The notes under the pieces are model-generated. The model saw nothing but the letters and a program-made list of their open reading frames with translations. It had not been told where the DNA came from and searched no databases. DNA of 44,822 bases from a virus. Shown here one piece after another: positions 1 to 44,822 of this stretch; the first letter of the stretch is position 1, and each line of letters opens with the position of its first letter. The stretch covers positions 1 to 44,822 of the IMG/VR virus record IMGVR_UViG_3300037261_000027; one strand, 5' to 3'. Both the position numbers and the translations under genes were made by a program.

Positions 1-110
1 AGAACGCATCCTTTTCGGATGTAATTCATAACGGTTTGAAAATGGACTCCCAGGATTGCGGCCGTCTCATCTACGGTGAGGTATTGCGGTGATTCGGTAG
101 TTTCTGGCAT
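1..110 (-). CDS. Partial duplicate of the small HTH protein gene (window edge)
   Basis: Start codon at 110-108 on the minus strand, preceded by a GAGAGGGG ribosome binding site. The first 33 or so codons are identical to the complete copy at 44609-44797; the reading then runs into bases 1-9, which differ from the full copy. It is the same gene seen twice because the contig ends overlap, not a second gene. On the joined map it lies directly downstream of the gene at 122-670, with only 11 bp between them, so the two are probably co-transcribed. Confidence 0.6.
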   Translation of the reverse strand, partial: MPETTESPQYLTVDETAAILGVHFQTVMNYIRKGCV

Positions 111-135
111 TTTCCCCTCTCTTAATCTTGTAAAT
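10..135. repeat. Terminal direct repeat, left copy
   Basis: This 126-bp stretch is identical to 44697-44822 at the other end of the window. It is what a circular assembly with a k-mer-size overlap, or a genome with short direct terminal repeats, would give. Bases 1-9 do not match the bases before the right copy (44688-44696), so the outermost bases are either an assembly tail or a real end. The repeat carries the start of the HTH gene and the spacer before the repeat-rich gene that follows. Confidence 0.95.
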
Positions 136-670
136 GCTTGCGAAAAATGGATGCGTTCTTCTCCCCAGCAGCAGCCCCAGCAGCAGCCCCAGCAGCCCAA
201 GCAGCAGCCCCAGCAGCATCCCAAGCAGCAGCCCCAGCAGCCCCAGCAGCAGCCCCAGCAGCCCAAGCAGCAGCCCCAGCAGCAGCCCCAGCAGCCCAAG
301 CAGCAGCCCCAGCAGCCCAAGCAGCAGCCCCAGCAGCAGCCCTTTGTTCCTCGGTAATCAATCCGTTTGCAAAGTCCCGAGCCGCTTTGATTGCTTCTGA
401 TGGCCTATTATCTGAGGGATAATGCTTATTCCATATCGGCAACACTTCTTCTGCGAAATCAGCAGCTATCAATCGCGCTACTTTGTCGCAGTTCTGTTGA
501 GTGGCTCTTAATGCCCATAGTGCATCCTCGATATTGAGCGTATCGAGGATGGTAATCAAATTGATTGGTTCCGTATCCTTCACGCCTTTAAGAGATTTGC
601 GAAGTTTACGATACGATCCTTCACACGCTCCAGATTTGCGGAGAAGGCGAAATGTAGTAGTGAGTTGCAT
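122..670 (-). CDS. Imm5-like phage protein with long Ala/Gly/Trp repeat tail
   Basis: 182 residues from ATG at 670-668. I chose this start over the longer frame because AGGGGAAC lies just upstream and a palindromic operator sits at 687-700. Residues 1-110 form a compact helical domain containing motifs such as KSGACEG, EEVLPIWNKHYP and DNRPSEAIKAARDFA, which recur in a family common in phages and bacteria and annotated as putative immunity protein. From about residue 112 the protein becomes an almost pure AAAWAAGAAAG repeat, then a short C-terminus with EKNASIFRKHL. The role is unknown; the name does not prove an immunity function. The repeat DNA is likely to vary in length between isolates. 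The gene begins a leftward unit with the HTH gene of the window ends. Confidence 0.85.
   Translation of the reverse strand: MQLTTTFRLLRKSGACEGSYRKLRKSLKGVKDTEPINLITILDTLNIEDALWALRATQQNCDKVARLIAADFAEEVLPIWNKHYPSDNRPSEAIKAARDFANGLITEEQRAAAGAAAWAAGAAAWAAGAAAGAAAWAAGAAAGAAGAAAWDAAGAAAWAAGAAAGAAAGEKNASIFRKHLQD
164..342. repeat. Imperfect tandem repeat of CAGCAGCCC units
   Basis: About 180 bp of near-perfect 9- and 12-bp units (CAGCAGCCC, CAGCAGCCCCAG, with AAG variants). On the minus strand it codes for the Ala/Gly/Trp tail of the 122-670 protein. All three plus-strand frames are open here only because of the repeat (poly PQQ, SPSSS and AAP readings), and none is a gene. Confidence 0.95.
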
Positions 671-686
671 GTGTTCCCCTTTTTTG

Positions 687-700
687 GTGCGATATTGCAC
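687..700. promoter_or_regulatory. Palindromic operator copy 1 (GTGCGATATTGCAC)
   Basis: One base from the perfect palindrome GTGCGATATCGCAC found at 40785 and 44267. It ends 16 bp before the start codon of the leftward gene at 670. The matching position in front of two other minus-strand genes suggests a repressor or ParB-type binding site that covers the start region of each message. Confidence 0.75.
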
Positions 701-723
701 TACTTTTGAGAGCGATCTGTTTT

Positions 724-759
724 GCCGGCAGGATACCCGGTGTATGGCATCCTGCCGGC
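724..759. repeat. Perfect 11-bp inverted repeat
   Basis: GCCGGCAGGAT at 724-734 pairs exactly with ATCCTGCCGGC at 749-759 around a 14-base loop. It lies between the end of the 782-988 gene and the operator of the next leftward gene. There is no U-run on the exit side in either direction, so it is not a canonical intrinsic terminator. It may be an RNA processing or stability hairpin, or a protein binding site. Confidence 0.8.
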
Positions 760-781
760 GCGTCACGGGGCAAGGTGGAGG

Positions 782-988
782 CTAGAACGGTACCTGTTCG
801 ATGGTGGTATATCCACCTTCTGTACCGCGACGGTGAATCTCGAACCGTTCCGGCGCTATCCACGATTCTGCAGGTCCGACCGCGATATAGTTCTGGATCA
901 ACTCCTTCGCCTCATAAACCGAGGCGACTTCCCCGACGATCTGAAACCCATCCAATCCATCAATGCAAACCAGAATTCCGTAGCTCAT
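782..988 (-). CDS. Small hypothetical phage protein (68 aa)
   Basis: ATG at 988-986 with AAAGGAG at ideal spacing upstream. The 68 residues include GLDGFQIVGEVASVYEAKEL and FEIHRRG, giving a compact alpha/beta look. Short proteins of this type recur in phage early regions, but I know of no assigned function. It is the middle of a leftward string of three small genes (1390-1623, 1073-1276, 782-988), each with its own strong ribosome binding site. The 84 bp before the next gene contain only a small hairpin (GCGG/CCGC near 1032). Confidence 0.75.
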   Translation of the reverse strand: MSYGILVCIDGLDGFQIVGEVASVYEAKELIQNYIAVGPAESWIAPERFEIHRRGTEGGYTTIEQVPF

Positions 989-1072
989 TGGCGTTTCTCC
1001 TTTGTTGGCTGTTGGCTGTTCCTTGGGTGTGCTGCGGTTGATCCGCTTACGGTAAGGACCGCGCGGGGGAGG

Positions 1073-1276
1073 TTAAAGGCTGACGTATTGATCGTTGCGC
1101 CATACCTGCAATAGCTGGCGGCAAGGAAGTTGCTCTATGCTCCGCGCAGCTTGGCGGTAGGCATCGTCATCATCTTTAGCGCCGATCATCACAAATCCAA
1201 AAGGACCGTTGTAGCGATACGACACAAAGCCACGATCTGCGCAAGGTTTTTCCCAATATGGACGCTGCTCAAACAT
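1073..1276 (-). CDS. Small hypothetical protein (67 aa)
   Basis: ATG at 1276-1274 preceded by AAGGAG. The sequence has YRYNGPFGFVMIGAKDDDDA near the middle and an amphipathic helix after it (YRQAARSIEQL). No family recognised. The strong ribosome binding site and the neighbouring genes of similar size make it a likely accessory or host-takeover gene; that role is inferred from position only. Confidence 0.7.
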   Translation of the reverse strand: MFEQRPYWEKPCADRGFVSYRYNGPFGFVMIGAKDDDDAYRQAARSIEQLPCRQLLQVWRNDQYVSL

Positions 1277-1389
1277 TTTTACTTCTCCTTATTTGGTTGA
1301 TTACCGCTCTTGATCTGTCTGGCGGGTTACGTACCGCCCGAGGTTACCAACCTCACGCTCCACTTACCGTGGATGCGGCTCGGCGGAGA

Positions 1390-1623
1390 TTACTCCAAAA
1401 CAATCTTCGGCTGGTGCTGTGCGATGAAGTTTTTTACAGCGATCTCGCCACGCGCTTTAGCCGCTGGATATGCAAACCGCGCCTTGCGTGCCGCTTGCCA
1501 CGCACCTTGGTAAATCCCTGCCAACCTTTCAGTATCGGAATCACTGAGGCCGATTGCGCGCTCAATCAAGGAGGGCTTGCTCGCCTTCCACGCTTCCACC
1601 ATTTCCATCTGCTCGTTTGCCAT
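1390..1623 (-). CDS. Small hypothetical helical protein (77 aa)
   Basis: ATG at 1623-1621, upstream GGAG. Contains WKASKPSLIERAIGLSDSD and QGAWQAARKARFAYPAAKA, mostly helical with a basic middle. First gene of the leftward accessory string, so its upstream region (1624-1790) should hold the promoter for the string. No family recognised. The 113 bp between it and the next gene (1277-1389) show no gene. Confidence 0.7.
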   Translation of the reverse strand: MANEQMEMVEAWKASKPSLIERAIGLSDSDTERLAGIYQGAWQAARKARFAYPAAKARGEIAVKNFIAQHQPKIVLE

Positions 1624-1667
1624 TTTTCGTTCTCCATGAGGCCGGTTGCCTCTGATGTATTTAAGGT

Positions 1668-1720
1668 ATTATCATTATCAAAGGTTGTCAAGGATTATTA
1701 TCGATTATCAGAGATTATTT
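1668..1720. promoter_or_regulatory. Divergent control region with repeated ATTATC motifs
   Basis: AT-rich spacer between the leftward string and the rightward packaging genes. ATTATC occurs at 1668, 1674, 1697 and 1704, and GATTAT is repeated on the same stretch. On the minus strand a TTGACA (1691-1686) is followed 17 bases later by TACCTT, a possible promoter for the leftward genes. On the plus strand TACAAT at 1749-1754 is a weak candidate -10 for the terminase operon. The repeats look like operator half sites. Confidence 0.45.
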
Positions 1721-1791
1721 TAGCTATTAATCAAATTCCCCTACGTTGTACAATCCAACCAGAGATGAAACACCCAATAAGGAGCGCACAT

Positions 1792-2250
1792 ATGCCACCC
1801 GGGAGACCATCAATCAGATCAGAAGCTATTGAAAACGCAATCCTGGATGGGCTTGCAAATGGAATACCGCTCACAACTATATGCCGCAAAAAAGGGATGC
1901 CAGGAACATCTACAGTATTTAGATGGGAAGCCGAGGATGAAACATTTCGGGACAATATCACGCGTGCACGTGAGAAATCAGCAGACTTTTACTCTCATCA
2001 AATCATCGAGATAGCAGATGAAAAGCCCACTCATGAAGTGCCAGATCCAGATGGTGGAGTGAGCGTGCGGATTGATCCTGCTGGTATCCAGCGCAACAAG
2101 CTGCGGATCGAGACGCGCATCAAAATGATGCAAATGCTCAAGCGTAAGACGTACGGCGACAAGTCCACGGTGGCGCTCACAGGCGAGGATGGCGGTCCGG
2201 TCAAGTTTATTTTGGAGCGAATTGGCGGTGAACCTACCAAACCAGAGTGA
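1792..2250 (+). CDS. terS: Terminase small subunit (Sf6 gp1-like)
   Basis: 152 residues. The frame is open further upstream, but the ATG at 1792 has AAGGAG seven bases before it and begins the family-typical MPPGRPS. The N-terminal half has the helix-turn-helix pattern GIPLTTICRKKGMPGTSTVF followed by RWEAEDETFRDNITRAREK, and the C-terminal part has KLRIETRIKMMQML and KTYGDKSTV. This matches Sf6-type small terminases, which recognise packaging-site DNA and recruit the large subunit. The large subunit follows two genes later, as is usual. Length is normal for the family (about 140-180). Confidence 0.88.
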   Translation: MPPGRPSIRSEAIENAILDGLANGIPLTTICRKKGMPGTSTVFRWEAEDETFRDNITRAREKSADFYSHQIIEIADEKPTHEVPDPDGGVSVRIDPAGIQRNKLRIETRIKMMQMLKRKTYGDKSTVALTGEDGGPVKFILERIGGEPTKPE

Positions 2251-2255
2251 TTTTT

Positions 2256-2294
2256 GGGTACGTTTTACCCGCCTAATCTGGGTATAATGTACCC
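2256..2294 (+). promoter_or_regulatory. Tandem GGGTA-N5-TACCC operators overlapping a TATAAT promoter
   Basis: Two 15-bp inverted repeats, 2256-2270 and 2280-2294, both GGGTA-N5-TACCC, with centres 24 bp apart. The spacer of the second copy completes a consensus TATAAT (2283-2288). The first copy covers the -35 zone. The ATG of the next gene starts at 2295, about where transcription from this -10 would start, and no ribosome binding site is present. The message is therefore probably leaderless and repressible. Confidence 0.65.
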
Positions 2295-2588
2295 ATGGCA
2301 ATCATCACAGCACGGTATTGGCAGTGCGACGTTTGCGGTTATTGTTGGCCGTACAGCGAGAGCATTACCCCAGATAGGTGCCGGTCTAAGGATTGCCGCA
2401 GCCGGAAGTTCAACAACGGAGGGGGATCTGGTTTTAGGCGACCAGATTTAAATGACACGGCGACAACAGTGCGCCCCCGCTCCACTAGTTTGGAAATAGC
2501 GGATAATGCGCTGGCGATTGATCCGGTGGATACGGTAATCCCCGGCCACCATCCAAGGTGCAAGTGCTCTATCTGTGATCCAAAGTGA
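2295..2588 (+). CDS. Zinc-ribbon-like small protein, probably leaderless
   Basis: 97 residues. The N-terminus holds WQCDVCGYCW followed by RCRSKDCRSRKF, a four-or-more cysteine zinc ribbon, and the C-terminus has a second cluster, HPRCKCSIC. The middle is polar and likely disordered. There is no Shine-Dalgarno sequence: the ATG abuts the TATAAT promoter and operator pair. Function is unknown; a DNA- or RNA-binding regulator is the simplest guess. It interrupts the terminase pair, so it may be an independently controlled insert. Confidence 0.7.
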   Translation: MAIITARYWQCDVCGYCWPYSESITPDRCRSKDCRSRKFNNGGGSGFRRPDLNDTATTVRPRSTSLEIADNALAIDPVDTVIPGHHPRCKCSICDPK

Positions 2589-2610
2589 TATCCTCTATCC
2601 GAGGTGATCC

Positions 2611-2961
2611 ATGGCAGCTTACAACGCAACATCCCCGGCGGCACTTGCCCCAGGTGAGTCGATCACGCTGAGCAATGCCTCGTTAGGCGCATCAGTCCTG
2701 ACACAGCAGGTGGGCATCGGGCCGGTCAACGGGTACAACGATGTGCTCACGCTTTTCAACTATTCCGCGGTCGCCCTGACTGTAAACGTCTCGCCCGACG
2801 ATGCCAATCAAGCCAGCTACCTGCCGCTCAAGTCCACTGACGGCCTAGTGGCGCTTACCTGCGCAGCCAACTCTGCGATCTCGTTTACCACTTCGGCCGC
2901 ATTTGTGGCTATCGGCGTGGCCAGTGATCCGGGCGCAACCAATATCATCCTGAGCCGATGA
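2611..2961 (+). CDS. Small beta-rich putative structural protein (116 aa)
   Basis: ATG at 2611 with GAGGTGA upstream. Rich in Ala, Ser, Thr, Val and Asn, with LAPGESITLSN, LTLFNYSAVALTVNVSP and a C-terminal SAAFVAIGVASDPGATN. This is an alternating beta pattern typical of capsid decoration or small virion proteins. The last four bases overlap the start of the large terminase gene (ATGA-type coupling). No named family recognised. Confidence 0.65.
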   Translation: MAAYNATSPAALAPGESITLSNASLGASVLTQQVGIGPVNGYNDVLTLFNYSAVALTVNVSPDDANQASYLPLKSTDGLVALTCAANSAISFTTSAAFVAIGVASDPGATNIILSR

Positions 2962-5486
2962 GGGAGCCCTTAAAGCTACGCTTGCAGCCAAAGCAAGCCG
3001 CGCTCATGGACGCCATGGAACTCCTCGGACTAGATATCCCTACCACTATCGGATGGGGTGGTAGCCGAGGAGCTGCCAAGTCTGGAGGTTTGAGGCGTGT
3101 CTGTCTGGCTCGTCGCATGGCTCACCCCGGTACAAAGGCTGTCATAATTCGCAGGGTTTACAAGGATGTCAAAGAGAACCATATCGATAAATACCTCGAA
3201 GAGTACCCGATTCTGCGCGAATACTACAGCATCAGCAATGAGACAATCACAATCCCAACATCGGGCGCCCCATCCCCGATCCTGTTTCGATACGCCGAGA
3301 ATCTGGAGTCAGTCAAGCGTCAGTTCATGGGACCAGAGTACTACGACATATTCCTTGATCAGGCCGAGCAGTTCTCAGAGCAGGAACTCAGGATCATCAA
3401 GACCACCAATCGCGCACCCAACCGCAAGCAGGGTGAGTGCAAGATGGCGCTTTTCTTCAATCCCGGCGGTATTGGTACCGAGTATCTGCGGCGCATCTTC
3501 TGGCAGAAGCGGTTCGAAGGGTCAGAGCGTTCGTGCGATTACCAGTTCATTCAGGCTTATGGGTGGGACAACTATGTATGGTTTGATGGACTTGGATACT
3601 CCGAAAAGGAATTCTATGCTCTTTCAAGCGATGAGAGGTTCGAGCTATTCATCACCAAAACGCAGTACGGCAGGGATCTGAATGCGCTTCCCAAGGCTCT
3701 GAGGGCAGGTCACTTACTCGGAAATTTCGAGTCGTTCGAGGGTCAGTATTACGCTGGCGTATGGGATGAGTCGCGTCAGATCCTCACAGATAGGCAGGTA
3801 GACGATCTATTACAGCCGTGGTGGACATGCTGGATAGCTATCGACTGGGGATTCGCTCACCACGCTTGCGCTCTCTGGTTTGCGTCTGGCAAGGTCAATC
3901 CGGCAAGGTTTAAGGCTGTTTTCGGGGTGGAAGTATCTCACGAGATTGAGGTGGTAGTCTGCTACCGGGAACTGGTGGTGAGCGAGACAGAGGAGCAGGA
4001 TCTGGCAGGGCAGATCGTTGACAACACTCCATCGTCAGAGCGCAAACTCATCAAGTCCATATTCCTCAGCCCTGACGCATGGCAAAAGCGGGGAAGCGCC
4101 AACGCCATCGCCGACACGATGAGTGATGTGTTCCGCAAAGGATCGCTTCCGATGGCGTACCCTGCCCAAGATGAGCGCATCGGAGGTTGGCGTCTTCTTT
4201 ACTCGCTATTCAGGTCTAGCCATGATGCCTATGAGAAGGATTATGAGCAACATAATGAACTGCTTACGCCGATGCTTTTTATCAGCCCATTGTGCTGCAA
4301 TGTGATGGAAGCGGTTCCTCTGGCGATGCGCGACGACAAGCACCCAGGGAGGCTCGAAGACGTTCTAAAGACCCCAACCAAGGCCGATGATGTGCTAGAT
4401 TGCTTTGCGGGGAACACTCAGGTTTATTGCGAGTATGGCCCGAAGCGCATAGATCAAGTGCAACCAGGGGATATGGTATGGACTCGCGCTGGATTGCGCC
4501 CCGTTGTGCAGCAATGGAAGGTACGAAAGAACGCTAGAATCGTGCGTGCCACGTTCTCAGACGGGACACAGATTCAATGCACTCCAGAGCACAGATTCCT
4601 CACACAGCGTGGATTCGTGCCTATCGATACTTTGCGATACGATGATATACTTATGTCATGGACAGCATTGAATTCAATGGCAGGAAGTATACAAGAAACA
4701 AAGCAGGATACTACCGCGCTAGCAGACGTTTCTATCACCGCGACCTGTGGGCAAGCATCCACGGACCAATACCACCAAAGCATCACATCCACCATCGAGA
4801 TGAAGACCGAGAAAACAACTCAATCGAGAATCTGGAGTGCCTCCCCGGAGCAAAGCATCTCAGCGACCACCACAAAGGGAAATGCACAGACGCGATGCGA
4901 GCAAATCTTGATCGAATCCGAACCTTGGCATCTATCTGGCACGGAACCGATGCAGGAAGGGCGTGGCATAGTTCCAACGCAAAGGGCCGGACTCTTCCGC
5001 GAACTGATCGGATATGCGAAGTATGCAGTACGAGTTATTCAGGGATTTATCGGCAAAGATTCTGCTCCAATGCCTGCAAATCTCGCTTCCGCCGCGCCTC
5101 ACTTTTGGACGACGTCCTTCGCAAATGCGCTGTCTGCGGTTCTTTCTTCCGCATCGATAGATATTCAAGGCAAAGGACTTGCGGTCGGTTATGCGGTTCG
5201 GCTTCTGCGGCTGGAAAATTGCGGATTCGAGGACGTTTACGACCTTGAAATTGAAGGCAAGCACGAATTCTTTGCGAATGGGATTCTAGCTCACAATTGT
5301 CTCCGGTATGGTGTAGCGAGTATGCTTTCTCCGAAGGTTTCCGCTCCTATTTCCGTGCAAGCAAAGGAGCTTTGGGATAGACTTCCAGCAGAGAATCCCG
5401 AGCAGGTTCAAGGCAGGGCGATGGCAATGCTCAAGTTCGAACACGATGCGCGGAAGACCAAAAGGAGGGCAACATGGGCACATTGA
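2958..5486 (+). CDS. terL: Terminase large subunit interrupted by an intein
   Basis: 842-residue precursor. The ATPase has a Walker A-like GGSRGAAKS (residues 34-42) and Walker B YDIFLDQAEQ (129-138). The nuclease has IAIDWG (293-298) and the final acidic motif KADDVLD (475-481). An intein (residues 482-780) follows directly, and the frame resumes with CLRYGVASM (781 onward). Removing it leaves a 543-residue enzyme, normal for a headful or cohesive-end packaging motor that cuts concatemers and pumps DNA into the prohead using ATP. The intein splits the metal-binding nuclease motif, so the nuclease should be inactive until splicing. Start ATG overlaps the previous gene by four bases; the end overlaps the next gene by 13. 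Confidence 0.93.
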   Translation: MREPLKLRLQPKQAALMDAMELLGLDIPTTIGWGGSRGAAKSGGLRRVCLARRMAHPGTKAVIIRRVYKDVKENHIDKYLEEYPILREYYSISNETITIPTSGAPSPILFRYAENLESVKRQFMGPEYYDIFLDQAEQFSEQELRIIKTTNRAPNRKQGECKMALFFNPGGIGTEYLRRIFWQKRFEGSERSCDYQFIQAYGWDNYVWFDGLGYSEKEFYALSSDERFELFITKTQYGRDLNALPKALRAGHLLGNFESFEGQYYAGVWDESRQILTDRQVDDLLQPWWTCWIAIDWGFAHHACALWFASGKVNPARFKAVFGVEVSHEIEVVVCYRELVVSETEEQDLAGQIVDNTPSSERKLIKSIFLSPDAWQKRGSANAIADTMSDVFRKGSLPMAYPAQDERIGGWRLLYSLFRSSHDAYEKDYEQHNELLTPMLFISPLCCNVMEAVPLAMRDDKHPGRLEDVLKTPTKADDVLDCFAGNTQVYCEYGPKRIDQVQPGDMVWTRAGLRPVVQQWKVRKNARIVRATFSDGTQIQCTPEHRFLTQRGFVPIDTLRYDDILMSWTALNSMAGSIQETKQDTTALADVSITATCGQASTDQYHQSITSTIEMKTEKTTQSRIWSASPEQSISATTTKGNAQTRCEQILIESEPWHLSGTEPMQEGRGIVPTQRAGLFRELIGYAKYAVRVIQGFIGKDSAPMPANLASAAPHFWTTSFANALSAVLSSASIDIQGKGLAVGYAVRLLRLENCGFEDVYDLEIEGKHEFFANGILAHNCLRYGVASMLSPKVSAPISVQAKELWDRLPAENPEQVQGRAMAMLKFEHDARKTKRRATWAH
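4401..5297 (+). other. Intein within the large terminase (residues 482-780)
   Basis: 299 residues. Block A begins CFAGNTQVYCEYG with RIDQVQPGDMVWT; block B is TPEHRFLT (542-549); blocks F/G are EDVYDLEIEGKHEFFANG and ILAHN, with penultimate His779, final Asn780 and Cys781 as the first downstream residue. All residues needed for standard Cys1 splicing are present. About 88 N-terminal and 26 C-terminal residues look like splicing domain. The 180 or so residues between are Ser/Thr/Ala/Gln-rich and resemble no endonuclease in this frame. That stretch is instead the coding DNA of an HNH nuclease in another frame (4658-5248). Confidence 0.92.
4658..5248 (+). CDS. HNH homing endonuclease nested out of frame inside the intein
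   Basis: 196 residues, read two bases out of phase with the terminase frame. ATG at 4658 is the only possible start because a stop lies in this frame at 4643-4645. Residues 8-70 match the phage HNH homing nuclease pattern: RKYTRNKAGYYRASRR, then HHIHHRDEDRENNSIENL, then KHLSDHH, supplying the His-Asn-His active site. The C-terminal half has two zinc-type clusters: CEVC with CSNAC, and CAVC with CGRLC, as in many free-standing HNH enzymes. It stops 49 bases before the intein end, overlapping splicing block F. No good ribosome binding site is visible, so expression may depend on reinitiation, frameshifting or weak internal initiation. It presumably cuts intein-free terminase genes to spread the element. 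Confidence 0.85.
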   Translation: MDSIEFNGRKYTRNKAGYYRASRRFYHRDLWASIHGPIPPKHHIHHRDEDRENNSIENLECLPGAKHLSDHHKGKCTDAMRANLDRIRTLASIWHGTDAGRAWHSSNAKGRTLPRTDRICEVCSTSYSGIYRQRFCSNACKSRFRRASLLDDVLRKCAVCGSFFRIDRYSRQRTCGRLCGSASAAGKLRIRGRLRP

Positions 5487-5818
5487 TTCTAAGTTTGGCG
5501 CTGGCGGTGGTATCGGCGGTTGCCGGTATTGCGGTGCTTGAAGTGTTCAGGCTGCGGATTTCAGTAAAAGACTGGGAACAGACTGTAAAGGGGATGGGTG
5601 AGGCCCATAAAAAGGATCTGATCGAAGCCCACAATGAGATTGAAGCAATGCGCACGAGGGCTATACTGGCAGAGAAGAGGCTTCGTCAGGAAGGGCCTAC
5701 ATCTGGTATCCCCAAGGCTCGAAGCGCATCCAGTATCCGGTCCATGAATGATAGGTACAATGAAGATGTGATTGAGAAGGAACAAGAGCGGCTGGCAAAT
5801 ACCAGTTCGCGGGTTTGA
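5474..5818 (+). CDS. Small membrane-anchored coiled-coil protein (114 aa)
   Basis: ATG at 5474 with a strong AAAAGGAGG, inside the last 13 bases of the terminase gene. Residues 2-25 form one hydrophobic segment (LILSLALAVVSAVAGIAVL). The rest is charged and helical (AHNEIEAMRTRAILAEKRL), with a polar tail. Possibly a lysis accessory or a membrane-associated assembly factor; nothing in the sequence decides. No family recognised. Confidence 0.7.
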   Translation: MGTLILSLALAVVSAVAGIAVLEVFRLRISVKDWEQTVKGMGEAHKKDLIEAHNEIEAMRTRAILAEKRLRQEGPTSGIPKARSASSIRSMNDRYNEDVIEKEQERLANTSSRV

Positions 5819-5827
5819 GGAGACGAT

Positions 5828-6316
5828 ATGCCGCGTGATGCAGGTGGTAATTTCCATGTCGGAGGGCTTCGGCCCTTAGGTAAAGAAGGCAAGTTGCCGA
5901 TGGGTAAACCAAAGGAAAAAGCGGCAGTTGCTGGTCCCCCCGATCATGTCAATGGGAACGGAACGAGCAGCGAAAAGGTTACCACTGTTCATGAACACGG
6001 TGATGGAACCTTCCACACCGATCCTGACGGCAAGCAACATGCCAACATCGGAGAGTTGCACGCACATCTTTCCAGCGTCCACGGCGAACCAGGAGCGAAG
6101 CATTTCCACGCACACACTGATGGAATGTCGGCGCATTCGCATTCGGTTGAGTCTGGTGGAGAGTCAGATAACCGGGATCATGACCCGGACAACCTTGAAG
6201 CGTTGAAATCCCACATGAACGAATTCCTCGACGAAGAGGGAAATGAACCCAAAGAGTCTGGTGGTGAGGCAGGTGAAACTGACTCGCACGAGGGCTTGAT
6301 GGGATTCCAAGGGTAG
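5828..6316 (+). CDS. Histidine- and acid-rich hypothetical protein (162 aa)
   Basis: ATG at 5828 after GAGGAGAC. Low-complexity and hydrophilic: the middle has repeated His with Asp/Gly (TVHEHGDGTFHTDPDGKQHA, AKHFHAHTDGMSAHSHS), and the end is Glu/Gly/Ser-rich. The His clusters could bind metal. Similar His-rich, probably disordered proteins occur in virion modules of some phages, but I cannot name a family. Lies between terminase and virion genes. Confidence 0.65.
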   Translation: MPRDAGGNFHVGGLRPLGKEGKLPMGKPKEKAAVAGPPDHVNGNGTSSEKVTTVHEHGDGTFHTDPDGKQHANIGELHAHLSSVHGEPGAKHFHAHTDGMSAHSHSVESGGESDNRDHDPDNLEALKSHMNEFLDEEGNEPKESGGEAGETDSHEGLMGFQG

Positions 6317-6368
6317 CCGACTGGTCGAAGGACTGACCAGCGGAGCAGGAGAACCATAGGGGTGATAC

Positions 6369-7268
6369 ATGCCACTTTCTCGTTTTGCAAGTCAATATCC
6401 GGCAACGTCCTTCGCGTATGGCACAGCCTACGCCCCGGCGCTGCAAGTCGTGTCCGGTCCAAATGCGTCTGGCGCTGGAAGCCTGACTCTGGGGTTTGGG
6501 TACTTCATCACCACAGACGGCATCCAAGTCAACGCTCCGCTCAACACCAATGCGCCCATCAATGTCGGCATCGGATCTTCGATTGAGACGGTCACCCCGA
6601 GCGGAGTATCGAATTCCACTCCTCAGCAGTTCGGCACCTCGACCGTCACGGCAACCTTTGGTCAGGCTCACGGCAACGGCGATCAGGTTCGCTCTGGAAC
6701 CTATGGCTTGCAGGAGGCGATCAACTATGCCAACTCGCAGGGCGGTGGTCAGGTTCTGGTCGATGCGGCATGGACTCAGTTGGGTGGAACCAGCGCGGTC
6801 CTGAATGCGGCTGTTCTTCCGGCTAATGGAACGGTTTCGATTCTCGATATCCGCTCTGGGAACAGCGCCATTTCGACGGTTACGGTACCGATCACCAATG
6901 CGCAGGTGCTGGCGATGTTCACCACACCGATCCAGCTGGTTGCTGCTCCTGGCGCTGGCAACATGATTAACGTGATCGACATGACGGTCGAGAACGTGTT
7001 CTTGACGGCAGCATTTGCGGCTGGCGGTGCGATCCAGGCGTCCTACGGCGCCGGTGTTACCACTCCCGCAACGGCAACCATCGCCACTACGTTCCTGACT
7101 GCTCCAGCGGCCAACCAAGTCATCAAGGTGGCTGGTGCTCTGGCGTCGGCGCTTTCGAGTGCGGTTCTGAATACGGCCGTCAACCTCACTTGCGCAACGG
7201 CAAACTTTACCACTGGCGGCGGTTCATTGATCGTGAAGCTCCGCTACGCAGTCCAGACAGGATTCTAA
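6369..7268 (+). CDS. Putative virion structural protein (299 aa)
   Basis: ATG at 6369 with AGGGGTGAT upstream. Highly Ala/Gly/Thr/Val-rich with few charges. Contains GTYGLQEAINYANSQGGG followed by QVLVDAAW, and a C-terminal GGSLIVKLRYAVQTGF. The composition is that of a beta-structured capsid-associated or decoration protein. Similar sequences occur in head modules of environmental podoviruses; the exact role is unknown. High expression is suggested by its clean codon use and position. Confidence 0.65.
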   Translation: MPLSRFASQYPATSFAYGTAYAPALQVVSGPNASGAGSLTLGFGYFITTDGIQVNAPLNTNAPINVGIGSSIETVTPSGVSNSTPQQFGTSTVTATFGQAHGNGDQVRSGTYGLQEAINYANSQGGGQVLVDAAWTQLGGTSAVLNAAVLPANGTVSILDIRSGNSAISTVTVPITNAQVLAMFTTPIQLVAAPGAGNMINVIDMTVENVFLTAAFAAGGAIQASYGAGVTTPATATIATTFLTAPAANQVIKVAGALASALSSAVLNTAVNLTCATANFTTGGGSLIVKLRYAVQTGF

Positions 7269-7271
7269 GCT

Positions 7272-7442
7272 ATGCCGTTCGTATCTAAGCAGCAAGAGAA
7301 ATGGGGCCACTCACCAAGTGGCCTCGCTGCTTTGGGTGGTAAGGCTAAGGTGGACGAGTGGCAAGCCTCCACACCAAAGGGATTGCCTGAGCGGGTTGGG
7401 AAGCTCCATCCTGCACGAGTGAAGAAAGGGACAAAGATATGA
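7272..7442 (+). CDS. Small basic phage protein (56 aa)
   Basis: ATG at 7272, only a weak AGGA upstream, three bases after the preceding gene. The protein begins MPFVSKQQEKWGHSPSGLAA and ends in a lysine-rich tail (HPARVKKGTKI). The start resembles the MPFVS-KQ-rW family of short proteins found near phage portals and capsids; the function of that family is not known. Ends with an ATGA overlap into the next gene, so translation is coupled. Confidence 0.65.
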   Translation: MPFVSKQQEKWGHSPSGLAALGGKAKVDEWQASTPKGLPERVGKLHPARVKKGTKI

Positions 7443-7726
7443 TCTACGATGGATCTCCAGCAGTTGATCCCAAGTTCAAGGCAGATTATCCTTCCGCCAA
7501 AGCATTCATGCATCTTTCCCGCTCTCCTTCTGGGGATTTCTACAATGACATAACCGCAACCTCCGCAGTGCTATTTCCAAATCCAAATGTTGATCCGGGA
7601 TGGGGAATAATTGCTGGAGAGGATCTACCAATCGCTTCAGACCCATCCGCGCAAGCACTGGTAGACAGCCCAATCGAAGAGGTTCCAAATGTCACTGGCG
7701 AAGCATTGGATCAGCAAGGCAGTTAA
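7439..7726 (+). CDS. Hypothetical protein (95 aa)
   Basis: Starts in an ATGA overlap with the previous stop. Mostly polar, with DYPSAKAFMHLSRSPSGDFY in the first half and an acidic C-terminus. No family recognised. It also overlaps the next small gene by 38 bases. The string 7272-8283 is a set of tightly packed small genes before the portal, all probably translated from one message. Confidence 0.6.
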   Translation: MIYDGSPAVDPKFKADYPSAKAFMHLSRSPSGDFYNDITATSAVLFPNPNVDPGWGIIAGEDLPIASDPSAQALVDSPIEEVPNVTGEALDQQGS

Positions 7727-7868
7727 GCGTCCTGGCGCATTGACCGCTGCGGCATCTTCGCATGGCGTGTCAAAATTGCAGGAAGCTGAGAAGGAATCGA
7801 AGTCCAGCAACCCGCATATCCGCGGTCGTGGCCAACTTGGATTGAGGTTCATGAAAGGCAAGATCTGA
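7689..7868 (+). CDS. Small protein with KRPGAL motif (59 aa)
   Basis: ATG at 7689, inside the previous gene, stop at 7866-7868. The start MSLAKHWISKAVKRPGALTA carries the KRPGAL motif seen in short phage proteins near structural genes; the C-terminus is basic (RGRGQLGLRFMKGKI). Function unknown. Overlaps the next start (TGATG). It is 59 residues long. Confidence 0.65.
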   Translation: MSLAKHWISKAVKRPGALTAAASSHGVSKLQEAEKESKSSNPHIRGRGQLGLRFMKGKI

Positions 7869-8101
7869 TGAAGTCCATTGCGGAACAGCGTATTGATTGC
7901 GTATCCGAGCAACTTCACGACTACGAGGCAGGACGCATCAAGAAGATCGGATGCCCATACTGCGGTCGGACAATCAAGTATGGGAAGATGTGCTGTCATT
8001 TCATGGCAAAGGCCGTTAAGATCGTTCTGGATCGCGAGAAAGTGCGTCTTGAGAATGACTTCATGGCGAACGTTTCGACCAATATTCTGAGGGTGAACTG
8101 A
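7868..8101 (+). CDS. Small zinc-finger protein (77 aa)
   Basis: Starts in a TGATG overlap. Contains CPYCGRTIKYGKMCCHF, a CxxC pair plus a Cys-Cys-His group that would make one zinc site, flanked by helices. Function unknown, perhaps nucleic-acid binding or an assembly factor. Its stop overlaps the next start. Confidence 0.65.
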   Translation: MKSIAEQRIDCVSEQLHDYEAGRIKKIGCPYCGRTIKYGKMCCHFMAKAVKIVLDREKVRLENDFMANVSTNILRVN

Positions 8102-8283
8102 TGAATCTAGTTGATGAGATTGTGAGTCCTGGAGAAAGACCTCGCGAGGAATCATTCAAGATTACAATAAGATTGCGTACGCGCAGTGAGGGGAATTTGA
8201 AAGTTGGAATAGATCGCTGTCCAACGTATTGTTTTAGATGGTCAACTGCTTCAGAGGAAGCTTTCAAGGAAAGCGGTAACTGA
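8101..8283 (+). CDS. Small hypothetical protein (60 aa)
   Basis: ATG overlaps the previous stop; GAGGGTG upstream. Includes SFKITIRLRTRSEGNLKVGI (a probable beta hairpin) and a short acidic helix. No family recognised. The portal gene begins immediately after its stop. Confidence 0.55.
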   Translation: MNLVDEIVSPGERPREESFKITIRLRTRSEGNLKVGIDRCPTYCFRWSTASEEAFKESGN

Positions 8284-10599
8284 ATGGGAACTTCGCTAGC
8301 GACTCATCCCGAACCAGCCGAGCAAGAGTACGAAGATACCGGATACGGTGATCGCAACGAGAAGCTACCTGAGCAACTACAGCGGGTGGCTGTTGCTTTG
8401 TTGCGGGAGTTACAGCGCCGCGACTTGTACGACCGTCGCATCGAGGTTTTGAAGGATCGGTTGCATCGGTTCTACTCGGATGGGATTCAGCACGTTTTCC
8501 CCAATTACGGAACAGGAACATATCAGATCGGAACGGCTGGAGGCTATGTTGACATCGGGAACAAAACGATTCAATGCCCCGACTACATGGGAGATTACAA
8601 CGTTGTCTTCTATCCGAACCAGAGATCGCTGGAGGCGGTTCTTACGCAGAATCCGCCGGGTATCGACTTCGAACCAGATGACCCAAGCCTTACCGAGGAT
8701 ATCGAAGCGGCAGAAGTCGCCGAGGGATACCGAATAAAGTTCGACAATTCTAACGACGTCAAGGGAATACAGCTTAAAGTAGCGCGAATGTTCTGTCTGT
8801 CTGGAAGGACAATCATCGAAGTTGAAACCGAGTCCAACTCTCAGAAGTGGGGACTCAACGATGCGGGTAAACCGCGCAAGATGGAGACTGGAAAGGTCTT
8901 CGGAACGCTTGAATCCAAGGTTCCAATCTACGCGAAGGACCAAGACACTTGCGCATTTGTCATTCTCTTCGATGATCCTGATGTTTTGACAGCAAAGTCC
9001 GATTATCCGCAGATCAGGACCAAAATTGCAGGTGGTCAGGGGTCACCGGCAGAGTCCGATTGGGAACGGTGGGCGCGTCTTGGAGTCCGTCAGGCACGAA
9101 AGAGTTATTTCCTCAATGGAGGATCGCTTTCATTCGTCACAACCAAGACAAAAGCATATCTCAGGCCGGAATGCTACGAGTCTGACGTGTGCGATGCCGC
9201 TTGGAACGAGACAAACGAGTCCGGCGAACAGATGACGGTGCGCGATAAGCTCAAGGAACTGTTTCCCGATGGCTGGTGCATCACTCTGATCGGTGAAAAC
9301 TACGCTGAATCGTGGAATAAGTCTCTCGATGACGCGGTTGTGATCGGTTTTCCGCGTGAAGGCGATGGAATGACAGGCAGGGCCATGACCGAGGGCCTTG
9401 TCGTCGTCCAGGATAGCTACAACGACAAGAAAAATGCAGAGAGGGAAGCCTATGAGAAGGGTTGGCCGTCCACTTGGGTATCGGGTCAGGCTGTTGATTA
9501 TGATGCGCTTCTTGATCAGCGATCCGAGCCGTATGCTTTCCATGAAATCAAGGAATTGCGTCCAGGGCAGAGCATTGAACAGGTAATTTATCGCGAACCT
9601 GAGATGAACCTATCCGCGACGTTCATTCAGTCAATGGAAGAGGACTCAGGTTCCCTCCCGCAGAAGATTTCAGGAGCATTACCTGCCCTTCAGGGTGAAA
9701 CGCAGCCCGGTGACCACACGGCCAGCAAGACAGCCATGGATCGGTCACAGGCAATGGGTATGCTGGGCATGGCATGGGCGCAGATGCAGAGAATGTTTTC
9801 CAGAATGTACTATATGGCTGCTTTGGCTGCGACAAACAACCCAGACCACTCGGAAACCATCGTTGTACCCTCTGCGGATGGTCAAACGAGCAAGTTTCAG
9901 CTTGCGAAGCTGAGTAAAGGTCACTTTCACTGCCATCCGAACACGGATTCAAGTTTCCCAGAGTCTACGGCGGCAAAGCGTAGCCAGATGGATTCAATTC
10001 TTCAGTTTGTTGCCACTTCTCCGGTCGGTTTGACGTTCCTTGAGTCGCCGGATAACTGGTACGAGATTCTGAAGCTCAAGGGCTTCCCGGAACTGACATT
10101 GACCCCGGCAATGGCCTACGAGAAGCAGACGGCAGAGATTGAAATCCTTCTGCAAGAGCAGCCGATCCCACCTGACCCGCAAATGGTCGAGCAGATGCAG
10201 ATGCAGCACGCTCAGGCCGCAATGCAAGCCGAAGCGATGGGCCAACCGCCTCCTCCGTTCGAGGAACCGCAGCCACAATGCTCTCTTCCTGTCGGGAAGT
10301 ACGATTACCACAAGTGGGAGTTTGCAAAGTGCAAGGAATTCTTGTCTTCGGAGCGCTGTCGTAGGGAATTGGCAACAGGTGGGCCGGAACAGCAAGGAAA
10401 CCAGCTCGGAGTCAAGAACGTGGAGCTTCATGCCGGTCTTCACGAGCAAGCTATGATGATGGAGACCATGCAGCAATCAGCAATGGCCCCACAGCCTCAA
10501 GGCCCACAGCAGACTGGTAAAGCCCCTGCTGGACACGCACCAGAGGCCGCAACGAGTGTACAGAAGGCGTCAACCCCTCCAGGAGGGGCGACGGTTTAA
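8284..10599 (+). CDS. Portal protein, P22-type
   Basis: 771 residues, ATG directly after the previous stop. The N-terminal half has the podovirus portal pattern (RRDLYDRRIEVLKDRLHRFY, the long core, and GDHTASKTAMDRSQAM near residue 475). The C-terminal 150 residues are rich in Gln, Met and Pro (MVEQMQMQHAQAAMQAEAM), like the barrel or tail region that extends into the capsid in P22-type portals. Twelve copies would form the DNA entry and exit ring that docks the terminase and the tail. Length is near that of P22 gp1 (725). The family assignment is from memory of motifs. Confidence 0.8.
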   Translation: MGTSLATHPEPAEQEYEDTGYGDRNEKLPEQLQRVAVALLRELQRRDLYDRRIEVLKDRLHRFYSDGIQHVFPNYGTGTYQIGTAGGYVDIGNKTIQCPDYMGDYNVVFYPNQRSLEAVLTQNPPGIDFEPDDPSLTEDIEAAEVAEGYRIKFDNSNDVKGIQLKVARMFCLSGRTIIEVETESNSQKWGLNDAGKPRKMETGKVFGTLESKVPIYAKDQDTCAFVILFDDPDVLTAKSDYPQIRTKIAGGQGSPAESDWERWARLGVRQARKSYFLNGGSLSFVTTKTKAYLRPECYESDVCDAAWNETNESGEQMTVRDKLKELFPDGWCITLIGENYAESWNKSLDDAVVIGFPREGDGMTGRAMTEGLVVVQDSYNDKKNAEREAYEKGWPSTWVSGQAVDYDALLDQRSEPYAFHEIKELRPGQSIEQVIYREPEMNLSATFIQSMEEDSGSLPQKISGALPALQGETQPGDHTASKTAMDRSQAMGMLGMAWAQMQRMFSRMYYMAALAATNNPDHSETIVVPSADGQTSKFQLAKLSKGHFHCHPNTDSSFPESTAAKRSQMDSILQFVATSPVGLTFLESPDNWYEILKLKGFPELTLTPAMAYEKQTAEIEILLQEQPIPPDPQMVEQMQMQHAQAAMQAEAMGQPPPPFEEPQPQCSLPVGKYDYHKWEFAKCKEFLSSERCRRELATGGPEQQGNQLGVKNVELHAGLHEQAMMMETMQQSAMAPQPQGPQQTGKAPAGHAPEAATSVQKASTPPGGATV

Positions 10600-10611
10600 A
10601 AAGGAGAATCA

Positions 10612-11907
10612 ATGGGAAGCATGGCATCAGCAATCGCCGAACCAATCGGAGAAGCATCGGAACCGATTGAACCTATCGAGTCGGTAGAAGGTGGAGAAGA
10701 ATCCTCCGAATCTACTGAGGGTACAGAAACGGAAACTCAGGAATCATCGGTCGATCCTAAGACTCCTCTTTTCCAGCAAGCACGCCCTGCACTCGACAAG
10801 ATCAAGGCAGAGAATCCTCAGCTTGCCAAGCAGATCACTCAGGCCCTCATCCGTGACGCAAAGGCATCTCAGGCATTGCCAGATGGCTACCAGAAGGCTG
10901 CGCAAGTCATGAAGGACGTGGAGAGCCTTGCTTACCCTGGCAGCGAAGGACAGCCAATCGAGCAGGTGTTTACCGCCGTCAAGAGCGAATTAGCAGGGTG
11001 GCGCGACTTCGACGCAAAGATATCCGCTGGTGATCCATCTGTGCTTGAAGAATTGGCGACGGCATCCCCTGAAGGATTCCAGAACCTTGTGCCGGCTGCT
11101 TTGGAGCGTTACGCGCAGATCAATCCAGAAGCGTATTCGACGCTGGTCACAAAGGCAGTCGTGGCCGACATGCACGCCTCGGAGATTCCACTTCAGTTGC
11201 GGATGATGGAAGCGTTCATTCCTCGTCTTGCGGACTCACCAGAGAAGACGGAAATAATCAAGGCATACAACGCTCTGGTGGAATGGACAAACAACCTTAC
11301 CGCGCACTCTCAACGGCAGATCAAGGCCGTCAAAGGGCAGGAGAAGGCGCCAGACGGTAGCCAGGATCAGCAGCAAGTTCAGGCGTCCCGCGAAGAAGGA
11401 TTGACCCGCGAACTCTGGAATACGAAATCCAATGGATTCGGTATTTCTCTGATCCAGAAGGAATCGACTCGACTAATGCCGGGAATATCTGAGTCTGATC
11501 GCAACCGGGTACAGGCCAAGGTCGATGAAGAATTGGCCGCACGGTTCACGGTCGATCAGAAGTTCCGAGAGAACATGAACGCCTTCGTCAAGAGCAAGAA
11601 CTACGAAGGGTACAAGCGGATGCTGCACTCGAAGTATTCGACCATCATCCCCGGAGCAGTTTCAAGGGCAATTGCTGATCTTGGCATCAAGGCTGGAAAG
11701 CCAACTCTAACCTCGAAGACGACTCCGACAGTGAAGACGCAAGTTGCAGAGAAGCAGGTAGCTGGTGAGCCGAACTGGGAGAAGATTACCGGTCACCCTC
11801 GCACGCAGCAGGGAATGGCTCCGATTGATCTGGTTCGTACAACCTCAGAGATGCTTGCCAAGGGCAGGGGATATTTGAAGGGTGGACGGGCTGTGCGTTG
11901 GCGGTAA
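10612..11907 (+). CDS. Scaffold-like protein (431 aa)
   Basis: ATG at 10612 with AAAAGGAGA. The first 50 residues are Glu/Ser/Thr-rich and acidic; the rest is helical and highly charged with no Cys (KIKAENPQLAKQITQALI, RLMPGISESDRNRVQAKVDE). Position between portal and capsid, acidic low-complexity N-terminus and helical bulk are what scaffolding proteins look like. The C-terminus is basic (KGGRAVRWR), where scaffolds usually bind the coat. Confidence 0.65.
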   Translation: MGSMASAIAEPIGEASEPIEPIESVEGGEESSESTEGTETETQESSVDPKTPLFQQARPALDKIKAENPQLAKQITQALIRDAKASQALPDGYQKAAQVMKDVESLAYPGSEGQPIEQVFTAVKSELAGWRDFDAKISAGDPSVLEELATASPEGFQNLVPAALERYAQINPEAYSTLVTKAVVADMHASEIPLQLRMMEAFIPRLADSPEKTEIIKAYNALVEWTNNLTAHSQRQIKAVKGQEKAPDGSQDQQQVQASREEGLTRELWNTKSNGFGISLIQKESTRLMPGISESDRNRVQAKVDEELAARFTVDQKFRENMNAFVKSKNYEGYKRMLHSKYSTIIPGAVSRAIADLGIKAGKPTLTSKTTPTVKTQVAEKQVAGEPNWEKITGHPRTQQGMAPIDLVRTTSEMLAKGRGYLKGGRAVRWR

Positions 11908-11927
11908 AATAACCAAAAGGAGAAACA

Positions 11928-12080
11928 ATGATCCAAGATGAAGTGAACAAAAAGATACATGCAGGCACTATGTATTCTGGCCTATGCAATCAGGCTGTTT
12001 GTGCTGATTCAAACGAAGCACAAACAGCCGATGACAACTGCCGAGTATCAAAAATACAAACTCGGCGCAAACATCGCTAA
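11928..12080 (+). CDS. Short ORF with strong ribosome binding site (50 aa)
   Basis: ATG at 11928 preceded by AAAAGGAGAAACA, the best ribosome binding site of this stretch. It codes for 50 residues starting MIQDEVNKKIHAGTMYSGL and ending in a basic RRKHR tail. It overlaps the next ORF by 50 bases in another frame. The first half looks protein-like, while the second half reads like a shadow of the next gene, so it may be a leader peptide that couples translation or a gene truncated by an indel. Confidence 0.45.
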   Translation: MIQDEVNKKIHAGTMYSGLCNQAVCADSNEAQTADDNCRVSKIQTRRKHR

Positions 12081-12183
12081 TGCCACCGAGACGAAGGAAA
12101 AGTCTGAGAGAGTCCTCGACATTCTCACCCGCCATCCAGAGTTCCACGAGTTCATTGAAGTTCTTCGAAGTGGACTCATTTAA
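12031..12183 (+). CDS. Small helical protein (50 aa)
   Basis: ATG at 12031; no strong ribosome binding site, so probably coupled to the overlapping upstream ORF. Sequence MTTAEYQKYKLGANIANATE continues with KEKSERVLDILTRHPEFHEF, giving two amphipathic helices. An upstream extension in the same frame from 11959 exists but lacks a ribosome binding site. No family recognised. Confidence 0.5.
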   Translation: MTTAEYQKYKLGANIANATETKEKSERVLDILTRHPEFHEFIEVLRSGLI

Positions 12184-12413
12184 CGGTAGGTGTAATATAG
12201 TTGCAGAGTTGCCCCGGAGTGACAACCGGAAAGCGGCGAAAGTCTGACGGCTCGGAAAGACGAGCAATTGAACTTCGAGATTTGGACGACATGTTAGGCA
12301 TGACCATCTAAGGTGGACCTCTCGCGAAGTGGAAAAATCGGAAGCTGATCTAACCCGCACAAGTGGCGTGGTTCATCGAGCAACCGGCAAATTCACTTTT
12401 ATAAAGAGGCATC
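12184..12413 (+). ncRNA. Structured leader upstream of the capsid gene (candidate)
   Basis: 230 bp without a gene. A weak promoter (TGGACT at 12171, TAATAT at 12193) would start the RNA near 12205. Visible helices: CCGG/CCGG around the first loop; GCTCG-GAAAGA-CGAGC near 12250; a long helix from ACTTCGAGA to TCTCGCGAAGT with a two-base bulge enclosing CATG-TTAGG-CATG and CCATC-TAA-GGTGG. This is a compact multibranch fold ending about 70 bases before the capsid ATG. It may control capsid translation or mRNA stability. No known riboswitch class recognised. Confidence 0.45.
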
Positions 12414-13694
12414 ATGGCCGTTGCAGATGTATCCCAATCTCTCGCTCTCCAGCAGGAATATGTTCGCCCTGAACTGGAAGACTTGTCCCTTAGTGCATCC
12501 GTCCTCTGGAAGCGCATCGAAGAAAACACCAAGATCAAAGCAGTCTCGAACCGTCCTTCCCGCGTTCCTACCATGCCCATCCGTGGTGGCAAGGGTCGCC
12601 GTGGATCTCTGGATGGTGGAGACATGGGCATCGGTTCTGGTCCCCAGACCGTTCCCGGAACTGTGTCGCCTGTCACGTTGATATATGCTGCCAGTTACAC
12701 GAAGCTCTCGGAACTGGCAACCGATACCGACGAAAAGGCAATCGAGAACTTTGCCACCGAAACGCACCAGATGGCGGCTGAGAACTTCGCCGGGTACATG
12801 GATGCGTGGCTGCAAACGGCTGGCGATGATGCTCTCGATTCGATTGTTTCTCTCCAGACTTCGGGCAGCAATACCATTGGCTTCGCTGTCAACTGCGCCA
12901 ACCTCTTCCAAGACGATCAGGACATCGACATCTGGACTTCCACTTCGGGCAGCGGTACGTTTGTGGCGACTGTCACAGTTGAGAGCGTTGACATTCTCTC
13001 TAACGTGATCTGGCTGCTCAATCCGATCCTGACTTCGACCGTTTCCGCCGGATACAAGCTCTGCATGAATGGCGCATCCGGCCAGCCCAACTCGGGACTG
13101 TTCGGTATCCGCTTTTTCCACGTGAGCGCCAATACCGGCAACTGGCTCAATGTTCAGCGGTCTGCTTACCCTGGCAAGTACAATTGCCCGTCTGTGGCCG
13201 TCAATGGTCCTCTGACCCCGGCATTGGTACGCGCTCTGGAATCGCAGCGTGAACTCTCCCTCGGAACCAAGAAGGCTGATGCGGCTGAGACTGTGGCCCA
13301 CTCCAACGTCGATGTGCGCAACGCATGGGAGCAGAATGCTCTTCTCGTCCAGCGTCTCGACTTCAACGCGATCAAGGGTGATCGCTCTGCGGATATGCTC
13401 AAGGCGAAAGCCCCGGATCAGATCGGTGGACGCGAGAACCTTGTGAACGTTCGCGCTCTCCCTGGTTTCCTCGACTATCTGGCGCTCAAGAATTGGAGCC
13501 GTGTTGAAACTGTCCCGGTGGACTTCTACTCGGTAGGCGGTCAGACGCTGTTCCCGATCTACGGTCAGAGCGGTGGCCTCGCTTCCAGTCTGGTTTTCTA
13601 CCTCATCTGGATGGGGCAAGTAATCAATGTTCAAAGCCGTCTTGACGCATTTGCTTCGGGCATCACGATCCCCAAGGGTGTGTTTGGAAAATAG
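12414..13694 (+). CDS. Major capsid protein
   Basis: 426 residues, ATG at 12414 with AAAGAGG. Begins MAVADVSQSLALQQEYV, has a Gly/Arg-rich PIRGGKGRRGSL loop, a helix with KLSELATDTDEKAIENFATE (spine-helix-like), a beta-rich central domain and a C-terminal KNWSRVETVPVDFYSVGGQ. Size, position after the scaffold-like gene and composition fit an HK97-fold coat protein. Assignment rests on context more than on a named family. The long antisense ORF opposite this gene is a codon-bias shadow. Confidence 0.75.
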   Translation: MAVADVSQSLALQQEYVRPELEDLSLSASVLWKRIEENTKIKAVSNRPSRVPTMPIRGGKGRRGSLDGGDMGIGSGPQTVPGTVSPVTLIYAASYTKLSELATDTDEKAIENFATETHQMAAENFAGYMDAWLQTAGDDALDSIVSLQTSGSNTIGFAVNCANLFQDDQDIDIWTSTSGSGTFVATVTVESVDILSNVIWLLNPILTSTVSAGYKLCMNGASGQPNSGLFGIRFFHVSANTGNWLNVQRSAYPGKYNCPSVAVNGPLTPALVRALESQRELSLGTKKADAAETVAHSNVDVRNAWEQNALLVQRLDFNAIKGDRSADMLKAKAPDQIGGRENLVNVRALPGFLDYLALKNWSRVETVPVDFYSVGGQTLFPIYGQSGGLASSLVFYLIWMGQVINVQSRLDAFASGITIPKGVFGK

Positions 13695-13717
13695 CCGAAA
13701 CTAAAGGAGTTGCGGTT

Positions 13718-14383
13718 ATGATAGCTCAGTCTGAAAGTATCATCGGAGCGCCAGAACCTCGCCATCATCCTACACCGATGGCGAGGCATGGCCTCAACCC
13801 GTTCAACGAGAACATGTGGAGAATTGTATTTGCTCCATCGGTTTTCACGCTGATTGGTGGCAAGTGGCCGGATGGATCAGTGGAGTATCGCATCCGTCCA
13901 AAGTACCGAGATTTGGGCGATGTTTGGGTGCTTGAAAAGTGGATATCCGCTTTTGAAGATTCAGGCATGACAGAGGCTACATACAACTACCTGATGGCCG
14001 ACAACGAAACAGGATTACTTCCTGGTGGTCCTTATCCTCACCGTGGCGTATATCACCATGTCCATACGTTCGAGCAGGTTGCTCCGGGTGACTGCAATGT
14101 GGATTGGATTATCGGAATCATCGCAAAGGCGAAGTCCAACGATCCAGCGCAAGTGAAACAGGCTATCGATGAGCATTATCAGGATCAGGCCAAGAAGAAA
14201 CACCAGTTGGGAATCGATAAGCTTGTGGAGGCCCGTCCAGCGTTCGGGATGAGGGCTGCAAGCCTTCCCAATGGCGGTATTCACACGACGAAGAAGTTCA
14301 ATTTCGATCTGACCAGCGCAGATCTACGGGGCAAAGTCCCAAGAGTCAACAGTGCTGGAGTTTCACGACAAAAAGGAGCGTAG
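13718..14383 (+). CDS. Putative head-module protein (221 aa)
   Basis: ATG at 13718 after AAAGGAG. Contains GLNPFNENMWRIVFAPSVFT and YRIRPKYRDLGDVWVLEKW, then a helical middle (VKQAIDEHYQDQAKKKHQLG) and a Ser/Lys-rich tail. Genes in this place behind the coat gene usually encode head completion or minor capsid proteins; no family recognised. Confidence 0.6.
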   Translation: MIAQSESIIGAPEPRHHPTPMARHGLNPFNENMWRIVFAPSVFTLIGGKWPDGSVEYRIRPKYRDLGDVWVLEKWISAFEDSGMTEATYNYLMADNETGLLPGGPYPHRGVYHHVHTFEQVAPGDCNVDWIIGIIAKAKSNDPAQVKQAIDEHYQDQAKKKHQLGIDKLVEARPAFGMRAASLPNGGIHTTKKFNFDLTSADLRGKVPRVNSAGVSRQKGA

Positions 14384-14386
14384 CAA

Positions 14387-15187
14387 ATGGGATTGACTAA
14401 TTCAGCAGGAAAGATGGTCACTGCTCAGGATGCGGCGGCAGATGTTCGCCAATTCCAGCGCACGACCAATACGCGCATAGTTCATCCGATGAAACCATGG
14501 ATCGCCGAAGCCAAAAAGACTCGAATTCATGTGATCAACGTCGGACCATGGGCGCATGAGATTTGGGCAGGAAGCTACGGTAAGTTCATCATCCCGATGT
14601 GTCCACTTGATTGCGATTACGTGGAGATGGTTGAGTTCATCGACGGTAAGTGGCAGTCACCTATCTGCGCTGTCCAGACCGAGCAGGTCATCAAGAACGA
14701 AGCGGAGATGGAAGAACAGTCCGAGGATGGACGGCAGTTCGCTTGGGAGATTCTCGGCGAAGGGCGCGGCCAGAATTCGGCATTCTCTCTCCGTCATCGT
14801 GGATGCATGGTGATCCAAGGCGAGGAGCCAACCAAAGCAGAACTTGCAGAAGCTCGAGCAGCGCTGGAAGAGGATTGCCGACGCATGGTAGCCGAGGCAC
14901 GCGATCTTTGGGCATCGAATGAGCCGAATGCGCGTCAGGCCATCGTCAAGGGCCGTCATGACGTTGCAGCGCAGATCCTGAACCTCACCGATGAGCCTTG
15001 GATAGTTTCTCGGAATCCAGAGGCGCGGCAGAAATGCCCGATCTGCGGAACGATGTCTGAAGCGCAGGTTCTCAAATGCCCAGGGTGCAAAGAGCATGTG
15101 TTCGACTATGCGGCCTACGGTGCGATGTTGGCAAAGCAGGAAGAGCAGATCGAAGCAGCAAAGAATGCAGCGAGAAAAGGTAAGTAA
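14387..15187 (+). CDS. Head-module protein with C-terminal zinc ribbon (266 aa)
   Basis: ATG at 14387 with AAAAGGAG upstream. The N-terminal half is beta-rich (IHVINVGPWAHEIWAGSYGK), followed by a long charged helix (AELAEARAALEEDCRRMVAE) and a C-terminal zinc ribbon CPICG...CPGC near residues 218-234. The end is helical and basic. Stop and next start overlap by one base. Probably a minor capsid or assembly protein; the role of the zinc ribbon is unknown. Confidence 0.6.
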   Translation: MGLTNSAGKMVTAQDAAADVRQFQRTTNTRIVHPMKPWIAEAKKTRIHVINVGPWAHEIWAGSYGKFIIPMCPLDCDYVEMVEFIDGKWQSPICAVQTEQVIKNEAEMEEQSEDGRQFAWEILGEGRGQNSAFSLRHRGCMVIQGEEPTKAELAEARAALEEDCRRMVAEARDLWASNEPNARQAIVKGRHDVAAQILNLTDEPWIVSRNPEARQKCPICGTMSEAQVLKCPGCKEHVFDYAAYGAMLAKQEEQIEAAKNAARKGK

Positions 15188-16029
15188 TGCCAATTCCCCC
15201 TCCGGTTACGGTTGCACCCTATGATGGCGTCGAGTCCGTGCTTCAATTGGCACGGACTCGGACCAATGATGCGATTCAGTCTCTCGGGGGGGATGTACTC
15301 ACTGATACGGCTCCATTCACGCAAACGATGGTCAATGCAGCATGGAGGAAGTTTCAGACCTACCTATCGCAGTTGGGTCATTCTCGATTCAAGCGTAGAA
15401 CGGTTCTATTCAATCTTCCGAAGTATGCGGCAACTGACCCTTCGCAGCAATGTGCTTTGTCTTGGACATATTACTTCGATGGCGTGAGCTTCTACTTTCC
15501 TCCAGCGAGTGCAGTTTTGCCGCAAGACTTCATTCTCCCATTGAAGATTTGGGAGAGGCATTCGGCAACCGGAAACAATGCGATTCCATTTCCTTCTGAG
15601 CCGATGGGCCAGGCGTTGGATGGACTTCCGAATCGACCATATCCGCAAGCGTGGAACGGAGTATGGGAATGGCGTGATGACGCGATTTACTTCCCTGGCT
15701 CTCAATACGCAATGGACTTGGAAGTCGAGTACGCTGCATTCCTGCCAGACTTCAACGCTGCTCTGGCATCGGCTCAGGGTGTAGCGAATTGGTACGATTG
15801 TAAAGTTCCAATCATGCGGTGCTTATCTCCTTTCTCGTTATACTTATGCGCTGAGGTTTCAGTCGGTCGAGCGGATATGGATACTGCCACTTTCAAGACC
15901 GAAGCAGAGGATGAAACAAAGCAATTGTTCAACATCGAGGCCAAGCAAAAGCAGCGCACTACCACCAGCCGGAAACGGTTCAGTTCTCAGATCCGACCAT
16001 CGGGAAATTGTGCAGGAAGATCGTACTAG
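15187..16029 (+). CDS. Putative head-tail adaptor protein (280 aa)
   Basis: ATG overlaps the previous stop. Begins with VESVLQLARTRTNDAIQSLG, then MVNAAWRKFQTYLSQLGHS, helices typical of adaptor proteins that bind the portal ring. The middle is aromatic and beta-like, and the C-terminus is basic and Ser/Thr-rich. Similar genes sit between coat and tail genes in many podoviruses. Family assignment moderate. Confidence 0.6.
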   Translation: MPIPPPVTVAPYDGVESVLQLARTRTNDAIQSLGGDVLTDTAPFTQTMVNAAWRKFQTYLSQLGHSRFKRRTVLFNLPKYAATDPSQQCALSWTYYFDGVSFYFPPASAVLPQDFILPLKIWERHSATGNNAIPFPSEPMGQALDGLPNRPYPQAWNGVWEWRDDAIYFPGSQYAMDLEVEYAAFLPDFNAALASAQGVANWYDCKVPIMRCLSPFSLYLCAEVSVGRADMDTATFKTEAEDETKQLFNIEAKQKQRTTTSRKRFSSQIRPSGNCAGRSY

Positions 16030-16037
16030 GAGGATTC

Positions 16038-16412
16038 ATGGCAATCACTTTGACGGAAGTACCTTTACTCGGCAATCCAGATGTGACGGAGAGAAACACC
16101 TACGCATTGTTCTCTCTCACTCTGTCTGGAAACTATGGCGGCGGCGCAACGCATGGCGATACGGTCAGCTTTGTGAACTTCTCCGATTTTGGTTCCGATC
16201 AGATTCCCTCGTGGGTTGATATTTGGGAGCAACCTGCGGCAGGAGCAGCGCCATCGTTTTATCTGGGCATCTATTGTCCCGGTACGACTCGCGACAATGG
16301 CGTGACGAACTTCTCGCTGAACGGAACTGAGTTCACTCAGGGAAGTGCATACTCTGGAGCTTTGGCTACCGCAAAGTTCTTCGCTCTTGTCTGCTTCCCG
16401 ACTTTCGTTTAG
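16038..16412 (+). CDS. Small virion protein (124 aa)
   Basis: The frame is open from 16008, but ATG at 16038 has an ideal AGGAGGA. Beta-rich with many Gly, Thr, Phe and Tyr (TYALFSLTLSGNYGGGATHG, GAAPSFYLGIYCPGTT). Probably a small tail or connector component. No family recognised. Confidence 0.65.
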   Translation: MAITLTEVPLLGNPDVTERNTYALFSLTLSGNYGGGATHGDTVSFVNFSDFGSDQIPSWVDIWEQPAAGAAPSFYLGIYCPGTTRDNGVTNFSLNGTEFTQGSAYSGALATAKFFALVCFPTFV

Positions 16413-16421
16413 AGGAAACCT

Positions 16422-19400
16422 ATGTCTTTCAGTCCTGCGGGTGCTGTGGCAGTACAACTGACTGTGTTTGGGAGTTGGGTTTGCGAAATGGATCCCAACT
16501 CGCTACCAGAAGGTGTGTCACCCGACTGTCAGGATATGACCTTTGTGCCTGGTTCTACCAGCGCAAGGCCCGCCCTCCAGAAGGTTTTCTCAACTCCTTT
16601 CCCTTCTGGTGGGCCTGGATCGATGGTCCCTACTGCGGTGTACGGCAAGAGTTTCGTCACTCCAAATGGGACCATCAAAAATCTCTACATGGACTCGAAT
16701 GGGTCTTTATGGGTTGAGGATGTAACCAATTCTCCAGGGACATACTCTCTTCTGTATCAATCCGTCGCGGGAAGTTTTTGCCGATCGATCACTGCGAACG
16801 GACGCGAGTTTCTTGCTATTTCTGATGGCTTACACGGGACTGACGTTCCTCTGTCATACGATGGAGTCAATCTTGATCGCGTGTCTCAGGATGGTCCTGC
16901 ATCGCCTCCAAATGTGACATGTATTTCGCTTCCATCGTCTCAAATGGTGGTAAGTGGTGCAGGTCCGACAGGGACAATCGTAAATATTAATACCGATGAT
17001 TTTGTGATCGTCAACCCCGGCCCGCATGAACAAACGTACTACACCACGATTATTATCGTGTTTACGACTACCGTATCATTCTCTGTAGGTCAGACACTTA
17101 CTGTAACTGGCAATAGTTTTGCCCCGTACAACTGGTCATTTTATATTTTGAGCGTATCTGGAAACACCGTTGTCTGTTCGTGCTCATTGACGTCCAGCGC
17201 AACTGGTACGGGAGGCTCGGCATCGGCATCTGGTGGTTCAACTATAACCAGATCAGGCAATGTAGTTTCCGTATTGACTGCAACGCCTCACGGGTTGCAG
17301 GTAGGATATCAGGCCCAGATAACGAATGTTCCAGCAACGCAGGTAGCAACGATTTCAAGCATCGTCATTGACAACACTTCAAGCCCTGGAATAGCGACAG
17401 TTACCACTGCCGCAGCGCATGGGCTCGTTCCTCAGAACCAAATCAACATCTCGGGAGTGTCTGGGACTGCAATAGGTGGAGCGATTGTATCGGCAACTCG
17501 TCGAGCGCAGATCGTGACGGTGGTCACAACTTCTGCACATGGTCTGCAAATTGGATCTCAAGTGCTGATCGCTGGAACCGCGGATGCTACGTATATCGGG
17601 CAGTTTCCAGTCTTGGACGTTCCAAGCACGACGAGCTTTACCTATTACCAGTTCGATACCGATTCGACCACGACAGGTGGAACGGTTACGGCTGTGTGGC
17701 CGGTCGCGAATAGCGATCCCGCGCTCAACTATTTCACTGTGCAGACTGCTCCAACTCCTACGACTTTCACGATGGGATTCAGTTACCCAAACGGAACATG
17801 GACAGGCGGGACGATCACCTTCGGATGGAATGGAATCTTCTACGTAGCAACGGTTCCATCGACTACGCAGTTCACCTATCAGCAATATGGACCGAATGCT
17901 ACCAGTTCAACGGTTGGAACTGTCACCCCTTATGGACAACTTGCCCCCGGGAAGCATCTTTGCCGTGTGTCATTCCTTACGCGACAAGGGCAACAGACGA
18001 AGCCTTCTCCGTATACCAGTTTTGAGGCAAATGGTGGTCAGTACCCAAGCCTTACGAATATCGCAATTGGACCATCGAATATCGCTGCTAGAATCTTGGA
18101 GTTCACGGGAGCGCAGGGAAGCTTTTTCTTCTACATTCCAGTTCCCGCACAGGTAAGCGGTCAGGTAGTCAGCACGGCAACGCAGATCAATGACAACACG
18201 ACGACCGCGGCAATTGTGGACTTCGGAGACCCTACTCTCTATACCGGAGTGGCAACTTCTGCGCCCACCTATAGCACCGCACAGCAGATCGTGATCGATG
18301 GAGCATTGGGGTTCCTGTTTCATAAGCAGAGGCTTCTAGCATTCGGGCAGAGAAACACCGTCAACAACTTTCTAAATATGGGGTTTGATGGAGGATCTTT
18401 GCCTTCTGCGCCCACCGTTCCGACCGGGTGGACCTATCTATCAAACTTCGGAAGCGGTGCGCTCTCTGTGGTCACTAGCCCCCCTGGATTTGGCTGGAAG
18501 ATGATATGCGACGGTGGAGTGGCTACCGCGTGTGGATACATCAAGCAATCGGCATATGCTGATTCATTTGGTGCTCCGATTCTTTCCGAAAACACCGTCT
18601 ATGCGTATCGGCTCAAGATATCCTACGCTGGCTCTCCGAACGGAATCGTTGCGGTAAACCTGAAGGACAGCAATGGGCTGATTGCGTCGGCTAGTTTCAG
18701 TCTTGCGTCTGCGGTAAGCGGGACTTTCCGTCAAGTCACATTTTCTGCCCCCACGAGAGCATCCGTAGACCCGTCAACGTACATCGAAATCTATTTCACG
18801 AATGCTCCGAATGGCTATTACGCGATCATTGATGAAGGCCAGATTTTTCCGATTCTTAACCCGTACATCGACAATCTTTGCAATGGTTCCTATTTGTCGG
18901 CTCCCGATCAATTCAATGGCTTGACGGGACAATTCGGACCTCCTGACGACACGCATAAGATCATGGACGGGGCAGTGATCCGCAATACTCTGTACTTGAT
19001 TACTCAAGACCCAGAGGGACGCTTGCATGAGGTTCTGGCGAAAGATACAGAGCCTGTTGGATGGGAAGTCGCGGAGGTAGACTCAGTGTGCGGTGCGCTT
19101 TCCGCTTTCTGCCTCACGAAGAGCCAAGCCGATAGCCGTTCTGCTTCTGGCGGTGAGGAATGGTTCGCATGGGCTTCACAGTCTGGTCCGAGAATCTTTG
19201 GTGGATCGACCGCGCACAAGATCGGCCAGGAGATTCAGCCGGCATGGTTTGATCAGCAAAATAACCAGACATTCCCACAGGTCAACATGGCGGCAGCACT
19301 GACCACATGGGTATTGAATGATCCGTCATCGAGAACGATTTATTTCGGCCTCCCTTTGCTCCCTATCAGTGGAACTGGTGGAGCAACGGCTCCAAACATC

Positions 19401-20042
19401 ATCTACCCAGTAAACTATCGGCAGTTGGATTCAGCCGAGGCTATTGCTGGAAGCCCACCGTTCCATCCGTCACTCGGTGGGAGGCTGATTGCTACAGACA
19501 ACTCTCGTAAGTGGACGCGATGGAATATGAAGATAAACGGAGCGTCGCTGATGTATCGATCTCCCGGAGTCTTGAGCGTTGTACTGTTCGGGGGAAATGG
19601 TCAAGAATATGGATCTGCGGCTGGATTCGGAAACGTCTACACACTGAATGGGAGCAAGAATACCGACGATGATTACGGACTTATTCAGCCGTACTACGTC
19701 ACGTTCTTCATGCCTTCCGACGATCAATCTCAGGCTCTCCAGTTGGATGCAGGACGTAAGCAGGTAGCCTACATGTCTGCCAACCTCGGAGGGTTGGGGA
19801 AAATGACCATCACGGTACTTTGCAATAATCTTCAGAATCCGTGGTCATTGACCGGGGTAAGGACTTTGATGGCACAACCAAACTTCGATATTGAGTGGAG
19901 CGGTGGAAGTGCGCAAGGTCAGAGGATGGCATTCAAGTTCGCATCTTCCCCGATCGCTGGAACTGACAACGATTTTCAGTTGAGCAAGGTTGCGGTATGG
20001 TTCCGTGCTGCTCGGCTTAGAGTTAGAGGGAGTGCGCAATGA
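16422..20042 (+). CDS. Large tail protein with HGL repeats (1206 aa)
   Basis: The largest gene of the window. The N-terminal 110 residues (FGSWVCEMDPNSLPEGVSPD) form a phage-typical domain. Residues about 265-470 contain three copies of a beta repeat with core TAxxHGL-(Q/V)-xG-xQxxI-xG, each roughly 50-60 residues, typical of tail proteins. The C-terminal half is beta-rich with several FGG and YFGLP segments. Likely the main tail-tube, nozzle or receptor-binding scaffold protein. ATG at 16422 after AGAGGAAAC; the end overlaps the next gene by four bases. Confidence 0.65.
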   Translation: MSFSPAGAVAVQLTVFGSWVCEMDPNSLPEGVSPDCQDMTFVPGSTSARPALQKVFSTPFPSGGPGSMVPTAVYGKSFVTPNGTIKNLYMDSNGSLWVEDVTNSPGTYSLLYQSVAGSFCRSITANGREFLAISDGLHGTDVPLSYDGVNLDRVSQDGPASPPNVTCISLPSSQMVVSGAGPTGTIVNINTDDFVIVNPGPHEQTYYTTIIIVFTTTVSFSVGQTLTVTGNSFAPYNWSFYILSVSGNTVVCSCSLTSSATGTGGSASASGGSTITRSGNVVSVLTATPHGLQVGYQAQITNVPATQVATISSIVIDNTSSPGIATVTTAAAHGLVPQNQINISGVSGTAIGGAIVSATRRAQIVTVVTTSAHGLQIGSQVLIAGTADATYIGQFPVLDVPSTTSFTYYQFDTDSTTTGGTVTAVWPVANSDPALNYFTVQTAPTPTTFTMGFSYPNGTWTGGTITFGWNGIFYVATVPSTTQFTYQQYGPNATSSTVGTVTPYGQLAPGKHLCRVSFLTRQGQQTKPSPYTSFEANGGQYPSLTNIAIGPSNIAARILEFTGAQGSFFFYIPVPAQVSGQVVSTATQINDNTTTAAIVDFGDPTLYTGVATSAPTYSTAQQIVIDGALGFLFHKQRLLAFGQRNTVNNFLNMGFDGGSLPSAPTVPTGWTYLSNFGSGALSVVTSPPGFGWKMICDGGVATACGYIKQSAYADSFGAPILSENTVYAYRLKISYAGSPNGIVAVNLKDSNGLIASASFSLASAVSGTFRQVTFSAPTRASVDPSTYIEIYFTNAPNGYYAIIDEGQIFPILNPYIDNLCNGSYLSAPDQFNGLTGQFGPPDDTHKIMDGAVIRNTLYLITQDPEGRLHEVLAKDTEPVGWEVAEVDSVCGALSAFCLTKSQADSRSASGGEEWFAWASQSGPRIFGGSTAHKIGQEIQPAWFDQQNNQTFPQVNMAAALTTWVLNDPSSRTIYFGLPLLPISGTGGATAPNIIYPVNYRQLDSAEAIAGSPPFHPSLGGRLIATDNSRKWTRWNMKINGASLMYRSPGVLSVVLFGGNGQEYGSAAGFGNVYTLNGSKNTDDDYGLIQPYYVTFFMPSDDQSQALQLDAGRKQVAYMSANLGGLGKMTITVLCNNLQNPWSLTGVRTLMAQPNFDIEWSGGSAQGQRMAFKFASSPIAGTDNDFQLSKVAVWFRAARLRVRGSAQ

Positions 20043-20617
20043 GCATGACTGCTAGGAATCTCGATTGGCTTCGTTCTGTCAAAGTGGAAGGCGTGCCTGG
20101 ATTTGGTGCGAGATTGCATGAGTGCGTTACCGACATCATCAATGGAGTCCAGAATATAGAGCAGCAAACTAATACGAACGCAAGCGGTACTCCTGCTGCA
20201 CCTCCTCCGATTGATTCGGTCACAGTAACCCCTACTTCAGTCGGTCACCACGTCTCGATCCAGCATGGTGCGGAGTTCTACCGTGGCGCTCACTACCACG
20301 TGGAGTATGCCGACAATCCAGCTTTCACTAATCCATTCCCCGCGTATTCTGGTCCGGCAAGGGAGATTGACCTTGCGACAGGAAATAAAACGCTCTACGT
20401 GCGTGCTTTCCCCTCGTACAACAACACAGGTAACGCTGAACCGGCTTATCATGGAGGAGCAATACCTTTGCCTGTGACGGGTGGAACGGCTGGTAACCAT
20501 CTTGTCAATACGTCGCAGGGAAGCGGAACAGGCCAGCCAGGGCAAGGATTACAGGGATTCGGTCAGGCTCCATTCAGGTCAGTTACAGGCGCACCGCCGA
20601 CAAGGGGAACGAAATGA
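20039..20617 (+). CDS. Putative tail protein with Fn3-like segment (192 aa)
   Basis: ATGA overlap with the tail gene. N-terminal helical part (GFGARLHECVTDIINGVQNIEQQ), then a PPPIDSVTVTP-led beta domain with FYRGAHYHVEYADNPAF and LYVRAFPSY, which reads like a fibronectin-type III fold. The tail end is Gly/Gln/Pro-rich. Probably attached to the tail complex. Confidence 0.6.
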   Translation: MSMTARNLDWLRSVKVEGVPGFGARLHECVTDIINGVQNIEQQTNTNASGTPAAPPPIDSVTVTPTSVGHHVSIQHGAEFYRGAHYHVEYADNPAFTNPFPAYSGPAREIDLATGNKTLYVRAFPSYNNTGNAEPAYHGGAIPLPVTGGTAGNHLVNTSQGSGTGQPGQGLQGFGQAPFRSVTGAPPTRGTK

Positions 20618-21021
20618 GTCATGTCATTGTTCGACCGGGAAGATTTTCTGATCACCAAACTATGCGTGAATGGTTTGCTTCTGTCCCAGACCAGAACCTG
20701 TTTGATCCAGACGTTTTAGATCACGAAAGTACTTTTACCCTTTGCGCATTTGATGATAGTGGTCCGTTGGTATACGTTCCGGTACAGCGTCCTTTGATGA
20801 TGGAGAGCTTGGCAATTCGTCCAGGTTTGGATAACAGGAGAATTGCTCTATCGCTGGCCGAACTCACAAGAAGTACGATTCTTAGGGCCTATGATCTTGA
20901 CGCTCCAGAAGTGTACTTTTTATGTGAAAATGAGCAGACTCTGCAATATGCTACAAGGCATTTGTTCAAAGAAGTGTCATATCCCCTACGCCGGGTTAAT
21001 CTGAGAGAACTGGAAGGCTGA
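20614..21021 (+). CDS. GNAT-like acetyltransferase fold protein (135 aa)
   Basis: ATGA overlap with the previous gene. Begins HVIVRPGRFSDHQTMREWF, has VYVPVQRPLMMESLAIRPG and a helix after it, as in the GNAT fold. The acetyl-CoA loop (Q/RxxGxG/A) is not clear, so it may be a non-catalytic relative. Similar small GNAT-like genes occur among tail genes of podoviruses. Function unknown. Confidence 0.5.
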   Translation: MSHVIVRPGRFSDHQTMREWFASVPDQNLFDPDVLDHESTFTLCAFDDSGPLVYVPVQRPLMMESLAIRPGLDNRRIALSLAELTRSTILRAYDLDAPEVYFLCENEQTLQYATRHLFKEVSYPLRRVNLRELEG

Positions 21022-21022
21022 C

Positions 21023-21574
21023 ATGGGCAAGGGAGCAAACAAGCAATTACTTGGCAACTCCGCTACGGCGCAGCAAAACTCATCGCAGCTAATGGGAAAT
21101 GCCAATAACCTCTACGGATCACTAGCACCTCAACTCCAGAATCAGGCAATCAATCCTCAGGGTCTTTCTCCGACCGATAGCGCAGCCATGACCACAGCGG
21201 CGATGCAGTCGGCTGGAGGAACTGCGGCTGGAGCGGCTGGTCAGGGGAAACTCTACGAGATGCGAACCAAGAATGCTGGCGCGGCTGGAAACGCTATTGC
21301 GGCTGGCGCCCAGAATGCAGGGCAGCAACTCGGACAAGAGGCGGTAGGCCAGCAAGCCATGAATGCGAAACTCAAAGAGACTCAGCGCGAAAATGCCCTC
21401 AAAGGAATGGGTTCTCTGTACGGTGAGGAACTTGGCGGGGCTGGAAACTTCCTGAATAGTTCTAATCAGGCTCTTGGAACTGAGAATCAGTGGAAGAATC
21501 CGTGGCAGTCAGCCGGTATGCAAATTCTCAGCAATGGGCAAAAAGCAGCCGATGCAGCGGCGATGGGTGGCTAA
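21023..21574 (+). CDS. Putative internal virion (ejection) protein (183 aa)
   Basis: Rich in Ala, Gly, Gln and Asn, few hydrophobic stretches. Contains TTAAMQSAGGTAAGAAGQGK and GNAIAAGAQNAGQQLGQ. The composition resembles the small ejection proteins of T7- and P22-like phages that travel with the DNA into the cell. Followed without gap by two larger proteins of similar style, so the three probably form the ejection set. Confidence 0.55.
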   Translation: MGKGANKQLLGNSATAQQNSSQLMGNANNLYGSLAPQLQNQAINPQGLSPTDSAAMTTAAMQSAGGTAAGAAGQGKLYEMRTKNAGAAGNAIAAGAQNAGQQLGQEAVGQQAMNAKLKETQRENALKGMGSLYGEELGGAGNFLNSSNQALGTENQWKNPWQSAGMQILSNGQKAADAAAMGG

Positions 21575-23242
21575 ATGACGACAGGAAACCCACTTTACGA
21601 CAATATGCCTCCCGAGATCAAAGCGGGGATGCTGGCGCAGATTCGCGGCGCACAGGCCCCCGCAACCATTCCGGGACAGATTCCTCCATCTGGAGTGCAG
21701 CAATCGCCACAGGCCCCGGCTATTGCGTCCCAAGGCGCTCCAGTAGCCAATCCAAAGCCGATGGCTACCCCGGTAAAGCCTCCAGTCCCATTGGGGCATC
21801 AGATCGCGCAGGAACAGACAAACGTCAATGCTCCGCAGACTCCAGAGATTGCCAAGCCTATCGCGATGCCTGATTCCGGAATGCCTTCGATCAATCCGAC
21901 TCCTCACGCTCAGGTCATCGCACCTCGCGGAACGGTAGAAGGGGATGAGAACTATCGCGGCCACTTGCTGAATACCGGGTCTGGAATATCTCAGATTGCG
22001 AACAAGATCGAAGGAAGCCAGTTCGGTCAGAATCATCCGACACTTGCCAAGATTCTCGGGTATGGTGCGCAGGGCGCTGCAACGCTTGGCGATATCGGTC
22101 TGCGCATGGCTAGCCCACTGGCAGAAACGATGGTTCCTGGCACTGAGGGGCATCACCAGATGCTCGTAAATCAGTCTGCTCGTCAACTGACTCAGGACGA
22201 ATCAAGCCTCGGTAAGGCTGCTCAGGTTGGAGCATTGCAGCAGGAAGGCGACCTCCACGAGCAGCAAGCGCGTGCTGCGGAATTGACTCCTGCAACCGAG
22301 CAGGAATCTACCGCGCTCGGCATTCCAGTTGGCACGATGATAAACGCGGCCAGCCGTGCAGCTCTTGCCAAACAGTCGGGCATCAACCACACCAAAGTTG
22401 AAACCACAGGAATGACCACTCAGAGTCGTGAGGATATCGCCGCTGCGAATAATCTCACCAAGGAGAAAGTCGCATCACTCAAGCCTGAACAGAGAGATGA
22501 TCGCGCTATCCGACTGATGGAAAAACCTCCTGAATCGAGAACTCAAGAGGAAAACGCTTATCTTGGGTCCTACGCGAAGTGGGTTCAACAGACGAAAGTT
22601 GAGCCTGGTATAGCACGCGCTGCTGCTTACGGACAATTCCGTCCTGTGCAAGTTCTAGGCCCTGACGGTGACGTTCACTATGACTATTCAGGGAATGCGA
22701 TCAAGAATGGCGCTTCGACTCCGGGGAGCATGAACTTCAAGACGGCTCTTGGAATGGCTCACTACATGACATCCGGCAAGGGCGGATCTACCCTCACGGC
22801 ATATCGGACGGCATATGACCATTTGGACCTTCTCCAGCAAGCATCCAATGCTCTTGAGAATGGCGACGTGCAAGGTTTGAACCGTCTTGATAATGCGTTC
22901 AAGGAACAATTCGGATCTTCAGCTCCGACCAACTTCAATGCCGTTAAAACCATGCTTTCCGGTGAAATTGCAAACGTGGCAAAGTCTAGCGGTGCAACGG
23001 ATCAGGAAATCGCAGCGGCTCGTGACGAAATGAACCGTGCGCAATCTCCTGAACAGATTCGCGGAATCATTCAAACGAATCAGGGGCTCATGGATCAGAA
23101 GGCTCAGGAGATGTACCACCAGTATCAGAGTGGAATGCAAGGACAGCCTACTTTCGGGCATGGCGGACAGACGCAACCCGCAACGCAAGGCGCAACTCCT
23201 CCAGCCGGGGCGAAGATCATCAAATGGGAGGACGTGAAATAA
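21575..23242 (+). CDS. Putative internal virion protein (555 aa)
   Basis: ATG at 21575 immediately after the previous stop. Residues 15-120 are Pro/Ala/Gln-rich and likely disordered; the remainder is helical, with QLTQDESSLGKAAQVGALQQ and a coil around residues 445-525 (SGATDQEIAAARDEMNRAQS). No lytic transglycosylase motif seen. Likely an ejection or tail-interior protein by position. Confidence 0.55.
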   Translation: MTTGNPLYDNMPPEIKAGMLAQIRGAQAPATIPGQIPPSGVQQSPQAPAIASQGAPVANPKPMATPVKPPVPLGHQIAQEQTNVNAPQTPEIAKPIAMPDSGMPSINPTPHAQVIAPRGTVEGDENYRGHLLNTGSGISQIANKIEGSQFGQNHPTLAKILGYGAQGAATLGDIGLRMASPLAETMVPGTEGHHQMLVNQSARQLTQDESSLGKAAQVGALQQEGDLHEQQARAAELTPATEQESTALGIPVGTMINAASRAALAKQSGINHTKVETTGMTTQSREDIAAANNLTKEKVASLKPEQRDDRAIRLMEKPPESRTQEENAYLGSYAKWVQQTKVEPGIARAAAYGQFRPVQVLGPDGDVHYDYSGNAIKNGASTPGSMNFKTALGMAHYMTSGKGGSTLTAYRTAYDHLDLLQQASNALENGDVQGLNRLDNAFKEQFGSSAPTNFNAVKTMLSGEIANVAKSSGATDQEIAAARDEMNRAQSPEQIRGIIQTNQGLMDQKAQEMYHQYQSGMQGQPTFGHGGQTQPATQGATPPAGAKIIKWEDVK

Positions 23243-23243
23243 C

Positions 23244-25115
23244 ATGCCTACCCGATATGTTCAATTGCCGAATGGATCGTACATGGAGTGGCCAGAGGGA
23301 GTTTCTGCGGCTGATTTCAAGGCGAAGGCTGCGAAGGTTGCAGGACAAGATCAGGCCACGCATCCTCCATCATATTCTGGAAATGTTCCCATTCAGAGCA
23401 GCGGTGGACGCACTGCTATTGGGGAAGTAGCTCCAGATGACCGGCGCAATTCGCTTCAGAGAAATCTTGACAATCTATCTACTCCAGATGCTCGCAAAGA
23501 GGAATGGCAGGGGCCGGTGCGAACTGGTATTGATAGATTCTCTCAGGGGGTAGCCAGTAGCGTGTTGCCGATGATATCCCATCCAATACAATCTGGAATC
23601 GGGATCATAAAATCTTTAGGCAATGCTATGTCTAATAGCGGCGGAACGGCTGAAGGTTTTGCTCGGGAGTTTGCTCGTCCGATAGTAGAGGGAGCAGTCC
23701 AAAATTACGTTGAAAATGGTCCAGCAAAGGCTATCCCGAATTTAGTTGGACAAGGCGTTGGTGGATGGGCCGCCGGAGAACTTGGCGGGGCTGGAACTAA
23801 GGCCATAGTGAAGCCGATTGCTGCTAGGGTAGGACCAGCGATGCAGACATTGGCAGAAGAAAATCTTAATCGTCGTATGGCTCCAAGTACCAACGATACA
23901 AGCTATGGGCAGAATCCCGGACGAGGAGTTCTTGCGTCTGGAATCGGCCCATCTACTCGCCAAGGTCTATTAAGGAAAATTGGAGAGGCAAAAGAGTCCA
24001 CTGGAGAAATGATAGGCAATGCTGTTCGCGGTGCGGATAGCAATGCGAATGCTCCGCTATTGTCCAGTAAGAAACTGGCGTCATCGATTGATGGACCAAT
24101 CAGCGGTCGTATCGCAGAAGTGACAGGACCAGGGAGAGCTACCGCAAGCCCAGAAGTTCCATACCAGATATTCAGAGAGGGAATGCAGGACGCTGCGCCT
24201 GGCGCAACGGCTCCGATATATGGCCCAAATGCCCCTGAAAACGTACTGCCTTCCGATCTTTGGAAGACTACACGCAATATTGACAAAAACACTCGATTTA
24301 ATCCAGATCCAGAGATTGAATCAGCTAATGAAATAAAGCGAAATGTTCGTGGAGGACTCCGCCGTCAACTTGAGACTGTGGACCCAAATATCAAGCCACT
24401 TAGCCAGAACTACGGAGACCTGTCATCTTCAGAAACAGCAATCGAGAGAGAGAACTCTCCAATGTTTCGCGCTAGCGGTATTAGGGGAATACTGCACGAT
24501 ACGCTAGATTCCTATCCAGTTAATACGGCAGTTTCATCTGGTATATACAAGGCTGGAGGAATGCTCAAGAGGATTGGTGGAATACCGGAATCCCCGATGG
24601 GTCCAAACTGGACTCCGAGAGTCGAGGCTGTACCGCATAAACTCGAGGCCAATGTACCCGGCAATGCAGACTTTGGCGATGATTTCACCCAAGGTAGATT
24701 CACTCCTCGTCCAGTACGAACGGGACAAGCTCCTCCGTCTCGACTCGCTTTGCCTGATGAGACAAATGCAGGAGAAGCGCAGCCAATGGTAGGCGTATTG
24801 AAGCATCCGGGGCAGCAAAGATCGTTTACTCCTCCATCGGATGTAATCACCGCTCCCGGTCAGTACTTGCGCCCAGAACCTACGCCATCGCAGCCGCGCA
24901 TATTCTCTCCCGAGGGGATTCGCACCGCTCCTCGCGCATTGCTTCCGGGTGGATTCGATACGCCTCCGACTCCAGAGCCAACCACTGCGCACATTTATCC
25001 TGCTGGTAGCCAATTCCGCGCTCAACCCATAGAGACTCCGGTATATCCTCCAGCTAGTCAGTTCCGAGGAAAAGCACAACCATTCAACATTGATGAATAT
25101 CTGAAAGGTCAATAA
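23244..25115 (+). CDS. Putative internal virion protein with PDZ-free N-domain (623 aa)
   Basis: Begins MPTRYVQLPNGSYMEWPEG followed by VSAADFKAKAAKVAG, a short domain with the P-xG-xxxxxPxG pattern common at the start of phage internal proteins. A Gly/Ala-rich hydrophobic stretch lies at about 155-195 (GQGVGGWAAGELGGAG), possibly membrane-active. The last 180 residues are Pro/Arg-rich with repeated PAGSQFRAQP and PPASQFRGKAQP. Probably part of the DNA ejection apparatus; no enzyme motif seen. Stop overlaps the next start. Confidence 0.5.
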   Translation: MPTRYVQLPNGSYMEWPEGVSAADFKAKAAKVAGQDQATHPPSYSGNVPIQSSGGRTAIGEVAPDDRRNSLQRNLDNLSTPDARKEEWQGPVRTGIDRFSQGVASSVLPMISHPIQSGIGIIKSLGNAMSNSGGTAEGFAREFARPIVEGAVQNYVENGPAKAIPNLVGQGVGGWAAGELGGAGTKAIVKPIAARVGPAMQTLAEENLNRRMAPSTNDTSYGQNPGRGVLASGIGPSTRQGLLRKIGEAKESTGEMIGNAVRGADSNANAPLLSSKKLASSIDGPISGRIAEVTGPGRATASPEVPYQIFREGMQDAAPGATAPIYGPNAPENVLPSDLWKTTRNIDKNTRFNPDPEIESANEIKRNVRGGLRRQLETVDPNIKPLSQNYGDLSSSETAIERENSPMFRASGIRGILHDTLDSYPVNTAVSSGIYKAGGMLKRIGGIPESPMGPNWTPRVEAVPHKLEANVPGNADFGDDFTQGRFTPRPVRTGQAPPSRLALPDETNAGEAQPMVGVLKHPGQQRSFTPPSDVITAPGQYLRPEPTPSQPRIFSPEGIRTAPRALLPGGFDTPPTPEPTTAHIYPAGSQFRAQPIETPVYPPASQFRGKAQPFNIDEYLKGQ

Positions 25116-27478
25116 TGAAGCGCATCGCAATTCTGACACTCCTGATTCTTTCCGCTATCACCGTATTCGGCCAGGCCGTGCGTGTAGATATCCCGATCCA
25201 GACCACCGGGCCTAATGTCCCGAGCGGAATCGGCCCACTTCCTCAAGCTCTCTGGATTGCGAATGCTGGCGTGAATATCTGCACCCATCCGAGCGCATCT
25301 CTTGCCGCGTGCATCGCTTCCCCTGTGACGACATACACGGACTCCACCAAAGGTACTACATGCCCGCCTGCTACACCTTTGGTACAGCTTCCGGGGAACA
25401 CTTGCACGGCATCAACTGGAGTCGCGTCAACGATTGGATTCTGGTACGGAGGCGGGACGTTTGATTATTGGATCACGGCATCGTATGGGTCATTTGGACC
25501 ATTTACGGTGACATCTCCGAACTTCTGCAATCCTGGCGGTTGCACGATTACAGGTCCTATTTTTGGTACAGATGCCACTTTCTCAGGCACCGTCGTGGCC
25601 AACACTGCGAACGTTTCATCGCTTCTGTCCCCAACCTCAAAAGGCACTTCTATCGGAAACCAAATCTACGGGAGCACATACAACGGGCTCGCGGCGTTCG
25701 AGCCCGTTGTCATTGATGGCAATTACAACGCTTTTCCGGGAATATCTTACACAACACTAGCCAATGGAAATATGATCGTTGTCTACCGAAAAGGGACAAC
25801 ACACGCTTCGGATGCCGGAACGATAGTAAAACAGATTTCAACTGATAACGGACATACGTGGGGGGTACAATCGCTAGTTTATTCGGCTGGATCGCTTGAC
25901 GCTAGAGACCCTGGCCTAAAACTGCTCTCGGATGGCTCGTTGATTATGTCTTTTTTTGTAAGCACGGTCGGTGGATTTCCCACTGGAACATTTGTGCTTA
26001 AATCATTCGATGGTGGAACTACATGGGGTTCACCAATCAATGTGGGAGGAAGTTCAGCATGGGAAGCGTGCTCCAGCCCTGTGATCCAACTTGCGAATGG
26101 ATCCCTTCTCCTCGCTCTGTATTCGCTGTCTCCATCAAACACGGACTCGACGGCCACGATTCAAATCGTATCCTCTACTGATGCGGGGGTGTCGTGGTCG
26201 AATGGCGCAGTAGTTTCGACTATCAATGGTGTGACAGAGCCTAATCTGATTCTCACTCAGACCGGAAGTATTCTCGCCATGATTCGCAACGAGCTTACCG
26301 ACTTTGCAATGGTAGCAAAATCTACAGATTCGGGGGCAACTTGGGGAACAGCCGTCAATGTATTCCCTGCCAATTCTAAGATCAGCATCGGTCAATTCGG
26401 TGATGGAACTTTCCTGGCGATGTATAAATCTTGGGACACCGTAACAACGGGTGGAGTATTGCACGGTCAAGGGGCGGTGAGAATTTCGCTAGATCCCAAT
26501 GCGTTATCTTGGAGCAGCCCGGAGTTGCTTCTCACGACCGATAATGACACGCTTGTCAGTTATGTGTACGGCAATTTCGTTCAGATCACCCCCCAGATGT
26601 TCGGTGCTGTTTACTGTATGCAGTTCACGGCAGCAACGTCTGGATGCTATTTCCGGTATTTAGACAAGGCGTACCTCTCAGCGCCACAGATGACCGCAAA
26701 TGTCAATGGGTTTGTCTCGCGCAGTTTTGGGTATGTTGATGGCAACTTGTGGCTTACTGGAAATCCGGGTTCTAGGCGGTACATAGGTTTAGATGCAGAC
26801 TCCACGCTTAACAGCGCACTGGCTATTCAGGCAGGGTTTGGGTCTTCTGGTTCGGGCGGAGCAATCATTCTGTACGGCCATTCCGCATCGAGTCACGCAG
26901 GATCAATTCAACTTGGCATCAGCAACGGATCAGGTGGGAATGTTTGCATCAACAGCAATGCTGACGGAAGTGGAACTGACGTGTTTTGCTTCAACGCCGC
27001 TGGACACGTACATTCGACTGGAACTAACGCTCTGGCAGATTATGGCATCACCGACGGAATGAACTTGCTGGCTGATAATTTCATCAATCCTGCCACCCGT
27101 CGCTGGCTAGGTTTGAATCAAGGTGCTGCCGGAACGGGAATTCTCAATTTCCAGGCTGGAGATGGATCTGCATTTCATGGCGGTGGCCTTATCTTGTATG
27201 GGCACTCCGAATCACCGTTCGGAGGGTGGGTAAAGGCTGGAATTGATACCGGCGTGGCCGGAGCTAAATTCTGCGTCAACGGACAAGCAGACGGCGCCGG
27301 AACGGATGTAGCGTGTACCGATGGAATCGGCAACACGGTAACAAACGGATCAATGACGGTGGGAGGAGAATCGGCGCAAACTACCTTCCTCGCGTGCTAT
27401 ACCAATGGTGGAAAACTGGGCCACTGCGGATCAGTCCCAAGCGGTACACCGCCGACATGCGGATGTGTCAGTCCGTAA
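25115..27478 (+). CDS. Sialidase-like (BNR repeat) tailspike with signal peptide
   Basis: 787 residues, overlapping the previous stop. N-terminal KRIAILTLLILSAITVFGQA is a clear Sec signal peptide, unusual for a virion protein. Residues 30-140 form a small beta domain with conserved Cys. Residues about 195-520 carry at least four Asp-box (BNR) repeats: STDNGHTWG, SFDGGTTWGS, STDAGVSWS, STDSGATWG, plus an early VVYRKGTTHA. This marks a six-bladed sialidase propeller. The C-terminal third is Gly/Ser-rich with repeated LYGHS units. Likely digests or binds host glycans, as a spike or a secreted enzyme. Confidence 0.72.
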   Translation: MKRIAILTLLILSAITVFGQAVRVDIPIQTTGPNVPSGIGPLPQALWIANAGVNICTHPSASLAACIASPVTTYTDSTKGTTCPPATPLVQLPGNTCTASTGVASTIGFWYGGGTFDYWITASYGSFGPFTVTSPNFCNPGGCTITGPIFGTDATFSGTVVANTANVSSLLSPTSKGTSIGNQIYGSTYNGLAAFEPVVIDGNYNAFPGISYTTLANGNMIVVYRKGTTHASDAGTIVKQISTDNGHTWGVQSLVYSAGSLDARDPGLKLLSDGSLIMSFFVSTVGGFPTGTFVLKSFDGGTTWGSPINVGGSSAWEACSSPVIQLANGSLLLALYSLSPSNTDSTATIQIVSSTDAGVSWSNGAVVSTINGVTEPNLILTQTGSILAMIRNELTDFAMVAKSTDSGATWGTAVNVFPANSKISIGQFGDGTFLAMYKSWDTVTTGGVLHGQGAVRISLDPNALSWSSPELLLTTDNDTLVSYVYGNFVQITPQMFGAVYCMQFTAATSGCYFRYLDKAYLSAPQMTANVNGFVSRSFGYVDGNLWLTGNPGSRRYIGLDADSTLNSALAIQAGFGSSGSGGAIILYGHSASSHAGSIQLGISNGSGGNVCINSNADGSGTDVFCFNAAGHVHSTGTNALADYGITDGMNLLADNFINPATRRWLGLNQGAAGTGILNFQAGDGSAFHGGGLILYGHSESPFGGWVKAGIDTGVAGAKFCVNGQADGAGTDVACTDGIGNTVTNGSMTVGGESAQTTFLACYTNGGKLGHCGSVPSGTPPTCGCVSP

Positions 27479-27512
27479 GAAATGCAGTTCAACCTACATG
27501 GAGATAAAAACA

Positions 27513-27629
27513 ATGACTCGCACAGAGCTTTTTGGCTTATGGATGTTCTTTATGTGGATAGTTGTCATAATTGAGGGGATTGTGGGTATCCTCGCGGCTG
27601 CGCGGCTGCTTTGGTTTCAAGCTCCATAG
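27513..27629 (+). CDS. Small membrane protein (38 aa)
   Basis: ATG at 27513 with GGAGATAAAA. One long hydrophobic segment (LWMFFMWIVVIIEGIVGILA). Too short for a standard holin but in the right place, just before a set of small membrane proteins and the endolysin. May be a lysis accessory. Confidence 0.55.
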   Translation: MTRTELFGLWMFFMWIVVIIEGIVGILAAARLLWFQAP

Positions 27630-27749
27630 CTAGATAGGCGCTATGGTACTTGATGTGATGATGTAATTTTCTTTTGAGGGGAATCGGATGCCATCGAGAA
27701 TAGGCGATCCAGAGCACGACGAGCGCAAATAATTGATCGGCGGTGGGCC

Positions 27750-28103
27750 ATGAAAATCCGAACGCGAGGACGAAGGATGAGCGATCTGATGGACCAAGAA
27801 GTACGTCTTGAAAACGTTGTAAAGTACACCATGACCCTGATCGCCGCATTCGTCTTCGTGTTAGGGTGCTTCTGGAACCTGCAATCCCGTCTGACAATTA
27901 TTGATGACAACCAAAAGAACACAAAGGATGCTATCAAGCGCATCGAAGACAATCAAGAAGCTCAGCGCAGAGAGATGCAACATATGGAGGAATACATGAA
28001 AATTCCTCCACTTGGGAAACCGCAAGCGTACAATAATCCTGAGCCGGATATTTCGAAACGACTCTCTCCACCTTCACCTCGTCAAACCTTTGCAATGGAG
28101 TAG
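27750..28103 (+). CDS. Membrane-anchored coiled-coil protein, holin/spanin-like (117 aa)
   Basis: Start uncertain: ATG 27750 (weak GGTGGG upstream) or ATG 27777 (GGACGAAGG upstream, 108 residues). One transmembrane helix (TMTLIAAFVFVLGCFWNL) followed by a coiled coil (DDNQKNTKDAIKRIEDNQEA) and a polar, Pro-rich tail. The layout resembles an inner-membrane spanin or holin-associated protein. A 14-codon ORF with its own GAGGGGA lies at 27688-27732 just before it. The 120 bp between 27630 and 27749 hold nothing else. Confidence 0.55.
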   Translation: MKIRTRGRRMSDLMDQEVRLENVVKYTMTLIAAFVFVLGCFWNLQSRLTIIDDNQKNTKDAIKRIEDNQEAQRREMQHMEEYMKIPPLGKPQAYNNPEPDISKRLSPPSPRQTFAME

Positions 28104-28107
28104 AAAA

Positions 28108-28242
28108 ATGGCCGATGAAACACCTTTGATTCCTGAGTCTGAACCAGACGCGCCACTTCCAGCGCCAGAACCAACACCAGATATGGCGCGTCCATGGTTG
28201 CCCGGTGATCCGCATCCGGGAAGTGGCCCGGTAAACTGCTAG
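28108..28242 (+). CDS. Small Pro/Asp-rich protein (44 aa)
   Basis: ATG at 28108 with GGAG upstream, four bases after the previous stop. Acidic and Pro-rich (TPLIPESEPDAPLPAPEPTP), likely disordered. No function can be assigned. Its place in the lysis region is the only hint. Confidence 0.5.
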   Translation: MADETPLIPESEPDAPLPAPEPTPDMARPWLPGDPHPGSGPVNC

Positions 28243-28264
28243 ACGAAGAAGAAAGCGAGTAACC

Positions 28265-28540
28265 ATGAACATGTCTCATTGGAAAACCACGGTAAACGGC
28301 CTACTGTCGGCCTTCCTCGGAATGGTTGGCCCTCTGACGGCCTACCTTGCCACCACAGGAAAACCCAAAGCAACGGAAATAACTGGCGCTTTGACCTGCG
28401 CAGCGGCCATTGCCCGTATCTGGATTGGAATGCTCCAGAACGATGCGCAGCCTTCCCTAGGAACCGTTACGACCACAGCGACAACCGTATCAACCCCTGC
28501 AGTCCCGGCGACGGCAGTAACCACCGTCGAGAGCAAATAA
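28265..28540 (+). CDS. Putative holin (91 aa)
   Basis: ATG at 28265 with AAGAAGAAAG upstream. Two hydrophobic segments (GLLSAFLGMVGPLTAYLA and ITGALTCAAAIARIWIGML) separated by a short charged turn, then a Thr/Val-rich tail. The two-helix plan and proximity to a lipoprotein and endolysin fit a class II holin. Family not named. Confidence 0.55.
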   Translation: MNMSHWKTTVNGLLSAFLGMVGPLTAYLATTGKPKATEITGALTCAAAIARIWIGMLQNDAQPSLGTVTTTATTVSTPAVPATAVTTVESK

Positions 28541-28550
28541 AGGAGAACAA

Positions 28551-28985
28551 GTGAAACGATTTACCGCACTCGTAGTGCTCATCATCGCCGCATCCTTTAT
28601 GATCGGATGCCCCGCGAACCTTACGCAGCGACAACAGGCCGCGAACGCCGCGCAGAACATTTCCATCATCGTATCGGACTTCCAGCAGGGAGAGATTGCC
28701 TCTTACAAGGCTGGACTCATTCCTGCCACCGATCACGTTTTCATTGAGAAGGAGTTGATCGTTGTAGCCACGCTTGGCAAGACGGCCGATTCCTGCATTC
28801 GGGTTTCCACCAATACTTCCGGAGTGGTGACGTGCCTGAATACCGCGGCCACCGCGATTGATCAGATCAATACAGACGGAGGTCTGTATTTGAAGTCGGA
28901 CAAGGCAAAGACTACGTTCCAACTTGCCATGATCGGCGTGAAGACAACGCTTGCCAGCATCTCGGCAACTATCGGAGGTAAATAG
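28551..28985 (+). CDS. Putative lipoprotein, possible outer spanin (144 aa)
   Basis: GTG start at 28551 with an ideal AAAGGAGAACAA. Signal sequence KRFTALVVLIIAASFMIGC ends in a lipobox-like cysteine (residue 20). The mature part is helical with two Cys near the middle (DSCIRVS, VTCLN). A lipoprotein beside holin and endolysin genes suggests spanin-type function, although spanins are usually shorter and Pro-rich. Implies a Gram-negative host. Confidence 0.55.
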   Translation: MKRFTALVVLIIAASFMIGCPANLTQRQQAANAAQNISIIVSDFQQGEIASYKAGLIPATDHVFIEKELIVVATLGKTADSCIRVSTNTSGVVTCLNTAATAIDQINTDGGLYLKSDKAKTTFQLAMIGVKTTLASISATIGGK

Positions 28986-28986
28986 C

Positions 28987-29181
28987 ATGGACCCCGTAAC
29001 CTTAGCCAATCTCCTTGCGCAGTTGATCCCCTTAGGCATCAACGTCTACACCCAGATACAGCAAGCCAACTCCGATAAGCTGAAGCCTATCGAGGAGATT
29101 TTGTCCGCAGCGGACTCCAACTGGGATGCGATCACCAAGTCGGCACAGGTACAGATATCCGCAGCTACGCCGGAAGTCTAA
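28987..29181 (+). CDS. Small hypothetical helical protein (64 aa)
   Basis: ATG at 28987 with GGAGGT, one base after the previous stop. Contains LANLLAQLIPLGINVYTQIQ and KLKPIEEILSAADSNWDA. Amphipathic, possibly membrane-associating. Terminator follows at 29202. Confidence 0.6.
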   Translation: MDPVTLANLLAQLIPLGINVYTQIQQANSDKLKPIEEILSAADSNWDAITKSAQVQISAATPEV

Positions 29182-29201
29182 AATCCACGAGCAATACAAC
29201 A

Positions 29202-29233
29202 GGGCGGCGGCTTAGGCTGTCGCCCGATTTTTT
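29202..29233 (+). terminator. Intrinsic terminator
   Basis: GGGCGGCGGC at 29202-29211, loop TTAG, GCTGTCGCCC at 29216-29225 (ten pairs, two of them G-U), followed by GATTTTTT. It ends the 28 kb rightward virion message just before the endolysin gene, so the endolysin may depend on readthrough or another promoter. The best intrinsic terminator in the window. Confidence 0.9.
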
Positions 29234-29242
29234 GAGGGGAAT

Positions 29243-29701
29243 ATGAATCAGTCAGATATTGAACTACTCGCAACCGTTGCATGGAAAGAGAATCGCAGAG
29301 GCCGTATACCTGGTATGACTTCGATAATCAATGTCGTCATGAACCGATCCGCAAAGCATAATAAGTCCATCGAGCAGATCATCATGGCTCCTCGTCAATT
29401 CACTTCCATGAGCGTACCAAGCGATCCAGAATACTCTATCGATCCTCAAGAGTCTGTAGGCATTGACCATGATGCGTGGATGGATGCTCAAGACTTGGCT
29501 GCGCAAGCTTCACAAGGGGCATTGCACGACATCACAAACGGTTCCACGATGTACTTTGCTCCCGCAGGTATGCCGTCCAGCGCAGTAGTTCCCTACGTGC
29601 TACCAGACGGCACCAGAACAGTATTTCCGAAGATGTGGAACATTATGGCTGTTCGATATACCTGCACTATCGCAAAACAGTTGTTCTTCGTTGAAGTGTA
29701 G
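29243..29701 (+). CDS. Endolysin, SleB-type cell wall hydrolase
   Basis: 152 residues. ATG at 29243 with GAGGGGAAT. Matches the Hydrolase_2 (SleB) pattern: LLATVAWKENRRGRIPGM at the start with Glu in the ENRRG motif, SIINVVMNRSAKHN, then IIMAPRQFTSMSV, later NGSTMYFAP. Such enzymes cut peptidoglycan. No signal peptide, so release needs the putative holin. It starts 10 bp after the terminator. Confidence 0.8.
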   Translation: MNQSDIELLATVAWKENRRGRIPGMTSIINVVMNRSAKHNKSIEQIIMAPRQFTSMSVPSDPEYSIDPQESVGIDHDAWMDAQDLAAQASQGALHDITNGSTMYFAPAGMPSSAVVPYVLPDGTRTVFPKMWNIMAVRYTCTIAKQLFFVEV

Positions 29702-29708
29702 GCAACGA

Positions 29709-29729
29709 AGTGGGTATCGCGACGGCGCC
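29709..29729. repeat. Hairpin-family repeat copy a, inverted relative to 40165
   Basis: The reverse complement (GGCGCCGTCGCGATACCCAC plus T) matches 40165-40185 in 20 of 21 bases. It lies eight bases after the endolysin stop. It belongs to a dispersed family with core GGCACCGT. Confidence 0.75.
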
Positions 29730-29830
29730 TAGCTCAAAGCCTCACGAGCCACCGTTGCCCGGCTGTTGGCGTAGCCGCGCACCTGGTCCATGTGCTTCAT
29801 ATACTCATCATTCCCGTCCTTCTTTCTTGG

Positions 29831-29857
29831 GCACCGTAGCGCCTATTGCGACGGTGC
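29831..29857. repeat. Hairpin-family repeat copy b
   Basis: GCACCGT (29831-29837) pairs with ACGGTGC (29851-29857), with an inner CGC/GCG helix. It sits between the convergent endolysin and 29857-30258 genes and touches the stop codon of the latter. There is no U-run on either side, so it is not a standard terminator. The 127 bp before it (29702-29830) hold no gene except copy a. Confidence 0.75.
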
Positions 29858-30258
29858 TACGAACTTTGCACCGACAAAAGCCCCATCTGAGCCATTTGCA
29901 TCGCATGAGGACCATCCAATCCAAGCATCGCGGGGCTGAGCAATCTGAATATCCCTAAGTTCACACCTAACGCCATGTACATCATGGCGAGTCCCTGATC
30001 GCCGATCCACGCGCCCAATTCCATGTAGTTGTGCTCTTTCCCGTCAAGTGGGTCAACATCGCCCCAATCGCCACGATGAGAGCGTGTCAGCGCAATAAGA
30101 TGGTCCTTCTCTGGCGAGTTAGTGAAGGCCACTTTGAAGAAAACCATGTCTACGCAATGCCCTTCAGTATCGGGCTTGTTGCCCTTATCCAAGCATTGTC
30201 CACACTGGCACTCTCCGCGCTCAGTGTGAGTCGTGACGTACTCCGCAAGATCGTTCAT
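29857..30258 (-). CDS. Hypothetical protein with CxC cluster (133 aa)
   Basis: ATG at 30258-30256 with AGAAGGATG. N-terminal cysteine group CQCGQCLDKG and a later Cys could bind metal. The middle has DHLIALTRSHRGDWGDVDPL and DGKEHNYMELGAWIGDQGLAM, the C-terminus is Met-rich (MLGLDGPHAMQMAQMGLL). This pattern resembles a family in phage genomes of unknown function. The gene is bracketed by hairpin copies b and c, as if it were an inserted cassette. Confidence 0.7.
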   Translation of the reverse strand: MNDLAEYVTTHTERGECQCGQCLDKGNKPDTEGHCVDMVFFKVAFTNSPEKDHLIALTRSHRGDWGDVDPLDGKEHNYMELGAWIGDQGLAMMYMALGVNLGIFRLLSPAMLGLDGPHAMQMAQMGLLSVQSS

Positions 30259-30276
30259 TTCATCCTTCTTTCCCCA

Positions 30277-30290
30277 GGCACCGAAGTGCC
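30277..30290. repeat. Hairpin-family repeat copy c (GGCACCGAAGTGCC)
   Basis: Five-base-pair stem GGCAC/GTGCC with a CGAA loop in the 42 bp between two minus-strand genes. Together with copy b it encloses the 29857-30258 gene. Confidence 0.7.
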
Positions 30291-30300
30291 AGCGGCGATG

Positions 30301-30798
30301 TTACCTATTAACACATTCCATCAACTCATCAAATCCATATTCAGAGATGATACGTTGAACCGTTTCTGCGAGTGCTATTCGTTTGCAGTCATCAGGGAAC
30401 AGTGAATATCTTAGTTCCTTGATTTCGATATCCGTCTTTCGTTCCGCAGATGACCAGTAGTTGCGCTTTCCGATATCCACATTCTGGAGCATGATGAAGA
30501 TACCATGACGGCGCTCAAGAGTTTCAAGTCGTTCCTCATCTTCTCTTCGTTTCCTCCATTCTGGATTTGATCGGAACTCGTTTAGTGCAAGATCGCGGAT
30601 TGATAGGCCAAGTGCTGCGAGTATTTCATCCCTGGAACATCCAGTGAAGCATTTTAGGCGTACCCAATCTTTTGAATCCCAAACGCTAAGGCTTCGATTG
30701 CGATCAGCGTGAGCATGTAGAGAAGTGGGGCATCGGCACTGGAATCTCTTACCGGCCTTTACCCCATGGAGTTGTTTCGCTAACTGAGATGCGGTCAT
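30301..30798 (-). CDS. Primase-type zinc finger protein (165 aa)
   Basis: ATG at 30798, ATGA overlap with the gene upstream. Residues 18-65 have CRCPTSLHAHADRNRSLSVW followed by LKCFTGCSRDEILAALGL, the CHC2-like zinc ribbon found at the N-terminus of phage and plasmid primases. The rest is helical and charged with no TOPRIM or polymerase motif. It may be a stand-alone zinc-binding DNA adapter for primer synthesis or a remnant of a larger primase. Follows the helicase/methyltransferase gene, so likely part of replication. Confidence 0.7.
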   Translation of the reverse strand: MTASQLAKQLHGVKAGKRFQCRCPTSLHAHADRNRSLSVWDSKDWVRLKCFTGCSRDEILAALGLSIRDLALNEFRSNPEWRKRREDEERLETLERRHGIFIMLQNVDIGKRNYWSSAERKTDIEIKELRYSLFPDDCKRIALAETVQRIISEYGFDELMECVNR

Positions 30799-33107
30799 AC
30801 TTCGTCGTCGTCCTCAATAACTTCGGATGCTTCATCGACTCCAGCAAACAGTCCAACGTTGATCGACAGAGCCCGATCCAAGTTACGGCACGCCTGACCA
30901 TAGTAAGACCTCTTCAAGTCGCTTCCGATGAACTTCCGTCCCATCTCAAGAGCCACAAAGCCCTCTGAACCAATTCCGGCGAATGGTGACCAAACCATAT
31001 CCCCCGGATTCGTCCACAACTTGATAGCGCGGCGAATCACTTCCAACTGAAGAGGGCAAATGTGGCGCTCATCGTTATGCTCTCGCGCAGAACGGTACTG
31101 AAGCGTATCCGAGGGGTTGATATCCATCCATACAGGGGATGCGTATTGCTGCCATAACTGGACGGGGAACTTCTCCGCAGTGTGCGCCGTTGGCTCTGGG
31201 TTTAGTCCAGGCTTGCGCATAGTCACCAGATAGTCTGGAACTCCCTGACGGCTCATGCAAGAGTCCTTGCGGATAGTCTTGTGAAGCAGACCGAGGGCCT
31301 TGGTGCGCTGCATTGCCGTCACCGGGTCTTTCCAAATGCAGACTTCTGAATGGTAGATGAATCCAACTTCCTCAAATGCGCGGATGATCTCTCCTCGGAA
31401 ATCGCGGATGCCGATGTGACCATCCCGCACTTTGGAAGTCGGCAGGTTCATGCAGTGGATGGAAACCAGTCTTCCCGGCATCAAAGCGCGGAACTGTTCT
31501 TTGATGAGGAAACGATAGTGCCGCCAGAACTCATCGTGATCCTTGCTGTTTCCCATGTCGCGCTCGGAGTTGCTGTAGGTGTAGAGCGATGCGAATGGTG
31601 GCGAGTACACGGAATAGTGTATCGAATCATCTGGAAGCTCTCGCGCCAGTTCTACGCAGTCGGCAAGGTGCATCGTCCAGTTCTCCGAAGTCTTCACTTC
31701 GCGCTCATAGTGCGATTCTTCCCGGACGGTTCCTTTCAGGTTCATGCGGGTCAAGTCCTGCATGTTTGCTACCATCTCATCTGCCATTTGCCCCGCATCC
31801 CTTTCCTTCCGCTTTAGGTTTTCGAGCACGTTTCCTTCTGTAGATGCTGCGATGATGTGAACATGTACCGGGCGGGTCTGTCCAAACCGCCAGCAACGTC
31901 TGATTGCCTGAAAGAACTGCTCCCATGAATCGTTTACCCCAGCGAATATCATGTGGGAGCAAGTTTGGTAATTGACTCCGAACCCCAAAATGGAAGCCTT
32001 GGAAACCATTCTCTTGATCTTGCCTTCTGCAAACTCCAAAGACCGTGCAGCTTTCACTTCCGGCGTATCCGATCCTGTCAACTCTACTCCGTCAATCATC
32101 CTCGCAGCCATCTCACTTTCCTTGTTGAGGTTCGTCCAGATCAGCCAAGTCTCTTCGGGTTCTGCGTCGACAATCTCTTTAACTTTGGCGATGCGATCAT
32201 CGACAGTTGACCTACGCGCTGCCAGTCTCTCGGATAGTGTCTCCGCTGGCATAGCGAATAGCATCCCCTCCGATGGAGTATCCACGTCTACAATGTTCTC
32301 GTGGTAGATCAATTCCGGCAAGATGAAAGGCCCATCGTCATATCCCACGTCAGAAGGTTTGCGAATGTTCACTGCCCAAGAGCACACCCACTTCCAGAAC
32401 TCCGTCCGTGCATGTCCCTTGAGTCTCCACTTCTGCGTCTCTCCTCCATCATGAGTGAAGAACATGGAAAGCATCTCTGTCGCCGTCATGACGCCCAAGA
32501 ACTCCGCATGGTTGCCAAGCTCCATCACGTCATTTGGGGATGGTGTAGCGGTCGCAGCGAGTCGGTACGGGGTATCCTTGAATGCTTCTATAAGTGCGGA
32601 TCTGGTTTTTCCGTCAAACGATTTAAGGATGCTCGATTCGTCCAGGACGACTCCCGCGAAGTCTTCAGGGTTGAAGTGTTCCATGCGCTCATAGTTCGTG
32701 ACTACGATGGAAACACCTTCCATTTCTGATGCGTCCTTGCAGTACTTCGCAGTAATTCCGAACTTCGCACCCTCGGTGATCATCTGGTAAGCCACTGCAA
32801 GCGGCGCAAGCAAAAGAACAGGCATACCAGTATGTCTGGCTACGATCCGCGCCCACTCCAATTCAATCAGGCTCTTTCCCATCCCTGTTCCAAGAAAAGC
32901 GGCAGAACGTCCCAGCCGAAGAGCCCACGAGCAAACGTCCTTCTGGTGAGGGAACATGGCAGGGTTTAGTGGTGGAACTTCTTTCAGGCCCGATACGATT
33001 GGAGTGAATCGCTTCTGCTCCAAAAACCTCTCATACGAGAAGCACATCGGGTCAATCTGCTCCGCACCCATCACAGAATGCGGCGGTAGTATGATTTCTT
33101 GTTGCAT
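30795..33107 (-). CDS. SNF2-like helicase fused to a DNA methyltransferase
   Basis: 770 residues from ATG 33107, overlapping the previous stop (TGATG); a TTG one codon earlier is possible. N-terminal SF2 helicase: FLGTGMGKSLIE (Walker A), GVVLDESSILK (motif II), AATATPSPND (III), and RRCWRFGQTRPVHVH (VI), a SNF2/Rad54-like set. From about residue 475 a beta-class methyltransferase follows: YSPPFASLYTY (SPP(F/Y) catalytic motif) and VWSPFAGIGSEGFVALEMGR (SAM-binding). The order, catalytic before SAM motif, fits N6-adenine or N4-cytosine enzymes. It may modify phage DNA coupled to translocation, or act against host restriction. Confidence 0.85.
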   Translation of the reverse strand: MQQEIILPPHSVMGAEQIDPMCFSYERFLEQKRFTPIVSGLKEVPPLNPAMFPHQKDVCSWALRLGRSAAFLGTGMGKSLIELEWARIVARHTGMPVLLLAPLAVAYQMITEGAKFGITAKYCKDASEMEGVSIVVTNYERMEHFNPEDFAGVVLDESSILKSFDGKTRSALIEAFKDTPYRLAATATPSPNDVMELGNHAEFLGVMTATEMLSMFFTHDGGETQKWRLKGHARTEFWKWVCSWAVNIRKPSDVGYDDGPFILPELIYHENIVDVDTPSEGMLFAMPAETLSERLAARRSTVDDRIAKVKEIVDAEPEETWLIWTNLNKESEMAARMIDGVELTGSDTPEVKAARSLEFAEGKIKRMVSKASILGFGVNYQTCSHMIFAGVNDSWEQFFQAIRRCWRFGQTRPVHVHIIAASTEGNVLENLKRKERDAGQMADEMVANMQDLTRMNLKGTVREESHYEREVKTSENWTMHLADCVELARELPDDSIHYSVYSPPFASLYTYSNSERDMGNSKDHDEFWRHYRFLIKEQFRALMPGRLVSIHCMNLPTSKVRDGHIGIRDFRGEIIRAFEEVGFIYHSEVCIWKDPVTAMQRTKALGLLHKTIRKDSCMSRQGVPDYLVTMRKPGLNPEPTAHTAEKFPVQLWQQYASPVWMDINPSDTLQYRSAREHNDERHICPLQLEVIRRAIKLWTNPGDMVWSPFAGIGSEGFVALEMGRKFIGSDLKRSYYGQACRNLDRALSINVGLFAGVDEASEVIEDDDEV

Positions 33108-34738
33108 CAATATTCACCCATGTATTCAGGTTCTGGTTCTGGTTTCTTCTCGTTCGCCTTACGGAACTCTACAGCCCTTCTATGCTCCTCGGCCATGACT
33201 TCCTTTGGTGGCTTATGCGCAATAGCCTTCAATCCATCCGGCCACTTATTGAACTTCTCGTGGAAGCGATGATTGGCCCATCCTTGCTTGAATCCCCTCG
33301 TTTCTCCAATCCAGAGCATCCATCCGTAGTACTTGCGTCTCTCATCAAGTTCTGTCTTCTCTTTCTTGGCCCTTTCCTTCTTGGCCTTCTTCTCTGCTTT
33401 CTCCTTCTTGATGAATTCGGAGAACTCAGCCGATACAGCCGTCACCCCAGATGGTGCAAGGTTTTCATTCCCGCAAGCAGGACATAGTTTAGTCCGAGGA
33501 GGTATCAGGTATCCGCAATTCTTGCACTTGCGATGAGTATCAGGCTTCTTGTCACCATCGAATGCTTTTTGCTCCTTATCGTTTGGATCGTGATCATCCA
33601 AGTAATCGTGATAAATGTCTTCCGCTGGAGGCATTGCAGTCCCGTCTTCCCGCGTCAGATTTCCTCCATGATCGATAATTAGTGCATCTACTTTTGGCTC
33701 TTGCCCTGCTACTCTTTTTGATGGGTTGTCAGTCCTGAGAGCGCGTCCAATGATCTGTACCCAATCAATCTCACTCTTGATGATTCGGCAAATACCGATA
33801 ACCCTTACATCCTCATCTATTCCGGTGGTCAAAACTCCATAGTTGACGAGAATCGTGTATTTGCCTTCTCTGTACATTCGGAGCATTTTGGAGCGTTGTT
33901 TCCTGTCCATGCTTCCGTCGATGTAACCGCAAGAGATTCCATGAAGTTCAAACTCATCACGCAACTGTCGAGCATGGGCAAGACTAACAGCGTAGTAAAA
34001 CCCTGGCCGGTTCTCCCCGTATTTCAACCAGGTTTTCACCACGTCTCCAATAATCTCCTTATCGCCCATAACATTTGCTTCGTCGCGCTCGGACAGTACG
34101 CGGTTTCCCTCTTCGTTGACGTGGGTTTTCTTTCCAGCAAGATCTGGATCGACAGAGCCAACCAAATAGCGCGGCTTGACCAGATACCCTTCTTCAATCA
34201 GTTGCGCTGTGCTTTTGGTCTGGATCAGCTTCTTCCACCGTCTCCCCATCCCTTTCTTGTAGGGAGTCGCACTCAATGCGATTACAACAGTTCTGGACCA
34301 CTCCTCAGAGTCGAGAAGCTTATTAAATTCCTCCTTTTCCAAATGGACCTCATCTAAGATGACAAGATGCGGAGGGTCCATCGGTCTGTTTACTGCAGTG
34401 TGGATGCTGGCTACTTGAAGCTTCGCATCAGGGTTTGTGCGTGGATGGTCCTGCTGAATGATTCCAATGTCAGTCAGGCCCTGGCCCTCAAACTCTTCAA
34501 CGGATGGCTCGATCAGAGCATTACGTGGAACCGTAAACATGCTCTTCTTGCCCCTCTGGTAGCTACTCTTGAAGATGTTCGCAGAAAGCAAGGTCTTACC
34601 CCATCCGACAGAGGCCATGCCAATAATGCGCTTATGGCCCTGTCGGACAGCTTCTCGGCAGTCGTTGTAGAACTTTACCTGATGATCTCTCATCGGCTTG
34701 GATTCTACTTCTTGAGTCGATTCAAACAATGGGTGCAA
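33107..34738 (-). CDS. SF2 helicase with C-terminal zinc ribbon (543 aa)
   Basis: TTG start at 34738-34736, GAGGAG upstream, three bases after the previous stop. Motifs: IGMASVGWGKTLLSA (I), HLVILDEVHLEK (II), VIALSATPYKKG (III), VLTTGIDE and VQIIGRALRTD (V/VI). A four-cysteine zinc ribbon (CKNCGYLIPPRTKLCPACG) lies near residue 410, then a long lysine-rich helix and a C-terminal domain. Similar to DEAD/DEAH-type replication or recombination helicases of phages. The neighbouring second helicase suggests a two-helicase replication unit. Confidence 0.85.
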   Translation of the reverse strand: MHPLFESTQEVESKPMRDHQVKFYNDCREAVRQGHKRIIGMASVGWGKTLLSANIFKSSYQRGKKSMFTVPRNALIEPSVEEFEGQGLTDIGIIQQDHPRTNPDAKLQVASIHTAVNRPMDPPHLVILDEVHLEKEEFNKLLDSEEWSRTVVIALSATPYKKGMGRRWKKLIQTKSTAQLIEEGYLVKPRYLVGSVDPDLAGKKTHVNEEGNRVLSERDEANVMGDKEIIGDVVKTWLKYGENRPGFYYAVSLAHARQLRDEFELHGISCGYIDGSMDRKQRSKMLRMYREGKYTILVNYGVLTTGIDEDVRVIGICRIIKSEIDWVQIIGRALRTDNPSKRVAGQEPKVDALIIDHGGNLTREDGTAMPPAEDIYHDYLDDHDPNDKEQKAFDGDKKPDTHRKCKNCGYLIPPRTKLCPACGNENLAPSGVTAVSAEFSEFIKKEKAEKKAKKERAKKEKTELDERRKYYGWMLWIGETRGFKQGWANHRFHEKFNKWPDGLKAIAHKPPKEVMAEEHRRAVEFRKANEKKPEPEPEYMGEY

Positions 34739-34741
34739 GGT

Positions 34742-34906
34742 TTACTCCTCTACCCATCCAAGGGCTTCCAGTGCCGCGTCCAGTTCTTTCACTTCTGCCG
34801 CTGCTTTGTCTCGGATGGAAATAGCTTTCTCGCGTTGTTTTACGAGGTGATTGGTGGCAATGGCTACGTGACGGGGCTTCTTGATGGGTTCAGTCTTGTC
34901 TGTCAT
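34742..34906 (-). CDS. Small coiled-coil protein (54 aa)
   Basis: ATG at 34906-34904 with GAAAGGAAACC. Translates to MTDKTEPIKKPRHVAIATNH, then KQREKAISIRDKAAAEVKEL and a short acidic end. Charged and helical. The 19 bases over the start and leader are identical to those at 38433-38451 in front of another gene, so the two share control. The stop is three bases before the helicase start. Confidence 0.65.
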   Translation of the reverse strand: MTDKTEPIKKPRHVAIATNHLVKQREKAISIRDKAAAEVKELDAALEALGWVEE

Positions 34907-34922
34907 GGTTTCCTTTCGGTGA
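34904..34922 (-). promoter_or_regulatory. Duplicated translation leader, copy 1
   Basis: The 19 bases from the start codon through the ribosome binding site (plus strand CATGGTTTCCTTTCGGTGA) are identical to 38433-38451. The bases beyond it (GTGCGTTAT) resemble half of the GTGCGATATCGCAC operator. Confidence 0.6.
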
Positions 34923-34930
34923 ATGGTGCG

Positions 34931-35353
34931 TTATTTCCTCTTAATTCCCAAACGTTCGGACGCTTCCCTCTTTAGTTCGTCACGATTTTCCGGGTTAAAC
35001 ATGACTTCCATCCATCTCCGTCTCAGTTCGGTCTTGGCTTCTGGAGTCTGGAGTCGAGAGAAACATGCGGTGTTAAGTTTGGTAATCACGTCTTCCATTG
35101 AGTCCCAAAGTCTACCGTGCCATCGACCATTACAGTAGAACGCTTCTGCGATCTCTGCGCAGATTAGGCATGTTTTCGTCTGCCAGTGATCGCCATCGTT
35201 GAATCCGCTGGCTAGTTCGTAGAGAGATCTCTTAGAGATAATGCAACCGCACTCGTCGCACTCCCACTGTTCCCCAGCGTGGACGATGACGCGGCGATAT
35301 CCTGTGCATTCCCCGCCGCCGCTGAAAGTAAGGCACACTCCGCAATCGCTCAT
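34931..35353 (-). CDS. Cysteine-rich zinc finger protein (140 aa)
   Basis: ATG at 35353 with CTGGAG upstream. Three cysteine clusters: CGVC with GGGECTGYR, CDECGCII, and CLICAEIAEAFYC, which could hold two zinc ions. The C-terminal 60 residues are helical with a basic end (KREASERLGIKRK). Likely nucleic-acid binding; a restriction alleviation or regulator role is possible but not shown. Confidence 0.65.
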   Translation of the reverse strand: MSDCGVCLTFSGGGECTGYRRVIVHAGEQWECDECGCIISKRSLYELASGFNDGDHWQTKTCLICAEIAEAFYCNGRWHGRLWDSMEDVITKLNTACFSRLQTPEAKTELRRRWMEVMFNPENRDELKREASERLGIKRK

Positions 35354-35356
35354 GAT

Positions 35357-35782
35357 CTACTCCAGTTTCATAGCCGGATACTTGCCTTTGATGTTGGTTG
35401 TGAAAATGCGATAGGCGTATGGGCTGTTCCTCAACTTCATAAACTCAGCTTCGGGTACTCCCTTGTACATCCACTCCGCAGTCTTGAACTTGCAAACAAG
35501 AAAGCCTTCCACTGCGTCGTATCCTACCGCGAGAAGTTGATGGTTAGGGTCAGTGACTCCATACATGTGCAGGTCAATCGTTGGTGGTTTCTTCGGTTGG
35601 CCGCATGTCTCGAAATGTCGGACAACAGGAGATGCGGCTTGTGTCATTGAGTTGAGTACGATCTCCCTCTTTGCTGGAGTAGAGAACACGTCAACCAGTT
35701 CTTTGCAGACGGGGCAGTCGTCTACCCGAAGGTGACGATACCCCGCTTTCAGTAAGGCTTCAAAATCAATCGGGAATGCCAT
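35357..35782 (-). CDS. Zinc cluster protein with KTSC-like C-terminus (141 aa)
   Basis: ATG at 35782 with GAGGA. N-terminus has RVDDCPVCKELVDVF, a CxxC, and a later HFETCG. The last 50 residues (KTAEWMYKGVPEAEF followed by YAYRIFTTNIKGKYP) resemble the KTSC domain, a short module of unknown function. Notable because the next upstream gene starts with another KTSC-like domain. Confidence 0.65.
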   Translation of the reverse strand: MAFPIDFEALLKAGYRHLRVDDCPVCKELVDVFSTPAKREIVLNSMTQAASPVVRHFETCGQPKKPPTIDLHMYGVTDPNHQLLAVGYDAVEGFLVCKFKTAEWMYKGVPEAEFMKLRNSPYAYRIFTTNIKGKYPAMKLE

Positions 35783-35789
35783 GTGGTCC

Positions 35790-37277
35790 TCAGTAGTTGA
35801 TGGTTAGGTTGAGAATTCCACCTTTAGAAATCACATCCACGAGATATTCGACATTTGCATGGTCATCGAATATTCCAGTGTTAAGCAAAGACGAGATTGT
35901 CCCTTGATGGACTTCATTCCTGTGCTTCTCGTCTGCCGCCCTTGCTTCCGCATCATCTTGCTCTGCTTTGGCAATGGCCGCGTTCCGCAACCGTTCTGCT
36001 TCGACCGCTGCATCGGCTTGCGCCTTGGCATTGGCTTCCGCATCCTTGGCGCGTTGCTCGGCATCTTCCGCTCTGCGCTTGTCGATCTCAACCTGCCATG
36101 CGACTTCACGCTCTGCTTGCGCCTTAGCCTCTGCCGCGACGGTTGCCAGTCTGTCGGCTTCCGCACGCTTCGCTGATTCGGCCCTGAGTGCATCCAGTTC
36201 CTTCTGCTGCGCTTCCAGTTCACGGCGATTGACCAGTTCCGCTTTCAACCGCTTCAGGACGGCAGTTATTGCGCTCTCCGCTCCTACCTTGTATTCCTGC
36301 ATGGCGGAAATGTCGTAGGTTTCCAGTGTGGCGATCTTGGTCTCGATGATCGCAATACTGTCTCCGGTGAAGTCAACCATCTCCTCGATTTCCTTCACCG
36401 CACGAGCGAGTCGAATCTTCCGCGCTTCTTCCTCTTGCTCCCATGCCTTCAGATGGGCAAGAACCTCGTCCTCAATCCCTCCGACAAGTTGAACCAGACG
36501 CCGCTTCTCTGCGTCGATTGCAGCGATCTTTCGCTTGGTTGCTCCGGTGATCTCCTTGGCCCTGGCTTCGATGCCGGTACGCATCTTCTGGAGTGGGCGT
36601 GCGAACCTCTTCAACTCCGTGCGCTTAGCCTCGGTGGAGATATCGTACTTCTTTGCCTCCGCGAGATACCACTGGCGTCCTGCTTCAATCTGAGCGTCTG
36701 TGACGGCTCCAGGAGTGAAGATAATGTCATCGGCCATCGTGTCGATTACTGCTAGTGCAGATCCTCTTCCCGAGCCTTCATCATCGCTTCCGCCCAACGG
36801 TAAGCTCCCTTGCACACGTCCAACCGGGTTATCCCATCCCGAGCCATGCTTTTCGGTACGGTCATTAGGGAATGTAACGCTACCATCGCTATCTCGTCCC
36901 GCAGTGTTTTGTACGTCGCTCCCTCGTAGAACCTCCTCTGGTTCTCCAGCATGGCTTCTTGTGCGTCCGCTGACCGTTGCGCCGCCGATAGTGCTCCCCG
37001 CAGCACTTGATGCTCTATTGGTTCCGGTACTTTGTCCTGATCCATTCTCCACCTTCTCGTATGGGTATTGGTTTGGGTATTTCTTGATGTTTTCGTTGAA
37101 GTACGCGCTGATATCCTTCGCCTTCATCAATGCGCGATGAGTTGACGGTGTTACGTTCTGGTAGTGGTACTCAGACAATCCGCCAGACTTCAGCGGAAAC
37201 TTGACGCCCAGCACCTGAGCATCTGCATCGTAGCCGATCTCTGCGATCTGGCTGCTTACTACTTTCTGATAGTTCAC
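35790..37277 (-). CDS. KTSC domain joined to DUF1351-like coiled-coil protein (495 aa)
   Basis: ATG at 37277 overlaps the ERF gene stop. Residues 1-75 are a KTSC domain (KVVSSQIAEIGYDADAQ, HRALMKAKDISAYFNENIKK). Residues about 78-180 are Gly/Ser/Thr-rich filler, and this is exactly where another frame encodes a 97-residue protein. From MADDIIFTPGAV (residue 181, base 36737) comes a helical domain with FARPLQKMRTGIEARAKEIT and a long Ala/Glu/Arg coiled coil, like DUF1351 proteins of phage recombination modules. Three cistrons are possible if 36737 is a coupled start, but it has no clear ribosome binding site. Otherwise it is one fusion with a nested gene. Confidence 0.7.
   Translation of the reverse strand: MNYQKVVSSQIAEIGYDADAQVLGVKFPLKSGGLSEYHYQNVTPSTHRALMKAKDISAYFNENIKKYPNQYPYEKVENGSGQSTGTNRASSAAGSTIGGATVSGRTRSHAGEPEEVLRGSDVQNTAGRDSDGSVTFPNDRTEKHGSGWDNPVGRVQGSLPLGGSDDEGSGRGSALAVIDTMADDIIFTPGAVTDAQIEAGRQWYLAEAKKYDISTEAKRTELKRFARPLQKMRTGIEARAKEITGATKRKIAAIDAEKRRLVQLVGGIEDEVLAHLKAWEQEEEARKIRLARAVKEIEEMVDFTGDSIAIIETKIATLETYDISAMQEYKVGAESAITAVLKRLKAELVNRRELEAQQKELDALRAESAKRAEADRLATVAAEAKAQAEREVAWQVEIDKRRAEDAEQRAKDAEANAKAQADAAVEAERLRNAAIAKAEQDDAEARAADEKHRNEVHQGTISSLLNTGIFDDHANVEYLVDVISKGGILNLTINY
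36752..37045 (-). CDS. Nested gene in another frame of the KTSC/coiled-coil ORF (97 aa)
   Basis: ATG at 37045 with AAGGTGGAG, shifted one base from the host frame and wholly inside it. It has a protein-like sequence: PEPIEHQVLRGALSAAQRSA, NQRRFYEGATYKTLRDEIAM, MTVPKSMARDGITRLDVCKG and a helical acidic end. Small proteins of this style occur in phage replication modules. The host ORF is low-complexity over the same stretch, which suggests this frame is the conserved one. Stop lies 15 bases before the possible internal start at 36737. Confidence 0.68.
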   Translation of the reverse strand: MDQDKVPEPIEHQVLRGALSAAQRSADAQEAMLENQRRFYEGATYKTLRDEIAMVALHSLMTVPKSMARDGITRLDVCKGAYRWAEAMMKAREEDLH

Positions 37278-38134
37278 TGTCCATCCTCCGGTGATCCACT
37301 TACAGGTTTTCCGTCAACGTACTCCTGCCCGTCAACGAACAGAACATCTGTGATGTTGACGAAGTGTTTTCCGTTGTTGTACTTCTCTGAGATAAGGAAC
37401 TCGCACTCAATTCCAGTGCTCTCCTCGATTACCGGCCAGAGCTTATCGTCGAAGCAAGACGCTGAATCGCATCCGTTGTGCGTCCCGAGGAAGTAAACCT
37501 TAAGATACGGGTTGATTGCCTTCTTTCCGTCCGCAGCTTCCTTGCCGGGTATTTTGGCGTAGTTCTTGATGACGGTAATCAGACGATCAGGGGGGCAGAA
37601 CTTCAACTGTCCGGCCTGACCTTGCGGTTTTGGATTAGAACGGTTCCGCTCCGCTTGCGCGTCTGCCTTGATAGCTTGCGCTTTGTCTCCGTTCACCTTG
37701 GGTGTGCGGTTCCCGGCTTGTTGTGCGTCCGTGTCTTCGTCTGGAGCCACGCCGATGAATGAGCTTCCATCGTAGCGACGGAAGTAGGCAGACTCCGCAC
37801 CGAACTGCTGCGGGTCACCGTCCTCGCTAATCTCGATTCCGTCCGAGTGCATCCACTCTCCCGACTTGTGCATCAGGTAAGTGACCACGCGGAGCTTGCC
37901 GTCGATCAGGATGTGAGGCTGCGAGAAAGCGATACCCTGCGCAGACAGTTTAGGGAGCGCCATCTCCAGAATGTCTGCAAGGTCGGCATACTTGTACTCG
38001 AAGTCGTAAGGGGAATTGGTCTTCTTATTGAATCCCTTCACCTTCGCCGTCTTCTTCTTCGCCACGGTTGTATACATGGCTTGCGCTGTAGCCAGTGCTT
38101 CCGCTATCGCGGCGATGGATTCAGAATGATGCAT
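37274..38134 (-). CDS. erf: ERF-family single-strand annealing protein
   Basis: 286 residues from ATG 38134, with TGGAGA upstream; a longer frame from 38176 lacks support. The N-terminal 150 residues fit the ERF superfamily: SESIAAIAEALATAQAMYTT, YKYADLADILEMALPKLSAQ, GIAFSQPHIL, then RRYDGSSFIGVAPDEDTDAQ. ERF proteins anneal single strands during phage recombination and genome circularisation. The C-terminal half (about 190-286) looks like a separate domain with FCPPDRLITVIKNYAK and two Cys. Starts within the previous gene and ends in an ATGA overlap with the next. Confidence 0.82.
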   Translation of the reverse strand: MHHSESIAAIAEALATAQAMYTTVAKKKTAKVKGFNKKTNSPYDFEYKYADLADILEMALPKLSAQGIAFSQPHILIDGKLRVVTYLMHKSGEWMHSDGIEISEDGDPQQFGAESAYFRRYDGSSFIGVAPDEDTDAQQAGNRTPKVNGDKAQAIKADAQAERNRSNPKPQGQAGQLKFCPPDRLITVIKNYAKIPGKEAADGKKAINPYLKVYFLGTHNGCDSASCFDDKLWPVIEESTGIECEFLISEKYNNGKHFVNITDVLFVDGQEYVDGKPVSGSPEDGQ

Positions 38135-38435
38135 CGAGTTTCTCCATGGTGGGAAGTACGAGCGGAACGATTTCAACTACTGGGGCAGGTTCCGGTTCTG
38201 GCTTCGGTTTCAGTTCTTCCAGAATTTCGAAAAGGGCATCGGCGTCGATGGTGGCGCATTCGGTAACCAGTTTGATTGCCAGTTTCCGGCAGGGCTTTAT
38301 GCTGTACGAGGAGTGGAACTGGAATCCACATACCAGCAGGTGGGTCAGTTCTTCCAAGTGCTCGATCTGCTCTATGGTCTGATCAGACAGAGACAAGCCT
38401 TCGTCGATGGTTCCATCTTCTTTGAGGAATTTCAT
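38121..38435 (-). CDS. Hypothetical protein upstream of ERF (104 aa)
   Basis: ATG at 38435-38433 with GAAAGGAAACC. The longer frame from 38528 runs through the operator and is not chosen. Residues 1-75 are helical (GLSLSDQTIEQIEHLEELTH, CRKLAIKLVTECATIDADAL); the end is Pro/Glu-rich (PKPEPEPAPVVEIVPLVLP). Overlaps the ERF start by 14 bases, so likely co-translated with it. Controlled by the operator at 38451. Confidence 0.68.
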   Translation of the reverse strand: MKFLKEDGTIDEGLSLSDQTIEQIEHLEELTHLLVCGFQFHSSYSIKPCRKLAIKLVTECATIDADALFEILEELKPKPEPEPAPVVEIVPLVLPTMEKLDASF

Positions 38436-38451
38436 GGTTTCCTTTCGGTGA
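38433..38451 (-). promoter_or_regulatory. Duplicated translation leader, copy 2
   Basis: Identical over 19 bases to 34904-34922, covering start codon and ribosome binding site. Here it runs into operator copy 2. Confidence 0.6.
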
Positions 38452-38464
38452 TGCGATATCGCAC
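38451..38464. promoter_or_regulatory. Palindromic operator copy 2 (ATGCGATATCGCAC)
   Basis: One base from the perfect palindrome. It ends 15 bp before the start codon at 38435, the same spacing as copy 1. It would control the leftward recombination and helicase unit. Confidence 0.72.
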
Positions 38465-38561
38465 TAAAAGTCGAATTCGCTCCCTGCCCGTTTAGTGGTC
38501 TTATTGGTTGCCACGGTTCGGGCTGCATCTCCGGTGGGCGATAGTCTGCCGGGAGCGGAAC
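38464..38561 (-). pseudogene. Possible broken small gene between two leftward genes
   Basis: Two minus-strand frames each hold half of a phage-like reading: PLPADYRPPEMQPEP directly after the stop of the 38565-38750 gene, and, one base out of phase, NKTTKRAGSEFDF ending at the TAG at 38466-38464. Joined they would look like one short protein tail. Either an indel split it or this is coincidence. No start codon with a ribosome binding site serves it. Confidence 0.3.
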
Positions 38562-38564
38562 TGG

Positions 38565-38750
38565 TTAGACCGCTTCGGGGTCTGAAGTCCTGATCACTCG
38601 TCCTTCGATCAGGCAATAGTTCAGCGTCGGCTGCTTGTGTGCGTGGTAGCTGAAAGCCGTTTCAGCGTCTGCGCGGATCGGTTCAACATCGGATACCTGG
38701 AACTTCCCGTCTGATGGATCCCAGTACCCAACAATGTATACATGTTCCAT
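38565..38750 (-). CDS. Small hypothetical protein (61 aa)
   Basis: ATG at 38750-38748 with GAGAGGGA upstream. Sequence begins MEHVYIVGYWDPSDGKFQVS and ends VIRTSDPEAV. Compact beta-like. It is the first gene of the leftward early operon, directly below a good promoter (TTGCAA, 17 bases, CATAAT). No family recognised. Confidence 0.68.
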   Translation of the reverse strand: MEHVYIVGYWDPSDGKFQVSDVEPIRADAETAFSYHAHKQPTLNYCLIEGRVIRTSDPEAV

Positions 38751-38774
38751 TTGGTTTTCCCTCTCTGTTTACGG

Positions 38775-38803
38775 ATTATGCATGAACCATTTTAAGATTG
38801 CAA
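38775..38803 (-). promoter_or_regulatory. Leftward early promoter
   Basis: On the minus strand TTGCAA (38803-38798), 17-base spacer, CATAAT (38780-38775), about 25 bases before the first gene's start. It faces away from the repressor-like gene at 38858, like the PL and PRM pair of lambdoid phages. Confidence 0.6.
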
Positions 38804-38822
38804 GCTTTTTCTGCTTTTTTTG

Positions 38823-38857
38823 TGGACAAAATTTTAGACTCAGTATATTGTTAGCGT
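38823..38857 (+). promoter_or_regulatory. Promoter of the Cro-like gene, probably leaderless
   Basis: TGGACA at 38823-38828, TATATT at 38844-38849 (15-base spacer), ATG at 38858. No Shine-Dalgarno sequence. The predicted start of transcription falls at or next to the ATG. Confidence 0.5.
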
Positions 38858-39076
38858 ATGGCAAACTTGAATCGTAGTGAAGTGATTGATCTATTGAGGA
38901 AAAGGCAGGGAAGGCTACCGCTCAGAGCATACGGTGAGACTATCGGATGTTGTGCGTCGTACCTTTCTGATCTGTACCTTGGGAAACGTGATCCTGGTCG
39001 AAAGATTTTGGGTTTCCTTGGGTATGAGGCAGTCAAAACCACTCAGGTAGTCTATCGGGCAAAGAGAGTACGATGA
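38858..39076 (+). CDS. Cro/C1-like helix-turn-helix regulator (72 aa)
   Basis: Residues about 20-45 (GRLPLRAYGETIGCCASYLS and DLYLGKRDPG) form the helix-turn-helix of the Cro/C1 type, with the LRxYAExxGxSxxYLSxLxxG spacing. The short C-terminal tail is basic (VVYRAKRVR). No ribosome binding site; probably leaderless. It lies at the divergent switch between leftward and rightward early genes and is a candidate to bind the ATTATC repeats or the GTGCGATATCGCAC sites. The stop overlaps the next start. Confidence 0.72.
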   Translation: MANLNRSEVIDLLRKRQGRLPLRAYGETIGCCASYLSDLYLGKRDPGRKILGFLGYEAVKTTQVVYRAKRVR

Positions 39077-39231
39077 CCACCACTCAAACACACACCGTAG
39101 ATGAACTTGTATCATTCATTCAACGCAAACTTGCAGAGGAGAAACGTGTCCGAGTCCAGCGAGATAACGGGACCACTCATAAAGATGATCCGCCAGATGG
39201 GAATCCTTTGCCTTCGAATGAACAGCGGTAA
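39073..39231 (+). CDS. Small hypothetical protein overlapping the nuclease gene (52 aa)
   Basis: ATGA overlap with the regulator gene. First half is plausible (MTTTQTHTVDELVSFIQRKL followed by AEEKRVRVQ), while the second half is Pro/Asn/Asp-rich and coincides with the start of the next gene in another frame (86-bp overlap). May serve to bring ribosomes to the nuclease start. Confidence 0.5.
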   Translation: MTTTQTHTVDELVSFIQRKLAEEKRVRVQRDNGTTHKDDPPDGNPLPSNEQR

Positions 39232-39457
39232 AGTGAAAGTGCGCGGTGGATGGATGCAACTCCACGAGAAGGGTACGGCTGATATTCTCTGCTTTCCTCG
39301 TGGCCGCGTTGTTTGGATCGAGACAAAGGATGTAGTCAAGGACTTCCACAAAGAGCAGCGTGAGGCCCAGGGATCGTTCCGCGATACGGTTGTAGCCATT
39401 GGGCATGAGTACCATTTGGTCAGAAGTATAGACGAAGGATTGGAGGCAGTACGTTGA
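39146..39457 (+). CDS. VRR-NUC domain nuclease (103 aa)
   Basis: GTG start at 39146 with AGAGGAGAAAC at ideal spacing; the upstream ATG at 39101 lacks one. The compact VRR-NUC fold is visible: ITGPLIKMIRQMGILCLRMN, then GTADILCFPRGRVVWIETKD with the Asp and the Glu-x-Lys active site, then DFHKEQREAQGSF. These stand-alone modules are Holliday-junction or flap-type nucleases of phages and may debranch recombination intermediates with the ERF protein. Confidence 0.82.
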   Translation: MSESSEITGPLIKMIRQMGILCLRMNSGKVKVRGGWMQLHEKGTADILCFPRGRVVWIETKDVVKDFHKEQREAQGSFRDTVVAIGHEYHLVRSIDEGLEAVR

Positions 39458-39720
39458 ATCACATGCATGTCACTGATGAACCGTTCGATCTTGGCTTAGT
39501 CGCTGAGAATTCACCAGATGAACCACTAGCATATTCACCAGAACCAAAGTGTTGTTGCGTTCGCTCGATGGTGCTTGATGGGGTTGAGTATGAAGTGAAA
39601 GCACCCACTAGCGCAGGATGTAGGATTCATGGGCATATAAATGCAGAGGCGCGATGGGTTCCACAGTTCAAACTTGGCGCTAGCTCAAGAGAGAAAGCGC
39701 AACGCACACGGACGAAGTAA
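39454..39720 (+). CDS. Cysteine-containing hypothetical protein (88 aa)
   Basis: TTG start at 39454 with GGAGGCAG, overlapping the nuclease stop; an ATG three codons later is an alternative. Contains KCCCVRSMVLDGVEYEV and a CRIHGH, a possible metal site. C-terminus basic (SSREKAQRTRTK). No family recognised. Confidence 0.6.
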   Translation: MNHMHVTDEPFDLGLVAENSPDEPLAYSPEPKCCCVRSMVLDGVEYEVKAPTSAGCRIHGHINAEARWVPQFKLGASSREKAQRTRTK

Positions 39721-39730
39721 TCATGCCGAT

Positions 39731-39744
39731 GGCACTACGGTGCC
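39731..39744. repeat. Hairpin-family repeat copy f (GGCACTACGGTGCC)
   Basis: Perfect GGCAC/GTGCC stem with TACG loop in the 44 bp before the ASCH gene. Its reverse complement is the family consensus GGCACCGTAGTGCC. Together with copy d it brackets the ASCH gene. Confidence 0.75.
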
Positions 39745-39764
39745 TGAATGAAAGAGGGATTTTG

Positions 39765-40205
39765 ATGAAGGCTTTGAGCGTAAGAGCGCCGTGGTGGTGG
39801 GCAATACTCCACGGGAAACCAATTGAAAATCGAGATTGGTACACCAACTTCCGTGGACCTGTACTCCTCCATGCAAGCAAGTTCTGGAAGGATGTAGATG
39901 TTCTGGGCGACTGGAACGATGTCCTGGACATGGCCGAAGACGATGGGATTGATTTCCCTAGCGATTGGCCGAAAGAAGAGATGCAAGAGAAGTCTGGATG
40001 CATCGTTGGCAAGGTCACAATTGTGGACTGTGTGCGCAGCCATCCGAGCTCGTTCTTTGTCGGCGAGTGGGGCTTTGTCTTGCGCGATCCAGTGATATTC
40101 GAGAATCCTATCCCATTCAAGGGTGCTCTCGGTTTCTTCAATGTTCCTGATGAGCTTTTAGTCGGGCACCGTCGCGATACCCACTGTGAACCATGTAAAC
40201 AATGA
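39765..40205 (+). CDS. ASCH domain protein (146 aa)
   Basis: ATG at 39765 after AGAGGGA; the longer frame from 39723 crosses hairpin f and is not chosen. Typical ASCH start MKALSVRAPWWWAILHGKPI, then ENRDWYTNFRGPVLLHASK, and GALGFFNVPDELL near the end. ASCH domains bind RNA or modified nucleosides; in phages they may act in RNA control. The final 15 residues are coded by hairpin copy d and are not part of the usual family end. Confidence 0.85.
   Translation: MKALSVRAPWWWAILHGKPIENRDWYTNFRGPVLLHASKFWKDVDVLGDWNDVLDMAEDDGIDFPSDWPKEEMQEKSGCIVGKVTIVDCVRSHPSSFFVGEWGFVLRDPVIFENPIPFKGALGFFNVPDELLVGHRRDTHCEPCKQ
40165..40185. repeat. Hairpin-family repeat copy d
   Basis: GGCACCGTCGCGATACCCAC plus T, inverted and 20 of 21 identical to 29709-29729. 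It lies in the last codons of the ASCH gene, beyond the conserved domain, as if the element had been added at the gene end. Confidence 0.75.
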
Positions 40206-40217
40206 AGGAGTACGGAA

Positions 40218-40772
40218 ATGAGCATCGAAAGTTCCTTGGATAATATCTGGCACTCTTGGATAAATCTGAGACAGGCTACGGAGAGAGAATCTAACCCGGA
40301 TCACCAATGGGAGCATAGCCTATACGAATTCAAGTCTATGCTGAACTTCTTGTCGTATGGTCATCACAACATCCAGAAAGCATTCGAGGGAAAACTTCCG
40401 ACTACACACAAGCAATGCTTTCGGACTCCCTCAATCCCAATTCTCAACAATACACTGAAGTGTGCTCTTAGCAATGAAGTCACTACATGCCCTATTCTTT
40501 TACAGTTGAAAGAATCTTTCGACAACCGAGGAAAATTTTACGAGGATATTCCTTCTGAATCTGTCTATGGGCTGATGGCGAAGACTTGCGCGTGGCATAT
40601 CTATCGAAAGTCGGTGCAAGCTAAAGAGGGATGGGGAGGAGTCGATACTTCCGAGGGATGGATGATGGACACTTCTGATCGAATGTTCTGGGATCGCATA
40701 TATCAAAGCATGGGACAAGATGGACCAGACGATGAACACCCGTCACCATTCCCGACAGGAGTCGAAGCATGA
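40218..40772 (+). CDS. Hypothetical protein (184 aa)
   Basis: ATG at 40218 with AAGGAGTACGG. Helical N-terminus (IESSLDNIWHSWINLRQATE), a His/Tyr-rich middle (FLSYGHHNIQKAFEGKLP) and an acidic C-terminus. No family recognised. The stop overlaps the next start (ATGA). Confidence 0.65.
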   Translation: MSIESSLDNIWHSWINLRQATERESNPDHQWEHSLYEFKSMLNFLSYGHHNIQKAFEGKLPTTHKQCFRTPSIPILNNTLKCALSNEVTTCPILLQLKESFDNRGKFYEDIPSESVYGLMAKTCAWHIYRKSVQAKEGWGGVDTSEGWMMDTSDRMFWDRIYQSMGQDGPDDEHPSPFPTGVEA

Positions 40773-41464
40773 AAGACAACTTTAGTGCGATATCGCACTT
40801 TTCTCCTGACTGGTCTGCGTTGACCCAATGCCCTGCATGGGAAGCAGCGGACGCGCTAAAAGCCATCCTGCGCAGTTCTGAGACACTCTTGGAAGAGGCA
40901 GAAACAAGACTGGTAGCCATTCGGGAGTGTGTCTTCAATACCCGTCTCGTGGCATTCCGAATCATCTCCGACCGTGAACTGTGGAAGTTGGATCTTGATC
41001 CCGATTACGGAGTTCCTTTCAAGTCTATGTCTCGCTGGTTGCAGACAATGTTCCCAAAAGAAGATGGACTCCGTTACGCCATCGAAGCCAACTCTACCCA
41101 AAAGGCGCTTCCTGCGGCTTCGATTCAAGACCTGGCAGCAATGAAACGGTGTAACGCCGTTCCTCTCGCGTCCAAGTTCGTCTCCGACACGTGCCGCAAT
41201 GATCGGGAAGTGATAGAAGCGGCCAAGACCTCAACAGAGCGAGAGTTCCGCGATACCCTCAACAAGACACACGGGCAGAAGTTGGAAGCACCAGAGACTT
41301 TGAAGTTTACCTATCCATCCGGCGATGCCAGCCAAGTACGGGAGTTCCTTGCTTGGGTGGCAGACAAAGCCGATCTTGCGCCAGATGATTACGCGGGAGC
41401 GTTGCTGTATCTATCGATCAACGAAAACGAGGATCATGATGAAGTCAATCCATCCCATTCGTGA
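40769..41464 (+). CDS. Hypothetical protein with operator in its first codons (231 aa)
   Basis: ATG at 40769 with GACAGGAG. Helical: ALKAILRSSETLLEEAETRL, RNDREVIEAAKTSTEREFRD. No named family. Codons 6-10 are formed by the palindrome GTGCGATATCGCAC, so a protein bound there would block elongation of RNA polymerase or a start nearby. Confidence 0.65.
   Translation: MKDNFSAISHFSPDWSALTQCPAWEAADALKAILRSSETLLEEAETRLVAIRECVFNTRLVAFRIISDRELWKLDLDPDYGVPFKSMSRWLQTMFPKEDGLRYAIEANSTQKALPAASIQDLAAMKRCNAVPLASKFVSDTCRNDREVIEAAKTSTEREFRDTLNKTHGQKLEAPETLKFTYPSGDASQVREFLAWVADKADLAPDDYAGALLYLSINENEDHDEVNPSHS
40785..40798. promoter_or_regulatory. Palindromic operator copy 3 (GTGCGATATCGCAC)
   Basis: Perfect 14-bp palindrome, extended to 16 bp (A...T) at 40784-40799. 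It lies inside the reading frame, unlike the other three copies, so it is more likely to be a site for a roadblock or a centromere-like site than a plain promoter operator. Confidence 0.75.
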
Positions 41465-41597
41465 GGCTTATATGCTTCGCTTCGGTATACAGCAGACGAA
41501 AAGGCTTTACATTAATCTGCGCTCGGAAGTCCTGATGCAATTGTCGATGTGCAAGTCAGAAGAGGCGCGGCGCCTGATTCTCGGTGTGAGCCAATGA
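41436..41597 (+). CDS. Small hypothetical protein (53 aa)
   Basis: ATG at 41436 (or 41439) after AACGAGGATC; begins inside the previous gene. Contains KSIHPIREAYMLRFGIQQTK and RSEVLMQLSMCKSEEARRLI, helical and basic. Overlaps the next start (ATGA). Confidence 0.55.
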   Translation: MMKSIHPIREAYMLRFGIQQTKRLYINLRSEVLMQLSMCKSEEARRLILGVSQ

Positions 41598-41998
41598 GCC
41601 AAGTCATCCGCGACTACATCCCTGCATTCCCGAAGCCAGGACAGATCAAGAAACACAGACCCATCGTAGAAACCTTACCAGATGGTCGCCAGGTCTGCTC
41701 TAAGCTCCCAGAAGGCCGCGAGGAGTACAACCGTCGCAAGCGGGAGATGTGGGAGCGCCAGGGTCATCGCTGCTGCTTTGAAGGATTCATTCCCGATTGC
41801 CCCGGACGGCTCATGTGGCACGAATGCACGTTTGACCACGAGGGCGGCAGGGGCATGGGTGGCAGCAAACGAGACGACCGCACGGAAATAGACGGCATAT
41901 GGATCAACGGCGCGGCTCACCTTCTATGCAACGGGAAAGCCGGAAGCCACCATATCAATTACAACGAGAGGATACAGGCTAGAACTGTTCCAAAGTGA
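41594..41998 (+). CDS. HNH-like protein (134 aa)
   Basis: ATG at 41594 overlapping the previous stop. Has Cys groups and His in WERQGHRCCFEGFIPDCPGR, CTFDHEGGRGMGGSKRDD, then AAHLLCNGKAGSHHINYN. The FDH...N...SHH spacing recalls phage HNH nucleases, though the zinc cysteines differ from the classical ones. Similar proteins are widespread in phage early regions. May be a packaging-associated or recombination nuclease. Confidence 0.6.
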   Translation: MSQVIRDYIPAFPKPGQIKKHRPIVETLPDGRQVCSKLPEGREEYNRRKREMWERQGHRCCFEGFIPDCPGRLMWHECTFDHEGGRGMGGSKRDDRTEIDGIWINGAAHLLCNGKAGSHHINYNERIQARTVPK

Positions 41999-42017
41999 AG
42001 TCGCTAGAATAAAAGCT

Positions 42018-42047
42018 AGGACAGAAGTTCTCTATCATTTCTGTCCT
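42018..42047. terminator. Bidirectional terminator
   Basis: AGGACAGAA (42018-42026) pairs perfectly with TTCTGTCCT (42039-42047), followed by TTTAT on the plus strand and a T-rich exit on the minus strand. It lies between the HNH-like gene and the small minus-strand gene, whose stop is inside the loop. Confidence 0.75.
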
Positions 42048-42160
42048 TTATCTGTGCTCTTTCCAATTCGAATCATGTCAGTTTTTGTTAATTTCTTCAC
42101 CATAGACTTTCTTTTGGACAGTTCCTTCTTTCTTTGCTTATTAGACTTATTGCCATTCAT
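42035..42160 (-). CDS. Small, very basic protein (41 aa)
   Basis: ATG at 42160-42158 with GAGGAAAGG. Lys/Arg/Asn-rich: MNGNKSNKQRKKELSKRKSM, then VKKLTKTDMIRIGKSTDKGQ. Likely a nucleic-acid binding or inhibitor peptide. Stop at 42037-42035 lies inside the terminator hairpin. Too short for most annotation cutoffs. Confidence 0.55.
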   Translation of the reverse strand: MNGNKSNKQRKKELSKRKSMVKKLTKTDMIRIGKSTDKGQK

Positions 42161-42658
42161 ACGTCAATCCTTTCCTCGTGTTTTTGCTTTTATCAGGGGA
42201 TGCAAATCGGACGCAACTTCCCCGTAGGTAAGTGGAAAACTACTAACCGTAGATCACCTCTCGGTGGGTGTTTTACCTACTACCGGAACCCCCGTATGGG
42301 TCCTTAACGGTGAACAGAGGCTTTGCACGGGAGGGGTGATTGACCTGCATGATTGACCCTGTTCGACGCCTGCGCTCCGGCCACCAAGCCGTGACGCAAG
42401 TTAAAGCGTCAACGACTTCCTTGCACGGGTATCAATCTTACGTACGTTCCACCCGACCACTCTCCACAGAGGGCCAGCATCCATGATCCACAGCTTACCT
42501 GGTTTCCCAGATTTAGGACTTGGTCGGAATTAACGTCGATCCCGGAGCGTAGGTTCGCCCAACCTCGACGCCTGCCTTTAGACAGGAATGTCGAGACGCA
42601 TGAAAGCGGGAACCTTGACGCACTGCAACGAATTGTCATGGATGATTCCAATCTGCAA

Positions 42659-42757
42659 TTCCTCGACAGTTGAAATATTAAACGAGGTGGTGTAGTATGT
42701 CAATAGCGGGGGTTGGTGGCGCATCCCCCTTTCCATTCTCTTCCTCGACAGTTGAAA
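42659..42757 (+). repeat. 17-bp direct repeat TTCCTCGACAGTTGAAA, two copies
   Basis: Copies at 42659-42675 and 42741-42757, identical. The second lies in the loop of a CCATT/AATGG stem stacked on GCGGGGG/CCCCCGC. May be loop-exposed recognition sites or origin iterons. Confidence 0.85.
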
Positions 42758-42811
42758 ATGGCCCCCGCGAAAGAAATCTCAGAGGCCGAACCTAGGCCAT
42801 AGACGCAGTAC

Positions 42812-42860
42812 CCGCCCTCGGCAAGACTTGGAACAAAGTCACCGAGGGCGGTCTTATTTG
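42812..42860 (+). terminator. Terminator-like hairpin ending the non-coding block
   Basis: CCGCCCTCGG (42812-42821) pairs with CCGAGGGCGG (42842-42851), ten perfect pairs, with an inner GACTT/AAGTC helix. The tail TCTTATTT is U-rich on the plus strand only. This favours rightward transcription of the block. The 46 bp after it lead to the next gene. Confidence 0.75.
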
Positions 42861-42911
42861 ACCACCATCTTGTAATAGATCGAGCGTACTATTGTTGTGG
42901 AGGATTCCGCA

Positions 42912-43340
42912 GTGCATGAATCCCATGAAATCCTCAAGGTACTGGAACGTATCCTTCACGAGCTGAGAGAGATTCGCCGTGAGCTAAAACCCAAGCACAT
43001 AACCGCATTTGAAATCAGGAGAATAACCATGTTCCCCATTGCCCCAGGATTCTCGCCTGTTTACACAGCCACCCCCATCCCTACAGGAACATTCCCCGCT
43101 CCGGGCAATCTGCCCGTCTGGACTTCCAGCGATACCACCAATGCGCCGGTCACTGCGGACGCTACGGGGCTGGTTGCAACGGTAGCAATCCCCGCTACGG
43201 CCATTGTCGGTACTTCGTTTACCCTGACAGTCACCTATACCAATTCCGATGGCGTGGTGGCTACTGGGACGCTGGCACAGACTATCGTGGCGGCTCCCCC
43301 CAGTGACATTACGGCTTTTAGTATTGCTCAGACAGCCTAA
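42912..43340 (+). CDS. Ig-like virion-type protein with two in-frame starts (142 aa)
   Basis: GTG at 42912 with GGAGGA gives MHESHEILKVLERILHELRE, a short coiled coil, followed by a beta domain (PVTADATGLVATVAIPATAI, TLTVTYTNSDGVVATG). A second in-frame ATG at 43029 has AGGAGAATAACC and would give 103 residues without the coil. Small Ig-like proteins of this build are widespread in phages. Located away from the virion genes, with its own terminator. Confidence 0.65.
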   Translation: MHESHEILKVLERILHELREIRRELKPKHITAFEIRRITMFPIAPGFSPVYTATPIPTGTFPAPGNLPVWTSSDTTNAPVTADATGLVATVAIPATAIVGTSFTLTVTYTNSDGVVATGTLAQTIVAAPPSDITAFSIAQTA

Positions 43341-43354
43341 ATCGTGGACGCGGG

Positions 43355-43394
43355 AACGGCTCCTTCCCTTTATTGGGTTGGAGCCGTTTGTTTT
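43355..43394 (+). terminator. Terminator between convergent genes
   Basis: AACGGCTCC (43355-43363) pairs with GGAGCCGTT (43380-43388), followed by TGTTTTGG. It lies between the Ig-like gene and the ParB-like gene. Confidence 0.7.
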
Positions 43395-43440
43395 GGTAGG
43401 CCGTTTTGCGGAAGTAGAGCGATGTTCTTTGCGGGAAAGT

Positions 43441-44244
43441 CTATATATTACGTGCTTTACCATACGCTTTTGCGGCGCTTTCGAGTTCATCCAGCGCGAC
43501 GTTTGGGTCCAAGATAAGGCGATACATAGCGTCGGCCAATTCGAGGACGGTTGGAACATGCTGGTATTCAAACTCCTTCACCGATGGCTTTTTGGGCCTC
43601 GCGATGGGTTTCGAGTCCTTTGGTTGAGCCTCCACCTTATCCTTGAGGACTTTCACCGCCTCTTGTCCATGGTTCTTAACAGCGTGGAGTACCGCTCCAG
43701 CCGTCACAGTCCCCGCAGAGAGCATCGCTTTGGCTTCTATGGGCGAATCTGCCAACGATAGAGCTTCGGTCACGTAGCGGGGTGATTTGCAGATGTGGGC
43801 GGCAATCTGAGCGACAGTCCAGCCAAATTTAACCAGCCTCCGGCATCCCGATCCGATCTCCCATTGCGTGAGCGGATGACCTGCATTGCTGGTCAGTGAC
43901 TCGGCGGTGAGTTCGGCTTCGTCTCCGGTAACGCGGATGGCAGGAACGAAGACTTTGGTTCCCTCTTCCCACAGTTCCCGGCAAGCTGTCAGTCTGCATT
44001 GCCCATCTACCAGAGTAGTGATTCCAGAAACCTTGTCGTAGCGGACGCTGATTGCTTTGTCCACTCCACGAGCAAGGATTGATGCCTTGAGCGCAGCAAC
44101 ATGCTCCCTAGTGTCAGGGCTGAACATATCGCGAACATTCCAGCCTGTTTCGATGACTACTTCTCGTGGATCGAGGGCGCGGGACTCCGGTTTGTATGGT
44201 TGCGATCCCTCGGCACGATCAAAGCGTTCCCCTGGCGATGGCAT
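43441..44244 (-). CDS. ParB-like protein (267 aa)
   Basis: ATG at 44244-44242 with AAAGGAGAG; the longer frame runs through the operator. N-terminal ParB domain: NVRDMFSPDTREHVAALKAS, GVDKAISVRYDKV, VDGQCRLTACRELWEEG. Then a helix-turn-helix: WTVAQIAAHICKSPRYVTEA. The C-terminal part is Lys/Pro-rich then helical. No ParA partner gene is visible. ParB-like proteins can act in plasmid partition, as CTP-dependent clamps or as nucleases. The perfect palindrome GTGCGATATCGCAC lies just upstream, so it may bind that site. Confidence 0.82.
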   Translation of the reverse strand: MPSPGERFDRAEGSQPYKPESRALDPREVVIETGWNVRDMFSPDTREHVAALKASILARGVDKAISVRYDKVSGITTLVDGQCRLTACRELWEEGTKVFVPAIRVTGDEAELTAESLTSNAGHPLTQWEIGSGCRRLVKFGWTVAQIAAHICKSPRYVTEALSLADSPIEAKAMLSAGTVTAGAVLHAVKNHGQEAVKVLKDKVEAQPKDSKPIARPKKPSVKEFEYQHVPTVLELADAMYRLILDPNVALDELESAAKAYGKARNI

Positions 44245-44266
44245 GATTCTCTCCTTTTTGGTTTTA

Positions 44267-44280
44267 GTGCGATATCGCAC
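44267..44280. promoter_or_regulatory. Palindromic operator copy 4 (GTGCGATATCGCAC)
   Basis: Perfect palindrome, 22 bp before the ParB-like start codon. Fits autoregulation or a parS-like centromere next to its own ParB. Confidence 0.78.
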
Positions 44281-44290
44281 CATTTAATAG

Positions 44291-44319
44291 GAACCGTAGT
44301 GCCTATTCAGATACGGTTC
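44291..44319. repeat. Hairpin-family repeat copy e
   Basis: GAACCGTA (44291-44298) pairs with TACGGTTC (44312-44319), with the family run CCGTAGTGCCTATT shared with copy b apart from one base. It lies directly at the end of the small membrane protein gene. Confidence 0.7.
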
Positions 44320-44499
44320 TCAAAAGATCCAGCAAAGCGCATACATTGCCAGCAGGATCATGCAGAAAATCGTGGTGTAGTTGATTCGAGAATTACGTTT
44401 GTATGCCGTATTCCCGTAGACGTTGGACAGTTGATAATCCTCACTCGGAAGGTTTTCAATGTCCGTGCGATGTTGCCATGCGGCCTCTTTGATGTTCAT
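44320..44499 (-). CDS. Small membrane protein (59 aa)
   Basis: ATG at 44499-44497 in an ATGA overlap with the previous gene; AAAGG upstream. A longer frame from GTG 44577 is the shadow of that gene. Hydrophilic N-terminus (NIKEAAWQHRTDIENLPSED), C-terminal transmembrane helix (TTIFCMILLAMYALCWIF). Could be a superinfection exclusion or lysis control protein; not shown. Confidence 0.6.
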   Translation of the reverse strand: MNIKEAAWQHRTDIENLPSEDYQLSNVYGNTAYKRNSRINYTTIFCMILLAMYALCWIF

Positions 44500-44612
44500 T
44501 GCGTAACCTTTGCAATCAAAGCGATAGCGGTAAAGATCATCATCCACGTCCAAATGCAAACCCCGAGAATTACGCACGCGGCCTTGAGTCTTGGGTGGTC
44601 GATGATAATCAT
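44496..44612 (-). CDS. Small membrane protein (38 aa)
   Basis: ATG at 44612-44610 with GGAGGAGAA, overlapping the HTH gene stop. Residues 9-36 are hydrophobic (KAACVILGVCIWTWMMIFTA). Missed by length cutoffs. Coupled to both neighbours. Confidence 0.62.
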   Translation of the reverse strand: MIIIDHPRLKAACVILGVCIWTWMMIFTAIALIAKVTQ

Positions 44613-44797
44613 TTCTCCTCCATGAGCTTCTTCACGGACTCCAAGCTGATCCGGTGAGGGCTTCCCTTGCCGCCAAGTTGAGATGATTTCAGGATGCCTT
44701 TTCGGATGTAATTCATAACGGTTTGAAAATGGACTCCCAGGATTGCGGCCGTCTCATCTACGGTGAGGTATTGCGGTGATTCGGTAGTTTCTGGCAT
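44609..44797 (-). CDS. MerR/excisionase-type HTH protein (62 aa)
   Basis: ATG at 44797 with GAGAGGGG. Residues 9-60 match the helix_turn_helix excisionase-like family: YLTVDETAAILGVHFQTVMN, then YIRKGILKSSQLGGKGSPHR and ISLESVKKLMEE. Such proteins bind DNA as small regulators or recombination directionality factors. No integrase is seen, so regulation is more likely. Its start is duplicated at the left window end. Confidence 0.82.
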   Translation of the reverse strand: MPETTESPQYLTVDETAAILGVHFQTVMNYIRKGILKSSQLGGKGSPHRISLESVKKLMEEK

Positions 44798-44822
44798 TTT
44801 CCCCTCTCTTAATCTTGTAAAT
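44697..44822. repeat. Terminal direct repeat, right copy
   Basis: Identical to 10-135. On the joined map it is the junction between the HTH gene and the Ala/Gly/Trp-repeat gene. Confidence 0.95.

What the first reader, a model, noticed from the sequence alone, without database searches (positions are those of the whole stretch)
4401..5297. Homing endonuclease gene nested out of frame inside a terminase intein
Seen: the terminase frame is open across the whole intein and has intact splice blocks (Cys482, TPEHRFLT, His779-Asn780, Cys781). Between blocks B and F that frame is Ser/Thr/Ala-rich and unlike any nuclease. Another frame of the same DNA, 4658-5248, encodes a coherent HNH enzyme with His-Asn-His residues and two zinc clusters. 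Known: inteins normally carry LAGLIDADG or HNH nucleases fused in frame. Inferred: the nuclease inserted or slipped into another frame, uncoupling nuclease expression from terminase translation while the intein frame stays open. This makes a two-frame mobile element in which splicing filler is dictated by a nuclease gene. I cannot exclude that a similar case has been published.
Basis: partly seen in the sequence, partly recalled or inferred. Interest (0 to 1): 0.93.

Follow-up and report, generated by a model that had tools for sequence, protein, structure and literature searches.

The report
Nuclease gene hidden inside terminase intein
In about a hundred distinct phage terminase genes, a self-splicing protein insert carries a DNA-cutting enzyme gene written in a second reading frame of the same DNA, so one stretch must stay readable both as splicing filler and as a complete nuclease, a layout not found described in the papers searched.

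Summary
TerL (2958-5486) contains a continuous intein (4401-5297). A complete HNH_3 nuclease ORF (4658-5248) lies in its -1 frame. It is not a sequencing artefact. In 103 non-redundant loci (IMG/VR, GTDB genomes, annotated phages) the same HNH family is nested out of frame in an intein at the TerL nuclease catalytic-Asp motif: 102 in the -1 frame, one (L133) independently in the other frame, none in frame. The intein frame over the HNH is free of stops in these loci, whereas free-standing (23) and split-intein (11) relatives average 6-7 stops there, as synonymous shuffles predict. Filler identity equals the by-product level of free-standing genes; AlphaFold folds the Hint halves and the HNH but leaves the filler disordered. 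The nuclease therefore dictates the filler. Two expression signals appear: internal Shine-Dalgarno sites (about half), or, as in the window, a -10 box written into intein codons exactly 6 nt before the start codon, backed by biased synonymous codon choice (combined p~1e-9), suggesting leaderless mRNA. Best reading: a mobile intein whose homing nuclease is an independently expressed overlapping gene. The nearest published case (ShiLan) lacks any intein. Splicing, cleavage and promoter activity remain untested.

The parts
2958..5486 (+). terL ORF with intein in frame (842 aa precursor)
   Evidence: Pfam Terminase_3 3.5e-08 and Intein_splicing 1.2e-12; phrog_2 terminase 1.1e-19
2958..4400 (+). 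N-extein (TerL residues 1-481, ending ...KADDVLD)
4401..5297 (+). TerL intein, 299 aa (Cys1 ... His-Asn), inserted in the catalytic-Asp motif D|CLRY of the TerL nuclease domain
   Evidence: AlphaFold/Foldseek match to the gp41-1 intein, TM 0.85 by target
4401..4670 (+). Hint N-terminal half (pLDDT 92-98), includes block B TPEHRFLT 4581-4604
4671..5180 (+). disordered filler of the intein frame (residues 91-260, pLDDT about 43-60), overlapped by the HNH gene
   Evidence: filler identity at by-product level
5193..5297 (+). Hint C-terminal half (blocks F and G, ending HN)
5298..5486 (+). C-extein (CLRYGVAS...) with stop
4658..5248 (+). HNH_3 nuclease gene, 196 aa, -1 frame relative to terL/intein; its stop TGA 5246-5248 lies inside intein block F codons (GAC CTT GAA)
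   Evidence: AlphaFold mean pLDDT 93.3
4730..4855 (+). HNH_3 domain core
   Evidence: Pfam PF13392 residues 25-66
5015..5077 (+). first Cys cluster (C120, C123, C136, C140 of the HNH protein)
   Evidence: invariant or nearly so in A4
5126..5194 (+). second Cys cluster (C157, C160, C175, C179 of the HNH protein)
   Evidence: invariant in A4
4643..4651 (+). extended -10 element TGA-TATACT written in intein codons (..Y-D-D-I-L..), 6 nt before the HNH ATG; predicted leaderless transcription start at 4658
   Evidence: window's own codon test p = 0.063, pooled test about 1e-9

Best explanation
This is a mobile TerL intein whose homing endonuclease is not a fused domain but a separate gene overlapping the intein out of frame. 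The TerL frame is translated into a precursor; a complete split-like Hint fold (N half + C half) excises itself and rejoins TerL across its nuclease active-site motif. The DNA between the halves encodes, in the -1 frame, a free HNH_3 nuclease with two zinc clusters. It is expressed on its own, in about half of relatives from an internal Shine-Dalgarno start, and in the window and about 20 relatives probably from a -10 promoter embedded in the intein codons that starts a leaderless mRNA at the HNH start codon. The nuclease is inferred to cut intein-free terL near the same motif so that the whole intein+HNH block is copied in. Selection keeps the intein frame free of stops over the HNH, but its amino acids there are a passive by-product. 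Shown here: architecture, conservation, dual-frame constraint, predicted folds, promoter-like codon bias. Inferred: splicing, cleavage, homing, promoter activity.
For: Of 149 loci carrying this HNH, 110 are nested, 12 split, 24 without Hint, 0 in frame. Stops in the intein frame over the HNH: 102/103 nested loci have none versus 0/23 free-standing and 0/11 split; within-gene synonymous shuffles give joint log10P about -118, TerL codon usage gives -156. L133 is nested in the other frame with 0 stops versus 7.3 expected, none of 5000 shuffles at 0. All nested inteins sit in the TerL catalytic-Asp motif, several registers within about 5 residues; exteins are TerL. HNH frame conserved (third positions vary most) while filler identity equals the free-standing by-product, 0.200 versus 0.193. 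AlphaFold: Hint halves pLDDT 92-98, filler about 43-60, gp41-1 intein TM 0.85, HNH 93.3. TANNNT exactly 6 nt before the start in 21/46 weak-SD versus 1/45 strong-SD loci, p = 7e-7; synonymous-codon test p about 1e-9 in weak-SD loci, 0.89 in strong-SD loci, absent at most other spacings. HNH, intein and TerL similarity matrices agree only weakly, as expected of a mobile element.
Against: No splicing, transcription or cleavage data. No intein-free near-identical terL allele was found, so homing is inferred. The window has no Shine-Dalgarno (dG +0.3), and its own promoter test alone is p = 0.063. A smaller signal also appears at spacing 9 (p = 2e-4). Three nested loci have the intein frame broken outside the HNH (L117 upstream, L123 and L128 downstream), which may be sequencing error or genuine splitting.
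Confidence: 0.82

Rival explanations
1. Sequencing or assembly artefact: two compensating indels near 4650 and 5250 make an ordinary in-frame HNH intein look out of frame.
For: The window is a metagenomic IMG/VR record, and such indels occur.
Against: The same -1 arrangement is in isolated, independently sequenced phages (Tetrasphaera TJE1, Acinetobacter Highwayman) and in 102 non-redundant loci, never in frame.
Confidence: 0.01
2. The intein is a dead passenger or the HNH is the only coding frame; the open intein frame is a by-product of HNH codon and amino-acid make-up.
For: The overlapping frame is naturally stop-poor for this protein (window P open about 0.1); filler sequence is unconstrained.
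Against: Free-standing and split copies average 6-7 stops in the same frame; Hint blocks, Cys1, His-Asn and C+1 nucleophile are conserved and lie in one frame on both sides in all 86 loci where both halves score; TerL is essential and would be destroyed.
Confidence: 0.03
3. The nuclease is made by programmed -1 frameshifting as an intein-N::HNH fusion, which would explain why the frame is nearly always -1.
For: 102 of 103 nested loci use the -1 frame.
Against: In the window the HNH frame has a stop 3 codons before the ATG region (ORF opens at 4646), leaving about 12 nt for a shift with no slippery run; internal Shine-Dalgarno or TANNNT-N6 signals are enriched at the HNH start; L133 uses the other frame. 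The -1 bias is explained by far fewer expected stops in that frame (1.75 versus 16).
Confidence: 0.06
4. The HNH is a packaging partner of terminase (as reported for HK97-type HNH proteins) rather than a homing enzyme; overlap simply keeps the two genes linked.
For: Constant association with terL; free copies lie just after terL; HNH proteins as packaging components are discussed in PMC10448857.
Against: Three different genomic homes around one TerL motif (free, between split-intein halves, nested), weak congruence with TerL and patchy presence fit a mobile element better.
Confidence: 0.1
5. The HNH in the window is translated without its own promoter, by leaderless-like or weak initiation inside the long terL mRNA; the -10-like match is coincidence from the coding of the L-R-Y-x-D-x-L motif.
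For: The -10 overlaps conserved intein residues; window-only p = 0.063.
Against: The synonymous-codon test removes the amino-acid effect and is still p about 1e-9 in weak-SD loci and null in strong-SD loci; rare codons (AGA, ATA) create the box in loci of 62-68% GC.
Confidence: 0.3

Closest known systems
ShiLan domain and Pacc40 gp60 insertion: hidden out-of-frame HNH in phage methylases (Arsenault, Gosselin, Gogarten 2025, PMC11855218)
   Same: HNH gene in an alternative frame of an in-frame insertion; no detectable ribosome site; those authors also suggest leaderless initiation.
   Different: Those insertions have no splicing domain and are thought to stay in the protein; here a complete intein surrounds the HNH, the host is TerL, and about 100 loci and dual-frame statistics are available. 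The HNH family was not compared with theirs.
Bifunctional inteins with an in-frame LAGLIDADG or HNH endonuclease, including mycobacteriophage TerL inteins (Kelley et al. 2016, PMC5050341)
   Same: Mobile inteins of phage terminase with a nuclease between the Hint halves.
   Different: Here the nuclease is never in the intein frame, and the insertion is in the TerL nuclease motif; the seven TerL sites of that paper are all in the ATPase domain.
Split inteins with a separate homing endonuclease gene between the halves ('fractured genes', Dassa et al. 2009; cited from memory and from the reference list seen, paper not held)
   Same: Separate nuclease gene located between IntN and IntC; gp41-1, the best structural match, is a phage split intein.
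   Different: The window's intein is continuous because its frame is kept open through the HNH. True split TerL inteins with this HNH were found in relatives (L113, Lactobacillus phage CL2).
Free-standing HNH_3 homing endonucleases beside terL (Pseudomonas PAE1, phrog_15471)
   Same: Same HNH family (41% identity to PAE1 Orf3), next to the same TerL motif.
   Different: Not overlapping terL, no Hint, intein-equivalent frame full of stops.
Group I introns carrying HNH ORFs (I-HmuI type; I-HmuI is the best though weak PDB match)
   Same: Homing nuclease ORF inside a splicing element, with its own translation signals.
   Different: No intron RNA family found in the window; splicing is by protein.

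Membership tests
Intein (Hint, class 1) | Cys1, block B TxxH, block F/G ending His-Asn, C+1 nucleophile in one open frame with the host protein | tested here: met
Intein (Hint, class 1) | complete Hint fold from N and C halves | tested here: met
   AlphaFold pLDDT 92-98 in both halves; Foldseek gp41-1 intein TM 0.85 by target
Intein (Hint, class 1) | actual protein splicing | not testable with these tools
   needs expression assay
Bifunctional (endonuclease-containing) intein | endonuclease domain fused in the intein frame | tested here: not met
   no nuclease family in the intein frame; HNH is in the -1 frame; 0 of 149 loci in frame
HNH_3 homing endonuclease | HNH motif and zinc ligands conserved | tested here: met
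HNH_3 homing endonuclease | cleaves the insertion-free allele and mobilises its element | not testable with these tools
   only indirect support: weak congruence with TerL, several positions around one TerL motif
ShiLan-type hidden HNH insertion | HNH in an alternative frame of a stop-free insertion | tested here: met
ShiLan-type hidden HNH insertion | insertion lacks self-splicing domains | tested here: not met
   complete Hint domain here; ShiLan feature from PMC11855218
Split intein | IntN and IntC encoded by separate ORFs | tested here: not met
   one ORF 2958-5486 in the window; met in 12 relatives plus CL2 and others
Group I intron with HNH ORF | intron RNA structure at the insertion | tested here: not met
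   only chance-level Rfam matches over 2900-5600; the frame is also open across the insert
Leaderless gene | TANNNT -10 motif centred 7-12 bp upstream of a start that coincides with the start codon (Cortes et al. 2013, PMC3898074) | tested here: met
   TATACT 4646-4651, ATG 4658, centre 9.5 bp upstream
Leaderless gene | mapped RNA 5' end at the start codon | not testable with these tools
   needs 5'-RACE or TSS sequencing

The most novel reading that the evidence does not exclude
A widespread, repeatedly evolved class of two-frame inteins: the splicing frame and an autonomous homing nuclease gene share DNA, the nuclease dictates a disordered linker inside the intein, and the nuclease is transcribed from a promoter written into the synonymous codons of the intein, so nuclease timing is independent of terminase expression. 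Free-standing, split and nested forms around the same TerL motif would then represent interconvertible states of one homing system.
Probability: 0.55. Interest if true: 0.9.

Novelty: new variant of a known kind. Interest (0 to 1): 0.82.

Why it matters
How inteins gain and lose homing nucleases is a long-standing question. Here free-standing, split and nested versions of one nuclease sit at the same terminase motif, so routes between these states can be tested. The nested form is also a large natural set of fully overlapping genes where the constraint on each frame can be separated: one frame is conserved protein, the other only has to stay open. Standard annotation hides the nuclease: TJE1, Highwayman and LS06-2018-MD07 are annotated only as terminase. 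The embedded promoter, if confirmed, shows regulatory signals carried in the synonymous sites of a third layer of the same DNA.

Tried and rejected
Sequencing-indel artefact: rejected by relatives, including isolated phages. In-frame HNH relatives: none found. Group I or II intron: no Rfam support in the window; 18 Hint-less loci gave one unrelated hit. Programmed -1 frameshift: the window's HNH frame opens only at 4646 with no slippery run. Functional constraint on filler sequence: not detected. A clean single origin of nesting: the tree is unresolved, 15 minimum changes of the nested label but only 2 forced by starred branches. Close relatives for classical dN/dS: scans for near copies gave almost only identical or under 75% identical loci, so position-specific and shuffle tests were used. 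A conserved -35 box upstream of the embedded -10: not evident, and confounded by coding there. Reading Dassa et al. 2009: not held.

Full report
1. Observation. The terL ORF 2958-5486 is open and contains an intein at 4401-5297 with all splice blocks (Pfam Intein_splicing 1.2e-12; TIGR01443/TIGR01445). The ORF 4658-5248 lies in the -1 frame and is an HNH_3 nuclease (7.5e-13; phrog_15471 1.1e-36). No nuclease profile matches the intein frame. The window is a virus record of 44,822 bases.

2. The arrangement is general. tblastn of the HNH against phage records led to four annotated or deposited phages with the same layout: MT838676 (gut), Tetrasphaera TJE1, Acinetobacter Highwayman and Rhodobacteraceae LS06-2018-MD07. 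In each, the HNH is in the -1 frame of an open terL intein. Scans of IMG/VR and GTDB genomes gave 149 loci with a convincing HNH: 110 nested, 12 split, 24 without Hint, three partial, none in frame. After 80% clustering there are 103 nested loci. The exteins are terminases. The insertion is always in the nuclease-domain motif around the catalytic Asp (for example DH|CIDALRY, HA|CDALRY, D|CLRY as in the window, DA|CRY), so several registers within about five residues are used. Loci in which the IntC profile scored weakly still show a recognisable C-terminal block ending HN or SN before Cys in 16 of 18 cases.

3. Dual-frame constraint. Over the HNH core, 102 of 103 nested loci have no stop in the -1-overlap frame; the exception, L133, is nested in the other frame and has no stop there. 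Free-standing copies average 6.7 stops and split ones 6.1 in the same frame, none with zero, exactly as shuffles of their synonymous codons predict; nested genes would have 1.75 on shuffling (joint log10P about -118), or 3.3 if written with their own TerL codon usage (-156). Note that nested status was partly defined by an open frame; the free and split classes, the agreement of frame between IntN and IntC (86 of 86), and L133 (0 stops versus 7.3, none of 5000 shuffles at zero) guard against circularity. Why -1 is preferred follows from the same numbers: the other frame would hold about 16 stops.

4. Which frame is under protein selection. Differences between nested HNH genes fall most on HNH third positions. 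Identity of the filler frame at 35-40% HNH identity is 0.200 in nested pairs and 0.193 in free or split pairs: the filler's residues carry no detectable extra constraint. AlphaFold agrees: Hint halves 92-98, filler about 43-60, HNH 93.3. The Hint model matches the gp41-1 intein (TM 0.85 by target); the HNH's best PDB match is I-HmuI, weakly (E 0.07).

5. Expression. Starts lie a median of 9 nt after the N-terminal Hint block, and HNH stops fall inside block F, most often where the Y-N/D-L codons read TAA or TGA in the HNH frame (30 of 79 at one position; the codon reading is mine). Of 91 nested loci with a start, 45 have a Shine-Dalgarno match at or below -5 kcal/mol; across nested loci 35% beat 90% of random placements. 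In the weak-SD half, TANNNT occurs exactly 6 nt before the start in 21 of 46 versus 1 of 45 in the strong-SD half (p = 7e-7). Resampling synonymous codons from the same gene shows that codon choice, not just amino-acid sequence, builds this -10 box (p about 1e-9; strong-SD loci 0.89; other spacings null except 9, p = 2e-4). A -10 box centred 7-12 bp upstream of the start is the mapped leaderless promoter in mycobacteria (PMC3898074), and a -10 motif adjacent to ORFs drives leaderless expression in Deinococcus (PMC12340547). The window has TGA-TATACT at 4643-4651 and ATG at 4658. Promoter activity is inferred, not shown; the window alone gives p = 0.063.

6. Origins. Free-standing HNH genes of this family sit just after an intact terL, and split TerL inteins carry the HNH between halves (Lactobacillus phage CL2). 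The HNH tree mixes these states without resolution; L133 shows nesting arose at least twice. Similarity matrices of TerL, HNH and intein agree weakly (rho 0.12-0.30), as expected of mobile parts. A plausible route, by analogy with collaborative homing discussed in PMC10448857, is that a free nuclease cutting near the TerL motif joined a mini-intein at that site; this is inference.

7. Known and new. The nearest published case is the ShiLan domain (PMC11855218): an out-of-frame HNH in a methylase, but without any splicing domain. Mycobacteriophage TerL inteins (PMC5050341) sit in the ATPase domain. Ten full-text searches found no description of a nuclease out of frame inside an intein; the library lacks most subscription papers, so absence is not proof. 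I therefore call it a new variant of a known kind, with a moderate chance that it deserves its own class.

8. Caveats. Three nested loci have breaks of the intein frame outside the HNH (L117, L123, L128). The start-choice step picks the best of several starts; shifted-gap controls used the same choice and were mostly null. Hosts are mostly unknown, so Shine-Dalgarno strength was judged with one generic anti-SD.

Noticed in passing
L133 3802-4602: TerL intein with the HNH nested in the other frame (+1), zero stops where about 7 are expected: an independent origin of nesting.
   Followed up: yes
L113, L035, L048, L052, L066, L069, L087, L110, L131, L143, L149: Split TerL inteins with the same HNH gene between IntN and IntC ORFs, including in a Staphylococcus borealis genome contig.
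   Followed up: partly
L219 (Lactobacillus phage CL2) 2487-2771: Unannotated IntC + TerL C-terminus after the HNH gene; the annotated terminase is only the N half with IntN.
   Followed up: partly
L006 (Brochothrix phage BL3) 1900-2700: Split TerL intein with an N-terminally deleted HNH remnant; gp3 begins with the IntC part.
   Followed up: no
L220 (Exiguobacterium phage vB_EauM-23) about 2770-3680: terL seems interrupted at the same motif (KNNH ... CDATRY) by an insert with this HNH but no Hint and no Rfam intron match.
   Followed up: partly
L146 3480-4460: Nested HNH relative with a zinc cluster in front of the HNH domain instead of behind it.
   Followed up: no
L017, L025, L078, L114 just upstream of the HNH start: Free-standing HNH genes after terL have good-looking sigma70 promoters (for example TTGACC-N17-TATAAT in L114).
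   Followed up: no
window 30795-33110 (-): Fusion of an SNF2-type helicase with an N6/N4 DNA methylase (Pfam).
   Followed up: no
window 25115-27478 (+): BNR-repeat (sialidase-like) protein among the structural genes.
   Followed up: no
window 122-766 (-): ORF with a long Ala/Gly/Trp-rich repeat tail (AAAWAAGAAAG...).
   Followed up: no
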